From Psychrobacillus sp. FSL K6-2836 (GTDB lineage Bacteria; Bacillota; Bacilli; Bacillales_A; Planococcaceae): 64,000 nt of DNA. Shown in pieces: positions 1-64,000 of the stretch. The notes beneath the pieces are model-generated. The model was not told where the DNA came from, made no database searches, and worked only from the letters and a program-made list of their open reading frames with translations. The DNA lies in contig NZ_JBBOOM010000003.1 in assembly GCF_038003085.1 (NCBI RefSeq), positions 1 to 64,000 of the forward strand, read 5' to 3'. The translations under genes and the position numbers were made by a program. Numbering within the stretch: position 1 is the stretch's first letter; every line of letters begins with the position of its first letter.

Positions 1-1
1 A

Positions 2-268
2 GCTCATTCTGTTAGGGGATCCAAAACCTACTTGGGAGCCCTGTATAGGCGTACTGCATCAAGAAAGGGTAAAAAGCGTGCAGGGATATCAGTGGCTCAT
101 GCCATTTTAAGAATCAGCTATTATCTCCTAACACGAAAAGAAATGTACGTAGACTTAGGTGAAGATTACTTTGACAAACAAAAAGAACTATCGATAGTAC
201 GATATTCTGTTCGAAGACTTGAAAACTTAGGTTACAACGTGACAATTTCTGAACCAAATGCCTCCTAG
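2..268 (+). CDS. IS110-family transposase, C-terminal part (cut by window start)
   Basis: The reading frame is open from base 2 and ends at a TAG at 268. It encodes about 88 residues rich in basic and aromatic positions (ALYRRTASRKGKKRA, then ILRISYYLLTRKE). This matches the C-terminal tail of IS110-family (transposase IS116/IS110/IS902) recombinases. The catalytic DEDD and serine regions lie before the window and cannot be judged. It is clearly different in sequence from the two IS1111-type copies further right, so it is a third, separate IS110 element. The 130 bases after the stop probably hold its downstream end. Confidence 0.7.
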   Translation, partial: AHSVRGSKTYLGALYRRTASRKGKKRAGISVAHAILRISYYLLTRKEMYVDLGEDYFDKQKELSIVRYSVRRLENLGYNVTISEPNAS

Positions 269-398
269 TCCAACCCACAATTTAATTCTCATTTAGGCGC
301 TGCACTTTTTTAAAAAATTATTGAGCTGCGTCGGATTTCATATTGCCTTTTTTCCTAAATCGAAGATTTTAATTTTCATGGGAGTTGAAGAAGGAATA

Positions 399-1121
399 TT
401 ACTTGCCTGTTTTAATTGCAGTATCACTGATAATTAAACTAAGTTGCAATCGACCTAACCATTTTTCAGAATCACTAACAATCCTTGAGATTCCATTCGT
501 TTCTTCGTGGTATTCTAAGCCTTCCACGGAGCGATAGTCTATATCTAATTTTGCGATTCTAAATGCAATCATCGCCCATTCAGCATCCGTCATTTTTTCT
601 TTTGAATTTCTGTTTATGTATTCAGCACTTTCCCTTGAAAAAGAACAAGAACCAGCTGTGATATCAACTTCTTTACCTAATTCTAAAGAACAGATCTTAT
701 TTGTAATCTTCTCTGTTTCAATCCATTCTACTGGGTGTGTTTTCATTGCTCTTTCGGTACGACCTAAAATTTGATAATTATGATTTGGAATATCTAATAC
801 TATATTTTTTAATTCATCTAAATGGTTCTTTCCCCAAGTTAATATTCGATCAAAGTCACAATAATGATAATATTGACTACTACCAGTGAGACCAAAATTT
901 AATGCTTTTCTACGTGCCTGTGCTACACCTTCTTTGGGAATTATTTTAACATTAAACATGCTTCTTTCCATTTCCTTTATTAATTCAATTGATGATTCCT
1001 CACTAATCGCAATGAAAAGCTCTGAATAAATACCTTCAAATTCTTTTTGTAATTCATTAAATCCCTTTATATTTTTTCCATTTGGATCGTGAGTAACTGT
1101 CAATAGATCTATTTTGGACAT
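399..1121 (-). CDS. Glycosyltransferase-like protein (GT-A type)
   Basis: The product is 240 aa. Residues 1-60 look like a Rossmann-type start (KIDLLTVTHDP). A DFDR motif near residue 90 (YYHYCDFDRIL) resembles the DXD metal site of GT-A glycosyltransferases. A later TDAEWAMIAF segment could supply an acidic base. There is no signal peptide or membrane segment, so a cytosolic enzyme is expected. The sugar donor and acceptor cannot be read from the sequence. It stands alone; a mobile-type repeat lies about 60 bases upstream of its start. The family assignment rests on motif pattern only. Confidence 0.5.
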   Translation of the reverse strand: MSKIDLLTVTHDPNGKNIKGFNELQKEFEGIYSELFIAISEESSIELIKEMERSMFNVKIIPKEGVAQARRKALNFGLTGSSQYYHYCDFDRILTWGKNHLDELKNIVLDIPNHNYQILGRTERAMKTHPVEWIETEKITNKICSLELGKEVDITAGSCSFSRESAEYINRNSKEKMTDAEWAMIAFRIAKLDIDYRSVEGLEYHEETNGISRIVSDSEKWLGRLQLSLIISDTAIKTGK

Positions 1122-1183
1122 GATTTATACCTTCAACACCTTTCGATAATAATTCTCCATTACAGCCTTTATTTCCTTTATTC

Positions 1184-1266
1184 TTATTCAACTAACCTGC
1201 CGAGTTGGTTCAATAAGAAAAAAAGCTTTACTCTTTCTTGAAGTAAAGCACCCGTTAGTTGAATAA
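1184..1266 (-). repeat. Intergenic bcr-like repeat, copy 1
   Basis: This 83-base element runs from TTATTCAACTAAC to GTTAGTTGAATAA and contains an internal arm pair AGTAAAGC...GCTTTACT. The same unit occurs on the other strand at about 57749-57833 and 59477-59557, with fragments at 41466-41510, 57913-57932 and 60487-60520. It contains no open frame and folds as two nested hairpins. It looks like a small mobile or extragenic palindromic repeat. Confidence 0.7.
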
Positions 1267-1305
1267 ATCCAATTATTAGCTATTAGCTATATCTATTACA
1301 TTTTT

Positions 1306-2127
1306 CTACATATTTTTACTTTGTTGAAGAAGTTTAGATTGCCCTGTCCTTTCCCATCCTTCCACAGTCTCATATGCTTTTTCAGGAGTAAACCCTTTTC
1401 CTACAAGAACCCCCATTAGAATAAATTCTTGAAGAATATGAGTAGCATTTATTCCTCTTGCAACATCCTCCAATCCTTCATTTACCAAAAATTCAGTGTA
1501 CCGTACCCATTCATCTGGAGTCTTGCCAGAAATAACTGTATTTCCATTGCTATGACTGTTTTCTTGTTCAGCAGCCATCGCATCTGCTTTCGTAGGATGA
1601 ACAGTACCGAATGGATGGTTAGGAGGAGCATATATTGAATAAAGCTTTAATGGAATATTACCTGTATTTGTAAGATTATGCCATGTTCCAGCAGGTATCA
1701 TGATTGCAGAATCGTCATATACATTTCTTCTGAAATTTAAATTATCTTTACTCTTGCCCATTTGAGTAATACCCTGACCCTGTTCAATACGTAAAAATTG
1801 GTCAACATCAGGATGTATTTCTAGTCCAATATCTTCTCCGGGATTTAGACTCATTAATGTAACCTGCAAATGGTTTCCAGTCCATATTGCAGTACGATAA
1901 GTGTTGTTTTGTTTCGTCGCTTCATTAATATTAATGACAAATGGGTCAGCTCCAAAATCTTTTAACATTCCTCTTCCATTATCATTAGAAACGTTATAGG
2001 ATTCAAATTGATTTGCTCGAATTGTCCCATCAGGATAAGACCAGTTATTCGGGTTGCCACTATAATTATACGGAAAATTTCCATAATAAGGGTAATGATA
2101 TAGATAACCATAAGGAGTATAATACAC
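1306..2127 (-). CDS. Cupin-domain protein, probably spore-coat associated
   Basis: The product is 273 aa. The first 30 residues are very rich in Tyr, Pro and Gly (YYTPYGYLYHYPYYG), as in Bacillus coat proteins. Residues 80-165 form a cupin barrel, with LNPGEDIGLEIHPDVDQFL as the first motif and MIPAGTWHNLTN as the second. The C-terminal 70 residues are helical and of unknown role. The metal ligands appear to be the H/D/H set of the two motifs. It lies directly downstream of two CotF-like genes on the same strand, which supports a role in the spore coat. The chemical activity, if any, is unknown. Confidence 0.65.
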   Translation of the reverse strand: MYYTPYGYLYHYPYYGNFPYNYSGNPNNWSYPDGTIRANQFESYNVSNDNGRGMLKDFGADPFVININEATKQNNTYRTAIWTGNHLQVTLMSLNPGEDIGLEIHPDVDQFLRIEQGQGITQMGKSKDNLNFRRNVYDDSAIMIPAGTWHNLTNTGNIPLKLYSIYAPPNHPFGTVHPTKADAMAAEQENSHSNGNTVISGKTPDEWVRYTEFLVNEGLEDVARGINATHILQEFILMGVLVGKGFTPEKAYETVEGWERTGQSKLLQQSKNM

Positions 2128-2229
2128 TTTTTCAATCCTTTCACAGATGTATGTATTATCATATGCTCCTATTTTAAAAATGTCCTTTTTATAATTTTAA
2201 TAATGGAAACAAGTATTATTCTTACCTAA

Positions 2230-2263
2230 AAAAATAAAAAGCCGAAATAAAAAGTTCGGCTTT
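2230..2263 (-). terminator. Rho-independent terminator after the CotF-like pair
   Basis: The stem AAAGCCGAA/TTCGGCTTT (2238-2246 with 2255-2263) is followed on the minus strand by an A/T-rich run. It lies 10 bases past the stop of the CotF-like gene and upstream of the cupin gene. The cupin gene therefore probably has its own promoter. Confidence 0.75.
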
Positions 2264-2272
2264 CAAAAAAAA

Positions 2273-2533
2273 TTAATTTTGTTGCTCAGACATTAATTGG
2301 GTTCTTAATTGCTGAACTACACCTTCCGAAGCTGTAGCAGCTGGTTTATAGTGTCCCTTTTGAAGAGCATAACTATATAATGTTCGTTGACGAGATTCAT
2401 CCTGATTTCTCATTTGAATCAAAGTCTGTCTAAGTTCCGAATTATTTGTTTGGGCGATGATATTGGCATATCCTGTTAAGCCTGCATTTAATCCACCTAG
2501 GTAATCATTGACCATTTCTTTATCTTGAAACAT
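2273..2533 (-). CDS. CotF-family spore coat protein
   Basis: The product is 86 aa, helical throughout, and belongs to the Coat_F type (DYLGGLNAGLTGYANIIAQ, then RQRTLYSYALQKGHYKPA). The family is a ferritin-like two-helix protein found in the coat or cortex-coat interface of Bacillus spores. The start follows a GGAGG site. It is 11 bases downstream of a shorter paralogue-like gene and ends at a strong terminator, so the two form a bicistronic unit. Expression by a mother-cell sigma factor is expected from the family, but no promoter was identified. Confidence 0.8.
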   Translation of the reverse strand: MFQDKEMVNDYLGGLNAGLTGYANIIAQTNNSELRQTLIQMRNQDESRQRTLYSYALQKGHYKPAATASEGVVQQLRTQLMSEQQN

Positions 2534-2544
2534 TTTATTCCTCC

Positions 2545-2733
2545 TTAATTTAAATATGACATTAAATCTTGTTGGGCTTTCTTTGCTGCTTGTGCATCTC
2601 TTTCAAAAATTGTTTTTAACTCAGTATCAGTACACCTCTGTGCATAAAATTCTAATTTTTTTGCTACGTTTCCATGTCCACCGATTAAACTTCGTAAGTG
2701 TTCTACTTCTAGTTCAGTTAAATTATGGTTCAT
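2545..2733 (-). CDS. Small CotF-related spore coat protein
   Basis: The product is 62 aa. It shows the short helical pattern that accompanies CotF genes: LTELEVEHLRSLIGGHG, then AQRCTDTELKTIFERDA. It resembles the N-terminal half of the Coat_F domain, so the two adjacent genes may together make one functional unit. An AGGAGG site lies close before the start at 2733. There is no signal peptide. Its function is known only by family; it is probably a structural coat component. Confidence 0.7.
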   Translation of the reverse strand: MNHNLTELEVEHLRSLIGGHGNVAKKLEFYAQRCTDTELKTIFERDAQAAKKAQQDLMSYLN

Positions 2734-3020
2734 TATTAATCCTCCTTTACTTTAATATATTCTCCCATTTTTAAAATTACATACATTACTTGATTCGTCC
2801 TTACATAATCTCATGATAAATGCATTGATTTTACTAAATCAACGTCGCGTTACTTTATTTCTTAACCCATCTCTTATTAAACTAAACTGCCGCGTTAGTT
2901 TAAGTGAAGCGTTTCACAATCTCACCTTTATTAAAGAATCAATTGTATCAGTGTCTAAAAAAAGCATTAATCCTTGTGGGATCAACGCTGATTAGAGTAA
3001 AACAAAAACTGGTATAAGTC
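2734..3020. other. Intergenic region with repeat debris
   Basis: No convincing gene is seen in these 287 bases. The part around 2870-2910 (AAACTGCCGCGTTAGTTTAAG) resembles an end of the bcr-like repeats described elsewhere in the window. The promoter of the coat genes should lie near 2735-2800. Confidence 0.4.
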
Positions 3021-3437
3021 TTATTTTTTCCGTACTTTCAAACCAGATATCGGTTTGTATTTTCCTAATGAAACAATATAATAATCTTCTCCATTATGCT
3101 CTATACGAGATGTTTCCCATTGGTTCCATTCGTTGTTCCAAACATCTAATGGTAAGCCCGAACTAAACTCGATTTCTGTCCCTTGGATTTCATAACGATT
3201 ATTATTGTTTTTTACTAATACTCCTTCAGATATAACTGACTTATTCATCCATTCAATCTGCGTTTGTATATCTGCCAATTTAGATACGATAGTACGCACT
3301 GTATCATGTTGATATTTCTCTTCTGGATTATCGTAATTATATTCAAATTCGTCAGGTAAATTTCCATAGCGATCTTCTAGCTTAGAAATACTGTTTTCTA
3401 TTTCTTCTAGTACTTTAAGAGCTAACTTTAATTCCAT
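3021..3437 (-). CDS. DUF5348-like protein
   Basis: The product is 138 aa. An N-terminal helical part (residues 1-70, ending IQTQIEWMNKS) is followed by a small beta domain with VLVKNNNNRYEIQG and IEHNGEDYYIVSLGKYKPISGLKVR. The beta part resembles DUF5348, which is common near conjugative and plasmid genes of Firmicutes. No function is known. It is transcribed after the MerR-like gene, 60 bases away, and may be in the same unit. The start at 3437 has a GGAG site upstream. Confidence 0.5.
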   Translation of the reverse strand: MELKLALKVLEEIENSISKLEDRYGNLPDEFEYNYDNPEEKYQHDTVRTIVSKLADIQTQIEWMNKSVISEGVLVKNNNNRYEIQGTEIEFSSGLPLDVWNNEWNQWETSRIEHNGEDYYIVSLGKYKPISGLKVRKK

Positions 3438-3497
3438 TATGCACCTTCTCCTTTAACGTCAATTCTCTAGGTTACACCTATATATTCCTAAATTATA

Positions 3498-4187
3498 TTA
3501 CTCCTTTATATCCCCCAAGTAATCCTTTACAAATTCTCTAATAAAACTATCTCGCTTCAAGAGGTCTTCTTCTTTACGGAATAACCCTACTCTTTTTACT
3601 CTTTGCTCCAGAGGCAATTTACTCCATTCAGCAATTGCTTTTTCTTCAATCTCATAGCGCTTTCGAACAGATGAAATCATGATATCTGTCTTTTCAGCTC
3701 TAATCTCTTGAGCTGTTTTTGGAATTGGCAGCCTGTTGAATACTTGTTGCTCTAATTCTTGTTTTTTTCTTTCCAACTCGAGAATTAATCTGTTTTCCAT
3801 TTCTTTTTGCATTTCCTCAAATTTCCGACTCATTTCTTGCATCACTAGTGCCTCACTGAACACTGGTGAGCCACCAAAATCCTCAGTTGGAAATGACCTT
3901 ACATCTATATGTTCGGAGAGCACATTAAAAATAGCATCTAAACTCCATTTTTGAGTTCTCTTATTTAAAATAAATATGGCGATGGCTACGTCTAATTCAT
4001 CGTATATCTTCTTATTCGTTTCTGCAGTTCTTTGAATGTAATGAATGCCTTTATTTTCGAGTTCTTTAAACCATTTATCTACCGTGTTGTAATGAACGGA
4101 CTCTTTAATGGTCGTTTCTTCTTCATATCTGTTCTGTATTTCTTCGGTAAAATCACGTATTTGCCAAACTGCCTCTTTCAACTCCAT
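3498..4187 (-). CDS. MerR-like helix-turn-helix protein with coiled coil (DUF3967-like)
   Basis: The product is 229 aa. Residues 28-85 form a MerR-type winged helix: YNTVDKWFKELENKGIHYIQR, then DELDVAIAIFILNKRTQKWSL. Residues 120-160 are a long charged coiled coil (MSRKFEEMQKEMENRLILEL). The C-terminus is basic and helical. This architecture is seen in plasmid proteins of Bacillus that bind DNA for segregation or copy control. Immediately upstream lies a repeat array phased at 53 bp, a plausible binding region. The start at 4187 is fixed by an AGGAGG site. A role as a centromere-binding or replication-control protein is inference. Confidence 0.55.
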   Translation of the reverse strand: MELKEAVWQIRDFTEEIQNRYEEETTIKESVHYNTVDKWFKELENKGIHYIQRTAETNKKIYDELDVAIAIFILNKRTQKWSLDAIFNVLSEHIDVRSFPTEDFGGSPVFSEALVMQEMSRKFEEMQKEMENRLILELERKKQELEQQVFNRLPIPKTAQEIRAEKTDIMISSVRKRYEIEEKAIAEWSKLPLEQRVKRVGLFRKEEDLLKRDSFIREFVKDYLGDIKE

Positions 4188-4302
4188 CTACAAACCTCCT
4201 ACAATTAAAATAAGAATGATTCACAATTGATGTGTTCCCCATTAATGAACTAACTGTAGTGAACCAACGCACTACTACTAACCCATACTCTTATCGCACT
4301 AA

Positions 4303-4790
4303 TGAATCTCTAGCCACTTGTAGAACACTACAAGATTTATTTGTATAATCACTTGTGAAACACTAACCATCTATAGACAACAAATACTGAACAACAAAAG
4401 AATATGGAATCAGCTTGGTGAATCATTAACAAATTTTGTAATCAAACAACTGTGAATCCTTGGCCACTTGTAGAGCATCAATGTTACGAAATTTCGCATC
4501 ATCAATGAATCACTAACCACTTGTAGAACATTACTAAATTTACTCAAATCCTCACTAGTGGGGCATTAACCCCTGATAGATCACAATTACCAAACTTATA
4601 AACTAAAATTCCACATGCTCATAAGATCTTTGTCGGCTTTTAACAACACTAGTGATTCACTACTCACTGATGAATCATCGCAATTCTTTTATGAGTGATT
4701 ACTAGGGAATCATCGACCACATATACACCACAATTATTATGATTTTTTTAATTACTAATGAATCCCTAACCATAAATGAATCACTGTACT
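4303..4790. repeat. Phased iteron-like array upstream of the MerR-like gene
   Basis: About nine degenerate direct copies of TGAATCACTAACCACTTGTA occur. Anchor T positions are about 4303, 4356, 4419, 4453, 4506, 4559, 4653, 4706 and 4759. Most neighbouring copies are exactly 53 bases apart (4303-4356, 4453-4506-4559, 4653-4706-4759), which is close to five helical turns. Half copies occur at 4671 and 4777, and weaker ones near 4217-4265. The roughly 780 bases between the MerR-like gene and the Fic gene hold no gene. A plasmid origin, a centromere or an operator array is the natural reading. Confidence 0.6.
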
Positions 4791-4892
4791 TTATTAAATC
4801 TCACTAAATAATTCTAATTCGACAAACTAATAAAATTCCCTTTAATTTCAAGAGAAGATTATATATTAATTTAGATAATATCTACATTTAAA

Positions 4893-4934
4893 AATAAGAG
4901 AGTCCAATTCATATTTGAATTGGACTCTCTTATT
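4893..4934 (-). terminator. Terminator of the Fic gene
   Basis: This is a perfect 19-bp stem (4893-4911 with 4916-4934) and a four-base loop, GC-rich only in the middle. It lies 37 bases past the Fic stop codon. It is nearly symmetrical and may also stop transcripts coming from the repeat side. Confidence 0.75.
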
Positions 4935-4971
4935 CGTTCTTCATCATAAACTGTAAACACTTTCTTTAGTA

Positions 4972-5706
4972 TTAGATAACACTTAACCAAAGATCCAAGC
5001 TTTCATTAACTGAGTTTTTCACTAACTGAATAAACGATTCATCTTCACCCGTTGTATGCGCATGATCCAACGCATCGTAATAAGCTGCACGATCAGTTGC
5101 TTTTATAACAGCAGGGGGGAAGCCGACTTTCATTAGCTCATAGTTCATCAGTAACCGAGAAGTACGTCCGTTTCCATCTATAAAAGGGTGAATCTTTACA
5201 AACTCTGCATGAACTTTTGCAGCACGTTCTACTGGGTGTAAAGTAGACCATTCATTTTCAACTGTTTCCACAAAACGTTCCATTAGTTCTGGAACAACTA
5301 CATGATCAGGCGGACGATGAGTGGCACCCCCAATTAAAACATTTTCTTTTCGGTACACACCTGCATTTTCATCTTGTATTCCTTTTAACACAAGTCGATG
5401 TATTGACTTTATCGTCCATTCATTTAGTCGTTCCTCTTTTTGAACAACTTCTTCTAAGAAATCGATGGCGTCTCGGTGATTAATGACCTCTAGATGTTCA
5501 CGCATCGTTTTACCACCAATAGTCATTCCTTCTAAAACCACTTTTGTCTCGGAAATAGTTAATGTATTTCCTTCTATGGCATTTGAATTGTAGGTCCAGT
5601 CAATCAACACATGATTTAATAGGGATTTTACTGAATGCACAGGTAAAGGACGAGCTTGATCTAACCTCTTTTTCTTTAAGTCAATTTCTTGAAAGTCCAT
5701 GAACAT
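4972..5706 (-). CDS. Fic-domain protein (probable AMPylase)
   Basis: The product is 244 aa. The catalytic Fic loop is intact at about residues 174-186 (HPFIDGNGRTSRL), giving the HPFxDGNGRxxR signature that transfers AMP, or another nucleotide part, to a target hydroxyl. Near residue 40 the sequence SNAIEGN fits the (S/T)xxxE(G/N) inhibitory helix. This would be an N-terminal (class II) self-inhibited Fic protein that needs no separate antitoxin. No partner gene is adjacent. The start is ambiguous: AGGAGG at 5711-5716 is 4 bases from ATG 5706 and 10 bases from ATG 5700. The target protein is unknown. Confidence 0.8.
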   Translation of the reverse strand: MFMDFQEIDLKKKRLDQARPLPVHSVKSLLNHVLIDWTYNSNAIEGNTLTISETKVVLEGMTIGGKTMREHLEVINHRDAIDFLEEVVQKEERLNEWTIKSIHRLVLKGIQDENAGVYRKENVLIGGATHRPPDHVVVPELMERFVETVENEWSTLHPVERAAKVHAEFVKIHPFIDGNGRTSRLLMNYELMKVGFPPAVIKATDRAAYYDALDHAHTTGEDESFIQLVKNSVNESLDLWLSVI

Positions 5707-5868
5707 TCATCCTCCTAGTCATTCATTTAACTCACTTTATACGTTCTTTTATATTCAATAAGCTATAATTCATTTTACCATTTACAACAGGAGAGAGTTG
5801 CTTTTTTACGTATATTCTTTCTCCAATTTATGATTTTCAACCCTTACAAACGCTTCTCTACACTATTT

Positions 5869-6126
5869 TTAACTTCTCACTTTATTTTTGCTCACAAATT
5901 CAGAAAATGTCTGAAAAACTTTTTCCCTTTGTTCGATGGTAAAATCCTCAATTCCGAAATACTTCTCAGCAAGAGCCCCAGTTTCAATCAACCGTTTTGT
6001 CCGCGCTTTTCTTTTCTCCCAGCTTAATTTCCTTCTAGTTTCTGTTTCCAGTTGTTTCTTCTTTTGTTGCAGCTGGTTTATCTTCGCTTTTAAGTCATTT
6101 GATTCTTCTAGTGGATCATATTTCAT
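5869..6126 (-). CDS. TraD-like relaxosome accessory protein
   Basis: The product is 85 aa. It begins with a coiled coil (INQLQQKKKQLETETRRKLS) and continues with a basic RKARTKRLIETGALAEKYFG motif. This RKART-LIE-GAL pattern is the hallmark of the small TraD family of Ti-type plasmids and of DUF3847-like proteins beside MobA/MobL relaxases. It overlaps the upstream traC-like gene by 11 bases, so the two are translationally coupled. It is transcribed away from the relaxase, with the probable oriT between. It likely helps the relaxase bind or bend oriT DNA. Confidence 0.55.
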   Translation of the reverse strand: MKYDPLEESNDLKAKINQLQQKKKQLETETRRKLSWEKRKARTKRLIETGALAEKYFGIEDFTIEQREKVFQTFSEFVSKNKVRS

Positions 6127-6346
6127 TCCTATTCACTTCCTCAGAAGCTACACTTTCCACACCATTTACTTGTGAGGCCATTTTTTGTACCCATTTAATT
6201 GCCTCTTCTTCTGAATCCACATTCCAAAGCTTGAGTACTTCCCGACCTATTCCAATGTGCATTTGTTCCTCAATTTTTTTTTGCCTTTCTTTTAATTTCT
6301 CAATTTGTTGCTCAATCGTTAGGATTTTCTCTAGTTTGTTTGTCAT
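6116..6346 (-). CDS. TraC-like relaxosome accessory protein
   Basis: The product is 76 aa from ATG 6346, which is 8 bases after AAGGAG; an upstream in-frame GTG at 6355 lies inside that site region. The N-terminal half is a coiled coil (IEQQIEKLKERQKKIEEQ). It is followed by HIGIGREVLKLW and a short helical tail, resembling TraC of Ti-type mobilization regions. It is the first gene of a two-gene unit divergent from the relaxase. It probably acts as an oriT-binding accessory protein. The assignment rests on position and pattern. Confidence 0.5.
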   Translation of the reverse strand: MTNKLEKILTIEQQIEKLKERQKKIEEQMHIGIGREVLKLWNVDSEEEAIKWVQKMASQVNGVESVASEEVNRNEI

Positions 6347-6355
6347 GTCCTTCAC

Positions 6356-6589
6356 TCCTTTTTAACTTATTTATTCATATTTTAACATATAAGATAAAAA
6401 TAATCACACTATTTCATAAATTTGTGATACAATGAGTCCGAGTACTGAAAGACGAGTGCCCATTTATACACCACTAAAAGTGGTGCCATGGGTTCTGTCC
6501 AAGGACAGAAAAAATAATGGTCGCCTTCGGATATTAAAATGAAAAAGGAAAAAGCCAAATCTAAAAGGAAAAGAAAGGAGGGACTTAAG
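6356..6589 (+). other. Probable origin of transfer (oriT) between traC-like gene and relaxase
   Basis: The intergenic DNA contains a hairpin CACCACTAAAAGTGGTG (6469-6485) and a perfect 18-base palindrome TTCTGTCCAAGGACAGAA (6493-6510). Just before the first hairpin is GACGAGTGCCCATTTATA (6451-6468), which loosely resembles the GTGCGCCC-type nick region of MobQ systems. Divergent accessory genes on one side and a MobA/MobL relaxase on the other mirror the Ti-plasmid traCD-oriT-traA layout. An in-frame ATG at 6539 exists but lacks a good ribosome site. The exact nick site is not provable here. Confidence 0.5.
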
Positions 6590-8650
6590 ATGAGTTATTA
6601 CATGCTAAGAGCGAATGTCATAAGTAAAAAAACACAATCAGTAGTAGCAAGTGCCAGCTACCGAAGTGGAGAGGCATTATATTCAGAACGAGATGAGGAA
6701 GTAAAAAACTTCCGAACTCGTGGAGTGGCACCAGAAGCATTTATCTTAAGTCCCGACCATGCACCAGAGTGGACAAAAGACCGTGAAAGACTGTGGAATG
6801 AAGTAGAAAGAAAAGAAAAAGCCTGGAACGCTCAATTAGCCCGGGAGATATTAATCGCTTTACCACGTGAGCTAAACCACGATCAACAGAATGAATTGGT
6901 TCAGAAATTTGTTCAATCCACTTTTGTTGACGCTGGGATGGTTGCCGATGTAGCCATTCACAGAGACAAAGAACACAACCCACATGCCCATATCTTACTT
7001 ACCGTTCGTCCGTTCAATGAGGATGGCTCTTGGGGAGAGAAGAAAAGAAGAGTTTACGAAAGAGATGAACTTGGAGATATAAAACGAACAAAGGACGGGA
7101 AAAAGATTTATCAAACAGTCTCGTCAACCGATTGGAATAATCGAGACACTTTAGTAAGATGGCGCCTTGCTTATGCGGATATGATGAATGATGCCTTTCT
7201 TGAAAATAACATTGATCAACGAGTATCTGCATTATCTTTTGAAAACCAAGGACTAGAAAAAATAGCAGAAGTCAGGCTAGAACGAAATGAATACCAGTTT
7301 GTGAAACGACTAGAAGCCCAAGGAAAAGAAGCTAATACTTTTTATCATCAGTTAAATCAACAAATTAGAAAGACGAATGAACAAATCTCTAAACTAAATT
7401 CCAAAATCGTAACGCTTGCTGCACATCAATCTACTCCATCAGTAGAGAAAATTCTTCATGATGAAACAAGCCTTGTGATGGGTCAACTGGAACCCGAATA
7501 CCAAGAGAGTATTCATTTCTTACAAGGTCGCTTAAAGCAAGAATTAACTTTTTCTAATGTACGAAACCACTTGGATGGGTTATACCGTTGGAAAGAGAGA
7601 ACAACAGAATCAAATGAAGTAAAAATGGCTGTTACGCATTCATTACTAGATGCTGTAAACAAAGCTTATCATGCACAAAACAAAGAGTTTCTAATGTCTC
7701 AAGGGTTTACAATAAAGGGGTTTTACGAACAATTTATCCCTAGATTAGAAGCTTATGAAGAGGCGGAAAACGACCAAGTAAAATTATCGGAAACGCAAGA
7801 TATGCTAATTGAGCATTCGGAGAGAGCATACAATGCATACGCTCTAATAACACATCGCACCTTCAATCAGATTTATCCAGATATTGAAGAGGAATTTAAA
7901 TGGAATGACCGAGTTCTTCTTAAAAAACAAGAGATACTCGATTCATTGAAAGAAAATAGAGGAGAACAAATACCATATCCAGAAGAGTTAACAGAGGAGC
8001 TAGCCATTGCTGAAATCGATCAACTTCTAAGTAAAGGTGATTCCATTAGTGAAACCATCCGAATTCAATCACTAACACGCAACAAGTTGGGTATAGAAAA
8101 AGACGCACTTAAAAACAAGAGAGGGGAACCCGACCGGGTTTATCAATTATCCGTAAAGCTCAATACGATGGTACAGATCTTAGATCAATCGATTCGAAAG
8201 GCTGCACTAATAAACGATCAATTAGGGCAGTTAATAGCTAGTCGATTTGCGAACGAAAAAGAATCTTTATTAATCAAAATAGAAGAGATGCCACTCCAAG
8301 TAAAAGCAGATATCTTACTTAACCACAAAGTGGAAATGGAGAAAGGATTCGTTCCTACATTAAAATCCTGTATTTTGTTTGCGAAAGAGCGTGAAAAAGA
8401 ACGAGTTGATTCATATAAACTGTATGAAAAGAAGGAGTCCGGTCCATTTATTAAACGTCTAACCACGGAACAAAAAGAAGGTTCACATTTTATTGGAGGA
8501 CGAGCACCCGTCGAGTTGTTTGATCAACTGATCCATCAATCAAGTGGGGTTCATTCATCTAAACACGAAGCACAAACACCATCAAAATCACGTAAAAAAA
8601 CCAAAGATAAACGAATCCGTCAACAGTTAGATTTGGAAGTAGATTTATAA
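6590..8650 (+). CDS. MobA/MobL-family relaxase
   Basis: The product is 686 aa from ATG 6590, which follows AAAGGAGG and begins MSYYMLRANVISKKTQ. The relaxase domain covers residues 1-210. It has the family's SASYRSGE block near residue 22 and the metal-binding histidine triad HNPHAHILL near residue 125. The catalytic Tyr is probably one of the N-terminal YY pair. The rest is helical coiled coil with no helicase motifs, so it is shorter than TraA of Ti plasmids. It should nick oriT, bind the 5' end covalently and pilot the strand through the coupling protein encoded next. Confidence 0.85.
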   Translation: MSYYMLRANVISKKTQSVVASASYRSGEALYSERDEEVKNFRTRGVAPEAFILSPDHAPEWTKDRERLWNEVERKEKAWNAQLAREILIALPRELNHDQQNELVQKFVQSTFVDAGMVADVAIHRDKEHNPHAHILLTVRPFNEDGSWGEKKRRVYERDELGDIKRTKDGKKIYQTVSSTDWNNRDTLVRWRLAYADMMNDAFLENNIDQRVSALSFENQGLEKIAEVRLERNEYQFVKRLEAQGKEANTFYHQLNQQIRKTNEQISKLNSKIVTLAAHQSTPSVEKILHDETSLVMGQLEPEYQESIHFLQGRLKQELTFSNVRNHLDGLYRWKERTTESNEVKMAVTHSLLDAVNKAYHAQNKEFLMSQGFTIKGFYEQFIPRLEAYEEAENDQVKLSETQDMLIEHSERAYNAYALITHRTFNQIYPDIEEEFKWNDRVLLKKQEILDSLKENRGEQIPYPEELTEELAIAEIDQLLSKGDSISETIRIQSLTRNKLGIEKDALKNKRGEPDRVYQLSVKLNTMVQILDQSIRKAALINDQLGQLIASRFANEKESLLIKIEEMPLQVKADILLNHKVEMEKGFVPTLKSCILFAKEREKERVDSYKLYEKKESGPFIKRLTTEQKEGSHFIGGRAPVELFDQLIHQSSGVHSSKHEAQTPSKSRKKTKDKRIRQQLDLEVDL

Positions 8651-8669
8651 AAGGGAGGGAGGAAAACAA

Positions 8670-10646
8670 ATGGGCAAACGAAAATTTCGAAAAGATGCAG
8701 GGATTAGGATATCAGTCACATTTTTATTAACCTTACTGATTGCGTATGTGCTCTCCGGTCTCTTTACGTTCTTAAAGTTGAAAGGCAGTTTGAATAGCCG
8801 GTTAATCGATGTGACAGGAACATTCGATTACGTGATGAATGATGCAGATAACAAAACGAAAATACTAATCATTTTACTCGCAGCCGTTTTCTTCTTCTGG
8901 TTCCTTTCCAAAATGAACCTGATGGAAAAATCGTATGAGGATGCACATGATTACGGGGTCCATGGCTCTTCTAGATTTACCCAGCCTCACGAGGTAATGA
9001 ACGGCAAACAGCTATCCAAACGAAATAAATACAGTAAGTCCAATCCAGCTAAAACATTTGAAACGCTAGAAAATGGCTTAATAGTTGGAAAAGTACCTGA
9101 TAAAAAGCAAGTTCTGATTATTCCACGCACTACTACTATTGATAATCGAAATGTATATGTAGTCGGTTCTAGTGGGAGTGGGAAAGGGCAATCATATGTT
9201 ATTCCAAACCTATTAAATAATAGAGAAGAAACGATAATTGTGACGGATCCAAAAGGGGAACTATTTCACGAAACTGCACAAATCAAGCGAGAACAAGGGT
9301 ATCAGGTCTACCAAGTAGACTTTATTAACTTCAATCAAGATCGCTATAACCTACTAGACTACGTCCTAGATGATCAAGATGCACAGAGTGTCTCCGTTAC
9401 GATAGCGAAGAATTCTACAAAAGATAGTAAAGAAGACTTCTTTATGGAACGTGCACAAAAGATGTTGGCTGGGTTAATCGTCTACTGTAAGACAGAGATA
9501 TCAAATGCCAGTATGAAAGATGTAATCGATACATTTAACGAGAAAGTTGCACCGGACGAAGATGAATTCCGTGAATGGGTAGACGAGGAGTTAACACAGC
9601 ATCATCCAGCCTATCAACTATTGAAAGGGTTAACGACACTTGGTGGCAATACCCGTGCAAGTGTAACATCATCGTTTGCATCACAGGTCAGTATCTTTAC
9701 ACTAAACAAAATCAGCATGATGACCAGAACAAGTGATTTTAACTTCCGAGAGTTCCAGGAACAAAAAAGTATACTGTATGTCAAACTTCCAATGGATGAT
9801 AACCCATTTATGGCACTGACTTCCGTATTCTTTGACCAACTGATCTCACAGTTTTACAAGATGGCCGATGAAAATCATGGAAAACTCAAAATACCAACGA
9901 TTTTCTTATTAGATGAGTTTGCCAATATCGGCAAAATCGAAAAATATGGTCGCGTGCTCGCTACCTGCAGAGGCTTAGGTCTATCCATGAACACAATCGT
10001 CCAGGACAATGGTCAAATAGAAGCCATGTATGGAAAAGAGCTAGCAAGGTCTATATTATCGAATCACGACACCCTCTTATACTTAAGAAGTAAAGACATG
10101 GAAACAATTAAATATTTCTCCCAACTTGCAGGGGAGACGACCGCAAAGATCCAAACAGGCAGCACCAGTCAAAGCGGTGGCTTCATGAGTGGGAAATCGA
10201 GTGCGAGTTCAAGTCAGTCTGAACAATATGTGAAGAGACCATTAATTCCGGAAGGGGACTTATCAAACATTCCAAAAGATACGAGTTATCTATTTGTTAG
10301 TGGCATGTTCCCAATGAAACTTGAGAAAGCTTGGCAATCGGAGGTGTTCGGTAATTATGTAGGGCAGTTTAGTAAGCAGAACCCAATCTCTACGACTAAT
10401 AGAATAGTAGACTCACGAACTGCAGCCACATTAGCAAGAGAACCAATGAAATCCAACCCTTCAACTGGTTCTCATACAATCACTCAAGTAATCGAAGAAG
10501 AGTGGGACCAAGCTGAACACCTAGGGCTTGATTTTGATGAAGCTGATTTGGAAGTCCATGACTCGGAGGAAGAAAAGGATCTAGAAAGTGAAGATATTCA
10601 AAAAAGACTAAAAGAGAAGGAAGTCACTATTCAAAACTTTTTCTAA
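8670..10646 (+). CDS. VirD4/TraG-type coupling protein (T4CP)
   Basis: The product is 658 aa. Two N-terminal membrane segments (residues 12-32 and 62-80) are followed by a VirD4-type ATPase. Walker A is VVGSSGSGKGQSY near residue 165 and Walker B is FLLDEFANIGK near residue 415. The C-terminal 100 residues are acidic. It docks the relaxase-DNA complex to a type IV secretion channel. It starts 19 bases after the relaxase with GGGAGGGAGG upstream. No VirB4, VirB6 or lytic enzyme gene is near, so the channel must come from elsewhere in the cell. Confidence 0.9.
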   Translation: MGKRKFRKDAGIRISVTFLLTLLIAYVLSGLFTFLKLKGSLNSRLIDVTGTFDYVMNDADNKTKILIILLAAVFFFWFLSKMNLMEKSYEDAHDYGVHGSSRFTQPHEVMNGKQLSKRNKYSKSNPAKTFETLENGLIVGKVPDKKQVLIIPRTTTIDNRNVYVVGSSGSGKGQSYVIPNLLNNREETIIVTDPKGELFHETAQIKREQGYQVYQVDFINFNQDRYNLLDYVLDDQDAQSVSVTIAKNSTKDSKEDFFMERAQKMLAGLIVYCKTEISNASMKDVIDTFNEKVAPDEDEFREWVDEELTQHHPAYQLLKGLTTLGGNTRASVTSSFASQVSIFTLNKISMMTRTSDFNFREFQEQKSILYVKLPMDDNPFMALTSVFFDQLISQFYKMADENHGKLKIPTIFLLDEFANIGKIEKYGRVLATCRGLGLSMNTIVQDNGQIEAMYGKELARSILSNHDTLLYLRSKDMETIKYFSQLAGETTAKIQTGSTSQSGGFMSGKSSASSSQSEQYVKRPLIPEGDLSNIPKDTSYLFVSGMFPMKLEKAWQSEVFGNYVGQFSKQNPISTTNRIVDSRTAATLAREPMKSNPSTGSHTITQVIEEEWDQAEHLGLDFDEADLEVHDSEEEKDLESEDIQKRLKEKEVTIQNFF

Positions 10647-10687
10647 TGATATCTTTCGAGAGAAAAATAATTAAAGGAGTGAACTGG

Positions 10688-10912
10688 ATGTATCTGACCA
10701 TAAGTGAAATTCTCGGAACAGATAAACGGATACTTAGCTTTTATGATCCTGTGCCCTTTGAGGCACTTACATATGAGGGTCTACTTGATTTAGAAGAAAA
10801 CATCGCAGATTACACGGTAACTTGTTACACACCAGTTCGTGTGGAAGGTAGTTTATCGCCTTTATATGAGGCATGGTATGTACGAAAGGACGTGATTGAA
10901 TATGTCGAATAA
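10688..10912 (+). CDS. Small conserved-context protein between T4CP and ArdC
   Basis: The product is 74 aa from ATG 10688, 8 bases after AAAGGAG. A longer frame begins at ATG 10646, overlapping the T4CP stop, but it lacks a good site. The protein is acidic and beta/alpha mixed (YLTISEILGTDKRILSFYDP; LLDLEENIADYTVTCYTPV) and I do not recognise it. Its last codons overlap the start of the ArdC gene, which shows tight operon packing within the mobilization module. It may assist transfer or antirestriction. Confidence 0.55.
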   Translation: MYLTISEILGTDKRILSFYDPVPFEALTYEGLLDLEENIADYTVTCYTPVRVEGSLSPLYEAWYVRKDVIEYVE

Positions 10913-12503
10913 AGTGGATTTAACTGAAGTGTCCAAACGGTTAGAGCAGAACTTGGAAGATCTATTCAAAAACGACCGTTTTCAGGATTTGTTGAATGTC
11001 ATGGCTTCTGGACATCATTATTCATTTCATAATAGCCTACTTATTGCATCGCAAAAACCTGATGCAACCATGATTAGAGGGTTCAAACAGTGGCAAGAAC
11101 TTGGCCGACAAGTGAATAAAGGGGAAAAGAGCATTGAGATCCTTGTTCCTACATTTCAAAAAGAGATTGAACAAAAAATAGATGCGAAAACTGGTGAGAT
11201 CCTCAAAGATGAACAGGGTGATGCCCAGTTAGAAGTTAAAGAAACAATCAGCGGCTATGTATTTGGCAAAGTGTTTGATGTTTCCCAGACAAGTGGGAGA
11301 GAGCTGCCGAATGTTCGAGATTTCGTACAGAACGATTTACAATCAGAAGAATCATTAAGTGAACTATACGAGCGTTTTGTAGAACAAGTAAATAAAGATA
11401 GGCAGAATCCTATATCCATCCTAGAAGAAAATCATGAAAATGAGTCCTACGGAGGTTTTTACGAAAGAAATACCGATAAAATCGTCATTAATACAGCTAT
11501 TTCTAAATCTACCGATGCTAAATTCAGAGTGGCTATCCATGAGTATGCACACGGTTTACTCCATAACAAAACAAATGAAATGCAAAAGTTTCCACAAGGG
11601 CATAAAGAGGCGCAGGCAGAATCAGCAGCATATATAGTATCTAAATACTACGGACTAGATACCAACCTAACCTCGACCGGCTATATCGCAACATGGGCAC
11701 AGGACTTGAACCTAGCAAAACAAGCAATTCGAGAAGTACAGCAAGTGTCTGGTCAAATGATTGAACAAATCAACTCCCTACAAAGTGAAAAGATTAAAGA
11801 GTTCTATCAATCCATCGATCCATCCAAAGTAAAATCGGAACTGGAAGAGAAACTACGGATTGAATTTAAAGATGAACCAACATTGCAGTTAGTGGATTCA
11901 AAGAACGGTCTGGTCCTATTTGCAAAAGTGGAAGAAAGTACTCCAGATCATCATTTCATTTTACGTACCAATACGAATAGATTAGTACCTTTAGGTGACC
12001 TAGAGAGTAGATATCATGTCATCAATGTGTTGGAGAACCGAAATGAGATAGGTAAAGAGTTTAAAAAGGTCGAAGATTTTATGAAAATAACCAAAATAGA
12101 TGACGGTAAATACGCAGTGACAATAGAAGGTGGGAAAACAACGGAACGAACATTTATGAAAAAGTTAGAGGGTCAAAAATTTGTTCAGAAAATAGCAATT
12201 GCTCAATCGCTTAATACCGATCGCTACTTATCGGTTACGAATTTAAAAGAAACGGGACATTTACAGCAAAAGAACGAAAAACTATTGAATGAGCGTGTAG
12301 GTAAGTACGTAAAAGAAAAAAATAGAAAAGCAGAACACCAACACAATGTCACTATTGGATGGCATTTGATGAAAAATCCGTTATTACAATCTAAAGAAGC
12401 GCTTGAAAGAAATATAAATTCACTCAACCCACATAATAGTCAAACAAAAGAATTAAAAGAAGCAGTATCCACGAAGGAAAAAGAACAAGAATTAGAAAAA
12501 TAG
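10902..12503 (+). CDS. ArdC-like antirestriction protein with metallopeptidase motif
   Basis: The product is 533 aa from ATG 10902. The N-terminal 130 residues are the ArdC DNA-binding part (HHYSFHNSLLIASQKPDATM; GFKQWQELGRQVNKGEKSI). A zinc-protease-like motif IHEYAHGLLH sits near residue 210. The remainder is an LPD-like helical region and a charged tail. ArdC proteins bind single-stranded DNA and protect incoming plasmids from restriction. As the last gene of the relaxase-T4CP operon, it fits expression at entry into a recipient. The gene ends just before a strong terminator. Confidence 0.8.
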   Translation: MSNKVDLTEVSKRLEQNLEDLFKNDRFQDLLNVMASGHHYSFHNSLLIASQKPDATMIRGFKQWQELGRQVNKGEKSIEILVPTFQKEIEQKIDAKTGEILKDEQGDAQLEVKETISGYVFGKVFDVSQTSGRELPNVRDFVQNDLQSEESLSELYERFVEQVNKDRQNPISILEENHENESYGGFYERNTDKIVINTAISKSTDAKFRVAIHEYAHGLLHNKTNEMQKFPQGHKEAQAESAAYIVSKYYGLDTNLTSTGYIATWAQDLNLAKQAIREVQQVSGQMIEQINSLQSEKIKEFYQSIDPSKVKSELEEKLRIEFKDEPTLQLVDSKNGLVLFAKVEESTPDHHFILRTNTNRLVPLGDLESRYHVINVLENRNEIGKEFKKVEDFMKITKIDDGKYAVTIEGGKTTERTFMKKLEGQKFVQKIAIAQSLNTDRYLSVTNLKETGHLQQKNEKLLNERVGKYVKEKNRKAEHQHNVTIGWHLMKNPLLQSKEALERNINSLNPHNSQTKELKEAVSTKEKEQELEK

Positions 12504-12539
12504 AAAAGGTGATGGGGTTTTTAACCCTATCACCTTTTT
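12504..12539 (+). terminator. Terminator of the mobilization operon
   Basis: The stem AAAAGGTGATGGGGTT pairs with AACCCTATCACCTTTTT and ends in a T-run. It directly follows the ArdC stop codon. Confidence 0.85.
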
Positions 12540-12598
12540 CGTATAAATTTTTCTCCATTAATATTAAAGATATCTCTTCAACTAGACAGCTAGTTTTC

Positions 12599-12766
12599 TT
12601 ATATTACTAGTTCTTTCTCGATTTCATAAATGTCAGTTTCGTTATTATTTCTCATTAAATATATTCTAATAGTGGGTAAACCTCCATTTCCATGCATATG
12701 CTCACCTAAAATTATTACACCTAGCCCCTCAAATGTAGGACTTAAAACCGTAAAAATTACCTCCAT
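12599..12766 (-). CDS. Possible small protein or gene remnant
   Basis: A 55-codon frame starts at ATG 12766 with a TAAGAACAT context but no clear ribosome site. The product (FTVLSPTFEGLGVIILGEHM, then GGLPTIRIYLMRNN) looks protein-like but matches no family I know. The surrounding 500 bases (12540-12974) otherwise show nothing beyond AT-rich sequence. It may be the end of a larger decayed gene. Confidence 0.25.
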   Translation of the reverse strand: MEVIFTVLSPTFEGLGVIILGEHMHGNGGLPTIRIYLMRNNNETDIYEIEKELVI

Positions 12767-12974
12767 ATGTTCTTATTCTACTGGCATAAATATAATCGTA
12801 AGTATGTATCTCTCCTTTATCTACATATCCATCCAAAAATGATTTCTCTTTCTTTGAAATAGTAAATAAGTTTATTAAGTAGATTGAAATTAACAATCAA
12901 TAAATAGGTATTTAGAAATATGGAATTTCAAAAATTTTAAAAGTAAATATTATTAAACTTTTCTGAAATTATTG

Positions 12975-13025
12975 TTGACATTAATCAGAATTGTCTTAAA
13001 ATGAATTATATCTAATATATTAGAT
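12975..13025 (+). promoter_or_regulatory. Promoter and GntR-type operator of the sugar-acid operon
   Basis: A -35 TTGACA (12975-12980) and a -10 TAAAAT (12997-13002) are 16 bases apart. Downstream lies the perfect palindrome ATCTAATATATTAGAT (13010-13025), placed to block initiation. The same palindrome with one change lies in the promoter of the FCD-GntR gene at 18481-18498. Negative control by that regulator, relieved by a pathway intermediate, is inferred. Confidence 0.75.
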
Positions 13026-13041
13026 TTTAGGAGGTGAATTG

Positions 13042-13824
13042 ATGACAAACAATAAAGTAGTAATTGTAACGGGAGGAGTTTCAGGATTAGGTTTAGCTGT
13101 AGTCCAGGAACTTACTAATAAAGACATGAAAGTGGCAATTATTGATCTATCCGAAGAAAAAGGAAAGGATGTAGAAAGGACCTTAAGTGAACAAGGGAAA
13201 AGAGTAATATTTATTAAAGCAGACGTAACAATTCCAGAAGAAACCGAAAGGGCAGTAAAATTTGTTGTTGAAAATTTTGGGGGCGTAGATGCACTAGTAA
13301 ATTGCGCAGGAATAATTTCCCGATCACCTGCGGCTTCAGTTTCTGCAAATGAGTTAGATACTATTTTGCGTATTAACCTTCAAGGTAGTGTCTATATGTG
13401 CCAAGCAGTACACCCATATATGAAAGAAAAGAAGATGGGTTCCATTGTAAATTTTTCTTCCATGCTTGCCCATTATGGCAGTTCAAACCTTCTATCGTAT
13501 GCGGCCTCAAAAGGAGGAATTGTCCAGGTGACAAAGTGTTTAGCTGTAGAATGGGCACAGTTCAACATTCGAGTAAATGCTGTTAGTCCTGGATATATTG
13601 AAACGCCATTAGCCATAGGAGCTACACAAGATCCAAAGTTTAGAGAACGAATTTTATCTCGAACACCCCAAAAAAGGTTTGGGGCTCCTGAAGAAGTGGC
13701 AACAGTTGTAAATTTTCTAATATCCTCTGCTTCCAGTTTCGTCACAGGTATTATTTTACCAGTCGATGGTGGGCTTTTGGCCGGTGATCCAGATCTTTAT
13801 CCGCCGGTTACGCAGAAAGCGTGA
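13042..13824 (+). CDS. SDR oxidoreductase, probable sugar-acid dehydrogenase (KduD/gluconate 5-dehydrogenase type)
   Basis: The product is 260 aa from ATG 13042 (AGGAGG 10 bases upstream; an in-frame TTG at 13039 is less likely). It is a classical short-chain dehydrogenase: the NAD(P) loop TGGVSGLG is near residue 10, NCAGIISR near 88, and the catalytic Ser/Tyr/Lys lie in FSSMLAHYGSSNLLSYAASKGG. The C-terminus carries the VNAVSPGYIETP motif. It is the first gene behind the regulated promoter, and the neighbours are sugar-acid enzymes, so it likely oxidises or reduces a keto-sugar acid. The exact substrate is not readable. Confidence 0.75.
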   Translation: MTNNKVVIVTGGVSGLGLAVVQELTNKDMKVAIIDLSEEKGKDVERTLSEQGKRVIFIKADVTIPEETERAVKFVVENFGGVDALVNCAGIISRSPAASVSANELDTILRINLQGSVYMCQAVHPYMKEKKMGSIVNFSSMLAHYGSSNLLSYAASKGGIVQVTKCLAVEWAQFNIRVNAVSPGYIETPLAIGATQDPKFRERILSRTPQKRFGAPEEVATVVNFLISSASSFVTGIILPVDGGLLAGDPDLYPPVTQKA

Positions 13825-13853
13825 GTATATATTAAAAATATAGGAGGAAAAAA

Positions 13854-14333
13854 ATGACTACAGAATTAAACAAATTTACGGAACAATTTCAATTAGACGA
13901 CCAAGCAATTAATATTAATGATCTTCCATGGATTCCTCAGTCTGATAGAGTTTGGTTCAAACCTTTACGTTTTGACTTGACCACTGGAAGCTGGATTAAC
14001 CTTTTGAAAGTAAAGCCAGGTGGAGCTGTAAACAGACACCGCCATTCTGGAGGAAAAGTTATGGCATACACCCTCCAAGGACAATGGAGATATTTAGAAA
14101 GAGAGTGGAGAGCTACTCCAGGATCTTTTGTATACGAACCTCCTGGCGATATACACACTCTTGTGGTAGATGGAGAAGAGGAAATGATTACACTTTTTAT
14201 CCTTGAAGGGATTATCCAATATTTAGATGATAATGATAACGTAATTTCCCAAGATGATTTGTTTAGTAAAATGAATCTCTACTATAAATATTGTGAAGAA
14301 CACAATATTCCAATTCAAAACTTAAAATATTAA
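13854..14333 (+). CDS. Cupin protein (2,4'-dihydroxyacetophenone dioxygenase-like family)
   Basis: The product is 159 aa, a single cupin. Metal ligands are likely in KPGGAVNRHRHSGGKVMAYTL (residues 55-75) and the second motif YEPPGDIHTLVV (residues 98-109). The sequence resembles the cupin family annotated as 2,4'-dihydroxyacetophenone dioxygenase. In sugar-acid operons such proteins may instead act as isomerases. It follows the SDR by 29 bases with AGGAGG, so it is in the same operon. The reaction is unknown. Confidence 0.65.
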   Translation: MTTELNKFTEQFQLDDQAININDLPWIPQSDRVWFKPLRFDLTTGSWINLLKVKPGGAVNRHRHSGGKVMAYTLQGQWRYLEREWRATPGSFVYEPPGDIHTLVVDGEEEMITLFILEGIIQYLDDNDNVISQDDLFSKMNLYYKYCEEHNIPIQNLKY

Positions 14334-14386
14334 ACATATGAATCAAACAGTAATGAATATATCCTTTATTTTCTGAAATGATATAC

Positions 14387-14449
14387 AAGAAAACCAGAAA
14401 TATTCCTGAACTTTATCAACCAGCACATAGGGGTATTTCGGGTTTTCTT
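14387..14449 (+). terminator. Terminator or attenuator between cupin and kinase genes
   Basis: A long imperfect hairpin is seen: AAGAAAACC and GAAATATTCC in the left arm pair with GGGGTATTTC and GGTTTTCTT in the right arm. It ends in a TTTTCTTACTT tract. It lies about 54 bases after the cupin gene and 68 before the kinase. It may reduce read-through so that the first two genes are expressed more strongly. Confidence 0.6.
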
Positions 14450-14516
14450 ACTTACTCGATAAAGATATAAGTATGAAATTATTTGCTCATACTTATATAT
14501 TTCAAGGAGACCTATA

Positions 14517-15482
14517 ATGAAAAAACTAGATGTGTTTACTTTTGGAGAAACCATGATTCTTTTCCAACCTGTTCAAATGCTACCACTAGAATATATACAT
14601 GATTATCCAAGAAAAATAGGTGGTGCGGAGTCAAATGTGGCAATTGGTCTTGCACGACTAGGTCATTCAGTTAAATGGTTTAGCAAGTTAGGCGATGATC
14701 CATTCGGACATTATATTAAAAAAACTATAAGAGGAGAAGGCGTGGATACTTCTTCTTGTATTTTCACCCCTCAAGCACCAACAGGACTATTTTTTAAAGA
14801 GCAGCTTTCTCCAGAGGACCTGAATATTTATTATTATCGAAAAGGTTCTGCTGCAAGTTTAATAGAGCCGAAAGAACTTGATGAGGAGTCCATTGCGAGT
14901 GCCAAAGTTTTACATATCAGCGGTATAACTCCCGCTTTAAGTATGACAAACTATCAGACTGTCTTAAGGGCGATTGACATTGCTAAAAAAAATAATACAA
15001 TGATAGTTTTTGACCCTAATTTCCGTTCAAAACTTTGGTCAGAAGAAAAGGCAAAAAAAGTTTTGAACGAAATTGCTGAAAATGCCGATGTCCTTCTGCC
15101 TGGGCTTGCAGAGGGCCAGTTAATGACTGGGGAAACTGAAGTGGAAGCAGTTGCGAGAAAGCTGTTAGGAAATACCAATAAAATTATTATTTTAAAACTC
15201 GGAAGTCAAGGTGCATATTTGCATACAAAAGAAGAGAAATTTTTTGTAGAAGCATTTTCACTTAAACAAATAGTTGACCCAGTAGGGGCTGGAGACGGTT
15301 TTGCTGCTGGTATTATCAGCGGCATACTACGAAAGGAACCTATGTACCAAGTGATCAGACGAGCAAATGCTATTGGTGCAATGGTGGTTGGAGTAAAAGG
15401 TGATATCGAAGGATTGCCAACATCAAGTGCTGTTGAACATTTTATGGGCCAGTTAGGAAATGAGCAAGACGTAAAGCGCTAA
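14517..15482 (+). CDS. kdgK: 2-keto-3-deoxygluconate kinase (PfkB family)
   Basis: The product is 321 aa of the ribokinase/PfkB fold. The GGAESNVAIGLARLG signature is near residue 37, DPNFRSKLW near 164, and the catalytic DPVGAGDGFAAG near 257, including the general-base Asp. These match KDG kinases, which phosphorylate 2-keto-3-deoxy-gluconate or -galactonate. The next gene encodes the aldolase that would cleave the product. An AGGAG site precedes ATG 14517. A second KDG-type kinase occurs in this window at 20720; the two are clearly diverged, so they may differ in sugar preference. Confidence 0.8.
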   Translation: MKKLDVFTFGETMILFQPVQMLPLEYIHDYPRKIGGAESNVAIGLARLGHSVKWFSKLGDDPFGHYIKKTIRGEGVDTSSCIFTPQAPTGLFFKEQLSPEDLNIYYYRKGSAASLIEPKELDEESIASAKVLHISGITPALSMTNYQTVLRAIDIAKKNNTMIVFDPNFRSKLWSEEKAKKVLNEIAENADVLLPGLAEGQLMTGETEVEAVARKLLGNTNKIIILKLGSQGAYLHTKEEKFFVEAFSLKQIVDPVGAGDGFAAGIISGILRKEPMYQVIRRANAIGAMVVGVKGDIEGLPTSSAVEHFMGQLGNEQDVKR

Positions 15483-15500
15483 ATAGAGGAGACATTCAAA

Positions 15501-16145
15501 ATGAAAAAATGGGACAACTTGATTCGTTTGAAAGAGTCTGGCTTAATTGCGGTAATCCGAAAACCAAAACAAGCACAGATATACCATATTGCAGAAGCAC
15601 TGATTAATGGTGGGACAGGTGCTCTTGAGGTTACTCTTGATACTCCGGGAGCACTGCAGATGATTAAGGATTTAAAAGAGAAGTATAAAGACCAAGTATT
15701 AGTAGGGGCAGGTACGGTTTTAGATGCAACGTCAGCTAAAAACGCTATTGAGGCTGGAGCTGATTTTATTTTTTCTCCTACTTTGGATATCGAAACAATT
15801 CAAATGACAAACCGATATGGCAGAATATCAATCCCTGGTGTTATGACTCCAAGTGAAATTTTAAGTGCATATTCAGCAGGAGCTGATTTAGTGAAGATTT
15901 TCCCAGGTACAGCATTCAACGAGAATTATATCAAGGATTTGCAAGGACCTCTTAGCCATATTCCAATGATGCCAACTGGTGGTGTAAGTCTCGAGAATGT
16001 GGAAACATTTATTAAAAATGGAGCGATAGCTGTAGGAGCTGGTGGATCATTATTAAATAGTGAGGCAATTGCTGAAGGACGTTATGAAGTATTGACAGAT
16101 ATTGCAAAACAATTTATTGAAAAAATACGAAAAGCCAGAAATTAA
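15501..16145 (+). CDS. eda: KDPG/KDPGal aldolase
   Basis: The product is 214 aa, a typical class I 2-keto-3-deoxy-6-phosphogluconate aldolase. The catalytic glutamate is in [12 protein letters not shown] (residues 37-48), the VGAGTVLD motif is near residue 70, and the Schiff-base lysine is in [12 protein letters not shown] (about residue 133). MPTGGV near residue 157 binds phosphate. It splits the phosphorylated keto-deoxy acid into pyruvate and glyceraldehyde 3-phosphate. The gene is 18 bases after the kinase in the same operon with AGAGGAG upstream. Confidence 0.85.
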
Positions 16146-16179
16146 TCTAGTACCTAAAAAAGGAAATAGGAGGATTACT

Positions 16180-17328
16180 TTGAAAATAGTAAAAGTGGAA
16201 ACTTTTTTAGTACCACCCCGATGGTTGTTCTTAAAAATAGAAACAGATGAAGGTATTTCAGGATGGGGAGAACCAGTTATTGAAGGACGAGCACTCACAG
16301 TAAAAACAGCCGTTGAGGAACTGAGCGATTATTTGATTGGCAAAGACCCTTTGCTTATTGAGGATCTTTGGCAAACTATGTACCGTTCTGGATTTTATCG
16401 TGGTGGACCAATTCTTATGAGCGCAATTGCCGGAATAGATCAGGCTTTATGGGACATTAAAGGTAAATATTACAATGCTTCCATTGCAGATTTAATGGGA
16501 GGTTCATGTAGAAATTCAGTTCGTGTCTACTCATGGATTGGAGGGGACCGTCCTAATGATGTAGGAAGAGCGGCTATGGAAAAAGTTGCAGCAGGATTTA
16601 CAGCTGTAAAGATGAATGGCACAGAAGAACTTCAATATATTGATTCCTATGAAAAAGTTGATCAAGCAATCGAACGAATTGCAACAGTAAGGGAAGCAGT
16701 AGGTAAGTATGTTGGGATAGGTATTGATTTTCATGGCCGTGTACATAAACCAATGGCCAAAATTTTGGTAAAAGAGCTGGAACAATTTCGTCCAATGTTT
16801 ATTGAAGAGCCTGTTTTGCCAGAAAATAACGAAGCTTTACGTGATATTGCACGCATTAGTAATATTCCTCTAGCCACTGGTGAAAGAATGTTTTCAAGAT
16901 GGGATTTTAAAAAGATTTTACAGGAAGGGTACGTTGATATTATTCAACCTGACTTATCTCATGCAGGAGGAATAACCGAGTGCAAGAAAATTTTTGCTAT
17001 GGCAGAAGCCTACGACGTAGCCGTGGCTCCGCATTGTCCGCTTGGCCCTATTGCATTAGCATCTTGTCTACAAGTTGATGCCACTTCTTATAACGTATTT
17101 ATTCAGGAACAAAGTTTAGGAATCCATTATAACCAAGGCAGTGATTTGCTAGATTATTTAAATGATCCAGGAGTATTTGAATATAAAGATGGCTATGTCG
17201 ATATGCTTTATAAGCCTGGTCTGGGCATTTCGATAAACGAAGAGTTTGTACGTACACAAGCAAAAGTTGGTCACAACTGGAAAAATCCAGTATGGCGCCA
17301 TCAAGATGGGACTATTGCAGAATGGTAA
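16180..17328 (+). CDS. dgoD: Galactonate dehydratase-like enolase-superfamily enzyme
   Basis: The product is 382 aa from a TTG start at 16180 behind AGGAGG; a longer frame from 16102 overlaps the aldolase and has no site. The length equals that of E. coli DgoD. The capping domain includes [16 protein letters not shown]. The barrel has the DFHGRVH motif, the metal ligands FIEEPV and TGERMF, and the base [11 protein letters not shown] near residue 285. DgoD converts D-galactonate to 2-keto-3-deoxygalactonate, the substrate of the kinase encoded upstream. Related sugar acids cannot be excluded. Confidence 0.8.
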
Positions 17329-17401
17329 CTTAAAGAGTTCCAAAATCATAACTAGTTAATTTTATTTGGGTTTAATTATTAATTACAGGGAGTGTGAATA
17401 T

Positions 17402-18361
17402 ATGATATTTAAAGTACTGATAACAGACTATGAATATGAAAATTTAGATTATGAAGAAGAAATCTTTATAAATAGTGGCTTAAAAATTGAAATGATTAAA
17501 GCACAATGTAAAACAGAAGAAGAAGTGATAGAAAACGGACAACTAGCAGATGCAATAATAAATCAGTATGCTCCTATTTCTGAAAGAGTTATCAAGTCGC
17601 TCCCACATCTTAAAGTTATTTCCCATTACGGTGTAGGAGTAAACACAATTGATATCAATGCTGCAAGAGAAAAAGGGATTGTAGTTGCTAATGTACCTGA
17701 TTATGGTATGGAGGAGGTTTCAAATCATGCTCTGGCACTCTTACTTGCATGGGCACGAAAAATACCACTTTTAAATAGAGAGGTTAAAAATGGTAACTGG
17801 GATTTCAAAGTGAGCACCCCTATTCACAGATTTTCACATCAAACACTTGGTGTTTTAGGTTTTGGACGCATTCCACGCCGCTTTATAGAGAAAGCAAAAC
17901 CCCTAGGATTTAAAGTCGCTGCGTATGATCCTTTTATTTCAAAAGAAGACATGGCAGCGGTAGGTGTGCTAAAAATGGAATTTGATGAAATTATTAAAGA
18001 ATCCGATTTTTTGTCGATACATGTTCCCCTTATTAAAGAAACTTATCATTTACTGGATAAAGAACAGTTTAAAAAAATGAAAAAAAATGCAGTTGTTATC
18101 AATACAGCACGTGGACCTATTATTGATGAAACAGCACTTGTAGAAGCTTTAGAAAAAGGTTTTATTACTGGTGCCGCATTGGATGTTACAGAAGAAGAAC
18201 CCGTCAGTAAAAATAGTCCTCTTTTAAAAATGGACAATGTCATAATTACACCACATAGTGCCTGGTATTCAGAAGAGTCTATGATTGAGCTACGACAAAA
18301 AGCTGCAAGAAACATTGTACAAGTATTAAATGGGGAAGAGAGTCCATATTCTCTTAAATAA
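17402..18361 (+). CDS. D-isomer-specific 2-hydroxyacid dehydrogenase
   Basis: The product is 319 aa from ATG 17402 (GGGAGTG upstream; the longer frame from 17366 lacks a site). The NAD-binding motif LGVLGFGRIPRRF is near residue 150. It has the conserved Arg in NTARGPI and the HSAWYSEES histidine region. It belongs to the group often called C-terminal-binding-protein-like dehydrogenases found beside sugar-acid genes. It could reduce a 2-keto acid such as hydroxypyruvate or a keto-aldonate. It is the last gene of the first sugar-acid operon; a decayed relative lies at 19525-19974. Confidence 0.75.
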   Translation: MIFKVLITDYEYENLDYEEEIFINSGLKIEMIKAQCKTEEEVIENGQLADAIINQYAPISERVIKSLPHLKVISHYGVGVNTIDINAAREKGIVVANVPDYGMEEVSNHALALLLAWARKIPLLNREVKNGNWDFKVSTPIHRFSHQTLGVLGFGRIPRRFIEKAKPLGFKVAAYDPFISKEDMAAVGVLKMEFDEIIKESDFLSIHVPLIKETYHLLDKEQFKKMKKNAVVINTARGPIIDETALVEALEKGFITGAALDVTEEEPVSKNSPLLKMDNVIITPHSAWYSEESMIELRQKAARNIVQVLNGEESPYSLK

Positions 18362-18449
18362 AATAACATTAAAACTGTATGCTCCTTTTGTTATTATCAA
18401 TATTTTAATATTATTTATTTTAAATTAATCTTAATAAATTTTTGTCTAG

Positions 18450-18498
18450 TTGACAAACAATTCTAAAAAGTGATATATTAAATCTGATATATTAGATT
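18450..18498 (+). promoter_or_regulatory. Promoter and operator of the GntR gene
   Basis: TTGACA (18450-18455) is followed by a TATATT-like -10 at 18474-18479. The palindrome AATCTGATATATTAGATT (18481-18498) lies just downstream. It is a one-mismatch version of the site at 13010-13025, which suggests autoregulation by the GntR product. Confidence 0.75.
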
Positions 18499-18596
18499 TA
18501 ATATTTCAGTTCATGGATTGTTATTATTACATCAATTTATTAAACAATAGTAAACTAAAAATATTGTAATGGCCTGTAATAAAGGAGTTGGAAAAC

Positions 18597-19277
18597 TTGT
18601 TGAACTTTGACAATAGTAATTTATCTGAACGCGTTTATTTATATATCCGAAATAAAATACTGGATAATAAATTAAAACCAGGTTCAAAAATAAACTACGA
18701 AGAATTATGTAGTGAAATTGGAATCAGTAGAACTCCTCTTCGTGATGCACTTAATCTTTTAAAGCAAGATGGTTTAGTAGAGGTCAAACCAAGATCGGGA
18801 ACCTATGTATGTTTGCCGCAGTTAAAAGATATAGAAGAAATCTTTGATGTGAGAAAAGCTCTAGAAATACAAGCTCTAAAATCCGCCTTAACTATCCCTA
18901 AAAGTACTCTTAGTTGCTATATGAAAGCTACTGATTATGCAGGGGTTGAACTAAAAACTGGAAATTTGCAACCTTTTTTAGAGACAGATAGAAAATTACA
19001 TCAAACTATAATGCAGAATTCGAATAACAATTTATTAATCTCAATAATGGATTCGCTAGAAACAAAGATAAAATGGTTAGGTGCACTTACTGCCCAAAGT
19101 ATTGAAAGGCCTATTCAAGCTAACAATGAGCATAAAAAAATATTGACTGCATTATATGAGTCGAACCTCGAAGAAGCTGTACTATTAATGGGAATCCATA
19201 TAGATGGGTTTAAACGTTTTACAATTGAGGATAACAAGAGACTAAATAATGAGATAAGAAGAGCCAGGAATTCTTGA
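18597..19277 (+). CDS. GntR-family transcriptional regulator, FCD (FadR-like) type
   Basis: The product is 226 aa from TTG 18597, 9 bases after AAAGGAG. An earlier in-frame TTG at 18588 touches the ribosome site and is unlikely. The N-terminal winged helix contains EELCSEIGISRTPLRDALNLLK, and the C-terminal two-thirds is the helical FCD ligand domain (DIEEIFDVRKALEIQALKSA). Such proteins usually repress hexuronate or aldonate operons and release DNA on binding an intermediate. Palindromes in its own promoter and in the operon at 13 kb are the likely sites. Confidence 0.85.
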   Translation: MLNFDNSNLSERVYLYIRNKILDNKLKPGSKINYEELCSEIGISRTPLRDALNLLKQDGLVEVKPRSGTYVCLPQLKDIEEIFDVRKALEIQALKSALTIPKSTLSCYMKATDYAGVELKTGNLQPFLETDRKLHQTIMQNSNNNLLISIMDSLETKIKWLGALTAQSIERPIQANNEHKKILTALYESNLEEAVLLMGIHIDGFKRFTIEDNKRLNNEIRRARNS

Positions 19278-19524
19278 TGGTCAATAAAAATCTCTGCACT
19301 TATATTGAAGGGGGGGATTTCAATAAAAGTACTTCTGCTTTAACTTTTAGAGAAAATAAAAAGACACTTTTACTAGATAGTAAAAAAAGAATAAATAATC
19401 GTATCAGTTTTTGATGAAATACCAAAGCGATAAAATAGAGATGCAATTAATGAAAACGCTTACAGTAAGGTATAACTATTATTTGGAAGAATAAGTGGAT
19501 TCAAAAAGATCAATAGTTTTATTA

Positions 19525-19974
19525 AACGTTAATTATCCTGATTATAAGCAAGAAGAAAAAGATTTATAGAGTTTAAATGTTTGTTATAGACTCAAATATG
19601 TCTGATGAGAATAGATTTAGCATTTGACCGTAGCTTCTGCAGTAATGGTCAAAGTAGTTTCAAACAAACCAAACTCTTATTAATGCGATGCAACATGTAG
19701 AATAATAGTACCATACGGTGTCGGAGTAGACAATATAGACCTTAAAACCGCCTTCCGTGGAAATCCTTAGCATATTGAGTTATGGGATAAGGAAGGGATA
19801 CAACTTCTAAAACAAAGCTGTATTCTCATTAACTACCAAACTTAGTGGTAACAGACCGTATGGGATGGTAATTCAGCGAATCAAATGCAGGATCTGCAAA
19901 GAAAAGCAGCGGAAGTGATTTATAGAGTGTTAACAGGACATTCTCCATGCAATTATGTCAACACTTTGAAGTAG
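19525..19974 (+). pseudogene. Decayed 2-hydroxyacid dehydrogenase
   Basis: Fragments of a second D-2-hydroxyacid dehydrogenase are scattered over three frames. IVPYGVGVDNIDLKTA is encoded near 19705-19752, KEGIQLLKQSCILIN near 19790-19835, and a C-terminus QDLQRKAAEVIYRVLTGHSP ends at TAG 19974. The order matches the intact gene at 17402. Stops and frameshifts separate the pieces. It fills most of the 770-base gap between the regulator and the RraA-like gene and suggests an older, larger operon; nothing else is seen in 19278-19524. Confidence 0.7.
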
Positions 19975-20048
19975 AAAAGAATCATTCTGCTAAACAAATA
20001 AAAATATGTGCAATGTAAGTAATATAAATCCAATGGAGGTATCTGAAA

Positions 20049-20705
20049 ATGACTTATACACCAGAAATTATTGAACAATATAAAAATATCTCAACAGCAT
20101 CTATTGCTGATGCGGTTGACCAAATTGTAGGAAAGAGCGGGTTTATGGATTTTGAGGTAAAACCCCGAATTAATGATCGTCGGATTGTTGGTCCAGCTGT
20201 AACGGTTAAGGAAGTATTAACTAAAGAAAAAGTGCCTCCTATTCATGCACTTGAAGCAGTAGATGAATCAGAAGCTGGAAGCATTATCGTTATAGGTGTT
20301 GAAGGCAGCCCTAAGGATGTTGCTGTATGGGGAGGATTAATGGCAGCAGGCGCAATTGCTAATAAACTTGAAGGTGCAATTTTGGATGCAGGGGTAAGGG
20401 ATATTACAGAAATTAAAAGAGATTTCGATTTTCCTGTTTTCTCGAGAAGTGTTTCTCCGGCAACTACTGTAGGACGTTATAAGACTGAGGCGTTAAATGT
20501 TCCTGTAGTGTGCGGTGGCATTACTGTTAATCCCGGGGATTTAATTATAGCTGATCCTGATGGTGTGGTAGTTGTTCCAGCTAGCTCAATTGTGGAAGTT
20601 CTAGAATTTTCACAAGATATCGAAGCACGTGAAGCAGAACAAGCAAAATTGATTTTAAGTGAAAAGTCATTGCGAAAAGGGATTGAAAAATTTAATCGTA
20701 TATAA
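20049..20705 (+). CDS. RraA-family aldolase-like protein
   Basis: The product is 218 aa. It shows the RraA / 4-hydroxy-4-methyl-2-oxoglutarate aldolase fold: STASIADAVDQIVG at the N-terminus, VWGGLMAAGAIANKLEGAILDAGVRD (split here by family blocks) near residues 97-122, and a C-terminal NPGDLIIADPDGVVVVP block. The conserved Gly-rich and Arg-Asp positions for divalent metal and pyruvate enolate binding are present. Homologues in sugar-acid operons may cleave or decarboxylate keto acids. It is the first gene of the second operon, 15 bases before the second kinase. Confidence 0.75.
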   Translation: MTYTPEIIEQYKNISTASIADAVDQIVGKSGFMDFEVKPRINDRRIVGPAVTVKEVLTKEKVPPIHALEAVDESEAGSIIVIGVEGSPKDVAVWGGLMAAGAIANKLEGAILDAGVRDITEIKRDFDFPVFSRSVSPATTVGRYKTEALNVPVVCGGITVNPGDLIIADPDGVVVVPASSIVEVLEFSQDIEAREAEQAKLILSEKSLRKGIEKFNRI

Positions 20706-20719
20706 AAGGAGTTATAGCA

Positions 20720-21640
20720 ATGGACATATTAGCAATTGGTGAACCTTTGATGGAATTGAGTGAGTCAACAGAAGGACAGTATGTTTCTGGTTTTGGAGGC
20801 GACACTTCTAATTTTATAATTGCTGCAAGTAGGCAAGGTGCTTCGACGGCTTATCAAACTGCAGTAGGGTCAGATACGTTCGGTTCCAAATTCCTAAAAC
20901 TATGGAGACAGGAAAATGTGAATACAGATTTGGTAAGAATAGATCCAGAGCATCACACTGGATTGTATTTTATCAGCTATGGAGAACAGGGACATGAATT
21001 CACTTATCATCGCGAAGGTTCTGCGGCAAGTTATATGTCAGGAGAATTCATTAATGAAAAAGTCCTCAATGACTTTCGCTATATACATGTATCCGGAATT
21101 TCACAAGCTATTAGTAATTCAGCCTGTGATGCGATTTACAAAGCAATTTTAATCGCTCAGAAAAACGGGACAGTAGTAACTTATGACCCAAACTTACGCC
21201 TTAAGTTGTGGCCTTTAGAACGTGCTAAAGCTATTATCCATAACACCCTCCAGCATGTTGACATTTTTTTACCCAGTTTAGATGACGTCACTCATTTAAC
21301 TGGATTAGATAATCCAGAAAAAATTGTCGATTATTACTTAGATATGGGATTGAAAATGGTAGTTTTAAAATTAGGCAGAGAAGGTTGTATTGTTGCAACA
21401 CCTGAGAAGAAGACTCATATCCCTGGATTTATAGTAGATTCTCTCGATGCAACAGGAGCCGGTGATACATTTGATGGAGCATTTGTGGCTCAACTATCTA
21501 AAGGAAAATCACCTAAAACTGCAGCACAGTATGCAAATGCCGCAGCTGCTTTATCAACTCAAGGGATTGGGGCAGTGACCCCTATTCCTTCAATTAAACA
21601 GGTCGAACAGTTTTTATTAGAACAAAGTATTAAATTTTAA
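20720..21640 (+). CDS. kdgK: Second 2-keto-3-deoxygluconate kinase-like sugar kinase
   Basis: The product is 306 aa of the PfkB family. GGDTSNFIIAASRQGA is near residue 27, YHREGSAASYM near 92 and DPNLRLKLWP near 156. The catalytic DATGAGDTFDGAF is near 247. The residues around REGSAAS match KDG kinases that close over the substrate. It is diverged from the kinase at 14517, so it is not a recent duplication. It lies between the RraA-like gene and the TRAP transporter, which suggests use on the imported acid or its keto-deoxy product. Confidence 0.75.
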   Translation: MDILAIGEPLMELSESTEGQYVSGFGGDTSNFIIAASRQGASTAYQTAVGSDTFGSKFLKLWRQENVNTDLVRIDPEHHTGLYFISYGEQGHEFTYHREGSAASYMSGEFINEKVLNDFRYIHVSGISQAISNSACDAIYKAILIAQKNGTVVTYDPNLRLKLWPLERAKAIIHNTLQHVDIFLPSLDDVTHLTGLDNPEKIVDYYLDMGLKMVVLKLGREGCIVATPEKKTHIPGFIVDSLDATGAGDTFDGAFVAQLSKGKSPKTAAQYANAAAALSTQGIGAVTPIPSIKQVEQFLLEQSIKF

Positions 21641-21711
21641 ATATTATTTTCTGAAAATAATAAATAATGAGACTTCAATTAAATACTACTAATATACGAG
21701 GGGGAAGTAGA

Positions 21712-22746
21712 ATGAATTTTAAAAAAGGATTTATATCCGTTTTGGCGTTACTGTTAGTTCTATTAATGACTGGATGTAGCGATGCAACAAATAAAGCTAA
21801 TGGAAGCAGTGGGGATAGTTCAGGTGAAAAATTCACAATAAAATTAGCATCCTATTACGCATCAAATCACCCTCAAACCGAAGCTGCTAAGAAATTTAAA
21901 GAACTTGTTGAAGACAAGACACAAAACAATGTAACCGTGGAGATTTATCCAGACAGTCAATTAGGATCAGAAGACAGCTATATTCCGTCAGTTAAGAATG
22001 GCACAGTTGAAATGGGAATTGCAGGAACAATGATTGGTAATGAGGGGTCCCCTTTAATTTCTGTTATTGAAATGCCTTTCTTATTTGAGGGGTGGGATCA
22101 TGTAAAAGATGTACTTAGTGGAGAAATAGGTAAGGAATTGGCTGACCCTCTTCTTGAAAAATCTGGGATCAAAGGTCTCGCATGGTCAGTAAATGGATTC
22201 CGTGAAGTATCATCTAACAAACCAATCGAAAAAATGGAAGATTTCAAAGGCTTGAAATTACGTGTCCCGAACGTACCTAATTATGTTGAAATGGCAAAAG
22301 GTCTTGGTGCAAGCCCTGTTACAATGTCATTAACTGAATTATTCACTGCCTTAGAGCAAGGTACAGTTGATGGACAAGATAATCCATTCCCTACAAATTT
22401 AGCATCAAGTTTTTATGAAGTACAAAAATATATGTTAGAGACTCGTCATGTTTTCAGTCCAGCTCTTTGGGTTATTAACGATGCTTTCTATCAAAGTTTA
22501 CCTGAAGATTATCAAACTATTGTAGCGGAATCTGCAAATGAAGCTTCAGAATATAACTGGGAGATTTCTAAAGAATATGATGAGTCGGCTAAAGAACAAC
22601 TAATAGAACATGGTGTCACAATTAAAGTACCTGACGAACAGTTTAAACAGGAACTACGTGATTCTCAAAAAGATGTAGAACAATGGTTCTACAAAGAATA
22701 CCCTGGTTCTGAAGAACTTGTAGAGAAAATTAGAAATACTAAATAA
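21712..22746 (+). CDS. dctP: TRAP transporter solute-binding lipoprotein (DctP family)
   Basis: The product is 344 aa from ATG 21712 with GAGGGGG upstream; a longer frame from 21667 would hide the signal peptide. A lipoprotein signal ends in LLMTGCS. The mature part is a DctP-type binding protein with LRVPNVPNYVEMAKGLGASP, which carries the conserved Arg that grips a carboxylate, and EQGTVDGQDNP. It captures a sugar acid outside the membrane and passes it to the DctQM permease. A perfect hairpin follows the stop and probably raises its level over the permease. Confidence 0.85.
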   Translation: MNFKKGFISVLALLLVLLMTGCSDATNKANGSSGDSSGEKFTIKLASYYASNHPQTEAAKKFKELVEDKTQNNVTVEIYPDSQLGSEDSYIPSVKNGTVEMGIAGTMIGNEGSPLISVIEMPFLFEGWDHVKDVLSGEIGKELADPLLEKSGIKGLAWSVNGFREVSSNKPIEKMEDFKGLKLRVPNVPNYVEMAKGLGASPVTMSLTELFTALEQGTVDGQDNPFPTNLASSFYEVQKYMLETRHVFSPALWVINDAFYQSLPEDYQTIVAESANEASEYNWEISKEYDESAKEQLIEHGVTIKVPDEQFKQELRDSQKDVEQWFYKEYPGSEELVEKIRNTK

Positions 22747-22763
22747 ACTGTACGTAGTCAAGG

Positions 22764-22799
22764 CAATATTTCGTATAACTTCAGTTATACGAAATATTG
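22764..22799 (+). promoter_or_regulatory. Intercistronic hairpin between dctP and dctQ
   Basis: This is a perfect 16-bp stem (22764-22779 with 22784-22799) and TTCA loop, without a T-run. It lies directly before the ribosome site of dctQ. Such stem-loops protect the upstream mRNA or lower downstream translation in transporter operons. Confidence 0.7.
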
Positions 22800-22817
22800 G
22801 TTACGGAGGAGATTTTA

Positions 22818-23303
22818 TTGAAAACTACGAAGCTTTTCTATGTTTTAGAACTACTATTGAAAATAGCTATTATTATTTCATTACTTGGCATGGTTCTTCT
22901 CGTCTTCCTTAATGCAACGATGCGCTATTTCTTTGGAGGCGGGATTGCAGAAAGTGAAGAATTGGCTAGATATTTATTCATTTGGACTGTATTTCTTGGC
23001 TCTATAATAGCTTTCAAGAACAATATGCACATGGGTGTTACATTAGTAGTAGATAAACTATCGGGTCTATCAAAAAAGATTTTTGTAACAATTGCTCACC
23101 TTTTATCTTTTTTTGCAGTCTATATTGTCTTCCAAGGGGGACTGATTTTTACTCAAACAGTTGGTGGAACTGAGAGCCCTTCGACAGGTTTACCTCTCAG
23201 TGTATACACTGTATCAATTATATTTACCTCTGTTTGTATTGGGTTAATTATTATATACCGAATAATTACTCTATGGACCACAAAAGAACAGGGGGAAAAT
23301 TAA
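22818..23303 (+). CDS. dctQ: TRAP transporter small permease (DctQ)
   Basis: The product is 161 aa from TTG 22818, 7 bases after GGAGGA. It has four predicted membrane helices. The DctQ signature appears around residues 38-62 (NATMRYFFGGGIAESEELARY, with the conserved E-E-ARY). It forms the membrane complex with DctM and receives the substrate from DctP. The gene ends two bases before the dctM start, so translation is coupled. Confidence 0.85.
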   Translation: MKTTKLFYVLELLLKIAIIISLLGMVLLVFLNATMRYFFGGGIAESEELARYLFIWTVFLGSIIAFKNNMHMGVTLVVDKLSGLSKKIFVTIAHLLSFFAVYIVFQGGLIFTQTVGGTESPSTGLPLSVYTVSIIFTSVCIGLIIIYRIITLWTTKEQGEN

Positions 23304-23305
23304 AT

Positions 23306-24586
23306 ATGGAGTTATTAGTATTTATAGTTTCACTCTTTGTACTGTTGACTTTTGGAATTCCAATAGCATTAGTGCTAGTGCTATCCGCTACTGCATTAAT
23401 GTTTTTTATGGACCAATGGAATCCGGTTATTATCAGCCAATCAATGGTACAAGGTGCCAATAGTTTCACACTGATGGCTGTTCCATTTTTTATGCTTGCC
23501 GGTGAAATAATGGCAAAAGGTGGACTTTCACGCTTACTTGTCCAATTTGCAAGTATTCTAGTAGGGCGTATAAATGGAGGAATTGGATATACCGCTGTTT
23601 TAGCAAGTATTTTATTTGCAGGATTATCTGGTAGTGCGGTAGCGGATGCTGCAGCCCTAGGTGCTATTCTTATCCCCATAATGAAAAGTCGCGGTTATGA
23701 CATTGGTCGTTCTACAGGATTAGTTACTGCAAGTTCATTAATTGCTGTAATTATTCCCCCTAGTATTCCGCTGATTTTATTAGGATCAATGGTAGGAATT
23801 TCTATAAGCCGTCTTTTTATGGCTGGGATTGTTCCAGGTCTATTAATTGGTCTTGCATTAATGGTTACTTGGTTTTTGGTAGCTAAAAAAGATGGATATG
23901 AAGATAAAGAGATATTCACCGCTAAAGAAGCTTGGCAAATCACCAAAAAATCTCTACCTGCCTTGTTTATGCCTATATTGATTATAGGTGGAATCCGATT
24001 TGGTATCTTTACTCCAACTGAAGCAGGGGTTTTTGCCACAGTTTATGCATTTCTAGTATCTATTTTTATCTATAAAGAGCTAAAAATGAAAGATATGGGT
24101 GAAATATTTGTTAAAGCAGCGCAAAGTACAGCTGTAGTAATGCTTGTAGTGGCAGCAGCTTCTGCCGTTGCCTGGCTAATAACAATTGCTCAACTACCTG
24201 TCCAAGTTGCATCGTTACTCGGTGGTTTTATGGATTCACCAATGCTTTTGCTAATGGTGATTATCATATTCCTTTTCCTAGTTGGAATGGTTATGGATAT
24301 GACTCCGGCTATTCTTATTTTTGCACCAATACTTTTTCCAGTTATTATACAGGCAGGAATTGATCCTTATTTCTTTGGCATCATTATGGTGTTCAACTTG
24401 GCAATCGGTCTGATTACACCTCCAGTAGGTACGTTGCTCTATTTAGGAAGTAGCATTGGAAATATCAGCTTTGGACAAATGTTAAAAGGAATTATGCCCT
24501 TCTTGATTGCCGAAATATTAATGATGCTTTTATATGCTTTTGTTCCAGAATTAATCACCACACCTATGAAATGGTTTACAGAATAA
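23306..24586 (+). CDS. dctM: TRAP transporter large permease (DctM)
   Basis: The product is 426 aa from ATG 23306, the normal DctM length; an upstream in-frame start inside dctQ is rejected. It is very hydrophobic with about 11-12 membrane helices and the family motifs FAGLSGSAVADAAALG and GLITPPVGTLLYLG. It carries the sodium-coupled translocation path. It is followed after 23 bases by the LarA-like gene in the same operon. Confidence 0.9.
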   Translation: MELLVFIVSLFVLLTFGIPIALVLVLSATALMFFMDQWNPVIISQSMVQGANSFTLMAVPFFMLAGEIMAKGGLSRLLVQFASILVGRINGGIGYTAVLASILFAGLSGSAVADAAALGAILIPIMKSRGYDIGRSTGLVTASSLIAVIIPPSIPLILLGSMVGISISRLFMAGIVPGLLIGLALMVTWFLVAKKDGYEDKEIFTAKEAWQITKKSLPALFMPILIIGGIRFGIFTPTEAGVFATVYAFLVSIFIYKELKMKDMGEIFVKAAQSTAVVMLVVAAASAVAWLITIAQLPVQVASLLGGFMDSPMLLLMVIIIFLFLVGMVMDMTPAILIFAPILFPVIIQAGIDPYFFGIIMVFNLAIGLITPPVGTLLYLGSSIGNISFGQMLKGIMPFLIAEILMMLLYAFVPELITTPMKWFTE

Positions 24587-24609
24587 CTTAAAGGACAGGT
24601 GACCCATCT

Positions 24610-25839
24610 ATGCCCATTTTGACAGACACTGCACTCAAAATGATCCTTCCGAAAATGTATAAAGTCCAACAGGAATTCGAAGCGGAAGAGATTACTAATA
24701 TCAAACAAGCTGTTGATACTGAAATAAATAGAGCAGAAATAAAAAAAATCGTAAAAACTGGTCAGAGAATTGCTTTGGCAGTAGGTAGCCGTGGAATTTA
24801 TAATCTCGATGCCATAGTAAAACAAACTATAATATCATTAAAAGAATTGGGGGCAGACCCGTTCATCATTCCGGCGATGGGAAGTCATGGAGGAGCTACT
24901 TCCGAAGGCCAAAAGCAGGTTCTTGAAGACTACGGTATAACTGAAGAAGCAATGGGCGTATCTATAATTTCTTCCATGGAAGTTGAACAAATTGGTGAGA
25001 CAGAAAGTGGAATTCCAGTTTTTTTAGATAAAAATGCTCTTCAAGCAGATTTAATAGTTCCAATCGGACGCATTAAACCCCATACGGATTTTAAAGGTCC
25101 CATTGAAAGCGGGATTTGTAAGATGCTAGCCATCGGGCTTGGCAAACATGAAGGATGCTCAAGAATACATCAAGAAGGTTTTGATACTTTTCATAAGGTA
25201 ATTCCTGAAATCGCACAAGTGATCATTAATCGTGCACCTATTGGTTTTGGTATAGCTATTGTAGAAAATGCATTTGATCGAACCGCAAAAATAAAATGTA
25301 TGATAGCTTCCAATATTCTAAAAGAGGAACCTCTCTTATTAGAATTTGCAAAGGCTTCGATGCCTAAGCTACTCTTTGATGAAATTGATGTTTTGATTGT
25401 AGAAGAAATTGGAAAAGATATCAGTGGAGCCGGCATGGATCCCAATATAACCGGGAGAACAACTAAAGGGATAATTGAAGGGTTTACCGGTCCTACAATT
25501 CAGCGAATTGTGGTCTTAGATTTGACAGAACATACACACGGAAACGCTGCAGGAATTGGTGCAGCAGAATTTATTACCAAAAGTGTTATGGATAAAATTG
25601 ATTTAGTGTCGACTTACACTAACTGTGTTGCATCTTCTAACCCTGAGGGTGCAAGACTCCCCATAGTAATGGATACCGAAAGAGAAGCATTAATTGCGGC
25701 TATCAAGTGTTGTAATCGTATTGACATAGAAAATCCTAAAATAGTAAGGATTAAAAACACTTTAGATCTATCCGAAATCTATGTTTCTGAAGCTTTGGTG
25801 GAAAATGTAAAACATTCGACTAGATTAAAAATAATATAA
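24610..25839 (+). CDS. LarA-like (lactate racemase-domain) protein
   Basis: The product is 409 aa. The N-terminal half matches the lactate-racemase N-terminal domain: AVGSRGIYNLDAIV, then FIIPAMGSHGGATSEGQ near residue 92. A His/Lys-rich stretch (GRIKPHTDFKGP; MLAIGLGKHEG) lies near residues 150-180, where LarA holds its nickel-pincer cofactor. LarA homologues racemise or epimerise 2-hydroxy acids. Here the context is a sugar-acid transporter and dehydratase, so epimerisation of an aldonate is plausible. The cofactor makers larB, larC and larE are not in the window. The substrate is inference. Confidence 0.65.
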   Translation: MPILTDTALKMILPKMYKVQQEFEAEEITNIKQAVDTEINRAEIKKIVKTGQRIALAVGSRGIYNLDAIVKQTIISLKELGADPFIIPAMGSHGGATSEGQKQVLEDYGITEEAMGVSIISSMEVEQIGETESGIPVFLDKNALQADLIVPIGRIKPHTDFKGPIESGICKMLAIGLGKHEGCSRIHQEGFDTFHKVIPEIAQVIINRAPIGFGIAIVENAFDRTAKIKCMIASNILKEEPLLLEFAKASMPKLLFDEIDVLIVEEIGKDISGAGMDPNITGRTTKGIIEGFTGPTIQRIVVLDLTEHTHGNAAGIGAAEFITKSVMDKIDLVSTYTNCVASSNPEGARLPIVMDTEREALIAAIKCCNRIDIENPKIVRIKNTLDLSEIYVSEALVENVKHSTRLKII

Positions 25840-26177
25840 GAAAGAATTTGAAAAGGGAAGCGTGAAAAAATATGAATCAGTCAAAAATAAAAAACAATAA
25901 GCTATGAAAAATCAATCAGAAATAAATTGAGTAATATTAACCTTTTCCCATGATGTCGATATCACATTAGTCTCGATTCGGACACAACAGTAAATCCCAC
26001 AGATAATGTCTGGGGGGTGTTGTGTTGTCTTAGCTGTTCCTTAAAAAAGAGTTTGAAAGAGCTTGTTAAATTGGGCGAAGAAATGAATACCCCAGTCCTT
26101 AAAAAGAAATAATGCACATTGGAAACAAAGAAGTATACCGAAAAAACAAACTTCCTAATAAGAGGAGATTTTGAAAT
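25840..26177. other. Intergenic region with a hairpin
   Basis: No gene is seen. ACACAACA (25982-25989) pairs with TGTTGTGT (26018-26025) around a 28-base loop containing GGGGGG. This may be the end of the transporter operon transcript or part of a leader for the next gene. The remainder is AT-rich. Confidence 0.35.
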
Positions 26178-26768
26178 ATGGAAATGTCCATTAAACCATA
26201 TTTAAATATAATAGAACAACTGCGTTCATCTATTTCTAAAAACGAACCATTAATAGTCGCAATTGATGGAAGAAGCGCAAGTGGAAAAACAACTTGCGCT
26301 GATGTAATTGTAAACGAATTAGATGGTTTTGTTATTCATATGGATGATTTCTTTCTTCCAATGAAGGAACGTTTAAGTAATTGGCAAAAGCAAATTGCGG
26401 GGAATATACATATTTCAAAAATAACCCAAGATATACTTAAACCTATTACAATGGGGAAAACATTTACTTTTAAACCTTATAATTGCCAAATGAGCAAGTA
26501 TGATGCAACTATAGTAATTCCAAAAAAATCTTTATATATTATCGAAGGATCATATAGTATGCATCCGGATCTTCAAATATTTTATCATCATTCCATTTTT
26601 CTAACAATTTCACCAGAAACGCAAGAACAGAGAATTATCCGAAGAAATGGTAAAAAAGATTTTGAAAATTTTCAAAAAAAGTGGATACCTATGGAAGAAT
26701 TATATATAAAAAAGCTCGCCATCCACAATCATTGTGACTTTATTTTGGATACAACAAATTTATTTTAG
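26178..26768 (+). CDS. Uridine kinase-like P-loop kinase
   Basis: The product is 196 aa. Walker A is AIDGRSASGKTTCAD near residue 28, and a uridine-kinase-like acceptor motif VIHMDDFFLP lies near residue 56. The lid region contains RIIRRNGKKDFENF with several Arg. The set matches uridine kinase/phosphoribulokinase-like proteins. It ends 15 bases before an ECF transporter S component, so the pair may import a nucleoside- or vitamin-like compound and trap it by phosphorylation. The substrate is unknown. Confidence 0.7.
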   Translation: MEMSIKPYLNIIEQLRSSISKNEPLIVAIDGRSASGKTTCADVIVNELDGFVIHMDDFFLPMKERLSNWQKQIAGNIHISKITQDILKPITMGKTFTFKPYNCQMSKYDATIVIPKKSLYIIEGSYSMHPDLQIFYHHSIFLTISPETQEQRIIRRNGKKDFENFQKKWIPMEELYIKKLAIHNHCDFILDTTNLF

Positions 26769-26783
26769 GAAGAGAGATTACAT

Positions 26784-27329
26784 ATGAAACATAATTCCAC
26801 AAAAAAACTAGTTTACATGTCATTATGTATTGCAATCGGATTGGTACTACCACAAGCATTTCATATGTTACCTATAGCTAATAGTGGATCCGTTTTATTA
26901 CCCATGCATATTCCTGTTATTATTTGCGGTGTCTTGTGTGGCTATAAATATGGCGCATTTACTGGATTTTTGTTACCATTTCTTTCTTCAATCTTAACAG
27001 GTATGCCTCCACTATTTCCGATTGGGTTATCTATGATGTTCGAATTAGCAACTTATGGCTTCCTTGCTGGTCTAGGGTATGAAATAACAAAAAGGAGAAT
27101 TATTCCAACACTGCTGATTGCAATGTTTGGAGGTCGCATCGTATTAGGAATTGCCAATACAATTTTCTTTGGTATGGCCGATATGCCATATAGTTTTAAT
27201 TTGTTTATCACAGCTGCCTTTATCACAGCAATACCCGGAATTATTTTGCAATTTATTATTATTCCATCCATTCTATATGCACTGGAAAAAGTGAGCCTAA
27301 CACTTCCAACCGTAAGTAAAATTGAATGA
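26784..27329 (+). CDS. ECF transporter substrate-binding (S) component
   Basis: The product is 181 aa with about six membrane helices. It contains MHIPVIICGVLCGYKYGAFT and SSILTGMPPLFPIGLSMMFE, the family pattern of ECF S components that pair with a shared energising module. It has no ATPase or T component beside it, as is usual for the group II type. The upstream kinase gene is translationally close and suggests that the substrate is phosphorylated after entry. Which vitamin or nucleoside it carries cannot be told. Confidence 0.8.
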   Translation: MKHNSTKKLVYMSLCIAIGLVLPQAFHMLPIANSGSVLLPMHIPVIICGVLCGYKYGAFTGFLLPFLSSILTGMPPLFPIGLSMMFELATYGFLAGLGYEITKRRIIPTLLIAMFGGRIVLGIANTIFFGMADMPYSFNLFITAAFITAIPGIILQFIIIPSILYALEKVSLTLPTVSKIE

Positions 27330-27482
27330 ACCCTATATTAAATTTCAATATTTAAGTTAGACTATCTTCCATTGCTCTTATGGTATAGATTATGTCAAAT
27401 GTTCTAATTCAACTTAACTGCTACGTTCTATAGAAGGAATTTTTTTCACCCTTTGTAGCATTTTCTAGTATAAAAGAGGTTG

Positions 27483-27522
27483 TTCCAAAAGTTGAGAGAT
27501 AAAAGATAATCAACTTTTGGAA
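27483..27522. terminator. Bidirectional terminator between ECF gene and recombinase
   Basis: The 12-bp stem TTCCAAAAGTTG/CAACTTTTGGAA is extended by AAAGAGG/CCTTCTCTTT. T-runs on both strands allow it to end the ECF transcript and the convergent recombinase transcript. Confidence 0.8.
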
Positions 27523-27563
27523 CCTTCTCTTTTTGTCATTAATGAACTATATAGGGTGATTTT

Positions 27564-28532
27564 TTATAGTCCTATCCCACTAGCCGCATTATCCTCAAAA
27601 ATAGTTCCATGCTTGATATACCGTTGGAGGGAACTCGATTGCTTATGTCTAGTCTGACGCATAATCTGATGTTCACTTTTTCCAGCTTTTGCTGCAGTCG
27701 AACAAAAACCACTACGCAAACTATGTGCCCCATAAGATGCCGCTGGAAGTCCTGCCTCCTGGCAATTCTTTTTTACAATCAATCGAACCGATTGTGCCGT
27801 CATACGCTCGTATAGATTTCCATGTCGGTCCATCCGCCGAAAGACTGGTCCACTAGTGATTCCCGATTCCTCCAACCACGCTTGCATAGAACGTACCGGA
27901 CATGTCAAACGATTGCTACCGTAAGGAAGCGCAATGACTTGTCCCGCCCCTTGTTGGTCCGTCTTACTGTGCTCAATCGTGAGCACTAATCCATCACTAG
28001 TGAACCTCATGTGCTCCACATCTACCCCCACCAGTTCACTTCGACGTAGAGCACCTGCCCATCCACTCACTAATAGGGCACGATTCCGGATCCCAATTAA
28101 TGTGTTTGGTAAAATTCCAACCACCTGTCGCAAGTCTGCTAACCATAATGCCTCTTTTCCCACTTCTTTAATCCCGATGGAACGTTGAATCCCTTGCCAC
28201 ACCCCCTGTACGAGAGCATTTTTTGTAGGGCTCTCCAAGTTCGCAGACAAATGACGTTGCGAGATGGCCGTCATTTTCCGTTTAATGGTGGAGGCTTTAT
28301 ATGCTGAACTAAGAAAAGTAAGGTAATAAGCGATGGTTTCCGGGGTTGCTGGTAGTTCGACTAAGTTATGTGTCGCACACCAATCCGTAAAGAGTTGCCA
28401 ATCAGACGTATATGCCTTTTTCGTATTTTTTGCTTTGGAGTTCGATAGATGGACTTCTGCTTGTTGATGTAGTTGTTGGACATCAGCTGGTAATTCCGTT
28501 GATGATTGAATGATAATCGATTTATTTTCCAT
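27564..28532 (-). CDS. Tyrosine recombinase (Cre-like, plasmid resolution type)
   Basis: The product is 322 aa. The N-terminal SAM-like core-binding domain (NTKKAYTSDWQLFTDWC) is followed by the catalytic domain. It has the first Arg in AGALRRSELVG (about residue 165), a beta-hairpin Lys region near SKTDQQGAG, HSLRSGFCSTAAKAG near 270, and the tyrosine in SSSLQRYIKHG near 300. About 130 bases upstream of its start is a symmetric 38-bp site like a lox site. This suggests a resolution or cassette recombinase rather than a phage integrase. It may resolve dimers of the host replicon. Confidence 0.8.
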   Translation of the reverse strand: MENKSIIIQSSTELPADVQQLHQQAEVHLSNSKAKNTKKAYTSDWQLFTDWCATHNLVELPATPETIAYYLTFLSSAYKASTIKRKMTAISQRHLSANLESPTKNALVQGVWQGIQRSIGIKEVGKEALWLADLRQVVGILPNTLIGIRNRALLVSGWAGALRRSELVGVDVEHMRFTSDGLVLTIEHSKTDQQGAGQVIALPYGSNRLTCPVRSMQAWLEESGITSGPVFRRMDRHGNLYERMTAQSVRLIVKKNCQEAGLPAASYGAHSLRSGFCSTAAKAGKSEHQIMRQTRHKQSSSLQRYIKHGTIFEDNAASGIGL

Positions 28533-28660
28533 TAATTTATCCTCCTTTAATATTTTATTCCCTAAAAAGGAAATTGGAGTTTCTTCTATTTAAATAGCGT
28601 ATTTTTATCTGTTCTGCTTTTGTTCTATTTTACCATAAACTATTTCACTTAATATACCCG

Positions 28661-28698
28661 TTCTAAGTATCGATAAGGACGTTTATCGATACTTAGAA
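28661..28698. other. lox-like recombination site
   Basis: A perfect 16-bp inverted repeat, TTCTAAGTATCGATAA (28661-28676) and TTATCGATACTTAGAA (28683-28698), surrounds a non-palindromic spacer GGACGT. The size and asymmetric spacer match core sites of Cre-type tyrosine recombinases. It lies upstream of the recombinase gene on the minus strand and could also be its operator. Confidence 0.65.
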
Positions 28699-29007
28699 TA
28701 TACTTAAGAAAAATAAGTGAGAATAAAATGGACATTTAATTTTAAATGAGATTCATATTAACATATACCACAATTTTATTTCATTTTTACAATCCTCCTC
28801 CTAAAATGGATTCTAGGATATATAAAAGACTAGATGCAGCAGAAGGGTAATCGTGTTCAACGGAAACTTTCTATAATATAGCCCACAATATCATTCCCAT
28901 CTCAAGTATTCATCATATTTGTACTTAATGAAGGAAATTGGTACCAAGAAAACTACTTTTTATAAACTAGTCAAAGAGTATGAAAAACAACTAAGGACTT
29001 AAAGTCA
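28699..29007. other. Intergenic region
   Basis: No gene is supported. The sequence is AT-rich with short stop-filled frames. It separates the lox-like site from the terminator of the Abi gene. Confidence 0.4.
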
Positions 29008-29046
29008 TAGAAAAGACCCCTTTTCTTTAAAAGGAGTCTTTTCTAT
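29008..29046 (-). terminator. Terminator of the Abi gene
   Basis: The inverted repeat ATAGAAAAGAC-CCTTTT/AAAAGG-GTCTTTTCTAT lies 10 bases past the Abi stop codon on the minus strand. Confidence 0.75.
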
Positions 29047-29056
29047 GTCAAATAAT

Positions 29057-30139
29057 TTACTTTATATGAAGATAATCAAATGTTTGATCATTAAACCCTA
29101 ATCGAGCTGGCTTAATATGTTGATTGTGTTCAATCTCTTTAAATAACTCACTAATCTTATCGTTCCAATAAAGTTGCATTTCTGTAGGCATTAGCATAAA
29201 AATACGCTTCATGATTAATAAGTAGGTTATTATTCTTTTATCATAATTAAATTTCTCTAAATCCTTCATGAAACTTTCATCTTTTATGTGCTTCTGAGGT
29301 AATATATCAAAATTACTTCCATATATTTTTCCAGTGTGAGAAACTACATTTCTCAAATATCTTAATGCATTAATCCAACTAGCTAACATATCACCAGGAA
29401 TCATATTATTTACCTTATCAACAACTAAACCTTGTGCTACTCTTCTTTTATACTTAGGGATTAAATAATTAAAAAAGGTAGATACTTGTCCAAAAGTAAG
29501 TAAATCAAATAGTAGCCAAGCTGGAGTAGCTCCATAAGCTTCTTGGTGATGCTTAATTGCTATATTTCGTGTTTTACTTTCTTGAATAGTATTATTGAAA
29601 GATTCCAACAACTTATGAACACCAATAATCCTTTTTTTATTTCTAGATCTTTTACCTGTTTCTTCAAAGTATATCTCATCATCTATGTAAAATTGAGCTG
29701 ATTGGTAATGTTTTGAATCATATGTTTGCGCAAGAATGTCGACAATTGCAGTCCGAAGAAATACTTCAATATGTGATAATAAATCGTGTAGCCAACTTCT
29801 TATATATTGATTGAATATGTATATTTCTTTAACTGCCTTATATGGTTTAACCTCTTTTTTACCGAATTCAGTTTGAGCATAATACTTAAATGTGTAATAA
29901 TTAACACATTTCAAGAAAGCTGCACAGTTTACTTTTTCTTGATCATTAAAAAACATTTGATTTGATTCCAATTTATCAACCATTTCCTTCATAGTATACG
30001 GTTTTTTCATTGGATTTTTTGCAACTGCTATTTTGTTGAACGTAAAATGAAGATATTCATAGTCTGTAATATCTATGACTTCTTCAGTATAAAAATTATT
30101 TTTAATTTTTTCTAACTTCACTTCATAAAATTTAGACAT
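29057..30139 (-). CDS. Abi_2 family (AbiD/AbiF-like) abortive infection protein
   Basis: The product is 360 aa. The Abi_2 pattern begins at about residue 45 (YTMKEMVDKLESNQMFF), continues with FNQYIRSWLHDLLSHIEVFLR, and has the HEPN catalytic motif RNVVSHTG (R-x4-H) near residue 275. Such proteins are predicted RNA nucleases that stop growth after phage attack. A short, strongly promoted RNA is encoded just upstream (30166-30219), in line with the structured RNAs known to accompany abiF genes. The gene is closed by its own terminator and is probably an independent defence unit. Confidence 0.8.
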   Translation of the reverse strand: MSKFYEVKLEKIKNNFYTEEVIDITDYEYLHFTFNKIAVAKNPMKKPYTMKEMVDKLESNQMFFNDQEKVNCAAFLKCVNYYTFKYYAQTEFGKKEVKPYKAVKEIYIFNQYIRSWLHDLLSHIEVFLRTAIVDILAQTYDSKHYQSAQFYIDDEIYFEETGKRSRNKKRIIGVHKLLESFNNTIQESKTRNIAIKHHQEAYGATPAWLLFDLLTFGQVSTFFNYLIPKYKRRVAQGLVVDKVNNMIPGDMLASWINALRYLRNVVSHTGKIYGSNFDILPQKHIKDESFMKDLEKFNYDKRIITYLLIMKRIFMLMPTEMQLYWNDKISELFKEIEHNQHIKPARLGFNDQTFDYLHIK

Positions 30140-30165
30140 ACGATGCCCTTCTTGTTTTTAGACAT

Positions 30166-30219
30166 AAAAAAGGCCAACCCTGTTTCGCATTAAAAAGAGG
30201 CGCTGGTTGACTACTGATA
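30166..30219 (-). ncRNA. Candidate abiF-associated structured RNA
   Basis: Reading the minus strand, the RNA begins near 30219. GTCAACC (30211-30205) pairs with GGTTGGC (30179-30173) around an inner CGC...GCG hairpin, and the RNA ends in a six-T run at 30171-30166. A consensus promoter lies at the right distance. It is 27 bases from the Abi start. Structured RNAs beside abiF genes are an established Rfam-type motif; membership here is inferred from position and shape. Confidence 0.55.
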
Positions 30220-30224
30220 TCTTT

Positions 30225-30253
30225 ATTATATGCAGTAACCATTAGGATGTCAA
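30225..30253 (-). promoter_or_regulatory. Consensus sigma-A promoter of the abiF-associated RNA
   Basis: On the minus strand TTGACA (30253-30248) and TATAAT (30230-30225) are separated by exactly 17 bases. Both hexamers are perfect, so strong constitutive transcription toward the Abi gene is expected, with the RNA's terminator limiting read-through. Confidence 0.85.
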
Positions 30254-30681
30254 CTAATTTGTTATTAAAAAATTAAAAAATAAACATGGCAGTCAACTTT
30301 AATTATTCATCCTAGCAGTACGGTAAGGACGAAATGTACGTTTGACAACCTATTACCTACAAGTGCCTTACTGATCTCAACTGATTGCTAAATATTTATT
30401 AAAACTCTCGCCCAGTTAAGACATTCTTTAAATTTATTTAAACCAATTTGAGCTGGTCTCCTTATTTTTACTGTTTTTTTGACTTCATTTTATTGTACAG
30501 AAAAATGTGAGTTTACATATATTTTACTCCAAATCTTTTTTTCAAAATGTCTCTCAAACAACTACTTACTTTTTAATGTCTTCAGTAAGATAGTCCTTTT
30601 CTAACATTTCTATAAAATCATTTTTTAGACATCTAAAAATCTCAGTAATTGGAGAACGAAGTTGAACTTACAGTAATGTGT
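30254..30681. other. Intergenic region
   Basis: I see no gene in these 428 bases. A short GTACGGTAAGGACG stretch near 30319 shares eight bases with the spacer side of the lox-like site, which may be chance. Confidence 0.4.
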
Positions 30682-31563
30682 TTAAAAAAAATTGAACTTG
30701 GTATGTAAAAATCTAAACCATCTTTTTAAAATAGTTAAACTATTATTTTTAAGTACCACTAATTGGTTATCATTCTCGAAGTATTTTTTTTGGTATTCTT
30801 TCATAACCTTCTCTATTACATCTGTATTAATCTTGGTTTGGTAAAATTCACTTTCGGCTAACAAAATCTCGAAAGATAAAATATTCAAGTAGTTTTTAAG
30901 TGAGTAAATTCTATATTGCTCTTGTGAAAAAAAAGAAAATTCCTTAACGAAATATTTAACATTAAATCCAATAATATTAAATAACACAATAAGAAAAAGA
31001 ACTACTATTACAATAGCCATACCAGTATTAAGATCATTAATAGATTTAAATAGCCTGGTGTTTGCAGCGGACCACACTGGAATGAAAAAAGCTAGTATTA
31101 TGCCCGTATTAATCAATGGAGTATAATTTTTTGCTTGATTTTCAGCTTTTTCTATTAAAATCGCTTTCAATTCGTCAATTTTTTCTTTATTATTAATCCC
31201 ATTACGTAACAAAAATGCTTTTAGTAAAGAAAAATAAAACAGTTCCCACTCTCGAGTAGAGAAGGCTGGAATAAATAGTTTATTTATTGAAAATCCATAA
31301 ACTGACTTAATTATTTTCTTCGTCGGTTGAATAACCAGAAAAAATATATTAAAGAAGAAAAAGCAAAATATTAATGTTAATAGAAACGCAAAAATTTTCA
31401 AATTAAAATCATTATGATTGACTATAACGTAACAAATTAAACTAGCTATAAATACAAAATTTATAATAAAAAATGCTATTATAGATTTTTTTATGTATTT
31501 AAAGACCAAATTCCAACTACTCAGACCATACTTAAAAAAGTGGAGTACATCTTCAATAATCAT
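30682..31563 (-). CDS. Membrane protein of unknown function
   Basis: The product is 293 aa. Four hydrophobic helices are visible, at about residues 27-50, 57-82, 148-166 and 183-210. A charged cytoplasmic section lies between the second and third helices and another forms the C-terminal 80 residues. I do not recognise the family. It lies downstream of a terminator of the previous gene, so it has its own promoter. The defence-gene neighbourhood allows a role as a membrane effector, but nothing in the sequence proves it. Confidence 0.6.
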   Translation of the reverse strand: MIIEDVLHFFKYGLSSWNLVFKYIKKSIIAFFIINFVFIASLICYVIVNHNDFNLKIFAFLLTLIFCFFFFNIFFLVIQPTKKIIKSVYGFSINKLFIPAFSTREWELFYFSLLKAFLLRNGINNKEKIDELKAILIEKAENQAKNYTPLINTGIILAFFIPVWSAANTRLFKSINDLNTGMAIVIVVLFLIVLFNIIGFNVKYFVKEFSFFSQEQYRIYSLKNYLNILSFEILLAESEFYQTKINTDVIEKVMKEYQKKYFENDNQLVVLKNNSLTILKRWFRFLHTKFNFF

Positions 31564-31617
31564 TCTTTTTCACCCTACCTATAGATAATTATATTTCCGT
31601 ATAAACTTTTCAGTAAT

Positions 31618-31654
31618 TTGTCCTAAGCAGCTTTTTATTGTCTGCTTAGGACAA
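31618..31654 (-). terminator. Terminator of the 229-aa gene
   Basis: A perfect 13-bp stem TTGTCCTAAGCAG/CTGCTTAGGACAA lies 18 bases past the stop codon of the upstream gene on the minus strand. Confidence 0.8.
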
Positions 31655-31671
31655 ATAACAATGCAATGTAC

Positions 31672-32361
31672 CTAATATTTATATCTAATTGTAAAAATCG
31701 GATCATACTGCATCGAATATTGAATGATATGACGTCCGACCCCTGCAATTTTATTGTTATATTCTAATACTGGTGCAGGAATACCTTCAGGGCTAATAGC
31801 TTGTGGTTCACCATACAGAGTAGCCCCTCTCGGAAGAATAATAATTACTGACATGTTAAACTGGCCTTGTGTAACACTAAAATTACTTTGTGGAGCAATA
31901 AAAGAGAATTCGAAAATCTCTCCTTCGTGAGTAGCTGTCGGCATAATTTCTTTTTGCATAAAAAACTTCAGTTCTTGACTTCCTGCAACTAAATCAATTG
32001 TACTTAACGTAACTTGATTTGCTTCTTCTTTAATCTGATCCCACTGTTGTTTTAAAGCTGTAATTTGTTCCTCAAGTTTCTGACGTTGTTCTTCTGTCAT
32101 GGCATCGAATTGTTCTAAATCTATAGGAGATTCAAACTCTTGTCTATTATCTACTTCACCTATCGTTCTTAAATAGGCTCTTTGTGGATCTCCTGTAACA
32201 GTGGGTAGCACTAGAGTTACTGTTTCAGCTTCTGGACTAGTCAATTTAATTACAGTATCAATATTAAGTGTGTCTCCTACATTCCCTCCTTGAATTCGTG
32301 AAGTATCACTTACCGTTACAACCGTATCTTGTTGTTGAATCGCTCTTGTAAATTCCGCCAT
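31672..32361 (-). CDS. Unknown beta-rich protein with central coiled coil
   Basis: The product is 229 aa. Residues 1-75 and 125-229 are beta-strand rich, with many alternating Val, Ile and Thr. Residues 83-115 form a coiled coil (EQRQKLEEQITALKQQWDQI). There is no signal peptide. I do not recognise it. It lies downstream of the small basic-protein gene and the STAS/winged-helix gene on the same strand, and it ends at a strong terminator. It may therefore be the output gene of that cluster. Confidence 0.55.
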   Translation of the reverse strand: MAEFTRAIQQQDTVVTVSDTSRIQGGNVGDTLNIDTVIKLTSPEAETVTLVLPTVTGDPQRAYLRTIGEVDNRQEFESPIDLEQFDAMTEEQRQKLEEQITALKQQWDQIKEEANQVTLSTIDLVAGSQELKFFMQKEIMPTATHEGEIFEFSFIAPQSNFSVTQGQFNMSVIIILPRGATLYGEPQAISPEGIPAPVLEYNNKIAGVGRHIIQYSMQYDPIFTIRYKY

Positions 32362-32420
32362 TTTTCATCTTCCTTCTTCCATATTCATATTTTGTAGTGA
32401 AAAAATAACTAATAAGTCAT

Positions 32421-32585
32421 TTAATCCTCTCTTCGAACTCCTTTAAAGGAACCCCCAGATGTTTTTTGATCCATAATTCTGCCTGTTTCAGTGTTACGCT
32501 TCACCCAATTCCCATTAGAATTTTTAAATTGACTACGATTATCTATAGTCCCTTTTCTGTATCCCCTACCTGTATTTTTTGCCAT
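32421..32585 (-). CDS. Small basic protein of 54 aa
   Basis: The frame starts at ATG 32585, 7 bases after a GGAGG site, and ends with TAA at 32421. The product is very basic and Gly/Asn-rich: MAKNTGRGYRKGTIDNRSQF at the start, NGNWVKRNTETGRIM in the middle and SFKGVRRED at the end. This is the pattern of a widespread small protein of unknown function in Firmicutes. The regular codon use and ribosome site support translation. Two palindromes lie upstream and may control it. It could bind nucleic acid. Confidence 0.65.
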   Translation of the reverse strand: MAKNTGRGYRKGTIDNRSQFKNSNGNWVKRNTETGRIMDQKTSGGSFKGVRRED

Positions 32586-32710
32586 TCACTTCACCTCCAA
32601 ATCTAAACTAGAATTTTCTATAATGTTTCCTGCATATATTTACCCCCAAAAAATAGATAACGGAGGTTCTCTACTACAACTAATTCTGTTCATAATTCTT
32701 CTCCTTAACG

Positions 32711-32777
32711 GATTTCAATTTTAGAATTGAAATCGAATAATTTAAAAAATCATTCCGTTTTCAATTTATAAATTGAA
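32711..32777. promoter_or_regulatory. Two palindromic operator-like sites
   Basis: GATTTCAATT/AATTGAAATC arms lie at 32711-32734, and a perfect 18-base palindrome TTCAATTTATAAATTGAA lies at 32760-32777. A third, closely similar 24-base site is upstream of the winged-helix gene at 33397-33420. They lie between the winged-helix gene and the small basic gene, so they probably regulate the latter. Confidence 0.65.
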
Positions 32778-32808
32778 TTCGGTGATTTAAAAAGGAGGTT
32801 TCCCCCCC

Positions 32809-33381
32809 TTAAAACAAACTGTTATAAATATATTGCCGTCCACCTTCTTGAAGTTGCTCTTCTTGCCGACTTATCAATCGATATTCATATAATTTAGTAA
32901 GGTGTGTAGAAATAAGAGTGTGTTTTTTATTTAAATTTTTTGCTAAATCACTAGCTGATACTTGTTTATGTAAGTATATAAAATCCAGCAACTCTAAAAG
33001 TGCTTCACCAGCCTTGTTACCGATTACCTCATATGATTCCTCATTTTGAGCAATAATTGAAACTTTCTCTTTGTTACAAGTGATTTGGATATTATATAAA
33101 TGATCGTATTCCACGCTTAGATTCTTGAGTATCAAAAACTTTTCGTGTGACTTAAAATTTTCATATAGCCATTCTAACGGTTTAATAATAACCTCATGGA
33201 TACCAGAACCATTTACTTCTCTTACTTCATTTAAATCATAATAGAATATTGTTCCTTGAGGAGCTTCTTTCATTAATTCAATTATTTTTTCTTTTAGTGG
33301 TACAGTAGGTCTTCTACCTACAAGATCAATAAAATTATCTTCTTGTGTCAATAAACTGATAAGACGCATAGCATCCACCAT
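32809..33381 (-). CDS. STAS-like (DUF4325) and winged-helix regulator
   Basis: The product is 190 aa. Residues 30-110 resemble the STAS-like DUF4325 fold (FYYDLNEVREVNGSGIHEVI). Residues 130-185 are a winged helix (VSASDLAKNLNKKHTLISTHLTKLYEYRLI). It lies next to a STAS-ATPase gene on the same strand. The pair looks like a partner-switching switch in which the ATPase controls the DNA-binding protein. The 24-base palindrome 16 bases before its start and two more after its stop are likely binding sites. Confidence 0.65.
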   Translation of the reverse strand: MVDAMRLISLLTQEDNFIDLVGRRPTVPLKEKIIELMKEAPQGTIFYYDLNEVREVNGSGIHEVIIKPLEWLYENFKSHEKFLILKNLSVEYDHLYNIQITCNKEKVSIIAQNEESYEVIGNKAGEALLELLDFIYLHKQVSASDLAKNLNKKHTLISTHLTKLYEYRLISRQEEQLQEGGRQYIYNSLF

Positions 33382-33396
33382 TCACTTTATTTTTTT

Positions 33397-33420
33397 GATT
33401 TCAATTTAGAAATTGAAATC
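33397..33420. promoter_or_regulatory. Palindromic operator-like site before the STAS/winged-helix gene
   Basis: Arms GATTTCAATTT and AAATTGAAATC surround a two-base centre. The site overlaps the translation-initiation region of the 190-aa gene on the minus strand, which suggests autoregulation. It shares its arms with the sites at 32711-32777. Confidence 0.7.
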
Positions 33421-33463
33421 TATCTTTATATTAAGGCATTAATTAAATGCGGTCAAGCTTTTA

Positions 33464-34333
33464 TTAATGCATATTAATAATAATATAATAATAGGTACCA
33501 AAATAATATTCTCCTGATTCTAATGTCTCTACCTTATCAGGAAATACTTGATACGCGCTGTTATGAGTCCTAACGTAGAATTGAGATATCAGAGACCAGT
33601 CAAAGGTTCTTTGCTTAACTTCCATAAGACCTCTTCCTCTATCCTCATCTTCAACGCCGCTAGCTTTTGTAAGTATTGCTTTAGACACAACATCATGTGA
33701 GGAATTATGTGGTACGAGATCTTTAAGAGTTTTAACTATCCCTTTTCCAAAATCACATATAGCGATTTCAACCTTCTTTTTTTGAGGATAATATTGAACA
33801 CAAGGAAAGCAAGGAGTTCCACCATGTTCAATTGAGTTATTTGCCAACTCTCCTATAATACTTGCAATATCCGATACTCTATTAGGTGCCAGCCTTCCTT
33901 TCATGATATCACGTATCGATTTTTGCAAAGGGCCTACTTCTCTGTAATTTTTTACTCTCTGAAGCTCAAATAGAGCTTTTGTTTGAACGTTCCGGTGCCT
34001 ATTATAATATTTATCCATATCGCAATGAGTCTCGAAAGCTGTTTTAACTTCGATTGGACATATCTCGAAAAAATCCATTCTTTCGAGATAACCAATTACT
34101 TTATCCGCAGACTCATTATCAGGTATAGATATTCTAATATCGTATCGAGAATATAATTTGTAAAAAGTTGCAGCTAAAGCTGCACACCCAACCGGAGAAA
34201 CCCATTTTAAACTACTTAGATCTATCTTTATTCTTTCATTATGTTCTGTACTTCGATAAATAGTAGCACAACGATTTAGCCACTCATGAACATCTTCAAT
34301 ACTTTTTAAATTACTAGGGGATATTAGTTGCAC
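33464..34333 (-). CDS. STAS-domain and GHKL ATPase protein
   Basis: The product is 289 aa. Residues 1-100 form a STAS-like domain (IDLSSLKWVSPVGCAALAA). Residues 150-280 form a histidine-kinase-type ATPase: the N-box is IIGELANNSIEHGG, the G1 box ICDFGKGI and the G2 box DRGRGLMEVKQ. No phospho-acceptor His domain or membrane segment is present. It could be a serine kinase of the anti-sigma type, as in partner-switching systems. It precedes the STAS/winged-helix gene on the same strand and is probably transcribed with it. Confidence 0.7.
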   Translation of the reverse strand: MQLISPSNLKSIEDVHEWLNRCATIYRSTEHNERIKIDLSSLKWVSPVGCAALAATFYKLYSRYDIRISIPDNESADKVIGYLERMDFFEICPIEVKTAFETHCDMDKYYNRHRNVQTKALFELQRVKNYREVGPLQKSIRDIMKGRLAPNRVSDIASIIGELANNSIEHGGTPCFPCVQYYPQKKKVEIAICDFGKGIVKTLKDLVPHNSSHDVVSKAILTKASGVEDEDRGRGLMEVKQRTFDWSLISQFYVRTHNSAYQVFPDKVETLESGEYYFGTYYYIIINMH

Positions 34334-34517
34334 TTATTTTCATTCCACCTTTAGTTTTATTGCCAGTATGATAACATTATAAATCGATCGGGATATAATA
34401 CCCAGTAAAAATTTTGATAGATGATAAATAAGTCTAGAATTCCCTATATATAAAGGTGTATAAATCGATTATATTGTATTTCCATTTGAAAAAGTAGTAA
34501 TTTACGGCTCTTAGTCC

Positions 34518-34641
34518 GCCTTCCTACATATTTGTATTGTATCCAGCTTTTTACTTCGCCTCGTTTGGTATAACAACCAGCCCGTAAACGCTTTAATAAT
34601 TATCTCTTCAAACGAGGCATGTTTGTTGTTTGTGAGGAAGG
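34518..34641. repeat. Nested inverted repeat, possible structured RNA
   Basis: GCCTCGTTTG (34558-34567) pairs with CAAACGAGGC (34609-34618). An outer pair CCTTCCT (34518-34524) and AGGAAGG (34635-34641) encloses it. The region 34334-34679 has no gene. It could encode a small RNA or be a regulatory site. Confidence 0.4.
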
Positions 34642-34679
34642 AGTAGGCAGGTATAAATATTATTATTATAATTAACCAT

Positions 34680-35948
34680 TTACTCTAGTTTTAGATTACT
34701 AATCATAAAAGATATTTGGTCATTTTTTGTGTTAAGTTGTAATACAAGAGGGTGGAATTGATAAATATATTCTTTGAACTTATTGTAGCCATCTCCAATG
34801 TTAAATAACGATCCAAATAACTGAATTTTTTCTTCATCTTTTGTAGGAATAGTTAAAGTTATATTTATCGCTTCCCTAGATTCAATTATGTCTAAATATA
34901 TTTCATTTGCACTATCAATTATATAATAATCAAAAAAACCTGATTTTTTATATCTCTTAAGTTCATTAACAATATTTTCGAAGTAGTCTTTGTTTTCATA
35001 TGAGAATGAAAGATATGGAAAACAACTCGTTTCATTTTTTTCAGATCCATATAGACCCACTGAAAAATTATTCGATATAACATTTAAATTAATATCCATT
35101 GTTACATCGTTAATATTTAATATAGCATGATTTGGATTAATAATATTTAACGATATAAGATTATAATATGACTCTCCAATATCTGTTATTAAAATATTCC
35201 CTTGGGATTTCTCTCCTTTTTCAGTAAAGACACTTAAATAATGGCTTAAAAAAATTTCAAAATAAGTTTTAGCGTTTAATCTACTATCTACACATATATA
35301 GCTGATCGCAATTCCCAAAAGAGTCTCAAAATTACTCGGATCAATCTTTAAACAACGAATGAAATAAGTGATTGCATTATTGAAATCACCGTAATATCTA
35401 TAAATTTCTCCTATTCTAGCATAAGCTTGATAACATTAAGGATTAATTTTAAGTGCCTTATTACTATGATTTTTCGCAGCATCCATTCTTCCCTGTACAA
35501 AATATAGCTGGCTGATATTTATATGCGCACTAATATAATCTTCGTCTACTATTAAACATTTTTTATAAAAATCCAATGCTAGCTGATTATCGCCCTGTTG
35601 GGAATAAATATATGCTAAGTTATAATAACATTCAGGGATATCTTGATTTATTTCAAGTACCTGATAAAAAAATAGCTATCGCCTTATCAAACTGCTTTAA
35701 TTCAGCTAAATTATTCACTTTAATAATTAACGCTTCAGCGTTATTTGGATTCCCACTTAATATTCTTTCAATATGTTTAATAGACTGATTATAATCACCT
35801 ATATAATTTAATAAGATAGAGCATTGTAGAGTCAAATTTTCGCTTTCAAATATCTGATTCAAACTATTGAATATTTCATATGCTTGTTTATATTTTTTTT
35901 CAGAGGTTAATTCTTCAGCTTCCTTATATTTTTCTTTATACTTATCAA
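34680..35948 (-). pseudogene. TPR-repeat protein, broken and cut by a transposon end
   Basis: The minus-strand frame encodes tandem TPR units (YNLAYIYSQQGDNQLALDFY; AYARIGEIYRYYGDFNNAIT) followed by a C-terminal domain of about 200 aa. Three defects are visible. The 5' end is cut at 35948 by the 38-bp transposon repeat. A run of seven A at 35666-35672 shifts the frame: one A fewer restores AIFYQVLEI. A TAA at 35438-35436 interrupts INP-CYQAY. The intact C-terminal frame ends at 34680. It was probably a scaffold or regulator before the insertion. Confidence 0.75.
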
Positions 35949-35986
35949 GGGGTAGCGTCAGGAAAATGCGGATTTACAACGTTAAG
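35949..35986 (+). mobile_element. 38-bp terminal inverted repeat of a Tn1546-like (Tn3-family) transposon
   Basis: The element begins GGGGTAGCGTCAGGAAAATG and ends ACAACGTTAAG, 38 bases in all. By recall it matches the Tn1546 end except for CGT in place of CGC near the inner edge. Its orientation places the transposon to the right. It interrupts the TPR gene. The opposite end and the Tn3-type transposase are not found up to base 64000, so the element extends out of the window. Confidence 0.8.
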
Positions 35987-36003
35987 GAAATCAAAATATA
36001 AAA

Positions 36004-36043
36004 AGTCTAATTTCTCGGTGTTATAAGTGAAAAATTAGGCTTT
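36004..36043 (-). terminator. Terminator downstream of the YetF-like gene
   Basis: AGTCTAATTT pairs with AAATTAGGCT on the minus strand, followed by a TTTTTATATTTT tract. It closes the three-gene group that starts with cardiolipin synthase. Confidence 0.65.
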
Positions 36044-36127
36044 AGTTACTTCATTAAAGCGCCCGATTGTTGAAGACTAAAGTTTATATTCACCAAGAAA
36101 ATTGATATGCTCTTATCCTAACAAATT

Positions 36128-36811
36128 TTATTTAGGACTTACATGTATGCCTTCACTCTCTCGCCAATCTGCGTAGAGTATACGCTTTACATTATCATAT
36201 CCATTGGTAGTTAATTGGTTATCTAACCACTGTTGATCAAATCCGAGTTCATGTAAATTATCCCATAAAATTTCCCCATCTATAATTAACGATGTTGGGA
36301 GGTCTACTGGACTTTCTGGAAGATTGAGATCTTGCTTGTCTGGTTTTTGATACTTGGATTTTAATAATAAACTTAATTGCCCATTAGCTTCCAATATACC
36401 GTATTTGACTTCGCGAACTGAAAAGACATTATTTTGACGGAGTATACTCAATACTTGATTTACATCCAATTTGTTCTTTGTAAGTAACTTTCTGTCCATA
36501 ACACCATCTCGAATGATTATGTTAGGATTGCCTAATAAGAGAGAACGTGTCGATTTATTTTTTAGAGTCATAAACTCTATTCCCAACATAAGAAACGTCC
36601 ACAATCCGATGGCATATAAAAAATGAAAAATCCCTACCTTATCTTCATAAATGGTATTTCCTAAAAAATCTCCAAGTACTAACACAAAAACTAAGTGAAA
36701 CGGGGTTAACTGATAGATGGATGTTCTGCCTGTTATGATAATGATAAAAAATAAAGTGGCAAAACCAACGATGACTTTGATCGTCAGTAAACCAATATTA
36801 ACTTCTTCCAA
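36128..36811 (-). CDS. YetF-like DUF421 membrane protein
   Basis: The product is 227 aa, starting at TTG 36811, 8 bases after GGAGG; the longer frame from 36826 overlaps that site. Three N-terminal membrane helices are followed by the DUF421 soluble domain (IIIRDGVMDRKLLTKNKLDV; SLIIDGEILWDNLHELGF). YetF-type proteins are membrane proteins of sporulating bacilli, and the same gene type occurs in the two spoVA2mob-type operons of this window. This copy follows CBO0543 and cardiolipin synthase genes, a grouping reported on Tn1546-like heat-resistance elements. Confidence 0.8.
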   Translation of the reverse strand: MEEVNIGLLTIKVIVGFATLFFIIIITGRTSIYQLTPFHLVFVLVLGDFLGNTIYEDKVGIFHFLYAIGLWTFLMLGIEFMTLKNKSTRSLLLGNPNIIIRDGVMDRKLLTKNKLDVNQVLSILRQNNVFSVREVKYGILEANGQLSLLLKSKYQKPDKQDLNLPESPVDLPTSLIIDGEILWDNLHELGFDQQWLDNQLTTNGYDNVKRILYADWRESEGIHVSPK

Positions 36812-36834
36812 AGTTTTTTCCTCCAATTTAAATT

Positions 36835-37413
36835 TTACTTAGTTGTAAGATCTTGAGGTTTAGATAAAGAGGCTAGTTTTAGTATTAAAGCTCGAGTTAC
36901 AATTCCAACAATGATGTAATATATGAATGAATATCTGTATCTCCACTCTAAATAATTAACAAGTTTGACCCACTCGCAAAAGGGTTCACCTATAAAGGCA
37001 TATGTTAGTGCCATAATGATCTGGGCTAAAATAAAAGATTTCCATGTTCTAAAATATTGATATAACAACATATAAGCTACAGGTACCATTGAAAAATCAA
37101 AAGGAAAGGCCCGAGGAATAATAGGTAGGAATGCAATGGGGTAATCCCAAAAACTATATTGTGCACCAACTACATCTAATAAGGTTGTTGTCAAGATAAT
37201 TATGGTACCAAATAACAAAATTTCTAAAATAATGTCTCGTTTAACAAGTTTAGCCCATATAACCCAAGGCACAATAAAAAAAACTACTAGAATCCACCAT
37301 TCCCAAGTTAAAAACTCATTTTTTAGCCAACCATTTAATTCTAAATGATAGAGCTTATCTTCAAATAAACGTATTTCCTTAAGATTTTCAAATATATTAT
37401 TTATTGATATCAC
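36835..37413 (-). CDS. CBO0543-family membrane protein
   Basis: The product is 192 aa with four or five membrane helices. Recognisable features are WEWWILVVFFIVPWVIWAKL, GAQYSFWDYPIAFLPIIPRA and the loop GEPFCEWVKLVNY. This is the CBO0543 family, common in spore formers and of unknown function, often linked to spore germination or resistance genes. It lies 9 bases upstream of the YetF-like gene region on the same strand, so the two are co-transcribed. Confidence 0.75.
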   Translation of the reverse strand: MISINNIFENLKEIRLFEDKLYHLELNGWLKNEFLTWEWWILVVFFIVPWVIWAKLVKRDIILEILLFGTIIILTTTLLDVVGAQYSFWDYPIAFLPIIPRAFPFDFSMVPVAYMLLYQYFRTWKSFILAQIIMALTYAFIGEPFCEWVKLVNYLEWRYRYSFIYYIIVGIVTRALILKLASLSKPQDLTTK

Positions 37414-37572
37414 CCCTATATTTAAATTAAAAGGTAACAGATATTTTTGAATTCAAACTCTTTGAGCTGCCTTTTTAGTATTACCGTTTTTTAGTAATGA
37501 ATTTCCATCGTAATTAAGAAAATTTTTTAAATCTAGATTTAAGATAGAACAATAAAAACAGGATACATCAAC

Positions 37573-39066
37573 TTATAATAATGGAGAAAGCAAGCGAGCA
37601 CCTTGTTCAACAATGCGTTCGGTCAGGGATCGTTGCAACAAGTCTTCAATTCTTAATGGTACAGAATCAGTAAGATCCCTCTCGAACTGCTCTGTGAGTT
37701 CCCTTGCCACATCAGCACTGTACACGACTTGACACACCTCATAATTCAGGCGAAAACTTCTCATATCATAGTTTGCTGCGCCTACTTCTGCAATTTCCTC
37801 ATCAATGATCATCAGTTTCGCATGTAACATTCCTTTATTGTACTGGTAGATTTGGACCCCAGCTTCTATAAGTTCCCCGTAATAGGTACGACTTGCAAAG
37901 CCCACGCTTTTTTGATCAATGTGGCGAGGAACCAGCAATCTTACGTGCACACCACGAGCCACAGCTGTCTTTAATGCCATGATAATATCTGTTTCTGGTA
38001 CAAAGTAGGGTGTTGTTATATCAATAGTCTTGGTCGCCTGTGTTATACATATAAAGTAAGCTTGACGAATAACTGGGGTAGGAATTCCAGGGTTTCCTTC
38101 CAACGTATGGATGTACGCTTTTTGCAATGTCCCTGTCTTTGGGTATATGTCCATCTCTTTACCTTCTATGGTGCTCAACTCTGACCCCAATTCGGCTGAC
38201 CATCTGGAAAGATCTACTCTTCCGATTGGATTGATTTTCGTTACCTCAGATTTTGTTTTCAGATTTGTTTTCGATTTTATCCGTTCCGGCACAGCAATAT
38301 TCCAATGAACGTCAAAGACAGTCTGCAAATCGACTGATGCTTCTCCTGTTATTTGTAAATGAGTATCCCGCCAGAAGCCAACGTCAGGATTCAATCCTGT
38401 ATATTCATATCCTACGTTCATGCCACCAGTAAAAGCTTTCTTTCCGTCGACCGTGACAATCTTACAATGATCCCGATAATTCCAATTGGATAAAATCCAG
38501 GGAAAGTGTAAAGGAAATATTGTCCGGCATTCTATCCCTGCTTCCACCATCTGAAGGATTTTTTGACGCGGAAATTTTTTACTCCCCCAACCATCTCTAA
38601 TAAAACGAACCCGCACTCCGTTTACTGCTTTTTCGATCAGCAGTTCTGTGATGCGATTACCTATTTGGTCATTCCGATAGATGTAATATTCCAGTTCAAT
38701 GGTTTTTTGGGCTTTTTGTAGGGATTCGATGAGTTGTTCATATTTTGCTATTCCATTGTTTAATACTTGGACTTTGCCGACTCGAAGCCCGCCTACAGTA
38801 AAATACCTTAAAGCATCGGCGATTATCGATGCTGAATCACTATATGTATCAGGTAACTTATCAGACTCATTATGAGAAGAGGTCAATCTTTTACGATGAA
38901 TAAGCTTGGGATTTGATATGCTAAGATATAGTAAGAAACCAATGAAAGGCAAAACAAGGACGATTACTATCCAATTCAAAGCTTTGGCTGGCCGACGAAC
39001 TTCCCAAATTGCTATGAATAAGATAAAGAACGTATTTAACAGGTATAGAAAAAAAATCCACTCCAA
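37573..39066 (-). CDS. cls: Cardiolipin synthase
   Basis: The product is 497 aa. Two N-terminal membrane helices are followed by two phospholipase-D-type HKD motifs: HCKIVTVDGKKAFTGG near residue 222 and HAKLMIIDEEIAEVGAAN near residue 408. It joins two phosphatidylglycerols to form cardiolipin and glycerol. All catalytic residues are present and the length is standard. It lies just upstream of the CBO0543 and YetF-like genes. Cardiolipin synthase genes are known cargo of Tn1546-type spore heat-resistance elements. Confidence 0.9.
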   Translation of the reverse strand: MEWIFFLYLLNTFFILFIAIWEVRRPAKALNWIVIVLVLPFIGFLLYLSISNPKLIHRKRLTSSHNESDKLPDTYSDSASIIADALRYFTVGGLRVGKVQVLNNGIAKYEQLIESLQKAQKTIELEYYIYRNDQIGNRITELLIEKAVNGVRVRFIRDGWGSKKFPRQKILQMVEAGIECRTIFPLHFPWILSNWNYRDHCKIVTVDGKKAFTGGMNVGYEYTGLNPDVGFWRDTHLQITGEASVDLQTVFDVHWNIAVPERIKSKTNLKTKSEVTKINPIGRVDLSRWSAELGSELSTIEGKEMDIYPKTGTLQKAYIHTLEGNPGIPTPVIRQAYFICITQATKTIDITTPYFVPETDIIMALKTAVARGVHVRLLVPRHIDQKSVGFASRTYYGELIEAGVQIYQYNKGMLHAKLMIIDEEIAEVGAANYDMRSFRLNYEVCQVVYSADVARELTEQFERDLTDSVPLRIEDLLQRSLTERIVEQGARLLSPLL

Positions 39067-39099
39067 CTAAAATTCCTCCTTAGTTTTTCCCTTAGCATG

Positions 39100-39699
39100 T
39101 ACAAACTATGTAGCAAGTATACGTTTGGAATACGAGGAATTGTTTAGATTGACCTTTTCTCATGAGACACCTCATTTCATTGGTACTGTGCCACCACTTT
39201 CACTGATATAAAGGCAAGTTATACAGTAACTATTATCGTTATTGCTTTCCCTGCCAACGTTTCTTAGGGAGTAAGCCCTCCGCGTTATCAGCTTACAACG
39301 TTGAATTATATCTATTATAGAATGAACTTAGATGCTTCCTGTAAGCCTGTTAGCATTCATACGCCTGTAACGTATCATGGATTTTCATATTAGTTAGTCT
39401 TACTCATCCACATCTAACCTCACGATTTGGTGATATACACATTTCTATGTATCGCAGTTCTAGACCCGTACATTCAGAAGTTCGTCAGCTTAACCTTTTC
39501 TTTTAGGTTTATTCGCATTCTCACCATATTCATTCAACTCAAGCATCATGAACTACACCACTCCATCGAGTAGGCTTTCGTCAGCCGAACTGGTACGGTA
39601 ATTTCTCACGCCTTTTCACCGAGCTTATAACACAGTCATTCTTACTAAATCCAGTGCTACTCGACTAAGAGAGAACCCTTCCGTAGGAACATTTCGCAC
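39100..39699 (-). other. Group II intron, 5' fragment (domain I)
   Basis: On the minus strand the element starts with GTGCGAAATG at 39699, matching the GUGYG 5' end of group II introns. About 600 bases of stem-rich, non-coding sequence follow (blocks such as GCTGATAACGCGGAGGGCTT and CAATGAAATGAGGTGTCTCA). No reverse transcriptase frame and no domain V are found before the cls gene, so the 3' part is missing. Its 5' end directly abuts the right end of the IS110 copy. The 3' boundary is approximate. Confidence 0.5.
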
Positions 39700-41466
39700 A
39701 ACTAAACTCCCTCTATAAACATTGAGATATCAACGGTTTACATCACTTCGTGATTTAAGAAAAATATTTTTCTTTCGTTTAATAAACAGAGTCTTGAATT
39801 TATAGATTTTATTACCAAATCGAGCGTACGCTTCGCTAAAACTAATGGAAATCATTAGCCTTTTTCTCCACTATGTGATGCACAATGGATCTCTGCGAAA
39901 CTTATGACGACGTACCCTCCCATGTCTCTTAGCGTCAGTGCGCTTACATTCCTTCGTTCGGTCTATTCATAAGGCAGAGGTCAGCTAAGCTGCCCCGGGG
40001 ACTCATAGTCTTAGTGTTAGTTATAGTGCCGGCTTCTCCGTGTCATCCTTTAATAGGTCGTTGATTGGAAATGCTTACGCTGCCTCTCCGAGACAGTAAA
40101 GATCTTTCATCATAGCTTGCTCGTTAAAATAAACTTTCTTTTTACAAATTCCATGTAATACCTTTAGTAATTTACCACAGAGTACTACCATCGATTGCTT
40201 GCCCCGTAAGGGATTTTGTTTCCGTGTTGTGTAGTATTCATGTAAGTGTTTAAACGCTTGGTTGTGACGAATAAGTGGAACAATTACTTTGAAAAGAATA
40301 TATCTAAGTTTCTTTCTTCCTCGTTTGGAGATATGTTTTTGTCCCTTATGTTGTCCAGAAGAGTTTTCACGTAATGTTAATCCCGCTAGTTTGATGAGTT
40401 GGCGTGGATTCTCATAAAGTGAAAAGCTTCCTACTTCTGAAAGTAAGTCTACAATCGTCGCATCTCCTAGACCTGGAACAGATGCGAGCAGGTCATATTC
40501 ATTCGTTGTTTTAGCCATTTCAGCTAATTGATTATTTACTTCTTCAATTTCCGTTTCTAATAAACGATATTGACGTAGGAGTGTGGCAATTTCATGTTTG
40601 GCCATCTGTGCTCCTTCAGTCAATCCGATTGAGTTAGTCGCAGCTTCAATCAGTAGTTTGGCTTTCGGTAACTGTGGAGCTTTCATACCCCCTACCTGAC
40701 GGTAGAGAAAGACAAGTTCTTCCGCTGTTTTCCCTTGAAGTTCCTGAGGCATTGGTGTTTTTTCTAGTGCTACAAGTGCCATCTTTCCGAAAGTAGAAAA
40801 GACTTGAGTAAATTCAGGGAAATAGCGATCGAGCCAACGTCTGATTCGATTTTTAATACTAGCTAAATCCTCTGTTAACTTGGAACGTAAGGTAGATCCG
40901 ATGCGCAGTTCAGCTTCTATCTCCTTTAATAAACGAGGGTAGCTAAAGCGACCGTCTTTCATTAAACGAGCGATGACTAACGCATCTTTTTTATCATTCT
41001 TCGTCTGTAAATTATCATCCAGTTCTTTCGAACGTTTGACGTGCATTGGATTTACCATAACGAGTGGAATGCCGTATTGATCTAAAAAATAAGCTAAGTT
41101 CATCCAGTAGTGACCTGTAGGTTCGATGCCGACGATGACTTCCGTTTTCTGTGTTTCCAGCATCGTTTGTCGAATCTTTTCATACAAAATTTCGAATCCT
41201 TCTTTTGATTGATGTACCGCAAAGGCCTTTTCTATCACGCGTCCTCTTTCATCGACGAAACAGGCGTAATGCACACGCTTCGCAATGTCCATGCCAACGA
41301 CGAGTGTATTTTCAGTCACTTGATTAATTTTGTTATTCACTTTAGAATGCATTTAGGAGTCCTCCTTGTAGATGATGGGTCAATGGTCGTTGACACTCAG
41401 CATCATACTAGAGGGCTCTTTTTTCTGCAAGACCCCGAACATCTTTCAAACAGGAATGCTGCCCCT
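39700..41466 (-). mobile_element. IS110-family element (IS1111 group), copy A
   Basis: The left end is near 41465 (GGGGCAGCATTCC on the minus strand) and the right end near 39700 (GGGAGTTTAGTT). It spans about 1.77 kb, like copy B at 55477-57248. The transposase is followed by about 370 bases of non-coding DNA that is highly conserved between the copies. In the IS1111 group this position holds the bridge RNA. The left flank is half of a bcr-like repeat. Confidence 0.8.
40075..41352 (-). CDS. IS110-family transposase (DEDD recombinase), copy A
   Basis: The product is 425 aa. The N-terminal RuvC-like DEDD domain begins VVGMDIAKRVHYACFVDE, and IGIEPTGHYWMNLA appears near residue 100. The C-terminal IS116/IS110/IS902 domain has SVPGLGDATIVDLLSEVGSF and the conserved serine region KLAGLTLRENSSGQHKGQ. 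It is full length and near-identical to copy B, so it may be active. The start at 41352 follows AGGAGGACTCCTAA. It recombines element ends and target under guidance of the bridge RNA. Confidence 0.9.
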   Translation of the reverse strand: MHSKVNNKINQVTENTLVVGMDIAKRVHYACFVDERGRVIEKAFAVHQSKEGFEILYEKIRQTMLETQKTEVIVGIEPTGHYWMNLAYFLDQYGIPLVMVNPMHVKRSKELDDNLQTKNDKKDALVIARLMKDGRFSYPRLLKEIEAELRIGSTLRSKLTEDLASIKNRIRRWLDRYFPEFTQVFSTFGKMALVALEKTPMPQELQGKTAEELVFLYRQVGGMKAPQLPKAKLLIEAATNSIGLTEGAQMAKHEIATLLRQYRLLETEIEEVNNQLAEMAKTTNEYDLLASVPGLGDATIVDLLSEVGSFSLYENPRQLIKLAGLTLRENSSGQHKGQKHISKRGRKKLRYILFKVIVPLIRHNQAFKHLHEYYTTRKQNPLRGKQSMVVLCGKLLKVLHGICKKKVYFNEQAMMKDLYCLGEAA

Positions 41467-41510
41467 TTAGTTCAATAAGAAAAAAGGCTTTACTCCTTTT
41501 GGAGAATTAC
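41466..41510 (-). repeat. Half of a bcr-like repeat flanking IS110 copy A
   Basis: On the minus strand, AGTAAAGCC, a T-run and CTTATTGAACTAAA lead directly into the IS left end. This is exactly half of the repeat seen complete at 57749-57833, so the element is inserted at the tip of the repeat's palindrome. Confidence 0.65.
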
Positions 41511-41574
41511 TTTTTTAAAAATCCCACAAAAATTTTTTTTAAAAGTGCTGCTTAAATATTAGCGAGGACCCTCA

Positions 41575-42053
41575 TGGGATTCACCATTACTTTCGTTCAA
41601 GTGAGGACAAGTGTTTTTCTGTGTTCATCATCATTCACTGAATGCCAAGGGCTATTCTTTCCTAATTGTTCGGTCCTTCCCAGTCGTTCTAGACCAACCG
41701 GTATTATGACCTCTGCTGACTTCTGATGGTTCAACTACTTATCACTAAGTAGGTTATGAAGGGTACTTCACGTATCCATCAGACCTCCCCGGGTAAGAGT
41801 GTGTACTTTCACTCCATCTATCCGCCTCATTTACTTTGTCTACCCTTCGACAGAAAGGACTTTACGTTGTTATGCACGCTCATCCAGAAAAACATAGCCT
41901 ACTATGAGGTTCGTGTTCCTCGGACCGGAGTTTTGCCGCCTGCTTCCTTCAGATTCCGCGTCACCACGGACACCCTTGCACTTGGCTAACCACTACTTTT
42001 GCCTTCGTGGTTCGGGACTTGCACCCTATAGTTCACACCCATGCCGGGCGCAC
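41575..42053 (-). other. Group IIC intron, 5' fragment
   Basis: On the minus strand the sequence begins GTGCGCCCGGCATGGGTG at 42053 and continues with GGTGCAAGTCCCGAACC, AAGGGTGTCCGTGGTGAC, GAATCTGAAGGAAGC and ACCCGGGGAGGTCTG. These blocks match the bacterial group IIC intron type crystallised from Oceanobacillus iheyensis. About 15 codons of a possible reverse transcriptase start (MNTEKHLSSLERK) remain before the truncation; domains V-VI are absent. It lies right after a terminator hairpin, the known target type of IIC introns. Confidence 0.8.
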
Positions 42054-42060
42054 ATAAAAA

Positions 42061-42089
42061 AAAGTCTCGGAATAAAATCCAAGACTTTT
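42061..42089 (-). terminator. Terminator hairpin that serves as 5' exon of the group IIC intron
   Basis: AAAAGTCTTGG and CCGAGACTTT pair on the minus strand and are followed by eight T before the intron's GTGCG. It may belong to the transcript of the first spoVA2mob-type operon or to a small RNA in 42100-42180. Confidence 0.7.
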
Positions 42090-42099
42090 TCCTTTGATT

Positions 42100-42180
42100 A
42101 AGTTATCAACGGCAGGGGCGAGTCCTGCATCTCCATACCCATTCTAAATGGGGGTGTTGGCCGCCAGTTCCAACTACTGT
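42100..42180. other. Stem-rich intergenic segment
   Basis: GCAGG/CCTGC and ACCCAT/ATGGGGGT stems lie close together next to the terminator. A small RNA or an untranslated tail is possible. No frame is convincing. Confidence 0.35.
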
Positions 42181-42431
42181 ACCTAATCTTTATATTTATA
42201 TACATTAGAACGATGTGTTATGCACATGGAAATTGATATTTACGAGTTTTCTTAGCGGCATTATCCGCCCTATTATTTTAAACAATTAACTTTTTAAGAT
42301 GTGGGTAACTTTATCAATAGCTTTTTGTAGTTATTCACTATTTTTTACATATAGCTCCTTAGCATCCTTATTTTATGTTGCTAGCGCAAATAATTCTAAG
42401 TCTGCTTGGCATTTTTTCATTGTCGCAAGGA

Positions 42432-43145
42432 TTAATGGCTTTCTTGAGGAGATGGAACTTGTAGTTTATCATCAAAAACATCAACCGTTAATTCCCCATA
42501 GGAGTTCACTTGTCCGATAAATACGTTTTCAATTGTGACTCCCAGTTTTTCCAGTTCCGTCTTTAACCATCTTCTACTGTACCCAATGGTTGCAAGTGGC
42601 TCATCCAAAATCTTGCCATCCATAATGACAGTCTGAGGCTCCTTGATTGATGCTACCTTTATGTTTAAATCCTTTGCTGTTAAAGGTTGGTTTTCTTTCT
42701 TCAACATAACAGATAAATCCCCAGTTGGTTCTAATACCGCAAATTCTACATCAGATAGCTGAAAGACATCCTTCCTTCTAAGCAATTCCAATAATTCGTC
42801 CGTCGTATATCTTTCCTTTTTCAAATTATCTTCCATAACTTTTCCATCTTTGATGAATACAGATGCCTTGCCTTCTATAAAATCGCGAATTTTTTTGCTT
42901 TTTAAAGAAATAAGACCAACTATAAAAGGTATTAATGCAGTGATCACCATCGCTAATAACCCTATATACATATTTTGTTCCAATCCTGTAATAACTTCTG
43001 CAGCTATACTTCCTATAGTAATCCCGGTTACATATTCAAAGAAAGAAAGTTGGGATATTTGTTTTTTACCTAGCGCCTTTGTAATGAAAAAAAGAACAAT
43101 TACAAACAATATTGATCGAACCGATACATCTATCCATTCAGGCAT
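42432..43145 (-). CDS. yetF: YetF-like DUF421 protein of operon copy 1, C-terminally truncated
   Basis: The product is 237 aa. The membrane part and DUF421 domain are intact (FFEYVTGITIGSIAAE; VFIKDGKVMEDNLKKERYT). Copy 2 carries an extra DUF1657-like tail of about 50 aa. Here the tail is out of frame after PSPQES and contains stops, while its DNA is still recognisable down to about 42295. The domain that matters for membrane anchoring may still be made, but this copy is decaying. It is the last gene of the operon. Confidence 0.75.
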   Translation of the reverse strand: MPEWIDVSVRSILFVIVLFFITKALGKKQISQLSFFEYVTGITIGSIAAEVITGLEQNMYIGLLAMVITALIPFIVGLISLKSKKIRDFIEGKASVFIKDGKVMEDNLKKERYTTDELLELLRRKDVFQLSDVEFAVLEPTGDLSVMLKKENQPLTAKDLNIKVASIKEPQTVIMDGKILDEPLATIGYSRRWLKTELEKLGVTIENVFIGQVNSYGELTVDVFDDKLQVPSPQESH

Positions 43146-43169
43146 AATGAAAAAATACCTCCTCTCTTC

Positions 43170-43376
43170 TTAAAATCCTTTATATTGGAATTCTTCTCTT
43201 TCCAATTCTCCAACCCTTTTTTTCACGTCCGTCACTATTTCACTCACTACCATCATCGTTTCATGTAAAATTTGTTTTGATTCGTTATCTTGTGTACGTT
43301 CTGCTAAATTAGATAAACTGACTTCTATGCCTTTAAGACCGGCAAGACACTGTTTTACATTCGATGCTACCGTCAT
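43170..43376 (-). CDS. DUF1657 protein of operon copy 1
   Basis: The product is 68 aa, a two-helix DUF1657 protein (VKQCLAGLKGIEVSLSNLAERT; KQILHETMMVVSEIVTDV). It is the second DUF1657 gene of the operon and lies between spoVAEb and yetF, as in other spoVA2mob operons. AGGAGG precedes ATG 43376. It is about 90 percent identical to the copy at 50396. Its function in the spore is unknown. Confidence 0.8.
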   Translation of the reverse strand: MTVASNVKQCLAGLKGIEVSLSNLAERTQDNESKQILHETMMVVSEIVTDVKKRVGELEREEFQYKGF

Positions 43377-43391
43377 CTTGCATCTTCCTCC

Positions 43392-43734
43392 TTACCCCTT
43401 TGGTTTAAATATCAAAGCACCTACCATTAATGGCGGATGAAATTCCAGAACTTGTCACTTCGAACATCCCTGTAAGTACGCCAACTAAACCGTGTTTTTC
43501 GGCCTCTTGCATAGCCCCGTGTACAAGTGAATTCCCAAAGCTTGTATTAGGCACAGTAGCTCCTGCCCCAGCAAAATCAATCAGTGGTTCATATAAACCT
43601 AACCCATCTAAAATAGCACCAACCACTACAAGGGTACTTAATGTATGTGCCGGAGTAAGTTTGAACACATCAAACATAATTTGACCGATTACACAAATCA
43701 AGCCACCAACGACAAAAGCCCAAAAAAAGATCAT
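43392..43734 (-). pseudogene. spoVAEB: spoVAEb of operon copy 1, frameshifted at the 3' end
   Basis: From ATG 43734 the first 104 residues match the intact copy ([20 protein letters not shown]). After SSGISSAI the frame changes to NGRCFDI and stops, while the downstream DNA still encodes GALIFKPKG in another frame, ending at 43392. A small deletion explains it. SpoVAE proteins form the inner-membrane calcium-dipicolinate channel with SpoVAC. The lost last membrane helix probably inactivates the protein. Confidence 0.75.
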
Positions 43735-44749
43735 ATCTATTCTTCCCCCCGTATTCAATCGATACCGCATGAGCAATACAAGGAATTGTTTCGTTTTGCT
43801 GGAAGGTTAGCGGTGATAGTAGAGCACCTGTAGCTACCACTAACATTCTTTTAAATTCACCTTTTTTCATGCGATTCAATAAATGGCCATAGACCACTGT
43901 TGCTGAACACCCAGCCCCACTAGCTCCTGCTAAAACTGGTTGTCCTTCCCGGTAAATCATAAGGCCACAATCTTGGTATTGTTTTTCACTGATGGGAGTT
44001 CCATGCTTTTTAAATAAATTAAAGGAAACTTCCTGTCCTATACTGCCTAGATCACCGGTTACAATTAAATCGTAATAAGAAGGATCAATGTTTCGTTCCC
44101 TTAGATGCGCTTCGATAGTATCATCCGCAGCAGGTGCCATAGCCCCTCCCATATTAAAAGGATCAGTCAACCCCATATCAATGACACGGCCTATCGTGGC
44201 AGAAGTGACACGTGGTCCTTCCCCAGAATTACTTAACAAAGCCGCACCAGCACCTGTCACCGTCCATTGTGCAGTAGGCGGTTTCTGTCCACCGTATTCA
44301 GTTGGATAGCGAAACTGTTTTTCAACCGCAGTGTTATGACTGGAGGCCCCTGTCAATAAATATTTAGCTCCATTTGAGTTGATAATAAAGGTACCGAGAG
44401 CCAATCCTTCCATAGATGTGGAACATGCACCAAACAAACCAAAATAAGGTGCTCCAATGGTTCGACTTGCAAAACTTGTCGGGGTAATTTGGTTAATCAG
44501 GTCACCTGCGAGTAGAAACTGAACCTGTTCTTTTTGGATTCCCCCTTTTTCCATTGCTTTTTGGCATGCTTCTTCAAAAAGAATTTTATGTGCTTTTTCA
44601 TATGAATCTTGTGCGAGCCATAAATCGGAATGAAGGAGATCAAAATCATCTGCGATAGCTCCATCTGCTTCAAATGGCCCTCCAACTGTTCCGGTAGAAA
44701 TAATCACAGGTTTTTGTTCGAAGACCCATGTACGATGACCTGCTAACAT
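43670..44749 (-). pseudogene. spoVAD: spoVAD of operon copy 1, frameshifted near the stop
   Basis: From ATG 44749 the protein matches SpoVAD ([32 protein letters not shown]), a thiolase-like protein that binds dipicolinic acid. A C-run of six at 43745-43750, against seven in copy 2, shifts the frame after SIEYGG. The protein then reads through the normal stop position (43737) for 22 extra residues into spoVAEb. The core is complete, so some function might remain. The start overlaps the spoVAC stop (TAATG). Confidence 0.75.
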
Positions 44750-45228
44750 TACAATCCACCCCACTGTATTAAAATTGTTTTAATCAAGGCAATGACAAAT
44801 GCTGAAAATACGCCAAATACAATCACGGAACCGGCAAGTTTAAACATATTACCACCCACACCTAACACAAATCCTTCTGTTCGATGTTCAATAGCTGCAG
44901 ATATAATGGCGTTTCCGAATCCAGTCACCGGAACAGCCGACCCCGCTCCTCCGAATTGTGCAATTCTATCATAAACCCCAAATCCTGTAAGAAGCATAGC
45001 GATAAAAATTAAAGTTCCCACCGTTGGATTTGCTGCCGTTTGATCTGTAAAATCAAAATAATAAATATAGAATGTTTGAATTAGCTGTCCAATAAGACAA
45101 ATAAGTCCACCAATTAAAAACGCCTTTATACAATTTCGAACTACTGGTCTTTTTATCTCTCGTTGCTTTTGAAGATCTTGGTATTCCTGTTGCACTGGTG
45201 TTAATTGTTTCTTTTTATTATTCGACAT
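44749..45228 (-). CDS. spoVAC: SpoVAC of operon copy 1
   Basis: The product is 159 aa with four membrane helices. It has the family motif FGGAGSAVPVTGFGNAI near residue 90 and GFVLGVGGNMFKLAGSVI near 115. SpoVAC is a mechanosensitive-type channel subunit for dipicolinate movement through the inner spore membrane. The gene is intact and very similar to copy 2 at 51981. It lies in the order lipoprotein, spoVAC, spoVAD, spoVAEb. Confidence 0.85.
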   Translation of the reverse strand: MSNNKKKQLTPVQQEYQDLQKQREIKRPVVRNCIKAFLIGGLICLIGQLIQTFYIYYFDFTDQTAANPTVGTLIFIAMLLTGFGVYDRIAQFGGAGSAVPVTGFGNAIISAAIEHRTEGFVLGVGGNMFKLAGSVIVFGVFSAFVIALIKTILIQWGGL

Positions 45229-45248
45229 GGGACCAAGCCTCTCTTTCT

Positions 45249-45722
45249 CTACGATTGTTCTTTCATGAGACTTTTGATTTTTTTAATATCTTTTTCTAAC
45301 TTCTTCATACTCAAGTTATTCTTTTGGAGTTTTTGTTCCAGTTTGTCAAGTTCAAAATACATTTTTTGATCGGTCGAAACCAAGATTTTGTAATCTGGAT
45401 ACATTTTTTCCAAATCAGTTTTTACGTTCTTTTCAATTTTTTTTAATTGAAAACGATCAAATTGTTTCACTTTTATGGCTACTAATAGCTCTTTATCAGT
45501 ATTCACAGCCTTCACATCCGAAGTTTCTTCTTCAGTAATGGTGTTTTCTTTTGCTTGATTGGCAACGGATTGACTGATTGGCTTACTTATATTCACCTCT
45601 GAAACTTTCAAATCCTCATTGGCATCAGCAAATTGATCCTGATTTCCATTACAACCTGAGCATAATCCGATAACCATTAATATTAAAAGACCAACTTTCA
45701 ATTTTTTTATTGTGGATATCAT
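45249..45722 (-). CDS. YhcN/YlaJ-type spore lipoprotein of operon copy 1
   Basis: The product is 157 aa. The lipoprotein signal ends GLCSGCNG. The mature part has the YhcN/YlaJ fold (ELLVAIKVKQFDRFQLKKIE; KMYPDYKILVSTDQKM). Homologues sit in the spore inner membrane, and this is a fixed member of spoVA2mob operons. The frame is intact. It lies 20 bases upstream of spoVAC. Confidence 0.8.
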   Translation of the reverse strand: MISTIKKLKVGLLILMVIGLCSGCNGNQDQFADANEDLKVSEVNISKPISQSVANQAKENTITEEETSDVKAVNTDKELLVAIKVKQFDRFQLKKIEKNVKTDLEKMYPDYKILVSTDQKMYFELDKLEQKLQKNNLSMKKLEKDIKKIKSLMKEQS

Positions 45723-45756
45723 GAATTCACCTCTGTGTTTTGTCTCTCCTTAATAA

Positions 45757-45962
45757 TTATTCCTGTTTGTATTGAGGTTCTTCTTGTTCAATTTGTTGAA
45801 CACGCAGTTCAATACTGTCTATAACAGATTGAGTTTGTTTAGCAGCATCTTGGTAAAGCGACTTCGCTTGTTGATTGTCTGTACTTAGAGCAAAGGTTTC
45901 AAAATTGCCTGAGCACTTTTCAAGCCTGCTAGAGAAGTCTTAACGTCATTAATTACCGTCAT
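45757..45962 (-). pseudogene. First DUF1657 gene of operon copy 1, frameshifted
   Basis: From ATG 45962 the frame reads MTVINDVKTSLAGLKSAQA and then shifts by one missing base relative to copy 2 (QASFETFALSTDN). The rest, up to PQYKQE and TAA 45757, is still readable in another frame. It is the first gene of the operon. An AAGGAGG site is retained. Confidence 0.75.
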
Positions 45963-46705
45963 AAGAACACCTCCTTATCTTTTTTGATTTTCAACTTCTA
46001 ATGGGATGTATTAGTTTCCAATTTCCTATTTTCAATTGGCAAAATGAATCCCTGGATATATTCCCCTATTTTTCTATTACTTTTCGATAATAACTCCTCT
46101 AACTAAAATATTTAAAAAGGAAATATACTGTTAAATGATGACCTTTATTTTTACAAAACGTATTGAACATAAAAGATTGACCTCTAATAGTTCTAACAAA
46201 TTACATGATTCATAGAGTGATTCAACCATAGTAATCGCCGATGCTTTACTGCATTTCAAGTTCGCCCCTTGACTGTGTTTTTCACTTTTAGTCAACTCCT
46301 GTCTTTGTTGGATATAGGGGGAGGGCGAACGTCTAGGAATTTGCCACTGTTTCCGGCTTAAAACAGGTTGGGAATGTGTACGATACGTATATAAATGTCA
46401 ACACTAATATGTACATTTTCGCTTATATAAGGATGTACACGAAATATCACTCACCCTACAGTCATTAAATGAAAAGTTCATCAGATAAAGCTCATTTTGA
46501 AGGAGAATTCACACTCACCCTAATCATGAATTCCATGACCTTAAAGTACCTTCAAATACTGATACAACTTGATTCTATTTATCTTGCTGTTTATTCATAT
46601 GATCCATTATCTGATTGATTTTCTTGAAAATTCAAATTGGAAAAGTTAAATTTCTTTTCACCTTTTTTAGGAATCATAATAGTTCAATTTGAAACATACA
46701 AAACA
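45963..46705. other. Upstream region of operon copy 1 and unassigned DNA
   Basis: A block at 46033-46059 (CAATTGG then AAATGAATCCCTGGA) is shared with the upstream region of copy 2 at 53299-53326, so it is probably the promoter or a control site. An inverted pair GTTCGCCC (46260-46267) / GGGCGAAC (46323-46330) may be the end of an old insertion. No gene is seen. Confidence 0.4.
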
Positions 46706-48500
46706 AAGGGGCTGTCTAATAAGTCCCTAAAATAAAACAGGTGGAGAAAAACGAGTCGTTTTTCTCCACCTGTATTTATGTTTTTACTAATTTTTCTTGA
46801 AAGTAGTTGGCGAATGCCTGCTACTTTCAGTAGGTTGTGGGCTAATGCCACAATCCCAAATTCTGTGTGGACCTTTTCGAGGCCCCGCAGTAAAAATCTG
46901 CGGAACGATCGATTGCCCTTGATGTGGCCAAAAACACTTTCTACGTCAATTTTACGTTGTGCGTAGATGCGTGATTTCGTTTCACATTCAAGGGCTGCTT
47001 TGGCCTTTGCTTTCATTTCTTCAAAAATGGGGTTCCATTGTACTTGGCGATTGCCTTTGGCTTTTGTACAGAGTGCTTTCAATGGACAATCTGAACAGTC
47101 CTCACATTCTTACACTTTTAAACTTTGTATATAACCCGAGACATTTTTCTTATTCAAATACTTTTTAAATTCAACTCTACGCCCGTTTGGACAAATAAAA
47201 TGATCTTCCTTTTCGATGTAATCCCAATTCTTCGCATGTTTGATGTTCTTCTTATAACTTCGTGACTTTTCCTTTAGATACATTCTGTACGGAATAAGGA
47301 AGTCAAAACGGGGTTCTTTTTCTTCACCCATCGCATACAGATAATTTTCTTCACTTCCATAACCCGCATCGGCTATCACCGTTTTTGGCATCGGTAAACT
47401 AGATGCTGCTAATTTCTCCAAGTGTGGAATAAAGCAGCGTGTATCCGTAGGACGTTGATGCATGGAGTAAAGTAAAATAAAATGAATTTATTTTCTGTTG
47501 CCATTTGAACATTATAAGCCGCTTTTAATTGTCCGATTTTCATATGATCATCTTTCATTCGCATAAACGTCGCGTCATAATCTGTTTTCGAAAAGCTATT
47601 GCGGTCACCGAAGACTTCGTATTGTTGTTTATATTTATTCAGGCGAGGTAAGAAGTTTTCTCGAATCAATTTTAATGGTTTCTTTAGCACACTTCGTTGC
47701 GAACGGATTTCTTTACGTGCCGCGACATCTTCTTCTGCTTCAACTTCATTTGTTAAAGTGAATACCTGTTCTTCCAATTCCTGCGCAATGATTTCTAATT
47801 GTTCTGGGGTTACGTCTTCTTTGACTTCCTTAATAGTAGATTGAATCAACTCGGATTCCGCTATTTCTTGAATATGTTGAATCGTTTCTTGTATTTTTTC
47901 TTTTAGCTTTCCCTCGAAATTCTTCGTTGCTTTTTTCCACACAATAGAATACTTATTGGCATCGGCTTCAATTTTTGTCCCATCAAAAAAGTAGTTTTCC
48001 ATGGTAATATAGTTTTGCTCGATAAGTAGCAGAATCATTTCTTCAAATAGTGAATCTATCATGTTTATAAATTGCTCTGAACGGAAGCGATTGATTGTAC
48101 GATGATCGGGTTCTTGTCCAGCTGCGAGCCATTTTACGGGAATATTTTCGCTGAGTAAATTTTCAATACCCCATGAGGAATAAACCTTTTTAGAATAACC
48201 GTACAGAATCACTTTTGTCATCATCTTCGGATGGAATGAGCTTCTCCCACCACCTTTATAATGAGAAAAGAAAACTTCGTCATCAATAGACTCAATCATT
48301 TCATCAATCACGCGTGATACATGGTTGCCAGGGATCAAATCTTGTATATCAAAAAGGGATATTCCTTGTTGGTTATTATATGGAATAAAAGTAGGTGCGT
48401 AATTTCTTTTTTTAGAAACGCAAGTTTCCTCCTGAATTGCCAGTGGAAGTGAAGTTTGTTCAGTGATATAATTTGGATTAGTAATCTTTGGATTGCACAT
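46684..48500 (-). pseudogene. IS1182-family transposase, interrupted
   Basis: Three frames together encode a DDE transposase. The first (48500-47409) has the N-terminal domain ([36 protein letters not shown]). A frameshift near 47463 leads to [15 protein letters not shown] and IADAGYGSEENYLY. A TAA near 47110 interrupts before ECEDCSDCPLKALCT. The last piece contains KIDVESVFGHIKGNRSFRRF. The final frame runs a little past the inverted repeat. The enzyme is not functional. Confidence 0.8.
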
Positions 48501-48637
48501 AAAAAATCGTCCCTTCTAAATGTTGGTGTGGTAACTTTCATTTTACTAGAAGTGACGATTTTTTTGTACCCATTTTTAGTAACGAAAAAAGGGCTGCCCC
48601 CAAAAGTCATTATTGGTGACTTTTGGGACAGCCCCTT
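46706..48637 (-). mobile_element. IS1182-family insertion sequence, inactive
   Basis: Inverted ends AAGGGGCTGTC (46706-46716) and GACAGCCCCTT (48628-48637) bound a broken transposase. The right end also forms a long hairpin with GGGCTGCCCCCAAAAGTCA. It lies between the two spoVA2mob-type operons. No clear target duplication was found. Confidence 0.75.
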
Positions 48638-48651
48638 AAACTTATTGCTGT

Positions 48652-49014
48652 TTACTTATTTTCATCTGTTGTATCTGGGTCAGTTGCATCTGCGGGATCT
48701 TCAACCGGTTCTTCTGAATCAGGGACCACATTATTTTCATCTGTAGTATCTGGATCAGTTGCATCTGCGGGATCTTCAACCGGTTCTTCTAAATCAGGGA
48801 CCACATTATTTTCATCTGTAGTATCTGGATCAGTTGCATCTGCGGGATCTTCAATCGGTTCTTCTAAATCAGGGACCACATTATTTTCATCTGTAGTATC
48901 TGGATCAGTTGCATCTGCGGGATCTTCAATCGGTTCTTCATCATTATTACAACCCATTAACAAGATGGCAGATAGAAAAACTGCTGTTACTAGTCTTAAC
49001 CACTTAAGATTCAT
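48652..49014 (-). CDS. Acidic repeat lipoprotein
   Basis: The product is 120 aa. A lipoprotein signal (LSAILLMGCNND) is followed by three full and one partial unit of 25 aa beginning EEPIEDPADATDPDTTDE. The units are almost identical at the DNA level (75 bp). The mature chain is nearly all Asp, Glu, Thr and Pro, so it is disordered and strongly negative. It ends close to the IS1182 end, so its original C-terminus may have been lost. A surface or spore-membrane role is possible. Confidence 0.65.
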   Translation of the reverse strand: MNLKWLRLVTAVFLSAILLMGCNNDEEPIEDPADATDPDTTDENNVVPDLEEPIEDPADATDPDTTDENNVVPDLEEPVEDPADATDPDTTDENNVVPDSEEPVEDPADATDPDTTDENK

Positions 49015-49109
49015 TTTTTACCGCCCTTTCTATATTCATTTTATAATCTAAATTATATTGCCCGTTTATTCTTTTTTTATACTTGTGGTTCCTAGGGATG
49101 TTAATATAG

Positions 49110-49500
49110 TCACATTCCTATATCCAAACTTTCACTTTGTTTAAACACTCCGTTTTTCATCTCAATCAATATTTCAAAATGACCGTTTATTTGTTGAACC
49201 TTACTTATTGGTTGCCAATGACGTTTTGCATTTACTTCATCACCTGGTTGAAACGGTTCATCACCAGCATTTTCAATTTCTTCGTGAATCACCCATTTAT
49301 GATCCTCAACTGGTTCACCAACAGTTGTTGGAGTATATGTAACAGTATAAATTGTCGTATCAAAGGCACCATATATTGTAGCTTCAGAACCATTCATTCC
49401 CGACATATGTTCCGCATTGATAATGGCTTGGCTTCCAACAGGATAGGTAAAGCAGGATCATCTGCTATACCTCCTTTCTGTACAATCACATGCGAGCCAT
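49110..49500 (-). pseudogene. YdhK/DUF1541 protein fragment
   Basis: The frame ending at 49110 encodes most of one DUF1541 unit and a second partial one (YPVGSQAIINAEHMSGMNGS; VYTVTYTPT-type strand; HKWVIHEEIENAGDEPFQPG). The start of the gene, with its lipoprotein signal and the first unit, is missing, and the frame is shifted near 49450. It directly abuts the end of operon copy 2. The intact parts are only C-terminal, so it is a remnant. Confidence 0.6.
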
Positions 49501-49512
49501 ATTTTAAGATAA

Positions 49513-50373
49513 TCAACTTTTTAAAATATAGGTAACTTGATCAATTGCTTTTTGCAGTTTTTCACTGTTTTTTACAAATAGCTGCTTAGCATCCTTATCT
49601 TCTGTTGCAAGCGCAAATAATTCTAAGTCCGCTTGGCATTTTTTCATCGTTGAAAGCATTAAAGGCCTTTCCTGCGGAGATGGAACTTGTAGCTTATCAT
49701 CAAAAACATCAACCGTTAATTCCCCATAAGAATTTACTTGACCAATAAATACGTTTTCAATTGTAACCCCTAGTTTTTCTATTTCTGTCTTTAACCACCC
49801 CCGACTATGCCCAATGGTGGCAAGTGGTTCATCCAAAATCTTGCCATCCATAATGACAGTCTGAGGTTCCTTAATTGAAGCTACTTTCATGTTTAAATCC
49901 TTTGGTGTTAAAGGTTGGTTCTCTTTCTTCAGCATGACAGATAAATCACCTGTTGCCTCTAAAATCGCAAATTGCACATCAGACACCTGGAAGACATCCT
50001 TATTCCGAAGTAGTTCTAACAATTCGTCCACAGTATATCTTTCCTTCTTCAAATTATCTTCCATAACTTTTCCGTCTTTGATGAATATAGTCCCCTTGCC
50101 TTCTGTAAAATCGCGAAACTTTTTACTTTTTAAAGAAATAAGACCACCTAAAAATGGGATCAATGAAACGATTCCAATCCCTAACAATCCTAAAAACATG
50201 TTTCCATCTAATCCCATGATACTTTCTGCTGCTATGCTTCCAATGGTTATTCCAGTTACATATTCAAAGAAAGAAAGTTGAGCTATTTGTTTTTTACCTA
50301 GTACCTTGGTAACGAAAAAAAGAAAAATGACAAACATTACTGATCGAAGCGCGACATCTAGCCATTCAGGCAT
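49513..50373 (-). CDS. yetF: YetF-like protein with DUF1657-type tail, operon copy 2
   Basis: The product is 286 aa. Three membrane helices and a DUF421 domain (FIKDGKVMEDNLKKERYT) are followed by an intact C-terminal helical tail (MKKCQADLELFALATEDKDA) resembling DUF1657. This is the full form of the gene that is truncated in copy 1. It is the last gene of the intact spoVA2mob-type operon; YetF is a regular member of it. Confidence 0.85.
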   Translation of the reverse strand: MPEWLDVALRSVMFVIFLFFVTKVLGKKQIAQLSFFEYVTGITIGSIAAESIMGLDGNMFLGLLGIGIVSLIPFLGGLISLKSKKFRDFTEGKGTIFIKDGKVMEDNLKKERYTVDELLELLRNKDVFQVSDVQFAILEATGDLSVMLKKENQPLTPKDLNMKVASIKEPQTVIMDGKILDEPLATIGHSRGWLKTEIEKLGVTIENVFIGQVNSYGELTVDVFDDKLQVPSPQERPLMLSTMKKCQADLELFALATEDKDAKQLFVKNSEKLQKAIDQVTYILKS

Positions 50374-50395
50374 GATTAAAAGACCTCCTCTTTAC

Positions 50396-50602
50396 TTAAA
50401 AACCTTTATATTGATATTCTTCATTTTCCAATTCTCCAACCCTTTTATTCAAATCTGTCACTATTTCGCTTACTACCATCATCGTTTCATGTATGGTTTG
50501 TTTTGATTCATTATCTTGTGTACGTTCTGCTAAATTGGATAGGCTAGCTTCTACTCCTTTGAGACTAGCTAGACATTGTTTTACATCCGACACTACAGTC
50601 AT
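50396..50602 (-). CDS. DUF1657 protein, operon copy 2
   Basis: The product is 68 aa, with two helices (VKQCLASLKGVEASLSNLAE; ESKQTIHETMMVVSEIVTDL). It lies between spoVAEb and yetF with short spacings, and a GGAGG site precedes ATG 50602. It is intact. Its role in spores is unknown, but the gene is conserved at this place. Confidence 0.85.
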   Translation of the reverse strand: MTVVSDVKQCLASLKGVEASLSNLAERTQDNESKQTIHETMMVVSEIVTDLNKRVGELENEEYQYKGF

Positions 50603-50614
50603 CTGTCATCCTCC

Positions 50615-50965
50615 TCATCCCTTTGGTTTAAAAAATAATGCACCAATCATGCCGAAAACAATGGCAGATGAAATACCGGAACTTGTCACTTCGAACATCC
50701 CAGTGAGTACCCCAACTAAGCCGTGTTTTTCAGCTTCTGCCATCGCCCCATGTACCAGTGAATTACCAAAGCTTGTAATTGGTACGGTAGCTCCTGCACC
50801 AGCAAAATCAATCAATGGTTCATATAAACCTACCCCATCTAAAATGGCACCAGACACTACAAGGGTACTTAACGTATGTGCTGGTGTTAGTTTAAACACA
50901 TCAAACATAATTTGACCTATTACACAAATCAAGCCACCAACAACAAAAGCCCAAAAAAAGATCAT
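50615..50965 (-). CDS. spoVAEB: SpoVAEb, operon copy 2
   Basis: The product is 116 aa with three or four membrane helices, starting [35 protein letters not shown] is near residue 75 and the full last helix ends GALFFKPKG. It is a subunit of the SpoVA channel that moves calcium-dipicolinate during sporulation and germination. It starts 3 bases before the spoVAD stop region ends, in tight coupling. The frame is intact, unlike copy 1. Confidence 0.9.
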
Positions 50966-50967
50966 AT

Positions 50968-51981
50968 CTATTCTTCCCCCCCGTATTCAATCGATACCGC
51001 ATGAGCAATACAAGGAATTGTTTCGTTTTGCTGGAAGGTTAGCGGTGATAGTAGAGCACCTGTAGCTACCACTAACATTCTTTTAAATTCACCTTTTTTC
51101 ATGCGATTTAATAAATGGCCATATACTACGGTTGCTGAGCAACCCGCACCACTGGCTCCTGCCAAAACCGGCTGTCCTTCCCGATAAATCATGAGTCCAC
51201 AATCCTGGTATTGTTCTTCCGTGATAGGGGTTCCATGCTTTTTGAATATTTCAAGCGATGCTTCATGCCCTATTTTGCCAAGGTCACCTGTTACGATTAA
51301 GTCATAATAAGAGGGATCAACGTTTCGTTCCTTTAAATGCGCTTCGATGGTATCAACCGCAGCGGGTGCCATAGCCCCTCCCATATTAAAAGGATCTGTC
51401 AACCCCATATCAATGACGCGGCCTATCGTGGCAGAAGTTACACGTGGTCCTTCCCCGGTATTACTTAACAAAGCAGCCCCTGCACCCGTTACTGTCCATT
51501 GTGCAGTAGGCGGTTTTTGTCCACCATATTCAGTCGGATAGCGAAACTGTTTTTCAACGGCCGTGTTATGACTGGAAGCTCCTGTTAATATATATTTAGC
51601 CCCATTTGTGTTAATGATATAGGCACCTAGAGCCAATCCTTCCATAGATGTTGAACAGGCTCCAAACAAACCGAAATAAGGGGCTCCAATCGTTCGACTT
51701 GCGAAACTTGTAGGGGTAATTTGGTTAATCAGATCACCAGCTAGTAGAAATTGAACTTGTTCCTTTTGAATTTCTCCTTTTTCGAGTGCTTTTTGACAGG
51801 CTTCTTCAAAAAGTATTTTATGTGCTTTTTCATATGAATCTTGCGCGAGCCACAAATCGGAATGCAGAAGATCAAAATCATCTGCTATAGCTCCATCTGC
51901 TTCGAATGGCCCTCCGACTGTTCCAGTGGAAATAATTACTGGTTTTTGATCAAAGATCCATGTACGATGACCTGCTAACAT
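50968..51981 (-). CDS. spoVAD: SpoVAD, operon copy 2
   Basis: The product is 337 aa from ATG 51981, overlapping the spoVAC stop as TAATG. It has a thiolase fold with the [15 protein letters not shown] block (about residue 105) and [16 protein letters not shown] (about 280). SpoVAD sits on the outer face of the inner spore membrane and binds dipicolinic acid. The frame is intact and ends YGGEE. The gene order is typical of the mobile spoVA2 operon that raises spore heat resistance. Confidence 0.9.
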
Positions 51982-52460
51982 TACAAACCACCCCACTGTA
52001 TAAAGATTGTTTTAATCAAAGAAATGATAAATGCAGAAAATACGCCAAACAGAATTACCGAACCGGCAAGTTTAAACATATTACCACCTACCCCTAATAC
52101 AAATCCTTCTGTCCGGTGTTCAATAGCAGCAGATATAATAGCATTTCCAAATCCAGTAACTGGAACAGCAGTCCCCGCCCCTCCAAATTGTGCGATTCTA
52201 TCATAAACTCCAAATCCTGTAAGAAGCATCGCAATAAAAACTAAAGTTCCCACCGTTGGATTACCTGCTGTTTGATCGGTAAAATCAAAATAATAAATAT
52301 AAAATGTTGAAATTAGCTGACCGATTAGACAGATAAGACCACCGACTAAAAAAGCTTTTATGCAATTTCGAACTACTGGTCTTTTTGTTTCGTGTTTCTT
52401 TTGAAGTTCTTGGTATTCCTGTTGCACTGGTGTTAATTGCTTCTTTTTATTATTCGACAT
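51981..52460 (-). CDS. spoVAC: SpoVAC, operon copy 2
   Basis: The product is 159 aa with four membrane helices and the motif FGGAGTAVPVTGFGNAI. It forms the membrane channel for dipicolinate with SpoVAEb. It is about 95 percent identical to copy 1 at 44749. A charged N-terminal tail (KKKQLTPVQQEYQELQKK) faces the core. It is intact. Confidence 0.9.
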   Translation of the reverse strand: MSNNKKKQLTPVQQEYQELQKKHETKRPVVRNCIKAFLVGGLICLIGQLISTFYIYYFDFTDQTAGNPTVGTLVFIAMLLTGFGVYDRIAQFGGAGTAVPVTGFGNAIISAAIEHRTEGFVLGVGGNMFKLAGSVILFGVFSAFIISLIKTIFIQWGGL

Positions 52461-52479
52461 CTAGCAAGCCTCTCTTTCT

Positions 52480-52941
52480 CTACGATTGTTCTTTCATGAG
52501 ACTTTTAATCTTTTTTATATCTTTTTCTAAGTTCTTCATACCCAAAGTATTCTTTTGAAGTTTTTCGTCTAGTTTAACAAGTTCAAAATACATTTTTAGA
52601 TCGGCTGAAACTAAGATTGAATAATCTGGGTACCGTTTTTCCAGATCTGATTTTATGTTCTTCTCAATTTTTTTTAACTGAAAACGATCAAATTGTTTTA
52701 CTTTTATGGCTACTAATAGCTCTTTATCTGAATTCACTGCCATCACATCTGAAATTTCCTCTTCCATGCTGACGTTTTCTATAGCTTGATTGGCAACGGA
52801 TTGACTGATTGGCTTACTCACCTGTGAAACATTCAAATCCTCATTGGCATCCTGATCCTGATTTCCATTACAACCTGTGCATAATCCGATAACCATTAAT
52901 ATTAAAAGACCAACTTTCACATTTTTTATTTTGGATATCAT
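52480..52941 (-). CDS. YhcN/YlaJ-type spore lipoprotein, operon copy 2
   Basis: The product is 153 aa. The lipobox is GLCTGCNG and the mature part is of YhcN/YlaJ type (ELLVAIKVKQFDRFQLKKIE). It differs from copy 1 by a short deletion after the lipobox (NQDQDANEDL). It lies 20 bases before spoVAC and after a hairpin that separates it from the first DUF1657 gene. Confidence 0.85.
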   Translation of the reverse strand: MISKIKNVKVGLLILMVIGLCTGCNGNQDQDANEDLNVSQVSKPISQSVANQAIENVSMEEEISDVMAVNSDKELLVAIKVKQFDRFQLKKIEKNIKSDLEKRYPDYSILVSADLKMYFELVKLDEKLQKNTLGMKNLEKDIKKIKSLMKEQS

Positions 52942-52979
52942 GATTTCACCTCTGTGTTATATCGATTATTTTTAGAAAT

Positions 52980-53008
52980 AAAAGGTTGGTTAATTCAACC
53001 AACCTTTT
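52980..53008 (-). terminator. Intra-operon hairpin after the first DUF1657 gene
   Basis: AAAAGGTTGGTT and AACCAACCTTTT form a perfect 12-bp stem with the loop AATTC, followed on the minus strand by a weak ATTTC tract. It would favour expression of DUF1657 over the downstream genes. It is not present at the same place in copy 1. Confidence 0.65.
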
Positions 53009-53020
53009 ATCTCCTTTTAA

Positions 53021-53227
53021 TTATTCCTCTCTGTACTGAGGTTCTTCTTGTTGAATTTCTTGAAGACGTGGTTCAACACTGTCTACAATAGCTTGGGTTT
53101 TGATAGCAGCATCTTGATAAAGCGATTTCGCTTGCTGATTATCTGTACTTAAAGCAAATGTTTCAAAGCTAGCTTGAGCAGTTTTCAATCCCGCCAGAAC
53201 AGTCTTAACGTCGTTTACTACCGTCAT
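53021..53227 (-). CDS. First DUF1657 protein, operon copy 2
   Basis: The product is 68 aa from ATG 53227 after AAGGAGG; a longer frame to 53260 includes the site. It starts MTVVNDVKTVLAGLKTAQAS and has the two-helix DUF1657 pattern. It is the first gene of the intact operon. The copy at 45757 is frameshifted. Confidence 0.85.
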   Translation of the reverse strand: MTVVNDVKTVLAGLKTAQASFETFALSTDNQQAKSLYQDAAIKTQAIVDSVEPRLQEIQQEEPQYREE

Positions 53228-53298
53228 GAAATAACACCTCCTTATTTTATTAAATTTCAAATTCTATAAGAAAACATTCATTTCCAATTTTTAGTTGT

Positions 53299-53326
53299 CA
53301 ATTGGACTAAATGAATCCCTGGACAT
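53299..53326 (-). promoter_or_regulatory. Conserved block upstream of operon copy 2
   Basis: On the minus strand TCCAGGGATTCATTT is followed by CCAATTG. The same block lies at 46033-46059 before copy 1, at a similar distance (about 70-100 bases) from the first gene. It is probably part of the forespore promoter, but clear sigma-G hexamers at proper spacing were not found. Confidence 0.45.
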
Positions 53327-53522
53327 TTTACCCGTTTTGTGAAAACTTTATACTGTTCGACTTTTGAAGTAAAAAATGACAGGAAACTTAAGAAAGTTTT
53401 ATAGAGAAGCTATACAAGTTGAATTACTGAAGGAAAAAAACTGTTTGAATCCTTCTAAAGTAAGCGCCAAATAATGCCCACCTAGTCGAACAGCCACTGA
53501 AAAAGTACCTTTTACTTAAACA

Positions 53523-53568
53523 AGCGATCCTTATCTCGGTTTATCGAGATAAGGATCGCTGTTTTTTT
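53523..53568 (+). terminator. Strong terminator
   Basis: A perfect 16-bp stem (53523-53538 with 53545-53560) is followed by seven T. It reads on the plus strand; what transcript it ends is unclear. A TATAAT immediately after it could serve the next small gene. Confidence 0.8.
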
Positions 53569-53604
53569 GTATAATAAAAGTACTAACTTTAGGTGGTGTC
53601 CGGT

Positions 53605-53859
53605 ATGATTTCCAATCAACAGTCTCTTTCTCTCAGTCCATTTACGTTATATCAAAAATCTCCTGAAGAAATCCTAATGAAGAAATCGAAAAACCTTCGA
53701 AAAGCAGTGTACCAAATAGATGAAAAAATGAAAGAGAAGTTCTCGTTAAAAACAACGACAAATGAATTAGAAGATGAGCTAACCTATTGCCGTCAAGTTA
53801 TCGAATCAATGGAAGCTGAGGAAAAAATCCGTGAATATCCGAACGATTTGTCGAGATAA
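53605..53859 (+). CDS. Small helical protein of unknown function
   Basis: The product is 84 aa from ATG 53605, 8 bases after AGGTGGTG. The N-terminal part is polar and the C-terminal half is helical (SLKTTTNELEDELTYCRQVI; EAEEKIREYPNDLSR). The same kind of small protein occurs in other Bacillus accessory DNA by recall, but no function is known. It stands alone between two operon-scale blocks and follows a TATAAT-like box. Confidence is for being a real gene. Confidence 0.55.
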   Translation: MISNQQSLSLSPFTLYQKSPEEILMKKSKNLRKAVYQIDEKMKEKFSLKTTTNELEDELTYCRQVIESMEAEEKIREYPNDLSR

Positions 53860-53999
53860 ATGAACACCTAATTGTTCAAATTGGTTTTCTTGACCATAGG
53901 CTTTGAATAAATTAGAATGTGTTTGATGTTTCAATAATTCCTAAACGTAAATAGTTAAACAAGTGAATTAATATTTTGCTTCAGTTAATGATTCATCCT

Positions 54000-54266
54000 T
54001 CACATTACAGGAGTTATTGTTCGTTTCATCATAGCCCTACACCGTTTCACACTTTCTGAGGTACCACTGTATTTCCACTTAGTACCAATGTTATCTCTAT
54101 AGTTATAATCCTTATGATCAGTAACCGTTTCTTCTTCATCGCGTTTTACAAGTTCATATCCTCTTGCTTCTAATTCAGCAATTGCTATATCTAGTTCGGC
54201 TATCGTAATTCGATTGATATGTACCTGTTGGTTATTTAAATACCCATATCGTTTTTTCGTTTGCAT
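54000..54266 (-). CDS. Unknown small basic protein
   Basis: The product is 88 aa from ATG 54266 (AAAGGGGCG upstream); a longer frame to 54308 is less likely. It contains MQTKKRYGYLNNQQVHINRI, AELDIAIAELEARGYELVKR and NYRDNIGTKWKYSGTSESVK. The second half may be a small beta domain. I do not recognise it. It lies in the gap after operon copy 2 and before the Tn552-like transposon. It shows regular codon use. Confidence 0.5.
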   Translation of the reverse strand: MQTKKRYGYLNNQQVHINRITIAELDIAIAELEARGYELVKRDEEETVTDHKDYNYRDNIGTKWKYSGTSESVKRCRAMMKRTITPVM

Positions 54267-54496
54267 CTTGAACGCCCCTTTATTTTGGTGAATGACAAAT
54301 TGCACCATGTTTTAGGTACTTATACATTAGGTATTATCAGCGATGATAAATATAGTTACCTGTATATAAATTGTTCAAAATACTGTTGAATATTCATATC
54401 GTACTTCAAATGACTTTTGAAGTTGTTCGCTTATCAAAACGTCAACTAACTGCATATGTTATAAAGTTCATTCTTTTTAGCACGTATATCTTTTGT

Positions 54497-54533
54497 AACC
54501 CCCTAATGCGCCTTCTCATTAGGGGGTTTTTTT
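54497..54533 (+). terminator. Rho-independent terminator
   Basis: AACCCCCTAATG pairs with CATTAGGGGGTT, followed by seven T. No gene is assigned to the 186 bases upstream on this strand; it may end a small untranslated RNA. Confidence 0.75.
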
Positions 54534-54892
54534 GTTGTACAGTGAGAAACAGAATCCAAAAAGGTTTTAAATGGTGCTTATATTTTTTATAACCAGGCTG
54601 TATGAACAAGGTTCACATCTATTTGAAATGCAAAGACAATGAAAAATACATACAATTTTTTAACGTAAATACAGAGCAGAGCATCGACTATCGAAACCCA
54701 ACACAAGACGGATGAAAAGTCTGAGTGTAGACATTTAGGCTTTTTATTGTACATCCATTTTAAAGTAGAATTAGAATTGATTTGGGTATATTGAACAAAC
54801 AAATTAAATAGATGAACACTGAAGACACTTCAACTTATGAGGTGTCTTTTTTGTCGTGTTCATTATGCACATTACAGAAAGGAGACAATCAA

Positions 54893-55076
54893 ATGAAACA
54901 GAAAGAAAATAAAGTTACATTAGATATTCAACATGAATTCTACCTCCAGGTTGCCAGCCAAATTTTACCGAAACTTACCGAAAAAAGAATATCGTGAATG
55001 CGGATGTGAAATTAAAGAACAACATAAATCATATCTATACGAATGTGAGCACTGTATGCGTACACATGAAGAGTAG
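54893..55076 (+). pseudogene. Small zinc-ribbon-type protein, frameshifted
   Basis: From ATG 54893 (AAAGGAG upstream) the frame reads MKQKENKVTLDIQHEFYLQV and stops after TEKRIS. Another frame continues with KKEYRECGCEIKEQHKSYLY and ends CEHCMRTHEE at TAG 55076. The CxC and CxxC pairs suggest a zinc-binding end. One extra or missing base near 54975 explains the break. The terminator at 55115-55170 follows. Confidence 0.6.
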
Positions 55077-55114
55077 ATAATATGGTTTCCGTATTAAAAA
55101 CGGAAGATAAAACT

Positions 55115-55170
55115 AAAAAAGGCATAAACAAAACTTTTTCAAAAGAAAAGTTTTGTTTATGCCTTTTTTT
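55115..55170 (+). terminator. Strong terminator after the zinc-ribbon-like pseudogene
   Basis: A stem of about 20 bp (AAAAGGCATAAACAAAAC with GTTTTGTTTATGCCTTTT) ends in seven T. Confidence 0.85.
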
Positions 55171-55292
55171 ACATCCAGACTGGTGTTCATTAACTGTGGA
55201 TGCTTTTTCATTTTAACGTGTGGATTGTGGAATTCTAATCTTCTGTGTAACAAAACTCGTCCCTTTCTGAACACGCCCCAATCCAAATGGAA

Positions 55293-55299
55293 AAGAGCG
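55293..55299. repeat. Target site duplication, left (AAGAGCG)
   Basis: The 7-base sequence AAGAGCG directly precedes the left end of the Tn552-like transposon and is repeated exactly after its right end at 63679-63685. Confidence 0.85.
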
Positions 55300-55591
55300 T
55301 GTCACTTTAGTTGGTACTTTGCACATTTTTAAAGCATTATTTTGCACCTAATATTCAAAATGAAACATTACAGTCTTTAAATCAAGTAAATTAATTACTG
55401 TGTCAGTTATTACCATTTAAGTTACAATAATATTAAGGGTATCCAGTATAAATTTCGACTACCGAATCTTCAACTAACGGGGCAGCATTCCTGTTTGAAA
55501 GTTATTCGGGGTCTTGCAGAAAAAAGAGCCCTCTAGTATGATGCTGAGTGTCAACGCACATTGACCCATCATCTACTAGGAGGACTCCTAA

Positions 55592-56869
55592 ATGCATTCT
55601 AAAATGAATAACAAAATTAATCAAGTGACTGAAAATACACTCGTCGTTGGCATGGACATTGCGAAGCGTGTGCATTACGCCTGTTTCGTCGATGAAAGAG
55701 GACGCGTGATAGAAAAAGCATTTGCGGTACATCAATCAAAAGAAGGTTTCGAAAGTTTGTATAAAAAGATTCGATTAACGATGAAAGAAACTCAGAAGAC
55801 AGAAGTAGTTGTTGGAATTGAACCTACGGGTCACTATTGGATGAATTTAGCGTATTTCTTAGATCAATATGGAATTCCACTCGTCATGGTCAATCCAATG
55901 CACGTCAAACGTTCTAAAGAACTGGACGATAATTTACCGACCAAGCATGATAAAAAAGATGCGCTAGTCATCGCTCGTTTAGTGAAAGATGGACGTTTTA
56001 GTTATCCACGTTTATTAAAAGACATAGATGCTGAATTGCGTATTGGTTCTACCCTTCGTTCCAAATTAACGGAGGACCTATCAAGTATTAAAAATCGAAT
56101 CATTCGTTGGTTGGATCGTTACTTTCCAGAGTTTACTCAAGTCTTTCCGTCTTTTGGGAAGATGGCACTTGCCACGCTGGAAAAGACTCCGTTGCCAAAG
56201 GATATTGAACGGAAAACCGCTGAACAGCTTGTGTTTCTCTACCGTCAGGTAGAGGGAATGAGAGTTCCACAGTTACCTAAAGCACAGCTTCTCATTGAGG
56301 CTGCGATAAAATCTATTGGACTGACAGAAGGAACAGAGATGGCCCGACGTGAAATCGCCACGCTCCTACGTCAGTATCGCTTATTAGAAAGCGAAATTGA
56401 ATCTTTAAACAATCAACTAGCCGAAATGGCTAAAATGACTATGGAATATGACCTACTTGCATCGGTTCCAGGTTTAGGAGATGCGACGATTGTTGATTTA
56501 CTTTCAGAAGTAGGAAGCTTTTCACTTTATGATAATCCACGCCAACTCATCAAACTAGCGGGATTAACATTACGTGAAAACTCATCTGGTCAGCATAAGG
56601 GGCAAAAACATATCTCCAAACGAGGAAGAAAAAGACTTAGATATATTCTTTTCAAAGTAATAGTACCACTCATTCGTCACAACGAAGCTTTCAAGCAACT
56701 TCATGAATATTACACCACACGCCAACAAAATCCCTTACGTGGAAAGCAATCAATGGTGGTATTGTGTGGTAAATTACTGAAGGTATTACATGGTATTTGT
56801 AAAAAGAAAGTCCGTTTTAACGAGAAACATATGATGAAAGACCTTTACTGTCTCGCAGAGGCAGCATAA
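55592..56869 (+). CDS. IS110-family transposase, copy B
   Basis: The product is 425 aa with an intact DEDD domain (VVGMDIAKRVHYACFVDE) and a C-terminal serine domain (KLAGLTLRENSSGQHKGQ). It is very similar to copy A at 40075, with scattered substitutions, so the two copies have diverged rather than being a very recent duplication. AGGAGGACTCCTAA precedes the ATG. It may be active. Confidence 0.9.
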   Translation: MHSKMNNKINQVTENTLVVGMDIAKRVHYACFVDERGRVIEKAFAVHQSKEGFESLYKKIRLTMKETQKTEVVVGIEPTGHYWMNLAYFLDQYGIPLVMVNPMHVKRSKELDDNLPTKHDKKDALVIARLVKDGRFSYPRLLKDIDAELRIGSTLRSKLTEDLSSIKNRIIRWLDRYFPEFTQVFPSFGKMALATLEKTPLPKDIERKTAEQLVFLYRQVEGMRVPQLPKAQLLIEAAIKSIGLTEGTEMARREIATLLRQYRLLESEIESLNNQLAEMAKMTMEYDLLASVPGLGDATIVDLLSEVGSFSLYDNPRQLIKLAGLTLRENSSGQHKGQKHISKRGRKRLRYILFKVIVPLIRHNEAFKQLHEYYTTRQQNPLRGKQSMVVLCGKLLKVLHGICKKKVRFNEKHMMKDLYCLAEAA

Positions 56870-57248
56870 ACAAATTCTTTTCATCGAACTATTCCAAGAA
56901 GGATGACACGGAGAAGCCAGCAACATAACTAAACTTAGACCAAGAGTCCCCGGGGCAGCTTAGCAGGCCTCTGCCTTATGAATAGACCGAACGAAGGAAT
57001 GTAAGCGCACTGACGCTAAGAGACATGGGAGGGTACGTCGTCATAAGTTTCGCAGAGATCCATTGTGCATCACATAGTGGAGAAAAAAGCTAATGATTTC
57101 CATTAGTTTTAGCGAAGCGTACGCTCAACTTGGTAATAAAATCTATAAATTCAAGACTCTGTTTATCAAAGAAAAGAAAAATATTTTTCTTAAATCACGA
57201 AGTGATGAAAACCGTTGATATCTCAATGTTTATAGAGGGAGTTTAGTT
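56870..57248 (+). ncRNA. Candidate IS110 bridge-RNA region (right end)
   Basis: This non-coding segment is strongly conserved with 39700-40074 and contains several short stems, among them GGCAG...CTGCC near 56955. It contains AACTAAACT near 56923, matching the inner right end, and GGGGCAGC, matching the left end. IS1111-group elements encode their guide RNA here. The exact RNA ends and loops are not determined. Confidence 0.5.
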
Positions 57249-57315
57249 GAAGAAAAAGGATTATTTTCTCGCCTTATAGAATTTATAGATATGTAAAATT
57301 ATTGGAGGGAAATAA

Positions 57316-57705
57316 ATGATTTTTGAAATAACTAATCAAGTCCGTGTTACTGATATTCAACAAGGACATAAGTGGTATGAAATTTTACTAAACAAAAAGC
57401 CTGATTTTATACCACACGATGGATTCGTCGAATGGGAAATCCTACCCGGTTGTTGGTTGCAAGTTGCTGAAGGAACTCCTTCGGAAGGTAGTGGACCTTT
57501 GCGTTTAGGGGTTACTAATATAATTGCTGAAAGAGATAGACTTGTAAAGGAGTTGGGAATTGAGAACTTTGAGATATTTTCTCGTGAAGAAGTCTCTGCA
57601 AAATGGGGGTCTTTCACTGACCCTTGGGGAAATCAACTGGGTTTCTTTGAGTATTTGGATAAGAAAGAAGAAAATGACCGTGTTAAAACGATTTTAGGAA
57701 TTTAA
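57316..57705 (+). CDS. VOC (glyoxalase/bleomycin-resistance fold) protein 1
   Basis: The product is 129 aa of the vicinal-oxygen-chelate fold. It has beta-alpha modules starting FEITNQVRVTDIQQGHKWYE and ending FTDPWGNQLGFFEY, the usual last strand. Metal ligand positions are only partly typical, so enzymatic function is uncertain; it could bind a small molecule. AGGGAAATAAATG initiates. It is the first plus-strand cargo gene after the IS110 copy. Confidence 0.7.
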   Translation: MIFEITNQVRVTDIQQGHKWYEILLNKKPDFIPHDGFVEWEILPGCWLQVAEGTPSEGSGPLRLGVTNIIAERDRLVKELGIENFEIFSREEVSAKWGSFTDPWGNQLGFFEYLDKKEENDRVKTILGI

Positions 57706-57748
57706 TCCAATTTAAAAACAAAGGCAATTTGGGATAAAAAATAAGTTT

Positions 57749-57833
57749 CTTATTCAACTAACGGGTGCTTTACTTCAAGAAGGAGTGCGGCCTTTTTTCT
57801 TATTGAACTAACGCAGCAGGTTAGTTTAATAAG
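57749..57833 (+). repeat. bcr-like repeat, copy 2
   Basis: CTTATTCAACTAACGGGTGC at the start and GGTTAGTTTAATAAG at the end enclose AAGAAGGAGTGCGGCC and TTATTGAACTAACGCAGC. It has the same structure as the copy at 1184-1266. A partial second unit (GGCAGGTTAGTTGAAC) follows at about 57915. Confidence 0.7.
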
Positions 57834-57958
57834 AAAAATTGATTTATGCTTATTTCAAATGGAAAGTAATTTAAATTTGGAACCTCTATTTTTTATAAAC
57901 GTATTAAAGTAAGTGGCAGGTTAGTTGAACTAGAAATTATAGATGAGGAGATAAAGGT

Positions 57959-58918
57959 ATGAGTGAAGACAACCTTAACCATCTAAGTGATGGTATCAGA
58001 CAAATTGAAAGTCAATTTAAAGAAAAAGTTGAACCGTTTCGTTCAGATTTGTGGCGATACTGTTATCGGCTTACCGGATCTCCTTGGGATGCAGAAGATT
58101 TAGTACAAGATACCATGCTGAAATCACTTTCAATCTTGGCAAAATTGTACCAGCCTGTTAAGACAAAATCTTATTTATTTCGGATTGCAACAAATCTCTG
58201 GATTGATCAACTAAGGAAGGGAAATGGCAGATTTACACTCTCTAACTATGAATTATTAATAGAGGATAAAACCACACAGAATGATTTTTTAGTAATGGAA
58301 AACTTGGAATTGCTTATACAACAACTTACCCCTATCCAATATGTTTCCTTACTATTAGCAGATGTATTTCTATTCAAAGGGAAAGAAATTGCAGAAATTT
58401 TAAATTCGAGTGAAAGTGCCGTACATACAAACTTAAGCAGGGCAAGGAGTACATTAAAACAAAAAGAAAAAGGAACAATCAAAGAAAGAAGCTCATACAT
58501 AAGAGAATTAAAACCATCTGAAACGTTTAAAGTTATGCTGAAAGGGCTGCGAAATAAAGATCCTAATTTAATTATCTCTGTATTAGACGACAACATAGTA
58601 ACCGACATTACACATTCCAGCTTGGAAATCGGGTTGGAAGAATTAAAGAAAAATTCTTTGAGGGATTGGAAAGAAGTTGTGGATAATCAGAACGTGATCG
58701 TTCCTCACTATATTGAATTATGGGGAAGGCCCGTCATTGTAGAATTGGAAAAGAAAGAAGATGCCCAATTATACTTGAACAACATCTACTTTTTGGAAGC
58801 GAGCAATACCAAGATAACATACTGGAAGTATTACTGTTTCTCATGGGATTTGATGAACTATGCTGCTGCTGAGTTGAACGTAAAATTAAATGCTAAATAT
58901 TTTTATCACATTTTTTAA
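57959..58918 (+). CDS. ECF-type RNA polymerase sigma factor with C-terminal SnoaL-like domain
   Basis: The product is 319 aa. Sigma region 2 (LWRYCYRLTGSPWDAEDLVQ; SYLFRIATNLWIDQLRKG) and region 4 (KGKEIAEILNSSESAVHTNL) are clear. The last 130 residues form a SnoaL/NTF2-like domain, as in ECF41-type or SigJ-like factors, which use it to control activity instead of a separate anti-sigma. A VOC gene lies downstream. It may turn on transposon cargo or host genes in response to a small molecule. AGGAGAT precedes the ATG. Confidence 0.8.
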   Translation: MSEDNLNHLSDGIRQIESQFKEKVEPFRSDLWRYCYRLTGSPWDAEDLVQDTMLKSLSILAKLYQPVKTKSYLFRIATNLWIDQLRKGNGRFTLSNYELLIEDKTTQNDFLVMENLELLIQQLTPIQYVSLLLADVFLFKGKEIAEILNSSESAVHTNLSRARSTLKQKEKGTIKERSSYIRELKPSETFKVMLKGLRNKDPNLIISVLDDNIVTDITHSSLEIGLEELKKNSLRDWKEVVDNQNVIVPHYIELWGRPVIVELEKKEDAQLYLNNIYFLEASNTKITYWKYYCFSWDLMNYAAAELNVKLNAKYFYHIF

Positions 58919-59005
58919 TATTCTTCGTAAGATTTTCCCTCTAAACTACGTTATATAGTTGAAGTTCCTTTACAGGATTTCAATTATTAGAGAAGGAGTG
59001 ATTGG

Positions 59006-59380
59006 ATGACTAGTCCAATTAGAAATCAAATAAACACAGTGTTTATCCATGTGAAAAATTTAGAGAGATCGGTCGAGTGGTATTGCCGTTTGCTCGGCCA
59101 GGAGTATGAACCTTCTGAAATTATAAGACCGGTTTACAATCTGAAAATCAATCATTTCACAGGATTGACTTTGGATGCAGGACCCGAAGGAGAAATAAAG
59201 GAAGTAGAGGCACTCCCCTATCCTTTGTTCAACTTTCATACGGATCAAATTCAGGATGCTTATGCATATGTGGAAGAACTGAATTATGAAATTGCTTCAG
59301 AAATTGTTCAATTTGATGATTTTGCATTTTTTACAGTTTTAGATCCGGACAAAAATACAGTGATGGTTTGTACAGGTTAA
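59006..59380 (+). CDS. VOC protein 2
   Basis: The product is 124 aa, with the VOC motif order FIHVKNLERSVEWYCRLLGQ and FFTVLDPDKNTVMVC. The conserved His and Glu metal positions of glyoxalase enzymes are partly present. It follows the sigma-factor gene by 88 bases with GAAGGAG upstream and may be in its regulon. Small-molecule binding or detoxification is likely; the ligand is unknown. Confidence 0.7.
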   Translation: MTSPIRNQINTVFIHVKNLERSVEWYCRLLGQEYEPSEIIRPVYNLKINHFTGLTLDAGPEGEIKEVEALPYPLFNFHTDQIQDAYAYVEELNYEIASEIVQFDDFAFFTVLDPDKNTVMVCTG

Positions 59381-59476
59381 ATAAAAGATATTGCATGCGC
59401 TAATCTGAAAATGGTTGGCGCATTTTTTGTAGAAACAGTTTATATGCTAATAAAAGGAAGTTTGTGAATAAATGTA

Positions 59477-59557
59477 CTTAAACTAACGGGTGCTTTACTT
59501 CAAGAAGGAGTAAAGCCTTTTTCTTATTTAACTAAAGACGCAGTTTAGTTGAATAAG
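59477..59557 (+). repeat. bcr-like repeat, copy 3
   Basis: CTTAAACTAACGGGTGC to GTTTAGTTGAATAAG, with the same AAGGAGTAAAGCC and CTTATTTAACTAAAG arms as the other copies. Half units are seen near 60487-60520. Confidence 0.7.
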
Positions 59558-59693
59558 AAGGATTTTTTATGGTTGTGTTGAATAAGTTAATATATGTAAA
59601 TTATTGAACAAAGGGGATGCTTTACTTTCAATCTGAAGGTGGGTGGCACTTTTTGAAAGAATGTCAAAAGTAAGCCGTTAAGGAGGGGTAGGT

Positions 59694-60128
59694 ATTCCTA
59701 AGATTAAGAAGAGGTTTTTACCTTTATTTATTTATATTCCTTTGATAACAATACTTCTTTTAACATTGAAGACCAACTTCAATTTGACTGGTTATAATTA
59801 TTACTTGGATGAAGAAACGATGAAGTTAACGATTGAAGAGGGCTTCGTAAAAAAAGAAACGTACAATGTGCAAGATTCTCCAATTCAAGCGATAAAAGTA
59901 ATGTTGCCAATTAACAAAGCATATGACATGTGGGGACTTACTATCTTAATATCCTCGCTTTTTATTACAGGCTTTTTCTTATTATTTTTTAAACCTTCGA
60001 TACCAAGGAAAAATGTGAAATTGTATGTCACCGTATATTTTATATTCCTTACCATCTTTATTATTTGGGATATTTACGTACACAAAGAAATTATTAAGGA
60101 AATATCAAATGCTCTAAATAGTTTATAA
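59694..60128 (+). CDS. Small membrane protein, possible ATT start
   Basis: The product would be 144 aa if it starts at ATT 59694, 5 bases after AAGGAGGGG. A TTG at 59742 exists but has no site and would cut the first membrane helix (PLFIYIPLITILLLTLK). It has three helices, at residues 8-26, about 80-98 and 108-126. An outer loop contains YNYYLDEETMKLTIEEGF. I do not recognise the family. The rare start may be a mutated ATG. Confidence 0.55.
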   Translation: MPKIKKRFLPLFIYIPLITILLLTLKTNFNLTGYNYYLDEETMKLTIEEGFVKKETYNVQDSPIQAIKVMLPINKAYDMWGLTILISSLFITGFFLLFFKPSIPRKNVKLYVTVYFIFLTIFIIWDIYVHKEIIKEISNALNSL

Positions 60129-60249
60129 AGATAGAATGACCTTTATTTTTCAAAATGGTGTTCCATATTTTTTTACCTAACGGAGTGCTTTAGCAGAACA
60201 AGACATATGGGTTATCATGGTGATAGGAAGTTGTATAGGGGGTGTCTAA

Positions 60250-60495
60250 ATGATGTTGTTCCTTCAAGCATTTATTGGTTCAATTGTAATTCATGTAGTC
60301 TATTTTTTCGGTATGATGTTAGTCGGTTATATTAAAACAAGAAATTATAAACCAGATTTTGCAAGTGCTTGGGATAATGTAGAGACACTTCAAAGTGAAG
60401 TGGTTTTTAGTAAGGTTAATTCGCATTTTCTTTACCTATTCACATTTGTAGGAGTAGCTATACTATGTGGAATTATAATAAAATTCTTCAACTAA
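60250..60495 (+). CDS. Small two-helix membrane protein
   Basis: The product is 81 aa. Helix 1 is residues 3-27 (FLQAFIGSIVIHVVYFFGMM) and helix 2 is residues 58-80 (HFLYLFTFVGVAILCGIIIK), with a polar loop between. AGGGGG lies before ATG 60250. The family is unknown. It lies downstream of another membrane-protein gene and may be co-transcribed. Bcr-like repeat remains follow. Confidence 0.55.
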   Translation: MMLFLQAFIGSIVIHVVYFFGMMLVGYIKTRNYKPDFASAWDNVETLQSEVVFSKVNSHFLYLFTFVGVAILCGIIIKFFN

Positions 60496-60727
60496 CGGGT
60501 GCTTTAGTTTAAGATTCGGAAACCGAAATAAAATGGCGACGTTCAGTAAATCTGAATATTGCCATTTTTTGTATATACTCAATCTCAAAAACGATAGTTA
60601 TTGAGATCTTTTATTTTGTCTTCATTTTGAGGAGAATCATAGGTAATTTGTGTATCAGAATATTGCTCAAAATCTATGTATCATTAACTACCGTTTATGG
60701 TATATTTTATCTAGAGGTGGCTAAAAA

Positions 60728-61300
60728 ATGAGTTCATACATTTACGGGTATGCCCGAGTGAGTACTCGGCAACAAGAATTGGATCGACAGTTAGATTTAT
60801 TGAAGGAATACAATTGCAATGAAATCTTAACGGAGAAAATGTCTGGTACAAAATCAGATCGACCAGAGTTAAATCGGTTAAAAGACAAATTACGTCCTGG
60901 CGATGTGGTAATTGTGGAAAGCTTCTCACGATTAGGAAGAAGCACAAAGGATTTAATTGACTTGGTGAATTATTTCGAGGAAATCAATGTAAAGCTTATA
61001 AGTATTAAAGAAAAATTTGATATGTCTACTCCTCAGGGGAAATTGATGATGACAGTGTTCCAAGCATTTAGTCAGTTTGAACGTGATTTGATTGTGCAGC
61101 GTACAAAAGAAGGGTTAAAAAGTGCTCGGGCTCGTGGACGTAAAGGTGGTCGACCACAAGTCAATGAGAAAGAAATTAGAAAGGCTATTAACCTGTATAA
61201 AACCGAGCAATATAGTGTGAAGGAAATTGTTGAAATGACGGGTATTAGTAGAGCCACGTTGTATCGCTATGTAGAGAAAGAAAAAATAGAAACGAGATGA
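60728..61300 (+). CDS. Serine resolvase of the Tn552-like element (Bin type)
   Basis: The product is 190 aa. The catalytic serine is in YGYARVSTRQQELDRQL (near residue 12). The conserved FSRLGRSTKDLIDLV and AFSQFERDLIVQRTKEGL blocks are present. A C-terminal helix-turn-helix contains YSVKEIVEMTGISRATLYRY. The length equals that of Tn552 BinL. It resolves cointegrates at a res site expected just upstream (60590-60720). Its end overlaps the frame of the transposase region. Confidence 0.9.
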   Translation: MSSYIYGYARVSTRQQELDRQLDLLKEYNCNEILTEKMSGTKSDRPELNRLKDKLRPGDVVIVESFSRLGRSTKDLIDLVNYFEEINVKLISIKEKFDMSTPQGKLMMTVFQAFSQFERDLIVQRTKEGLKSARARGRKGGRPQVNEKEIRKAINLYKTEQYSVKEIVEMTGISRATLYRYVEKEKIETR

Positions 61301-61338
61301 GTTGTTGCTGTGCAAATCTGGAAGAAGGAGTGCTTTGT

Positions 61339-62772
61339 ATGAACAATGAACCAGCCCCGTTAACTTCTTATTCTGAAGAACAAAGAAAAACAGCTGTTCA
61401 AAAGTTTCGTATCATTGAGCCTTACTTGATTGGCGAAAAGAAGTTGAACACGATTGTTGGAGAGACTGGATTCGCTAAACGCACGCTTCATTATTGGATA
61501 AAAGCATATGAACTGTATGGATTATGCGGATTAATTCGCCAAAAACGTTGCGATGCCAATCACTTTAAACTGGAAAAAGAAGTAGTATCGGAAGTTGAGC
61601 AGTTGATTTACCAATATCCTAAAAACTCACTTACATCAATTCACCGTAAAATCTGTTCCATCTGTGAAGAAAAACAATGGCAGAGACCAAGTTATGCCCA
61701 AGTTTATGCAATAGCCAAATCTCTTTCATCAGCGGCCAAGACATTAGCTACTGACGGGACAAAAGCATATAAAAATCAATACGATTTAATCTATCGTCGA
61801 GAAGCCAATTACCCAAACGAGTTTTGGCAGGCCGATCACACATTATTAGATATTGTTTTAATGAATGAAAAAGGAAAAGATGAACGACCATGGCTAACAA
61901 TCATTTTGGATGAGTACAGTAGATCAATTGCTGGTTATTTTTTATCCTTTCAGGCGCCTTCAGCCATTCAAACAGCTTTAGCCCTGCACCAAGCAGTATG
62001 GCGAAAGAGTCATCAAGATTGGAGCATTTGTGGTATTCCAGAACATTTTTATACAGACCATGGCAGTGATTTTACATCAAAGCATTTAGAGCAAGTTGCC
62101 ATTGATTTAAAAATCAATCTTGTATTCTCGACTGTTGGTGTCCCAAGAGGTAGAGGGAAAATTGAACGCTTCTTTTTAACGGTGAATCAATTGTTTTTAC
62201 AGGACTTGCCCGGTTATATACACAACAAAAAATCCGAACCCCTCCTCTCCCTACATGAACTAGATGCAAAACTAGAAACCTTTATAATCAATGTTTACCA
62301 TCAACGTGTGCATGGAACGACAAAACAAGAGCCAATGACGCGATGGAACCAGTCTGGATTTTTGCCGAATATGCCAGAAAGCTTAGAGCAACTTGACTTA
62401 TTATTATTAAAAGTTGCCAAAGCGAGAAAAGTACACTCAGACGGAATACACTTTCAAGGGCTAAGGTATACAGAACCGAATCTCGCTGCCTTTGTTGGGG
62501 AAACGGTTGTCATTCGTTACGATCCACGAGACCTTGCGGAAATAAGAGTATTTTATAATGACCGTTATTTATGTACAGCCATTTCACCTGAAATAGCCGA
62601 TTACACAGTAGACTTAAAAGAGATTGTTGCGGCTAGAAACAACCGAAAACGCACGTTACAGAAACAAATCACACCTGAGAAAACAGTAATTGAAGAGATC
62701 GTTGAGTCTAAACAATTTGAAACAAGTTCAGAGAAACCAAAGTCAAACTTGAAGAGGTATTTCAATGAATAG
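61339..62772 (+). CDS. DDE transposase of Tn552/TnsB/Mu type
   Basis: The product is 477 aa from ATG 61339 after GAAGGAG; the longer frame from 61297 overlaps the resolvase. An N-terminal helix-turn-helix (LNTIVGETGFAKRTLHYWIK) is followed by the DDE core: FWQADHTLLDIVL, FYTDHGSDFTSKHLEQVA and GRGKIERFFLTVNQ. It matches the size of Tn552 p480. It acts with the ATPase encoded next to insert the element, giving short target repeats. Confidence 0.9.
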   Translation: MNNEPAPLTSYSEEQRKTAVQKFRIIEPYLIGEKKLNTIVGETGFAKRTLHYWIKAYELYGLCGLIRQKRCDANHFKLEKEVVSEVEQLIYQYPKNSLTSIHRKICSICEEKQWQRPSYAQVYAIAKSLSSAAKTLATDGTKAYKNQYDLIYRREANYPNEFWQADHTLLDIVLMNEKGKDERPWLTIILDEYSRSIAGYFLSFQAPSAIQTALALHQAVWRKSHQDWSICGIPEHFYTDHGSDFTSKHLEQVAIDLKINLVFSTVGVPRGRGKIERFFLTVNQLFLQDLPGYIHNKKSEPLLSLHELDAKLETFIINVYHQRVHGTTKQEPMTRWNQSGFLPNMPESLEQLDLLLLKVAKARKVHSDGIHFQGLRYTEPNLAAFVGETVVIRYDPRDLAEIRVFYNDRYLCTAISPEIADYTVDLKEIVAARNNRKRTLQKQITPEKTVIEEIVESKQFETSSEKPKSNLKRYFNE

Positions 62773-63574
62773 TACACAACCCTTTATTGAGACAAAAGAG
62801 TATAAACGGTTCGTGGAATTTTGTGAGGCCTGTATCAAGTATAAATATATAGGCATTTGCTATGGTCTGCCTGGTGTGGGAAAAACTCTATCTTCGAGAC
62901 ACTATTCAAATTGGGACTACGCTGATAGACAAATAAATTATAAAGCTGGCGACAAAGTAAGGATAGATACAGATGATCGGATACTAAACTGTCATACTCT
63001 TTTTTATACCGCGCCAGCTATTAGAGCATCCAAGTTAACTGCAGAACTTGATATACTAGGTGCTAAATTAAATTTGGTGAAGTCTAAATATAATGAAAAA
63101 ACATATGGCATAGAAAAATATACAACAAATTTTTATGAAGGTATTCACTTGATTATTGTCGATGAAATTGATCGCTTAAAATTACAAGATTTAGAACAAC
63201 TTCGTGATATCTATGATCAACGTAACCTAGCCATAGTATTCATTGGAATGCCAGGGATAGAAAAACGATTAGCACGTTACCCGCAACTTTACTCTCGCAT
63301 TGGTTTTGCGCACGAATTTCAAAAGCTTAGTAAAGACGAGATGCACCATATCTTAGAATACAAATGGGATGAACTTGATATCTCTATTAAAAAAGAGAAT
63401 TTCTCCGATTATGAGGCGCTCACAAGTATCATGAAAGTCACAAATGGAAATTTCAGACTCATTCATCGGCTATTTACTCAGATGGAACGTATTCTTGAAA
63501 TCAATCACCTGACATCCATTACCTCAGAGGTCGTAGAAGCTGCACGAAATAGCTTAGTGATTGGACGTAAATAA
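62765..63574 (+). CDS. Transposition AAA ATPase (Tn552 p271/TniB/TnsC type)
   Basis: The product is 269 aa, overlapping the transposase by 8 bases. Walker A is CYGLPGVGKTLSSRHY near residue 35 and Walker B is LIIVDEIDRLK near 130. An arginine-rich sensor region (ERIL; YSRIGFAHEFQKL) follows. It is the size of Tn552 p271 and should bind DNA and direct the transposase to targets, perhaps to resolution sites. Confidence 0.9.
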   Translation: MNSTQPFIETKEYKRFVEFCEACIKYKYIGICYGLPGVGKTLSSRHYSNWDYADRQINYKAGDKVRIDTDDRILNCHTLFYTAPAIRASKLTAELDILGAKLNLVKSKYNEKTYGIEKYTTNFYEGIHLIIVDEIDRLKLQDLEQLRDIYDQRNLAIVFIGMPGIEKRLARYPQLYSRIGFAHEFQKLSKDEMHHILEYKWDELDISIKKENFSDYEALTSIMKVTNGNFRLIHRLFTQMERILEINHLTSITSEVVEAARNSLVIGRK

Positions 63575-63580
63575 ATGAAG

Positions 63581-63619
63581 AAACCCAGCTAATTTTCTAG
63601 TAGATAGTTAGCTGGGTTT
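63581..63619 (+). terminator. Terminator of the transposition operon
   Basis: AAACCCAGCTAA pairs with TTAGCTGGGTTT, followed by a T-run. It lies 7 bases after the ATPase stop codon and just inside the right end of the transposon. Confidence 0.85.
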
Positions 63620-63678
63620 TAACGTTTTCAGTGCAAAATAGCACTTAAAACTAGTGCAATTAATACCCTAAAGTGACA

Positions 63679-63685
63679 AAGAGCG
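63679..63685. repeat. Target site duplication, right (AAGAGCG)
   Basis: This is the exact copy of the 7 bases at 55293-55299. It starts the DNA outside the right end of the Tn552-like transposon. Confidence 0.85.
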
Positions 63686-63802
63686 TTTTTTTATACTTAT
63701 GATGTAACAAAACCCTGTACATTATTCTATGTTCAATAACGAATGGCATTTTATCTTATGTTACAATTAGAGTATAGAGAAAATGCGAAAAGAGTGATTT
63801 TA
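63686..63802 (+). promoter_or_regulatory. Probable res site of the last resolvase gene
   Basis: GTAACA (63705-63710) and TGTTAC (63759-63764) inverted arms, and AT-rich spacing, lie upstream of the resolvase start, where Tn3-family res sites are found. The Tn552-like element is inserted at its outer edge. Confidence 0.4.
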
Positions 63803-64000
63803 TTGTTAATTGGCTATGCACGTGTATCAACAGGATTACAAAATTTGGATTTACAGACGGATGCGTTAACGCAACATGGTTGTTCTAAAATTTTCCACGA
63901 TAAAATGAGTGGGACAAAAAAACAACGACCTGGTTTGGAAGAAGCATTGGAGTATGCACGTGAAGGAGATACGATTGTTGTTTGGCGATTGGATCGATTG
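63803..64000 (+). CDS. Serine recombinase, Tn3-family resolvase type (cut by window end)
   Basis: The first 66 residues begin at TTG 63803 (AAAGAGTGAT upstream). The catalytic-serine motif LIGYARVSTGLQNLDLQ is intact, and KMSGTKKQRPGLEEALEYA and VVWRLDRL follow. The sequence is unlike the Tn552-type resolvase at 60728. It is probably the resolvase of the larger Tn1546-like transposon whose left repeat is at 35949, though this cannot be proven because the transposase is outside the window. Confidence 0.8.
   Translation, partial: MLIGYARVSTGLQNLDLQTDALTQHGCSKIFHDKMSGTKKQRPGLEEALEYAREGDTIVVWRLDRL

Follow-up and report, generated by a model that had tools for sequence, protein, structure and literature searches.

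A Tn552-like transposon in the res spacer of a plasmid resolvase, with cargo that resembles gene cassettes

The 64,000-nucleotide stretch of DNA analysed here (hereafter the window) contains at positions 55300-63678 a complete Tn552-like transposon, as the earlier note had proposed; domains, gene order, ends and target duplication all agree. The best overall explanation, to which we assign a probability of roughly 85%, is a Tn552-like transposon that sits in a res spacer and whose cargo consists of captured cassettes. At the sequence level, this explanation is supported by the ends, the duplication, the empty site, the position between conserved blocks, the recurrence among relatives, the cassette repeats and the three cargo genes that are found elsewhere. 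Res targeting by Tn552 is already known, and the new part of the finding is the cargo.

Boundaries, genes and insertion site of the element

The element spans 8,379 bp, a length that takes in about 1.8 kb of a later IS110-family insert in its left part. Comparison of both ends shows that the tips are identical over 11 bp and that 39 of the 60 terminal bases agree. The left end (55300..55350, forward strand) consists of the tip TGTCACTTTAG and TTGCAC motifs at 55319 and 55342. The right end (63628..63678, reverse strand) carries the complement of the TGTCACTTTAG tip, ending at 63678, and the same pair of motifs, read as GTGCAA at 63654 and 63631, with offsets of 19 and 42 from both tips. Abutting the tips are two copies of AAGAGCG (55293..55299, which lies in the spacer that separates res sites I and II, and 63679..63685), an identity of seven bases expected at random about once in 16,000 (4^-7). 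The tips, motif offsets and duplication described from the letters alone were correct to the base. A 50-bp profile of 15 hand-picked ends, both ends of the present element among them, took the place of a tip scan that had overlooked divergent ends; it scores 55.5 and 54.0 on these two ends compared with a best score of 1.1 in one shuffled sequence of 20 kb. Relatives carry the terminal motifs too, as anticipated.

Domain matches identify three genes on the forward strand: tnpR (60728..61300), coding for a serine resolvase of 190 aa; tnpA (61297..62772), coding for a DDE transposase of 491 aa with rve and Mu-transpos_C domains; and tnpB (62765..63574), coding for an AAA ATPase of 269 aa. Residues D180, D254 and E290 of TnpA are invariant across five aligned proteins. 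Alignment with eight relatives places the element's own putative res region at 60583..60727 on the same strand, with TCTCAAAAACGATAGTTATTGAGATC at 60583-60608 as site I by analogy. No relatives of TnpA were found among viral contigs. Genome searches at order and at family level covered an identical set of 261 genomes.

The target is a Bin-type resolvase gene (63803..64000, forward strand, continuing to L004:14357) whose product is 73% identical to the Tn552 Bin of pSAS. As in relatives, it is assumed to start at a TTG, at 63803, from which the frame is open for 184 codons, beyond the window end; an in-frame ATG lies at 63743. This start is 117 bp past the second AAGAGCG, in line with the distance of about 120 bp given before. 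The insertion lies between two blocks that are conserved in 15 of the 18 other upstream regions aligned, and the alignment needs no gap between the blocks if one AAGAGCG is kept. By analogy, we label the left block res site I (55244..55275) and the right stretch sites II and III (63701..63771; all forward strand), which places the insertion within the I-II spacer of a Bin-type resolvase. Joining the flanks was the test that the earlier note had suggested, and the joined sequence, with its junction at base 120, is matched without interruption by 10 plasmid records, over 80% or more of the query, and by six other genomes, in which the match runs from query base 60-67 up to the query's end. The 4.54-Mb genome contains only four resolvase-domain matches, one of which is the element's own TnpR.

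Mechanistically, the DDE transposase and ATPase would have put the element between crossover site I and accessory site II, in the spacer of the plasmid resolvase's res, duplicating 7 bp, and the resulting cointegrate would then have been resolved by the element's own TnpR and res. With site I cut off from sites II and III, the target's recombination site would be disabled, and the element's own res and TnpR could take over resolution.

Cargo genes, their repeats and chromosomal arrays

The cargo had been described as an unusual load with an ECF sigma factor and two VOC proteins. It is indeed unusual, and the ECF-type sigma factor (57959..58918, 319 aa) and the second VOC protein, with a glyoxalase/VOC fold (59006..59380, 124 aa), both stand; the first supposed VOC gene (57316..57705, 129 aa) has no Pfam or NCBIfam match. 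Two further genes code for small proteins of 128 aa (59742..60128) and 81 aa (60250..60495), and all five are on the forward strand. Three of the five are found elsewhere beside other neighbours, with homology that stops within about 110 bp of repeats: the 129-aa gene has a similar gene in genomes G022 and G057, the 128-aa gene has similar DNA in G003, G009 and G010, and the 81-aa gene is 92% identical in DNA to one that belongs to the host's chromosomal array. No array was found to hold the ECF-type sigma factor or the second VOC gene, and PADLOC models gave no match for the five cargo proteins.

The cargo genes are set apart by inverted repeats, and arrays of such repeats occur in the host chromosome and in relatives as well. 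On the forward strand of the element we find two attC-like pairs (57748..57838 and 59473..59563) and two partial repeats, one at 60177..60193 (CTAACGGAGTGCTTTAG), where the homology to G022 begins, and one at 60488..60511 that retains the first inverted repeat only. An IS110-family insertion (55469..57255, forward strand; transposase 55592-56869) lies inside an attC-like repeat. Another copy, 88% identical, is present in the window at 39699-41475 on the reverse strand, and each of three full-length IS110 copies is within the second repeat. The odd cargo resembles gene cassettes flanked by repeats, with an IS110 insertion in addition. Among 25 elements with both ends, the present one is the only carrier of the second repeat, and the link between cargo and arrays therefore comes from a single element.

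An alternative, which we regard as possible but rather doubtful, is that the cargo repeats are dispersed REP/BOX-like sequences, terminators or otherwise passive, and that the cargo arrived by homologous recombination between them. The paired repeats carry the core ACTAACG-NN-GCAG; they are plentiful, with 104 matches across the genome, occur downstream of genes and mostly fold well, all of which would suit such dispersed sequences. Co-orientation within arrays (77 of the 85 scored) is weak evidence against this alternative because gene arrays are mostly one-stranded anyway. The dispersed-repeat alternative is also favoured in that no canonical attC was seen, the only Rfam gathering matches being group II introns, and in that no IntI lies above the curated cut-off: the recombinase scores 87.5 bits with TIGR02249, for which the cut-off is 265, and no protein in the genome exceeds it. 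Weak TIGR02249 matches occur in all 14 control genomes, and a weak match alone is therefore uninformative for an integron.

Against dispersed repeats speaks the arrangement of the arrays: they adjoin a tyrosine recombinase of Xer-like type, for example that at L105:15728-16573, which has a conserved leader. Leader and core are present at 23 of 30 recombinase loci, where an attI-like site beside the divergent recombinase is followed by the array, and are absent at the other seven. Moreover, one cassette occurs next to the leader in locus L120 and behind a repeat in L132, one natural change of context among 23 leader-proximal cassettes. The repeats are also interrupted by IS110 and by a group II intron, much as IS110 and group II introns interrupt integron attC sites. 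Conversely, five of the 30 recombinase loci, with 63-73% identity (L143, L144 and L146-L148), show no repeat in the 1.4 kb to either side, which favours the dispersed-repeat alternative. A leader-side repeat is missing at L125, L136, L137 and the partial locus L145; at L125 a group II intron follows the core. Recombinase loci free of repeats mean either that the site is not universal or that other site sequences are in use.

Returning to cassette capture, the cargo would be a short run of repeat-bounded cassettes, probably derived from arrays of integron-like type in the host lineage, which the Xer-like tyrosine recombinase would build behind the attI-like leader; IS110 would have inserted afterwards into one cassette site. 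We consider it an even bet that Planococcaceae and other Bacillales harbour an undescribed integron-like system, with an Xer-type recombinase, an attI-like leader and paired-repeat cassettes, from which a res-hunting Tn552-like element captured two full and two partial sites onto a plasmid-sized replicon.

Res targeting among related loci

We assembled 38 related loci, leaving out those with TnpA identity below 60% or with no recognised end, L076 (the same as L045) and L082 (a sister of L081). A resolvase starts within 200 bp outside one end in 11 of the 38, compared with 0.22 expected (Poisson P ~1e-15, the 11 being partly non-independent, with five sharing one resolvase type). These loci, split six to five between the two orientations, agree with the res targeting proposed earlier, as does the insertion between res-like blocks in the window.

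That resolvase proximity reflects chance, or that element and resolvase travel as one block without res targeting, is very improbable. Resolvases are frequent on plasmids and 24 of the 38 loci have no counted res link; but 11 of the 13 resolvase starts in 381,607 flank bases are within 200 bp of the element and point outward, members of different resolvase families are struck upstream of their start, and empty sites exist, in that four inspected plasmid stretches carry the resolvase while an incomplete gene table lists neither tnpA nor tnpB for about 5 kb around it. Recognisable res sites account for 11 of the 38 loci, or 14 when flank matches to res libraries are added, a count that leaves out short matches at L031, L036, L045 and L083. 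The exact duplicated site AGTAGAC is common to two different elements, and at L032, where no duplication was found, a third element is joined to that very base in the opposite orientation. Seven of the 13 loci with a detected duplication lie outside recognisable res sites, and targeting by this element family is therefore preferred, not obligatory. Published accounts, as far as they were available, place Tn552 res hunting on staphylococcal plasmids; here it extends to many Bacilli and both orientations, with a res-block spacer in the window and one base-exact reuse of a site.

Relation to integrons, Tn402 and Tn552

The arrays resemble chromosomal integrons and CALIN in their divergent tyrosine recombinase, attI-like leader, mostly single-gene units with inverted repeats, and IS110 or group II introns in the sites. 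They differ in their Xer-like recombinase, which falls under the integron cut-off, and in the core of their paired repeats, which contrasts with the attC boxes of integrons. Their hosts are Bacillota, for which the consulted part of the IntegronFinder 2.0 survey gives one complete integron and few CALIN (PMC9024848). The cargo suggests a cassette system of integron type in Bacillota that integron finders would probably overlook, and a transposon able to bring array cassettes onto a plasmid. The ways in which Gram-positive bacteria gather and exchange single genes thereby become open to direct testing.

Tn402-type elements are res hunters that bear integron cassettes, and judged by its sequence the present element resembles a Gram-positive counterpart of them. 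If the integron-like interpretation is true, it would parallel the way in which class 1 integrons arose on Tn402. Unlike Tn402 and class 1 integrons, the element has neither a TniQ ORF nor an integrase gene, and duplication length, orientation and kind of cassette recombinase also differ. Res-site hunting is shared with the Tn5053/Tn402 family, for which the accessible text gives a 5-bp duplication and, in Tn5053, an IRo end (away from tniA) adjoining the resolvase (PMC7765201). The earlier note had named Tn5053/Tn402-type elements next to Tn552, and the element is like the latter: membership in the Tn5053/Tn402 family, with which the element shares the general logic of res-site insertion, a resolvase and a DDE transposase with ATPase, is the least probable alternative, as there are two transposition genes, the duplication is 7 bp, the transposition-gene end adjoins the target resolvase, no ORF for the expected tniQ lies in the interval from the end of tnpB (63574) to the right tip (63678), no TniQ family match occurs among the scanned proteins, and the nearest DNA relatives are mostly elements of Gram-positive bacteria.

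The element instead combines a DDE transposase followed by an AAA ATPase, its own serine resolvase and predicted res upstream of tnpA, inverted tips with internal repeats, and insertion in the res of a plasmid resolvase, as in Tn552-like elements, in which target duplications are 6-7 bp and 7 bp is also within range. In the portion of the account seen, Tn552 inserts into plasmid res sites (sin res sites in Staphylococcus) and has a p480/p271 transposase and ATPase and a serine resolvase (PMC3276174), a set that the present element matches, although its duplication is 7 bp compared with 6 bp there. It also differs in lacking bla genes and in its TnpA, which shares about 52% identity with the TnpA of the pSAS copy of Tn552. 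The transposition-gene end faces the resolvase here, whereas by gene order the bla side does so in Tn552 on pSAS, where the right tip TGTCAC can be seen beyond tnpB.

The transposon and its target site

The transposon lies on contig C3 of the host (99,544 bases), where identical 11-bp tips bound it at 55300..63678. TTGCAC recurs at offsets 19 and 42 counted from each tip, and AAGAGCG stands directly outside both ends, as an earlier note on this DNA had described for a Tn552-like element with a target duplication. From left to right the genes encode an IS110-family transposase, a 129-aa protein, an ECF-type sigma factor, a glyoxalase-fold protein, two small proteins, a serine resolvase (TnpR), a DDE transposase (TnpA) and an AAA ATPase (TnpB). 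The 129-aa protein, VOC-like according to the earlier note, gives no family hit. No tyrosine-type integrase gene was found among the element's ORFs or by family scan. There is no ORF between tnpB and the right tip, and therefore no TniQ there.

By sequence, the transposase and ATPase match those of Tn552-like elements on Gram-positive plasmids, and at DNA level 734 plasmid records match, 662 of them from Staphylococcus or Enterococcus. TnpA is 52% identical to that of Tn552 on pSAS, and weaker protein-level relatives reach other phyla. Barring one 29%-identical stretch, TnpA is single-copy in the host genome (4.54 Mb, five contigs). Immediately upstream of tnpR is a putative res region of the element's own; its site I resembles that of eight relatives.

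With Bin, the resolvase of Tn552, the target resolvase (taken to start at TTG 63803) shares 73% identity, and with TnpR 43%; the host genome has only four resolvase-domain hits, including TnpR. Downstream of the target resolvase, a decayed stretch (L004:14378-14730, C3:64378-64730) resembles, by eye, a broken second resolvase. When the flanks were joined, the check proposed in the earlier note, they aligned with uninterrupted sequence, the empty site, in 10 plasmid records (80% or more of the query) and in six other genomes, where the match begins at query base 60-67 and reaches the query end. For four inspected plasmid stretches, the genes listed up to about 5 kb from the resolvase include no tnpA or tnpB (the PLSDB gene tables being incomplete), and in two others the matched resolvase is itself a sister element's tnpR. 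Fifteen of 18 aligned upstream regions share two conserved blocks plus a shorter third block; L014 and L045, from the same genome, and L055, with another resolvase type, do not fit, and L081 was left out for having too little sequence. By analogy, the two blocks may be called site I and site II. The insertion point is the variable spacer separating them, and the spacing is ungapped with one AAGAGCG kept. The sequence itself shows the ends, the duplication, the empty site and the insertion point between conserved blocks, as it does the cassette repeats and the shared cargo genes described below. Transposition would be guided by resolvase-bound res, resolution would proceed through the element's own TnpR, and the interrupted target res would lose function.

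Resolvase-adjacent insertions among relatives

Related loci were drawn from species genomes (37 loci), plasmids and further genomes, and we analyzed 38 loci with TnpA identity of at least 60% and at least one recognized end flanked by over 100 bp. At 11 of these, the window counted, a non-self resolvase starts within 200 bp outside one end, reading outward. Resolvase N-terminal hits number 13 in all 381,607 flank bases, so 0.22 near ones would be expected against the 11 observed, which upholds the res targeting suggested earlier from resolvase adjacency. The 11 loci are not fully independent, because five share one resolvase type, that of the site AGTAGAC. This duplicated site is common to L039 and L051, which have different resolvase types; L032, where no duplication was detected, is joined at that very base in the opposite orientation. 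Beyond the eleven, L054, L058 and L064 have res-like flanks by DNA match. Speaking against targeting, the other 24 loci have no counted res link, and neither do 7 of the 13 with a detected duplication; the short duplications of some of these 7 may be chance.

Six loci have the right (tnp) end toward the resolvase and five the left end. Tn5053 has been described as preferring the orientation in which its IRo end adjoins the resolvase (PMC7765201), whereas this group of relatives has no such rule. Tn552 targeting of res is already in print, in a paper calling res sites hotspots for this transposon (PMC3276174). The transposon and its target are a well-supported new instance of a known behavior. 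The cassette cargo opens a more surprising question, that of integron-like systems in Bacillota.

Repeats and possible exchange of the cargo

Cargo stretch 57000-60700 has matches in 51 of 101 genomes, host counted, and many of the matches listed are short and clustered. They are copies of two neighboring inverted repeats, AACTAACGGGTGCTTTAGTT (first repeat) and AACTAACGCAGCAGTTTAGTT (second repeat), with variants. Full pairs lie at 57748-57838 and 59473-59563, and partial pairs at 60177 and 60488. Predicted DNA folding gives six repeat sites z-scores of -2.3 to -4.7. The second repeat is predicted to form its own hairpin in three of five full pairs, and the first only in partial site 60488; in three pairs the predicted stem begins within the first repeat instead, and one pair would fold as a single long stem. 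The sites therefore do not share a single structure.

The host genome contains 104 second-repeat matches and none to the reversed pattern. Contig C2 has at least 47 of them (among about 100 listed) over about 9866-121196, with 45 sharing a strand; this may be a very large array of cassettes on a second replicon. In ten stretches picked for repeats (94 repeats in all), 77 of 85 scored first repeats follow a same-strand gene, most genes there being on one strand anyway. Further inverted-repeat copies lie at 1190-1260 and 2880-2900 (-) on the element's own plasmid-sized contig.

Of the five cargo genes, three are found elsewhere with other neighbors: 57250-57705 in genome G022 and, from 57266, in G057; 59482-60191 in G009, with 59459-60149 in G010 and 59668-60147 in G003; and the 81-aa gene in the host chromosome (60198-60487, 92%) and G022 (60177-60480). 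The homology stops no more than about 110 bp from a repeat. No copy of the sigma factor or the second VOC gene was seen in any array. Cassettes may have passed from a chromosomal array into the element. Only one of 25 two-ended elements, that of the window, carries the second repeat, which makes the capture look like a recent or rare event.

The recombinase, its leader and insertions into repeats

Arrays of the host chromosome and of G015 adjoin an opposite-strand tyrosine recombinase of about 280 aa. The host array (L105:15728-20000 and L106, about C1:4179727-4199200) appears integron-like, with a Xer-type recombinase, a conserved leader and co-oriented small genes between paired inverted repeats, which occur on both sides of the recombinase. 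Among 300 genomes searched, 69 contain relatives of the recombinase (E up to 1e-40), of which the weaker are probably other Xer-type proteins. By raw count, 23 of 30 loci have a leader that ends in a TTTTxAxTAACG-like core within 130 bp of the recombinase start. Mean agreement is 0.76 across the 45 bases up to the core end and 0.73 in the next 20, the shared half of the second repeat, and drops to 0.44 over bases 21-60 past the core. Five recombinase loci of 63-73% identity had no repeat at all. One of 23 leader-proximal cassettes, that of L120, was found in a different genome (L132) behind a repeat. The two copies differ upstream of the core; since the query was cut at the core, the crossover is not placed to the base.

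The recombinase scores 219.7 bits against the 220-bit cut-off of the archaeal-type XerA family and 87.5 against the cut-off of 265 for integron integrases, which are described as having a specific insertion in the catalytic domain (PMC8138268). In the PDB it is closest to Xer proteins, and IntI4 ranks far lower. The system is therefore no integron by the defining integrase, yet its layout is like that of one. IntegronFinder 2.0 is reported to find one complete integron in Firmicutes (Limnochorda) and few CALIN phylum-wide (PMC9024848), and a review names Firmicutes among integron-bearing phyla (PMC8618304). Among the matches listed in open-licence full texts on integron-like cassettes in Bacillales, no title or abstract start described such a system; with this coverage, its absence from print is not established.

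The IS110 at 55469-57255 sits within a second repeat, with TTCAACTAACGGGGCAG on its left and GTTTAGTTGAAGAA on its right. IS110/IS1111 elements and group IIC introns are known to insert into integron attC sites. The same halves bound two other full-length IS110 copies, one in L114 and one at 39699-41475 (-), 88% identical and with a shorter right half; this looks like an IS110 group targeting the site. Since many repeats stand unoccupied, the halves would be part of the target rather than of the IS itself. Group II introns also break such sites: one lies behind the leader core in G015 (L107:2340-3023; Rfam RF02005), and in L133 a first repeat is interrupted by an intron start 99% identical to it over 124 bp.
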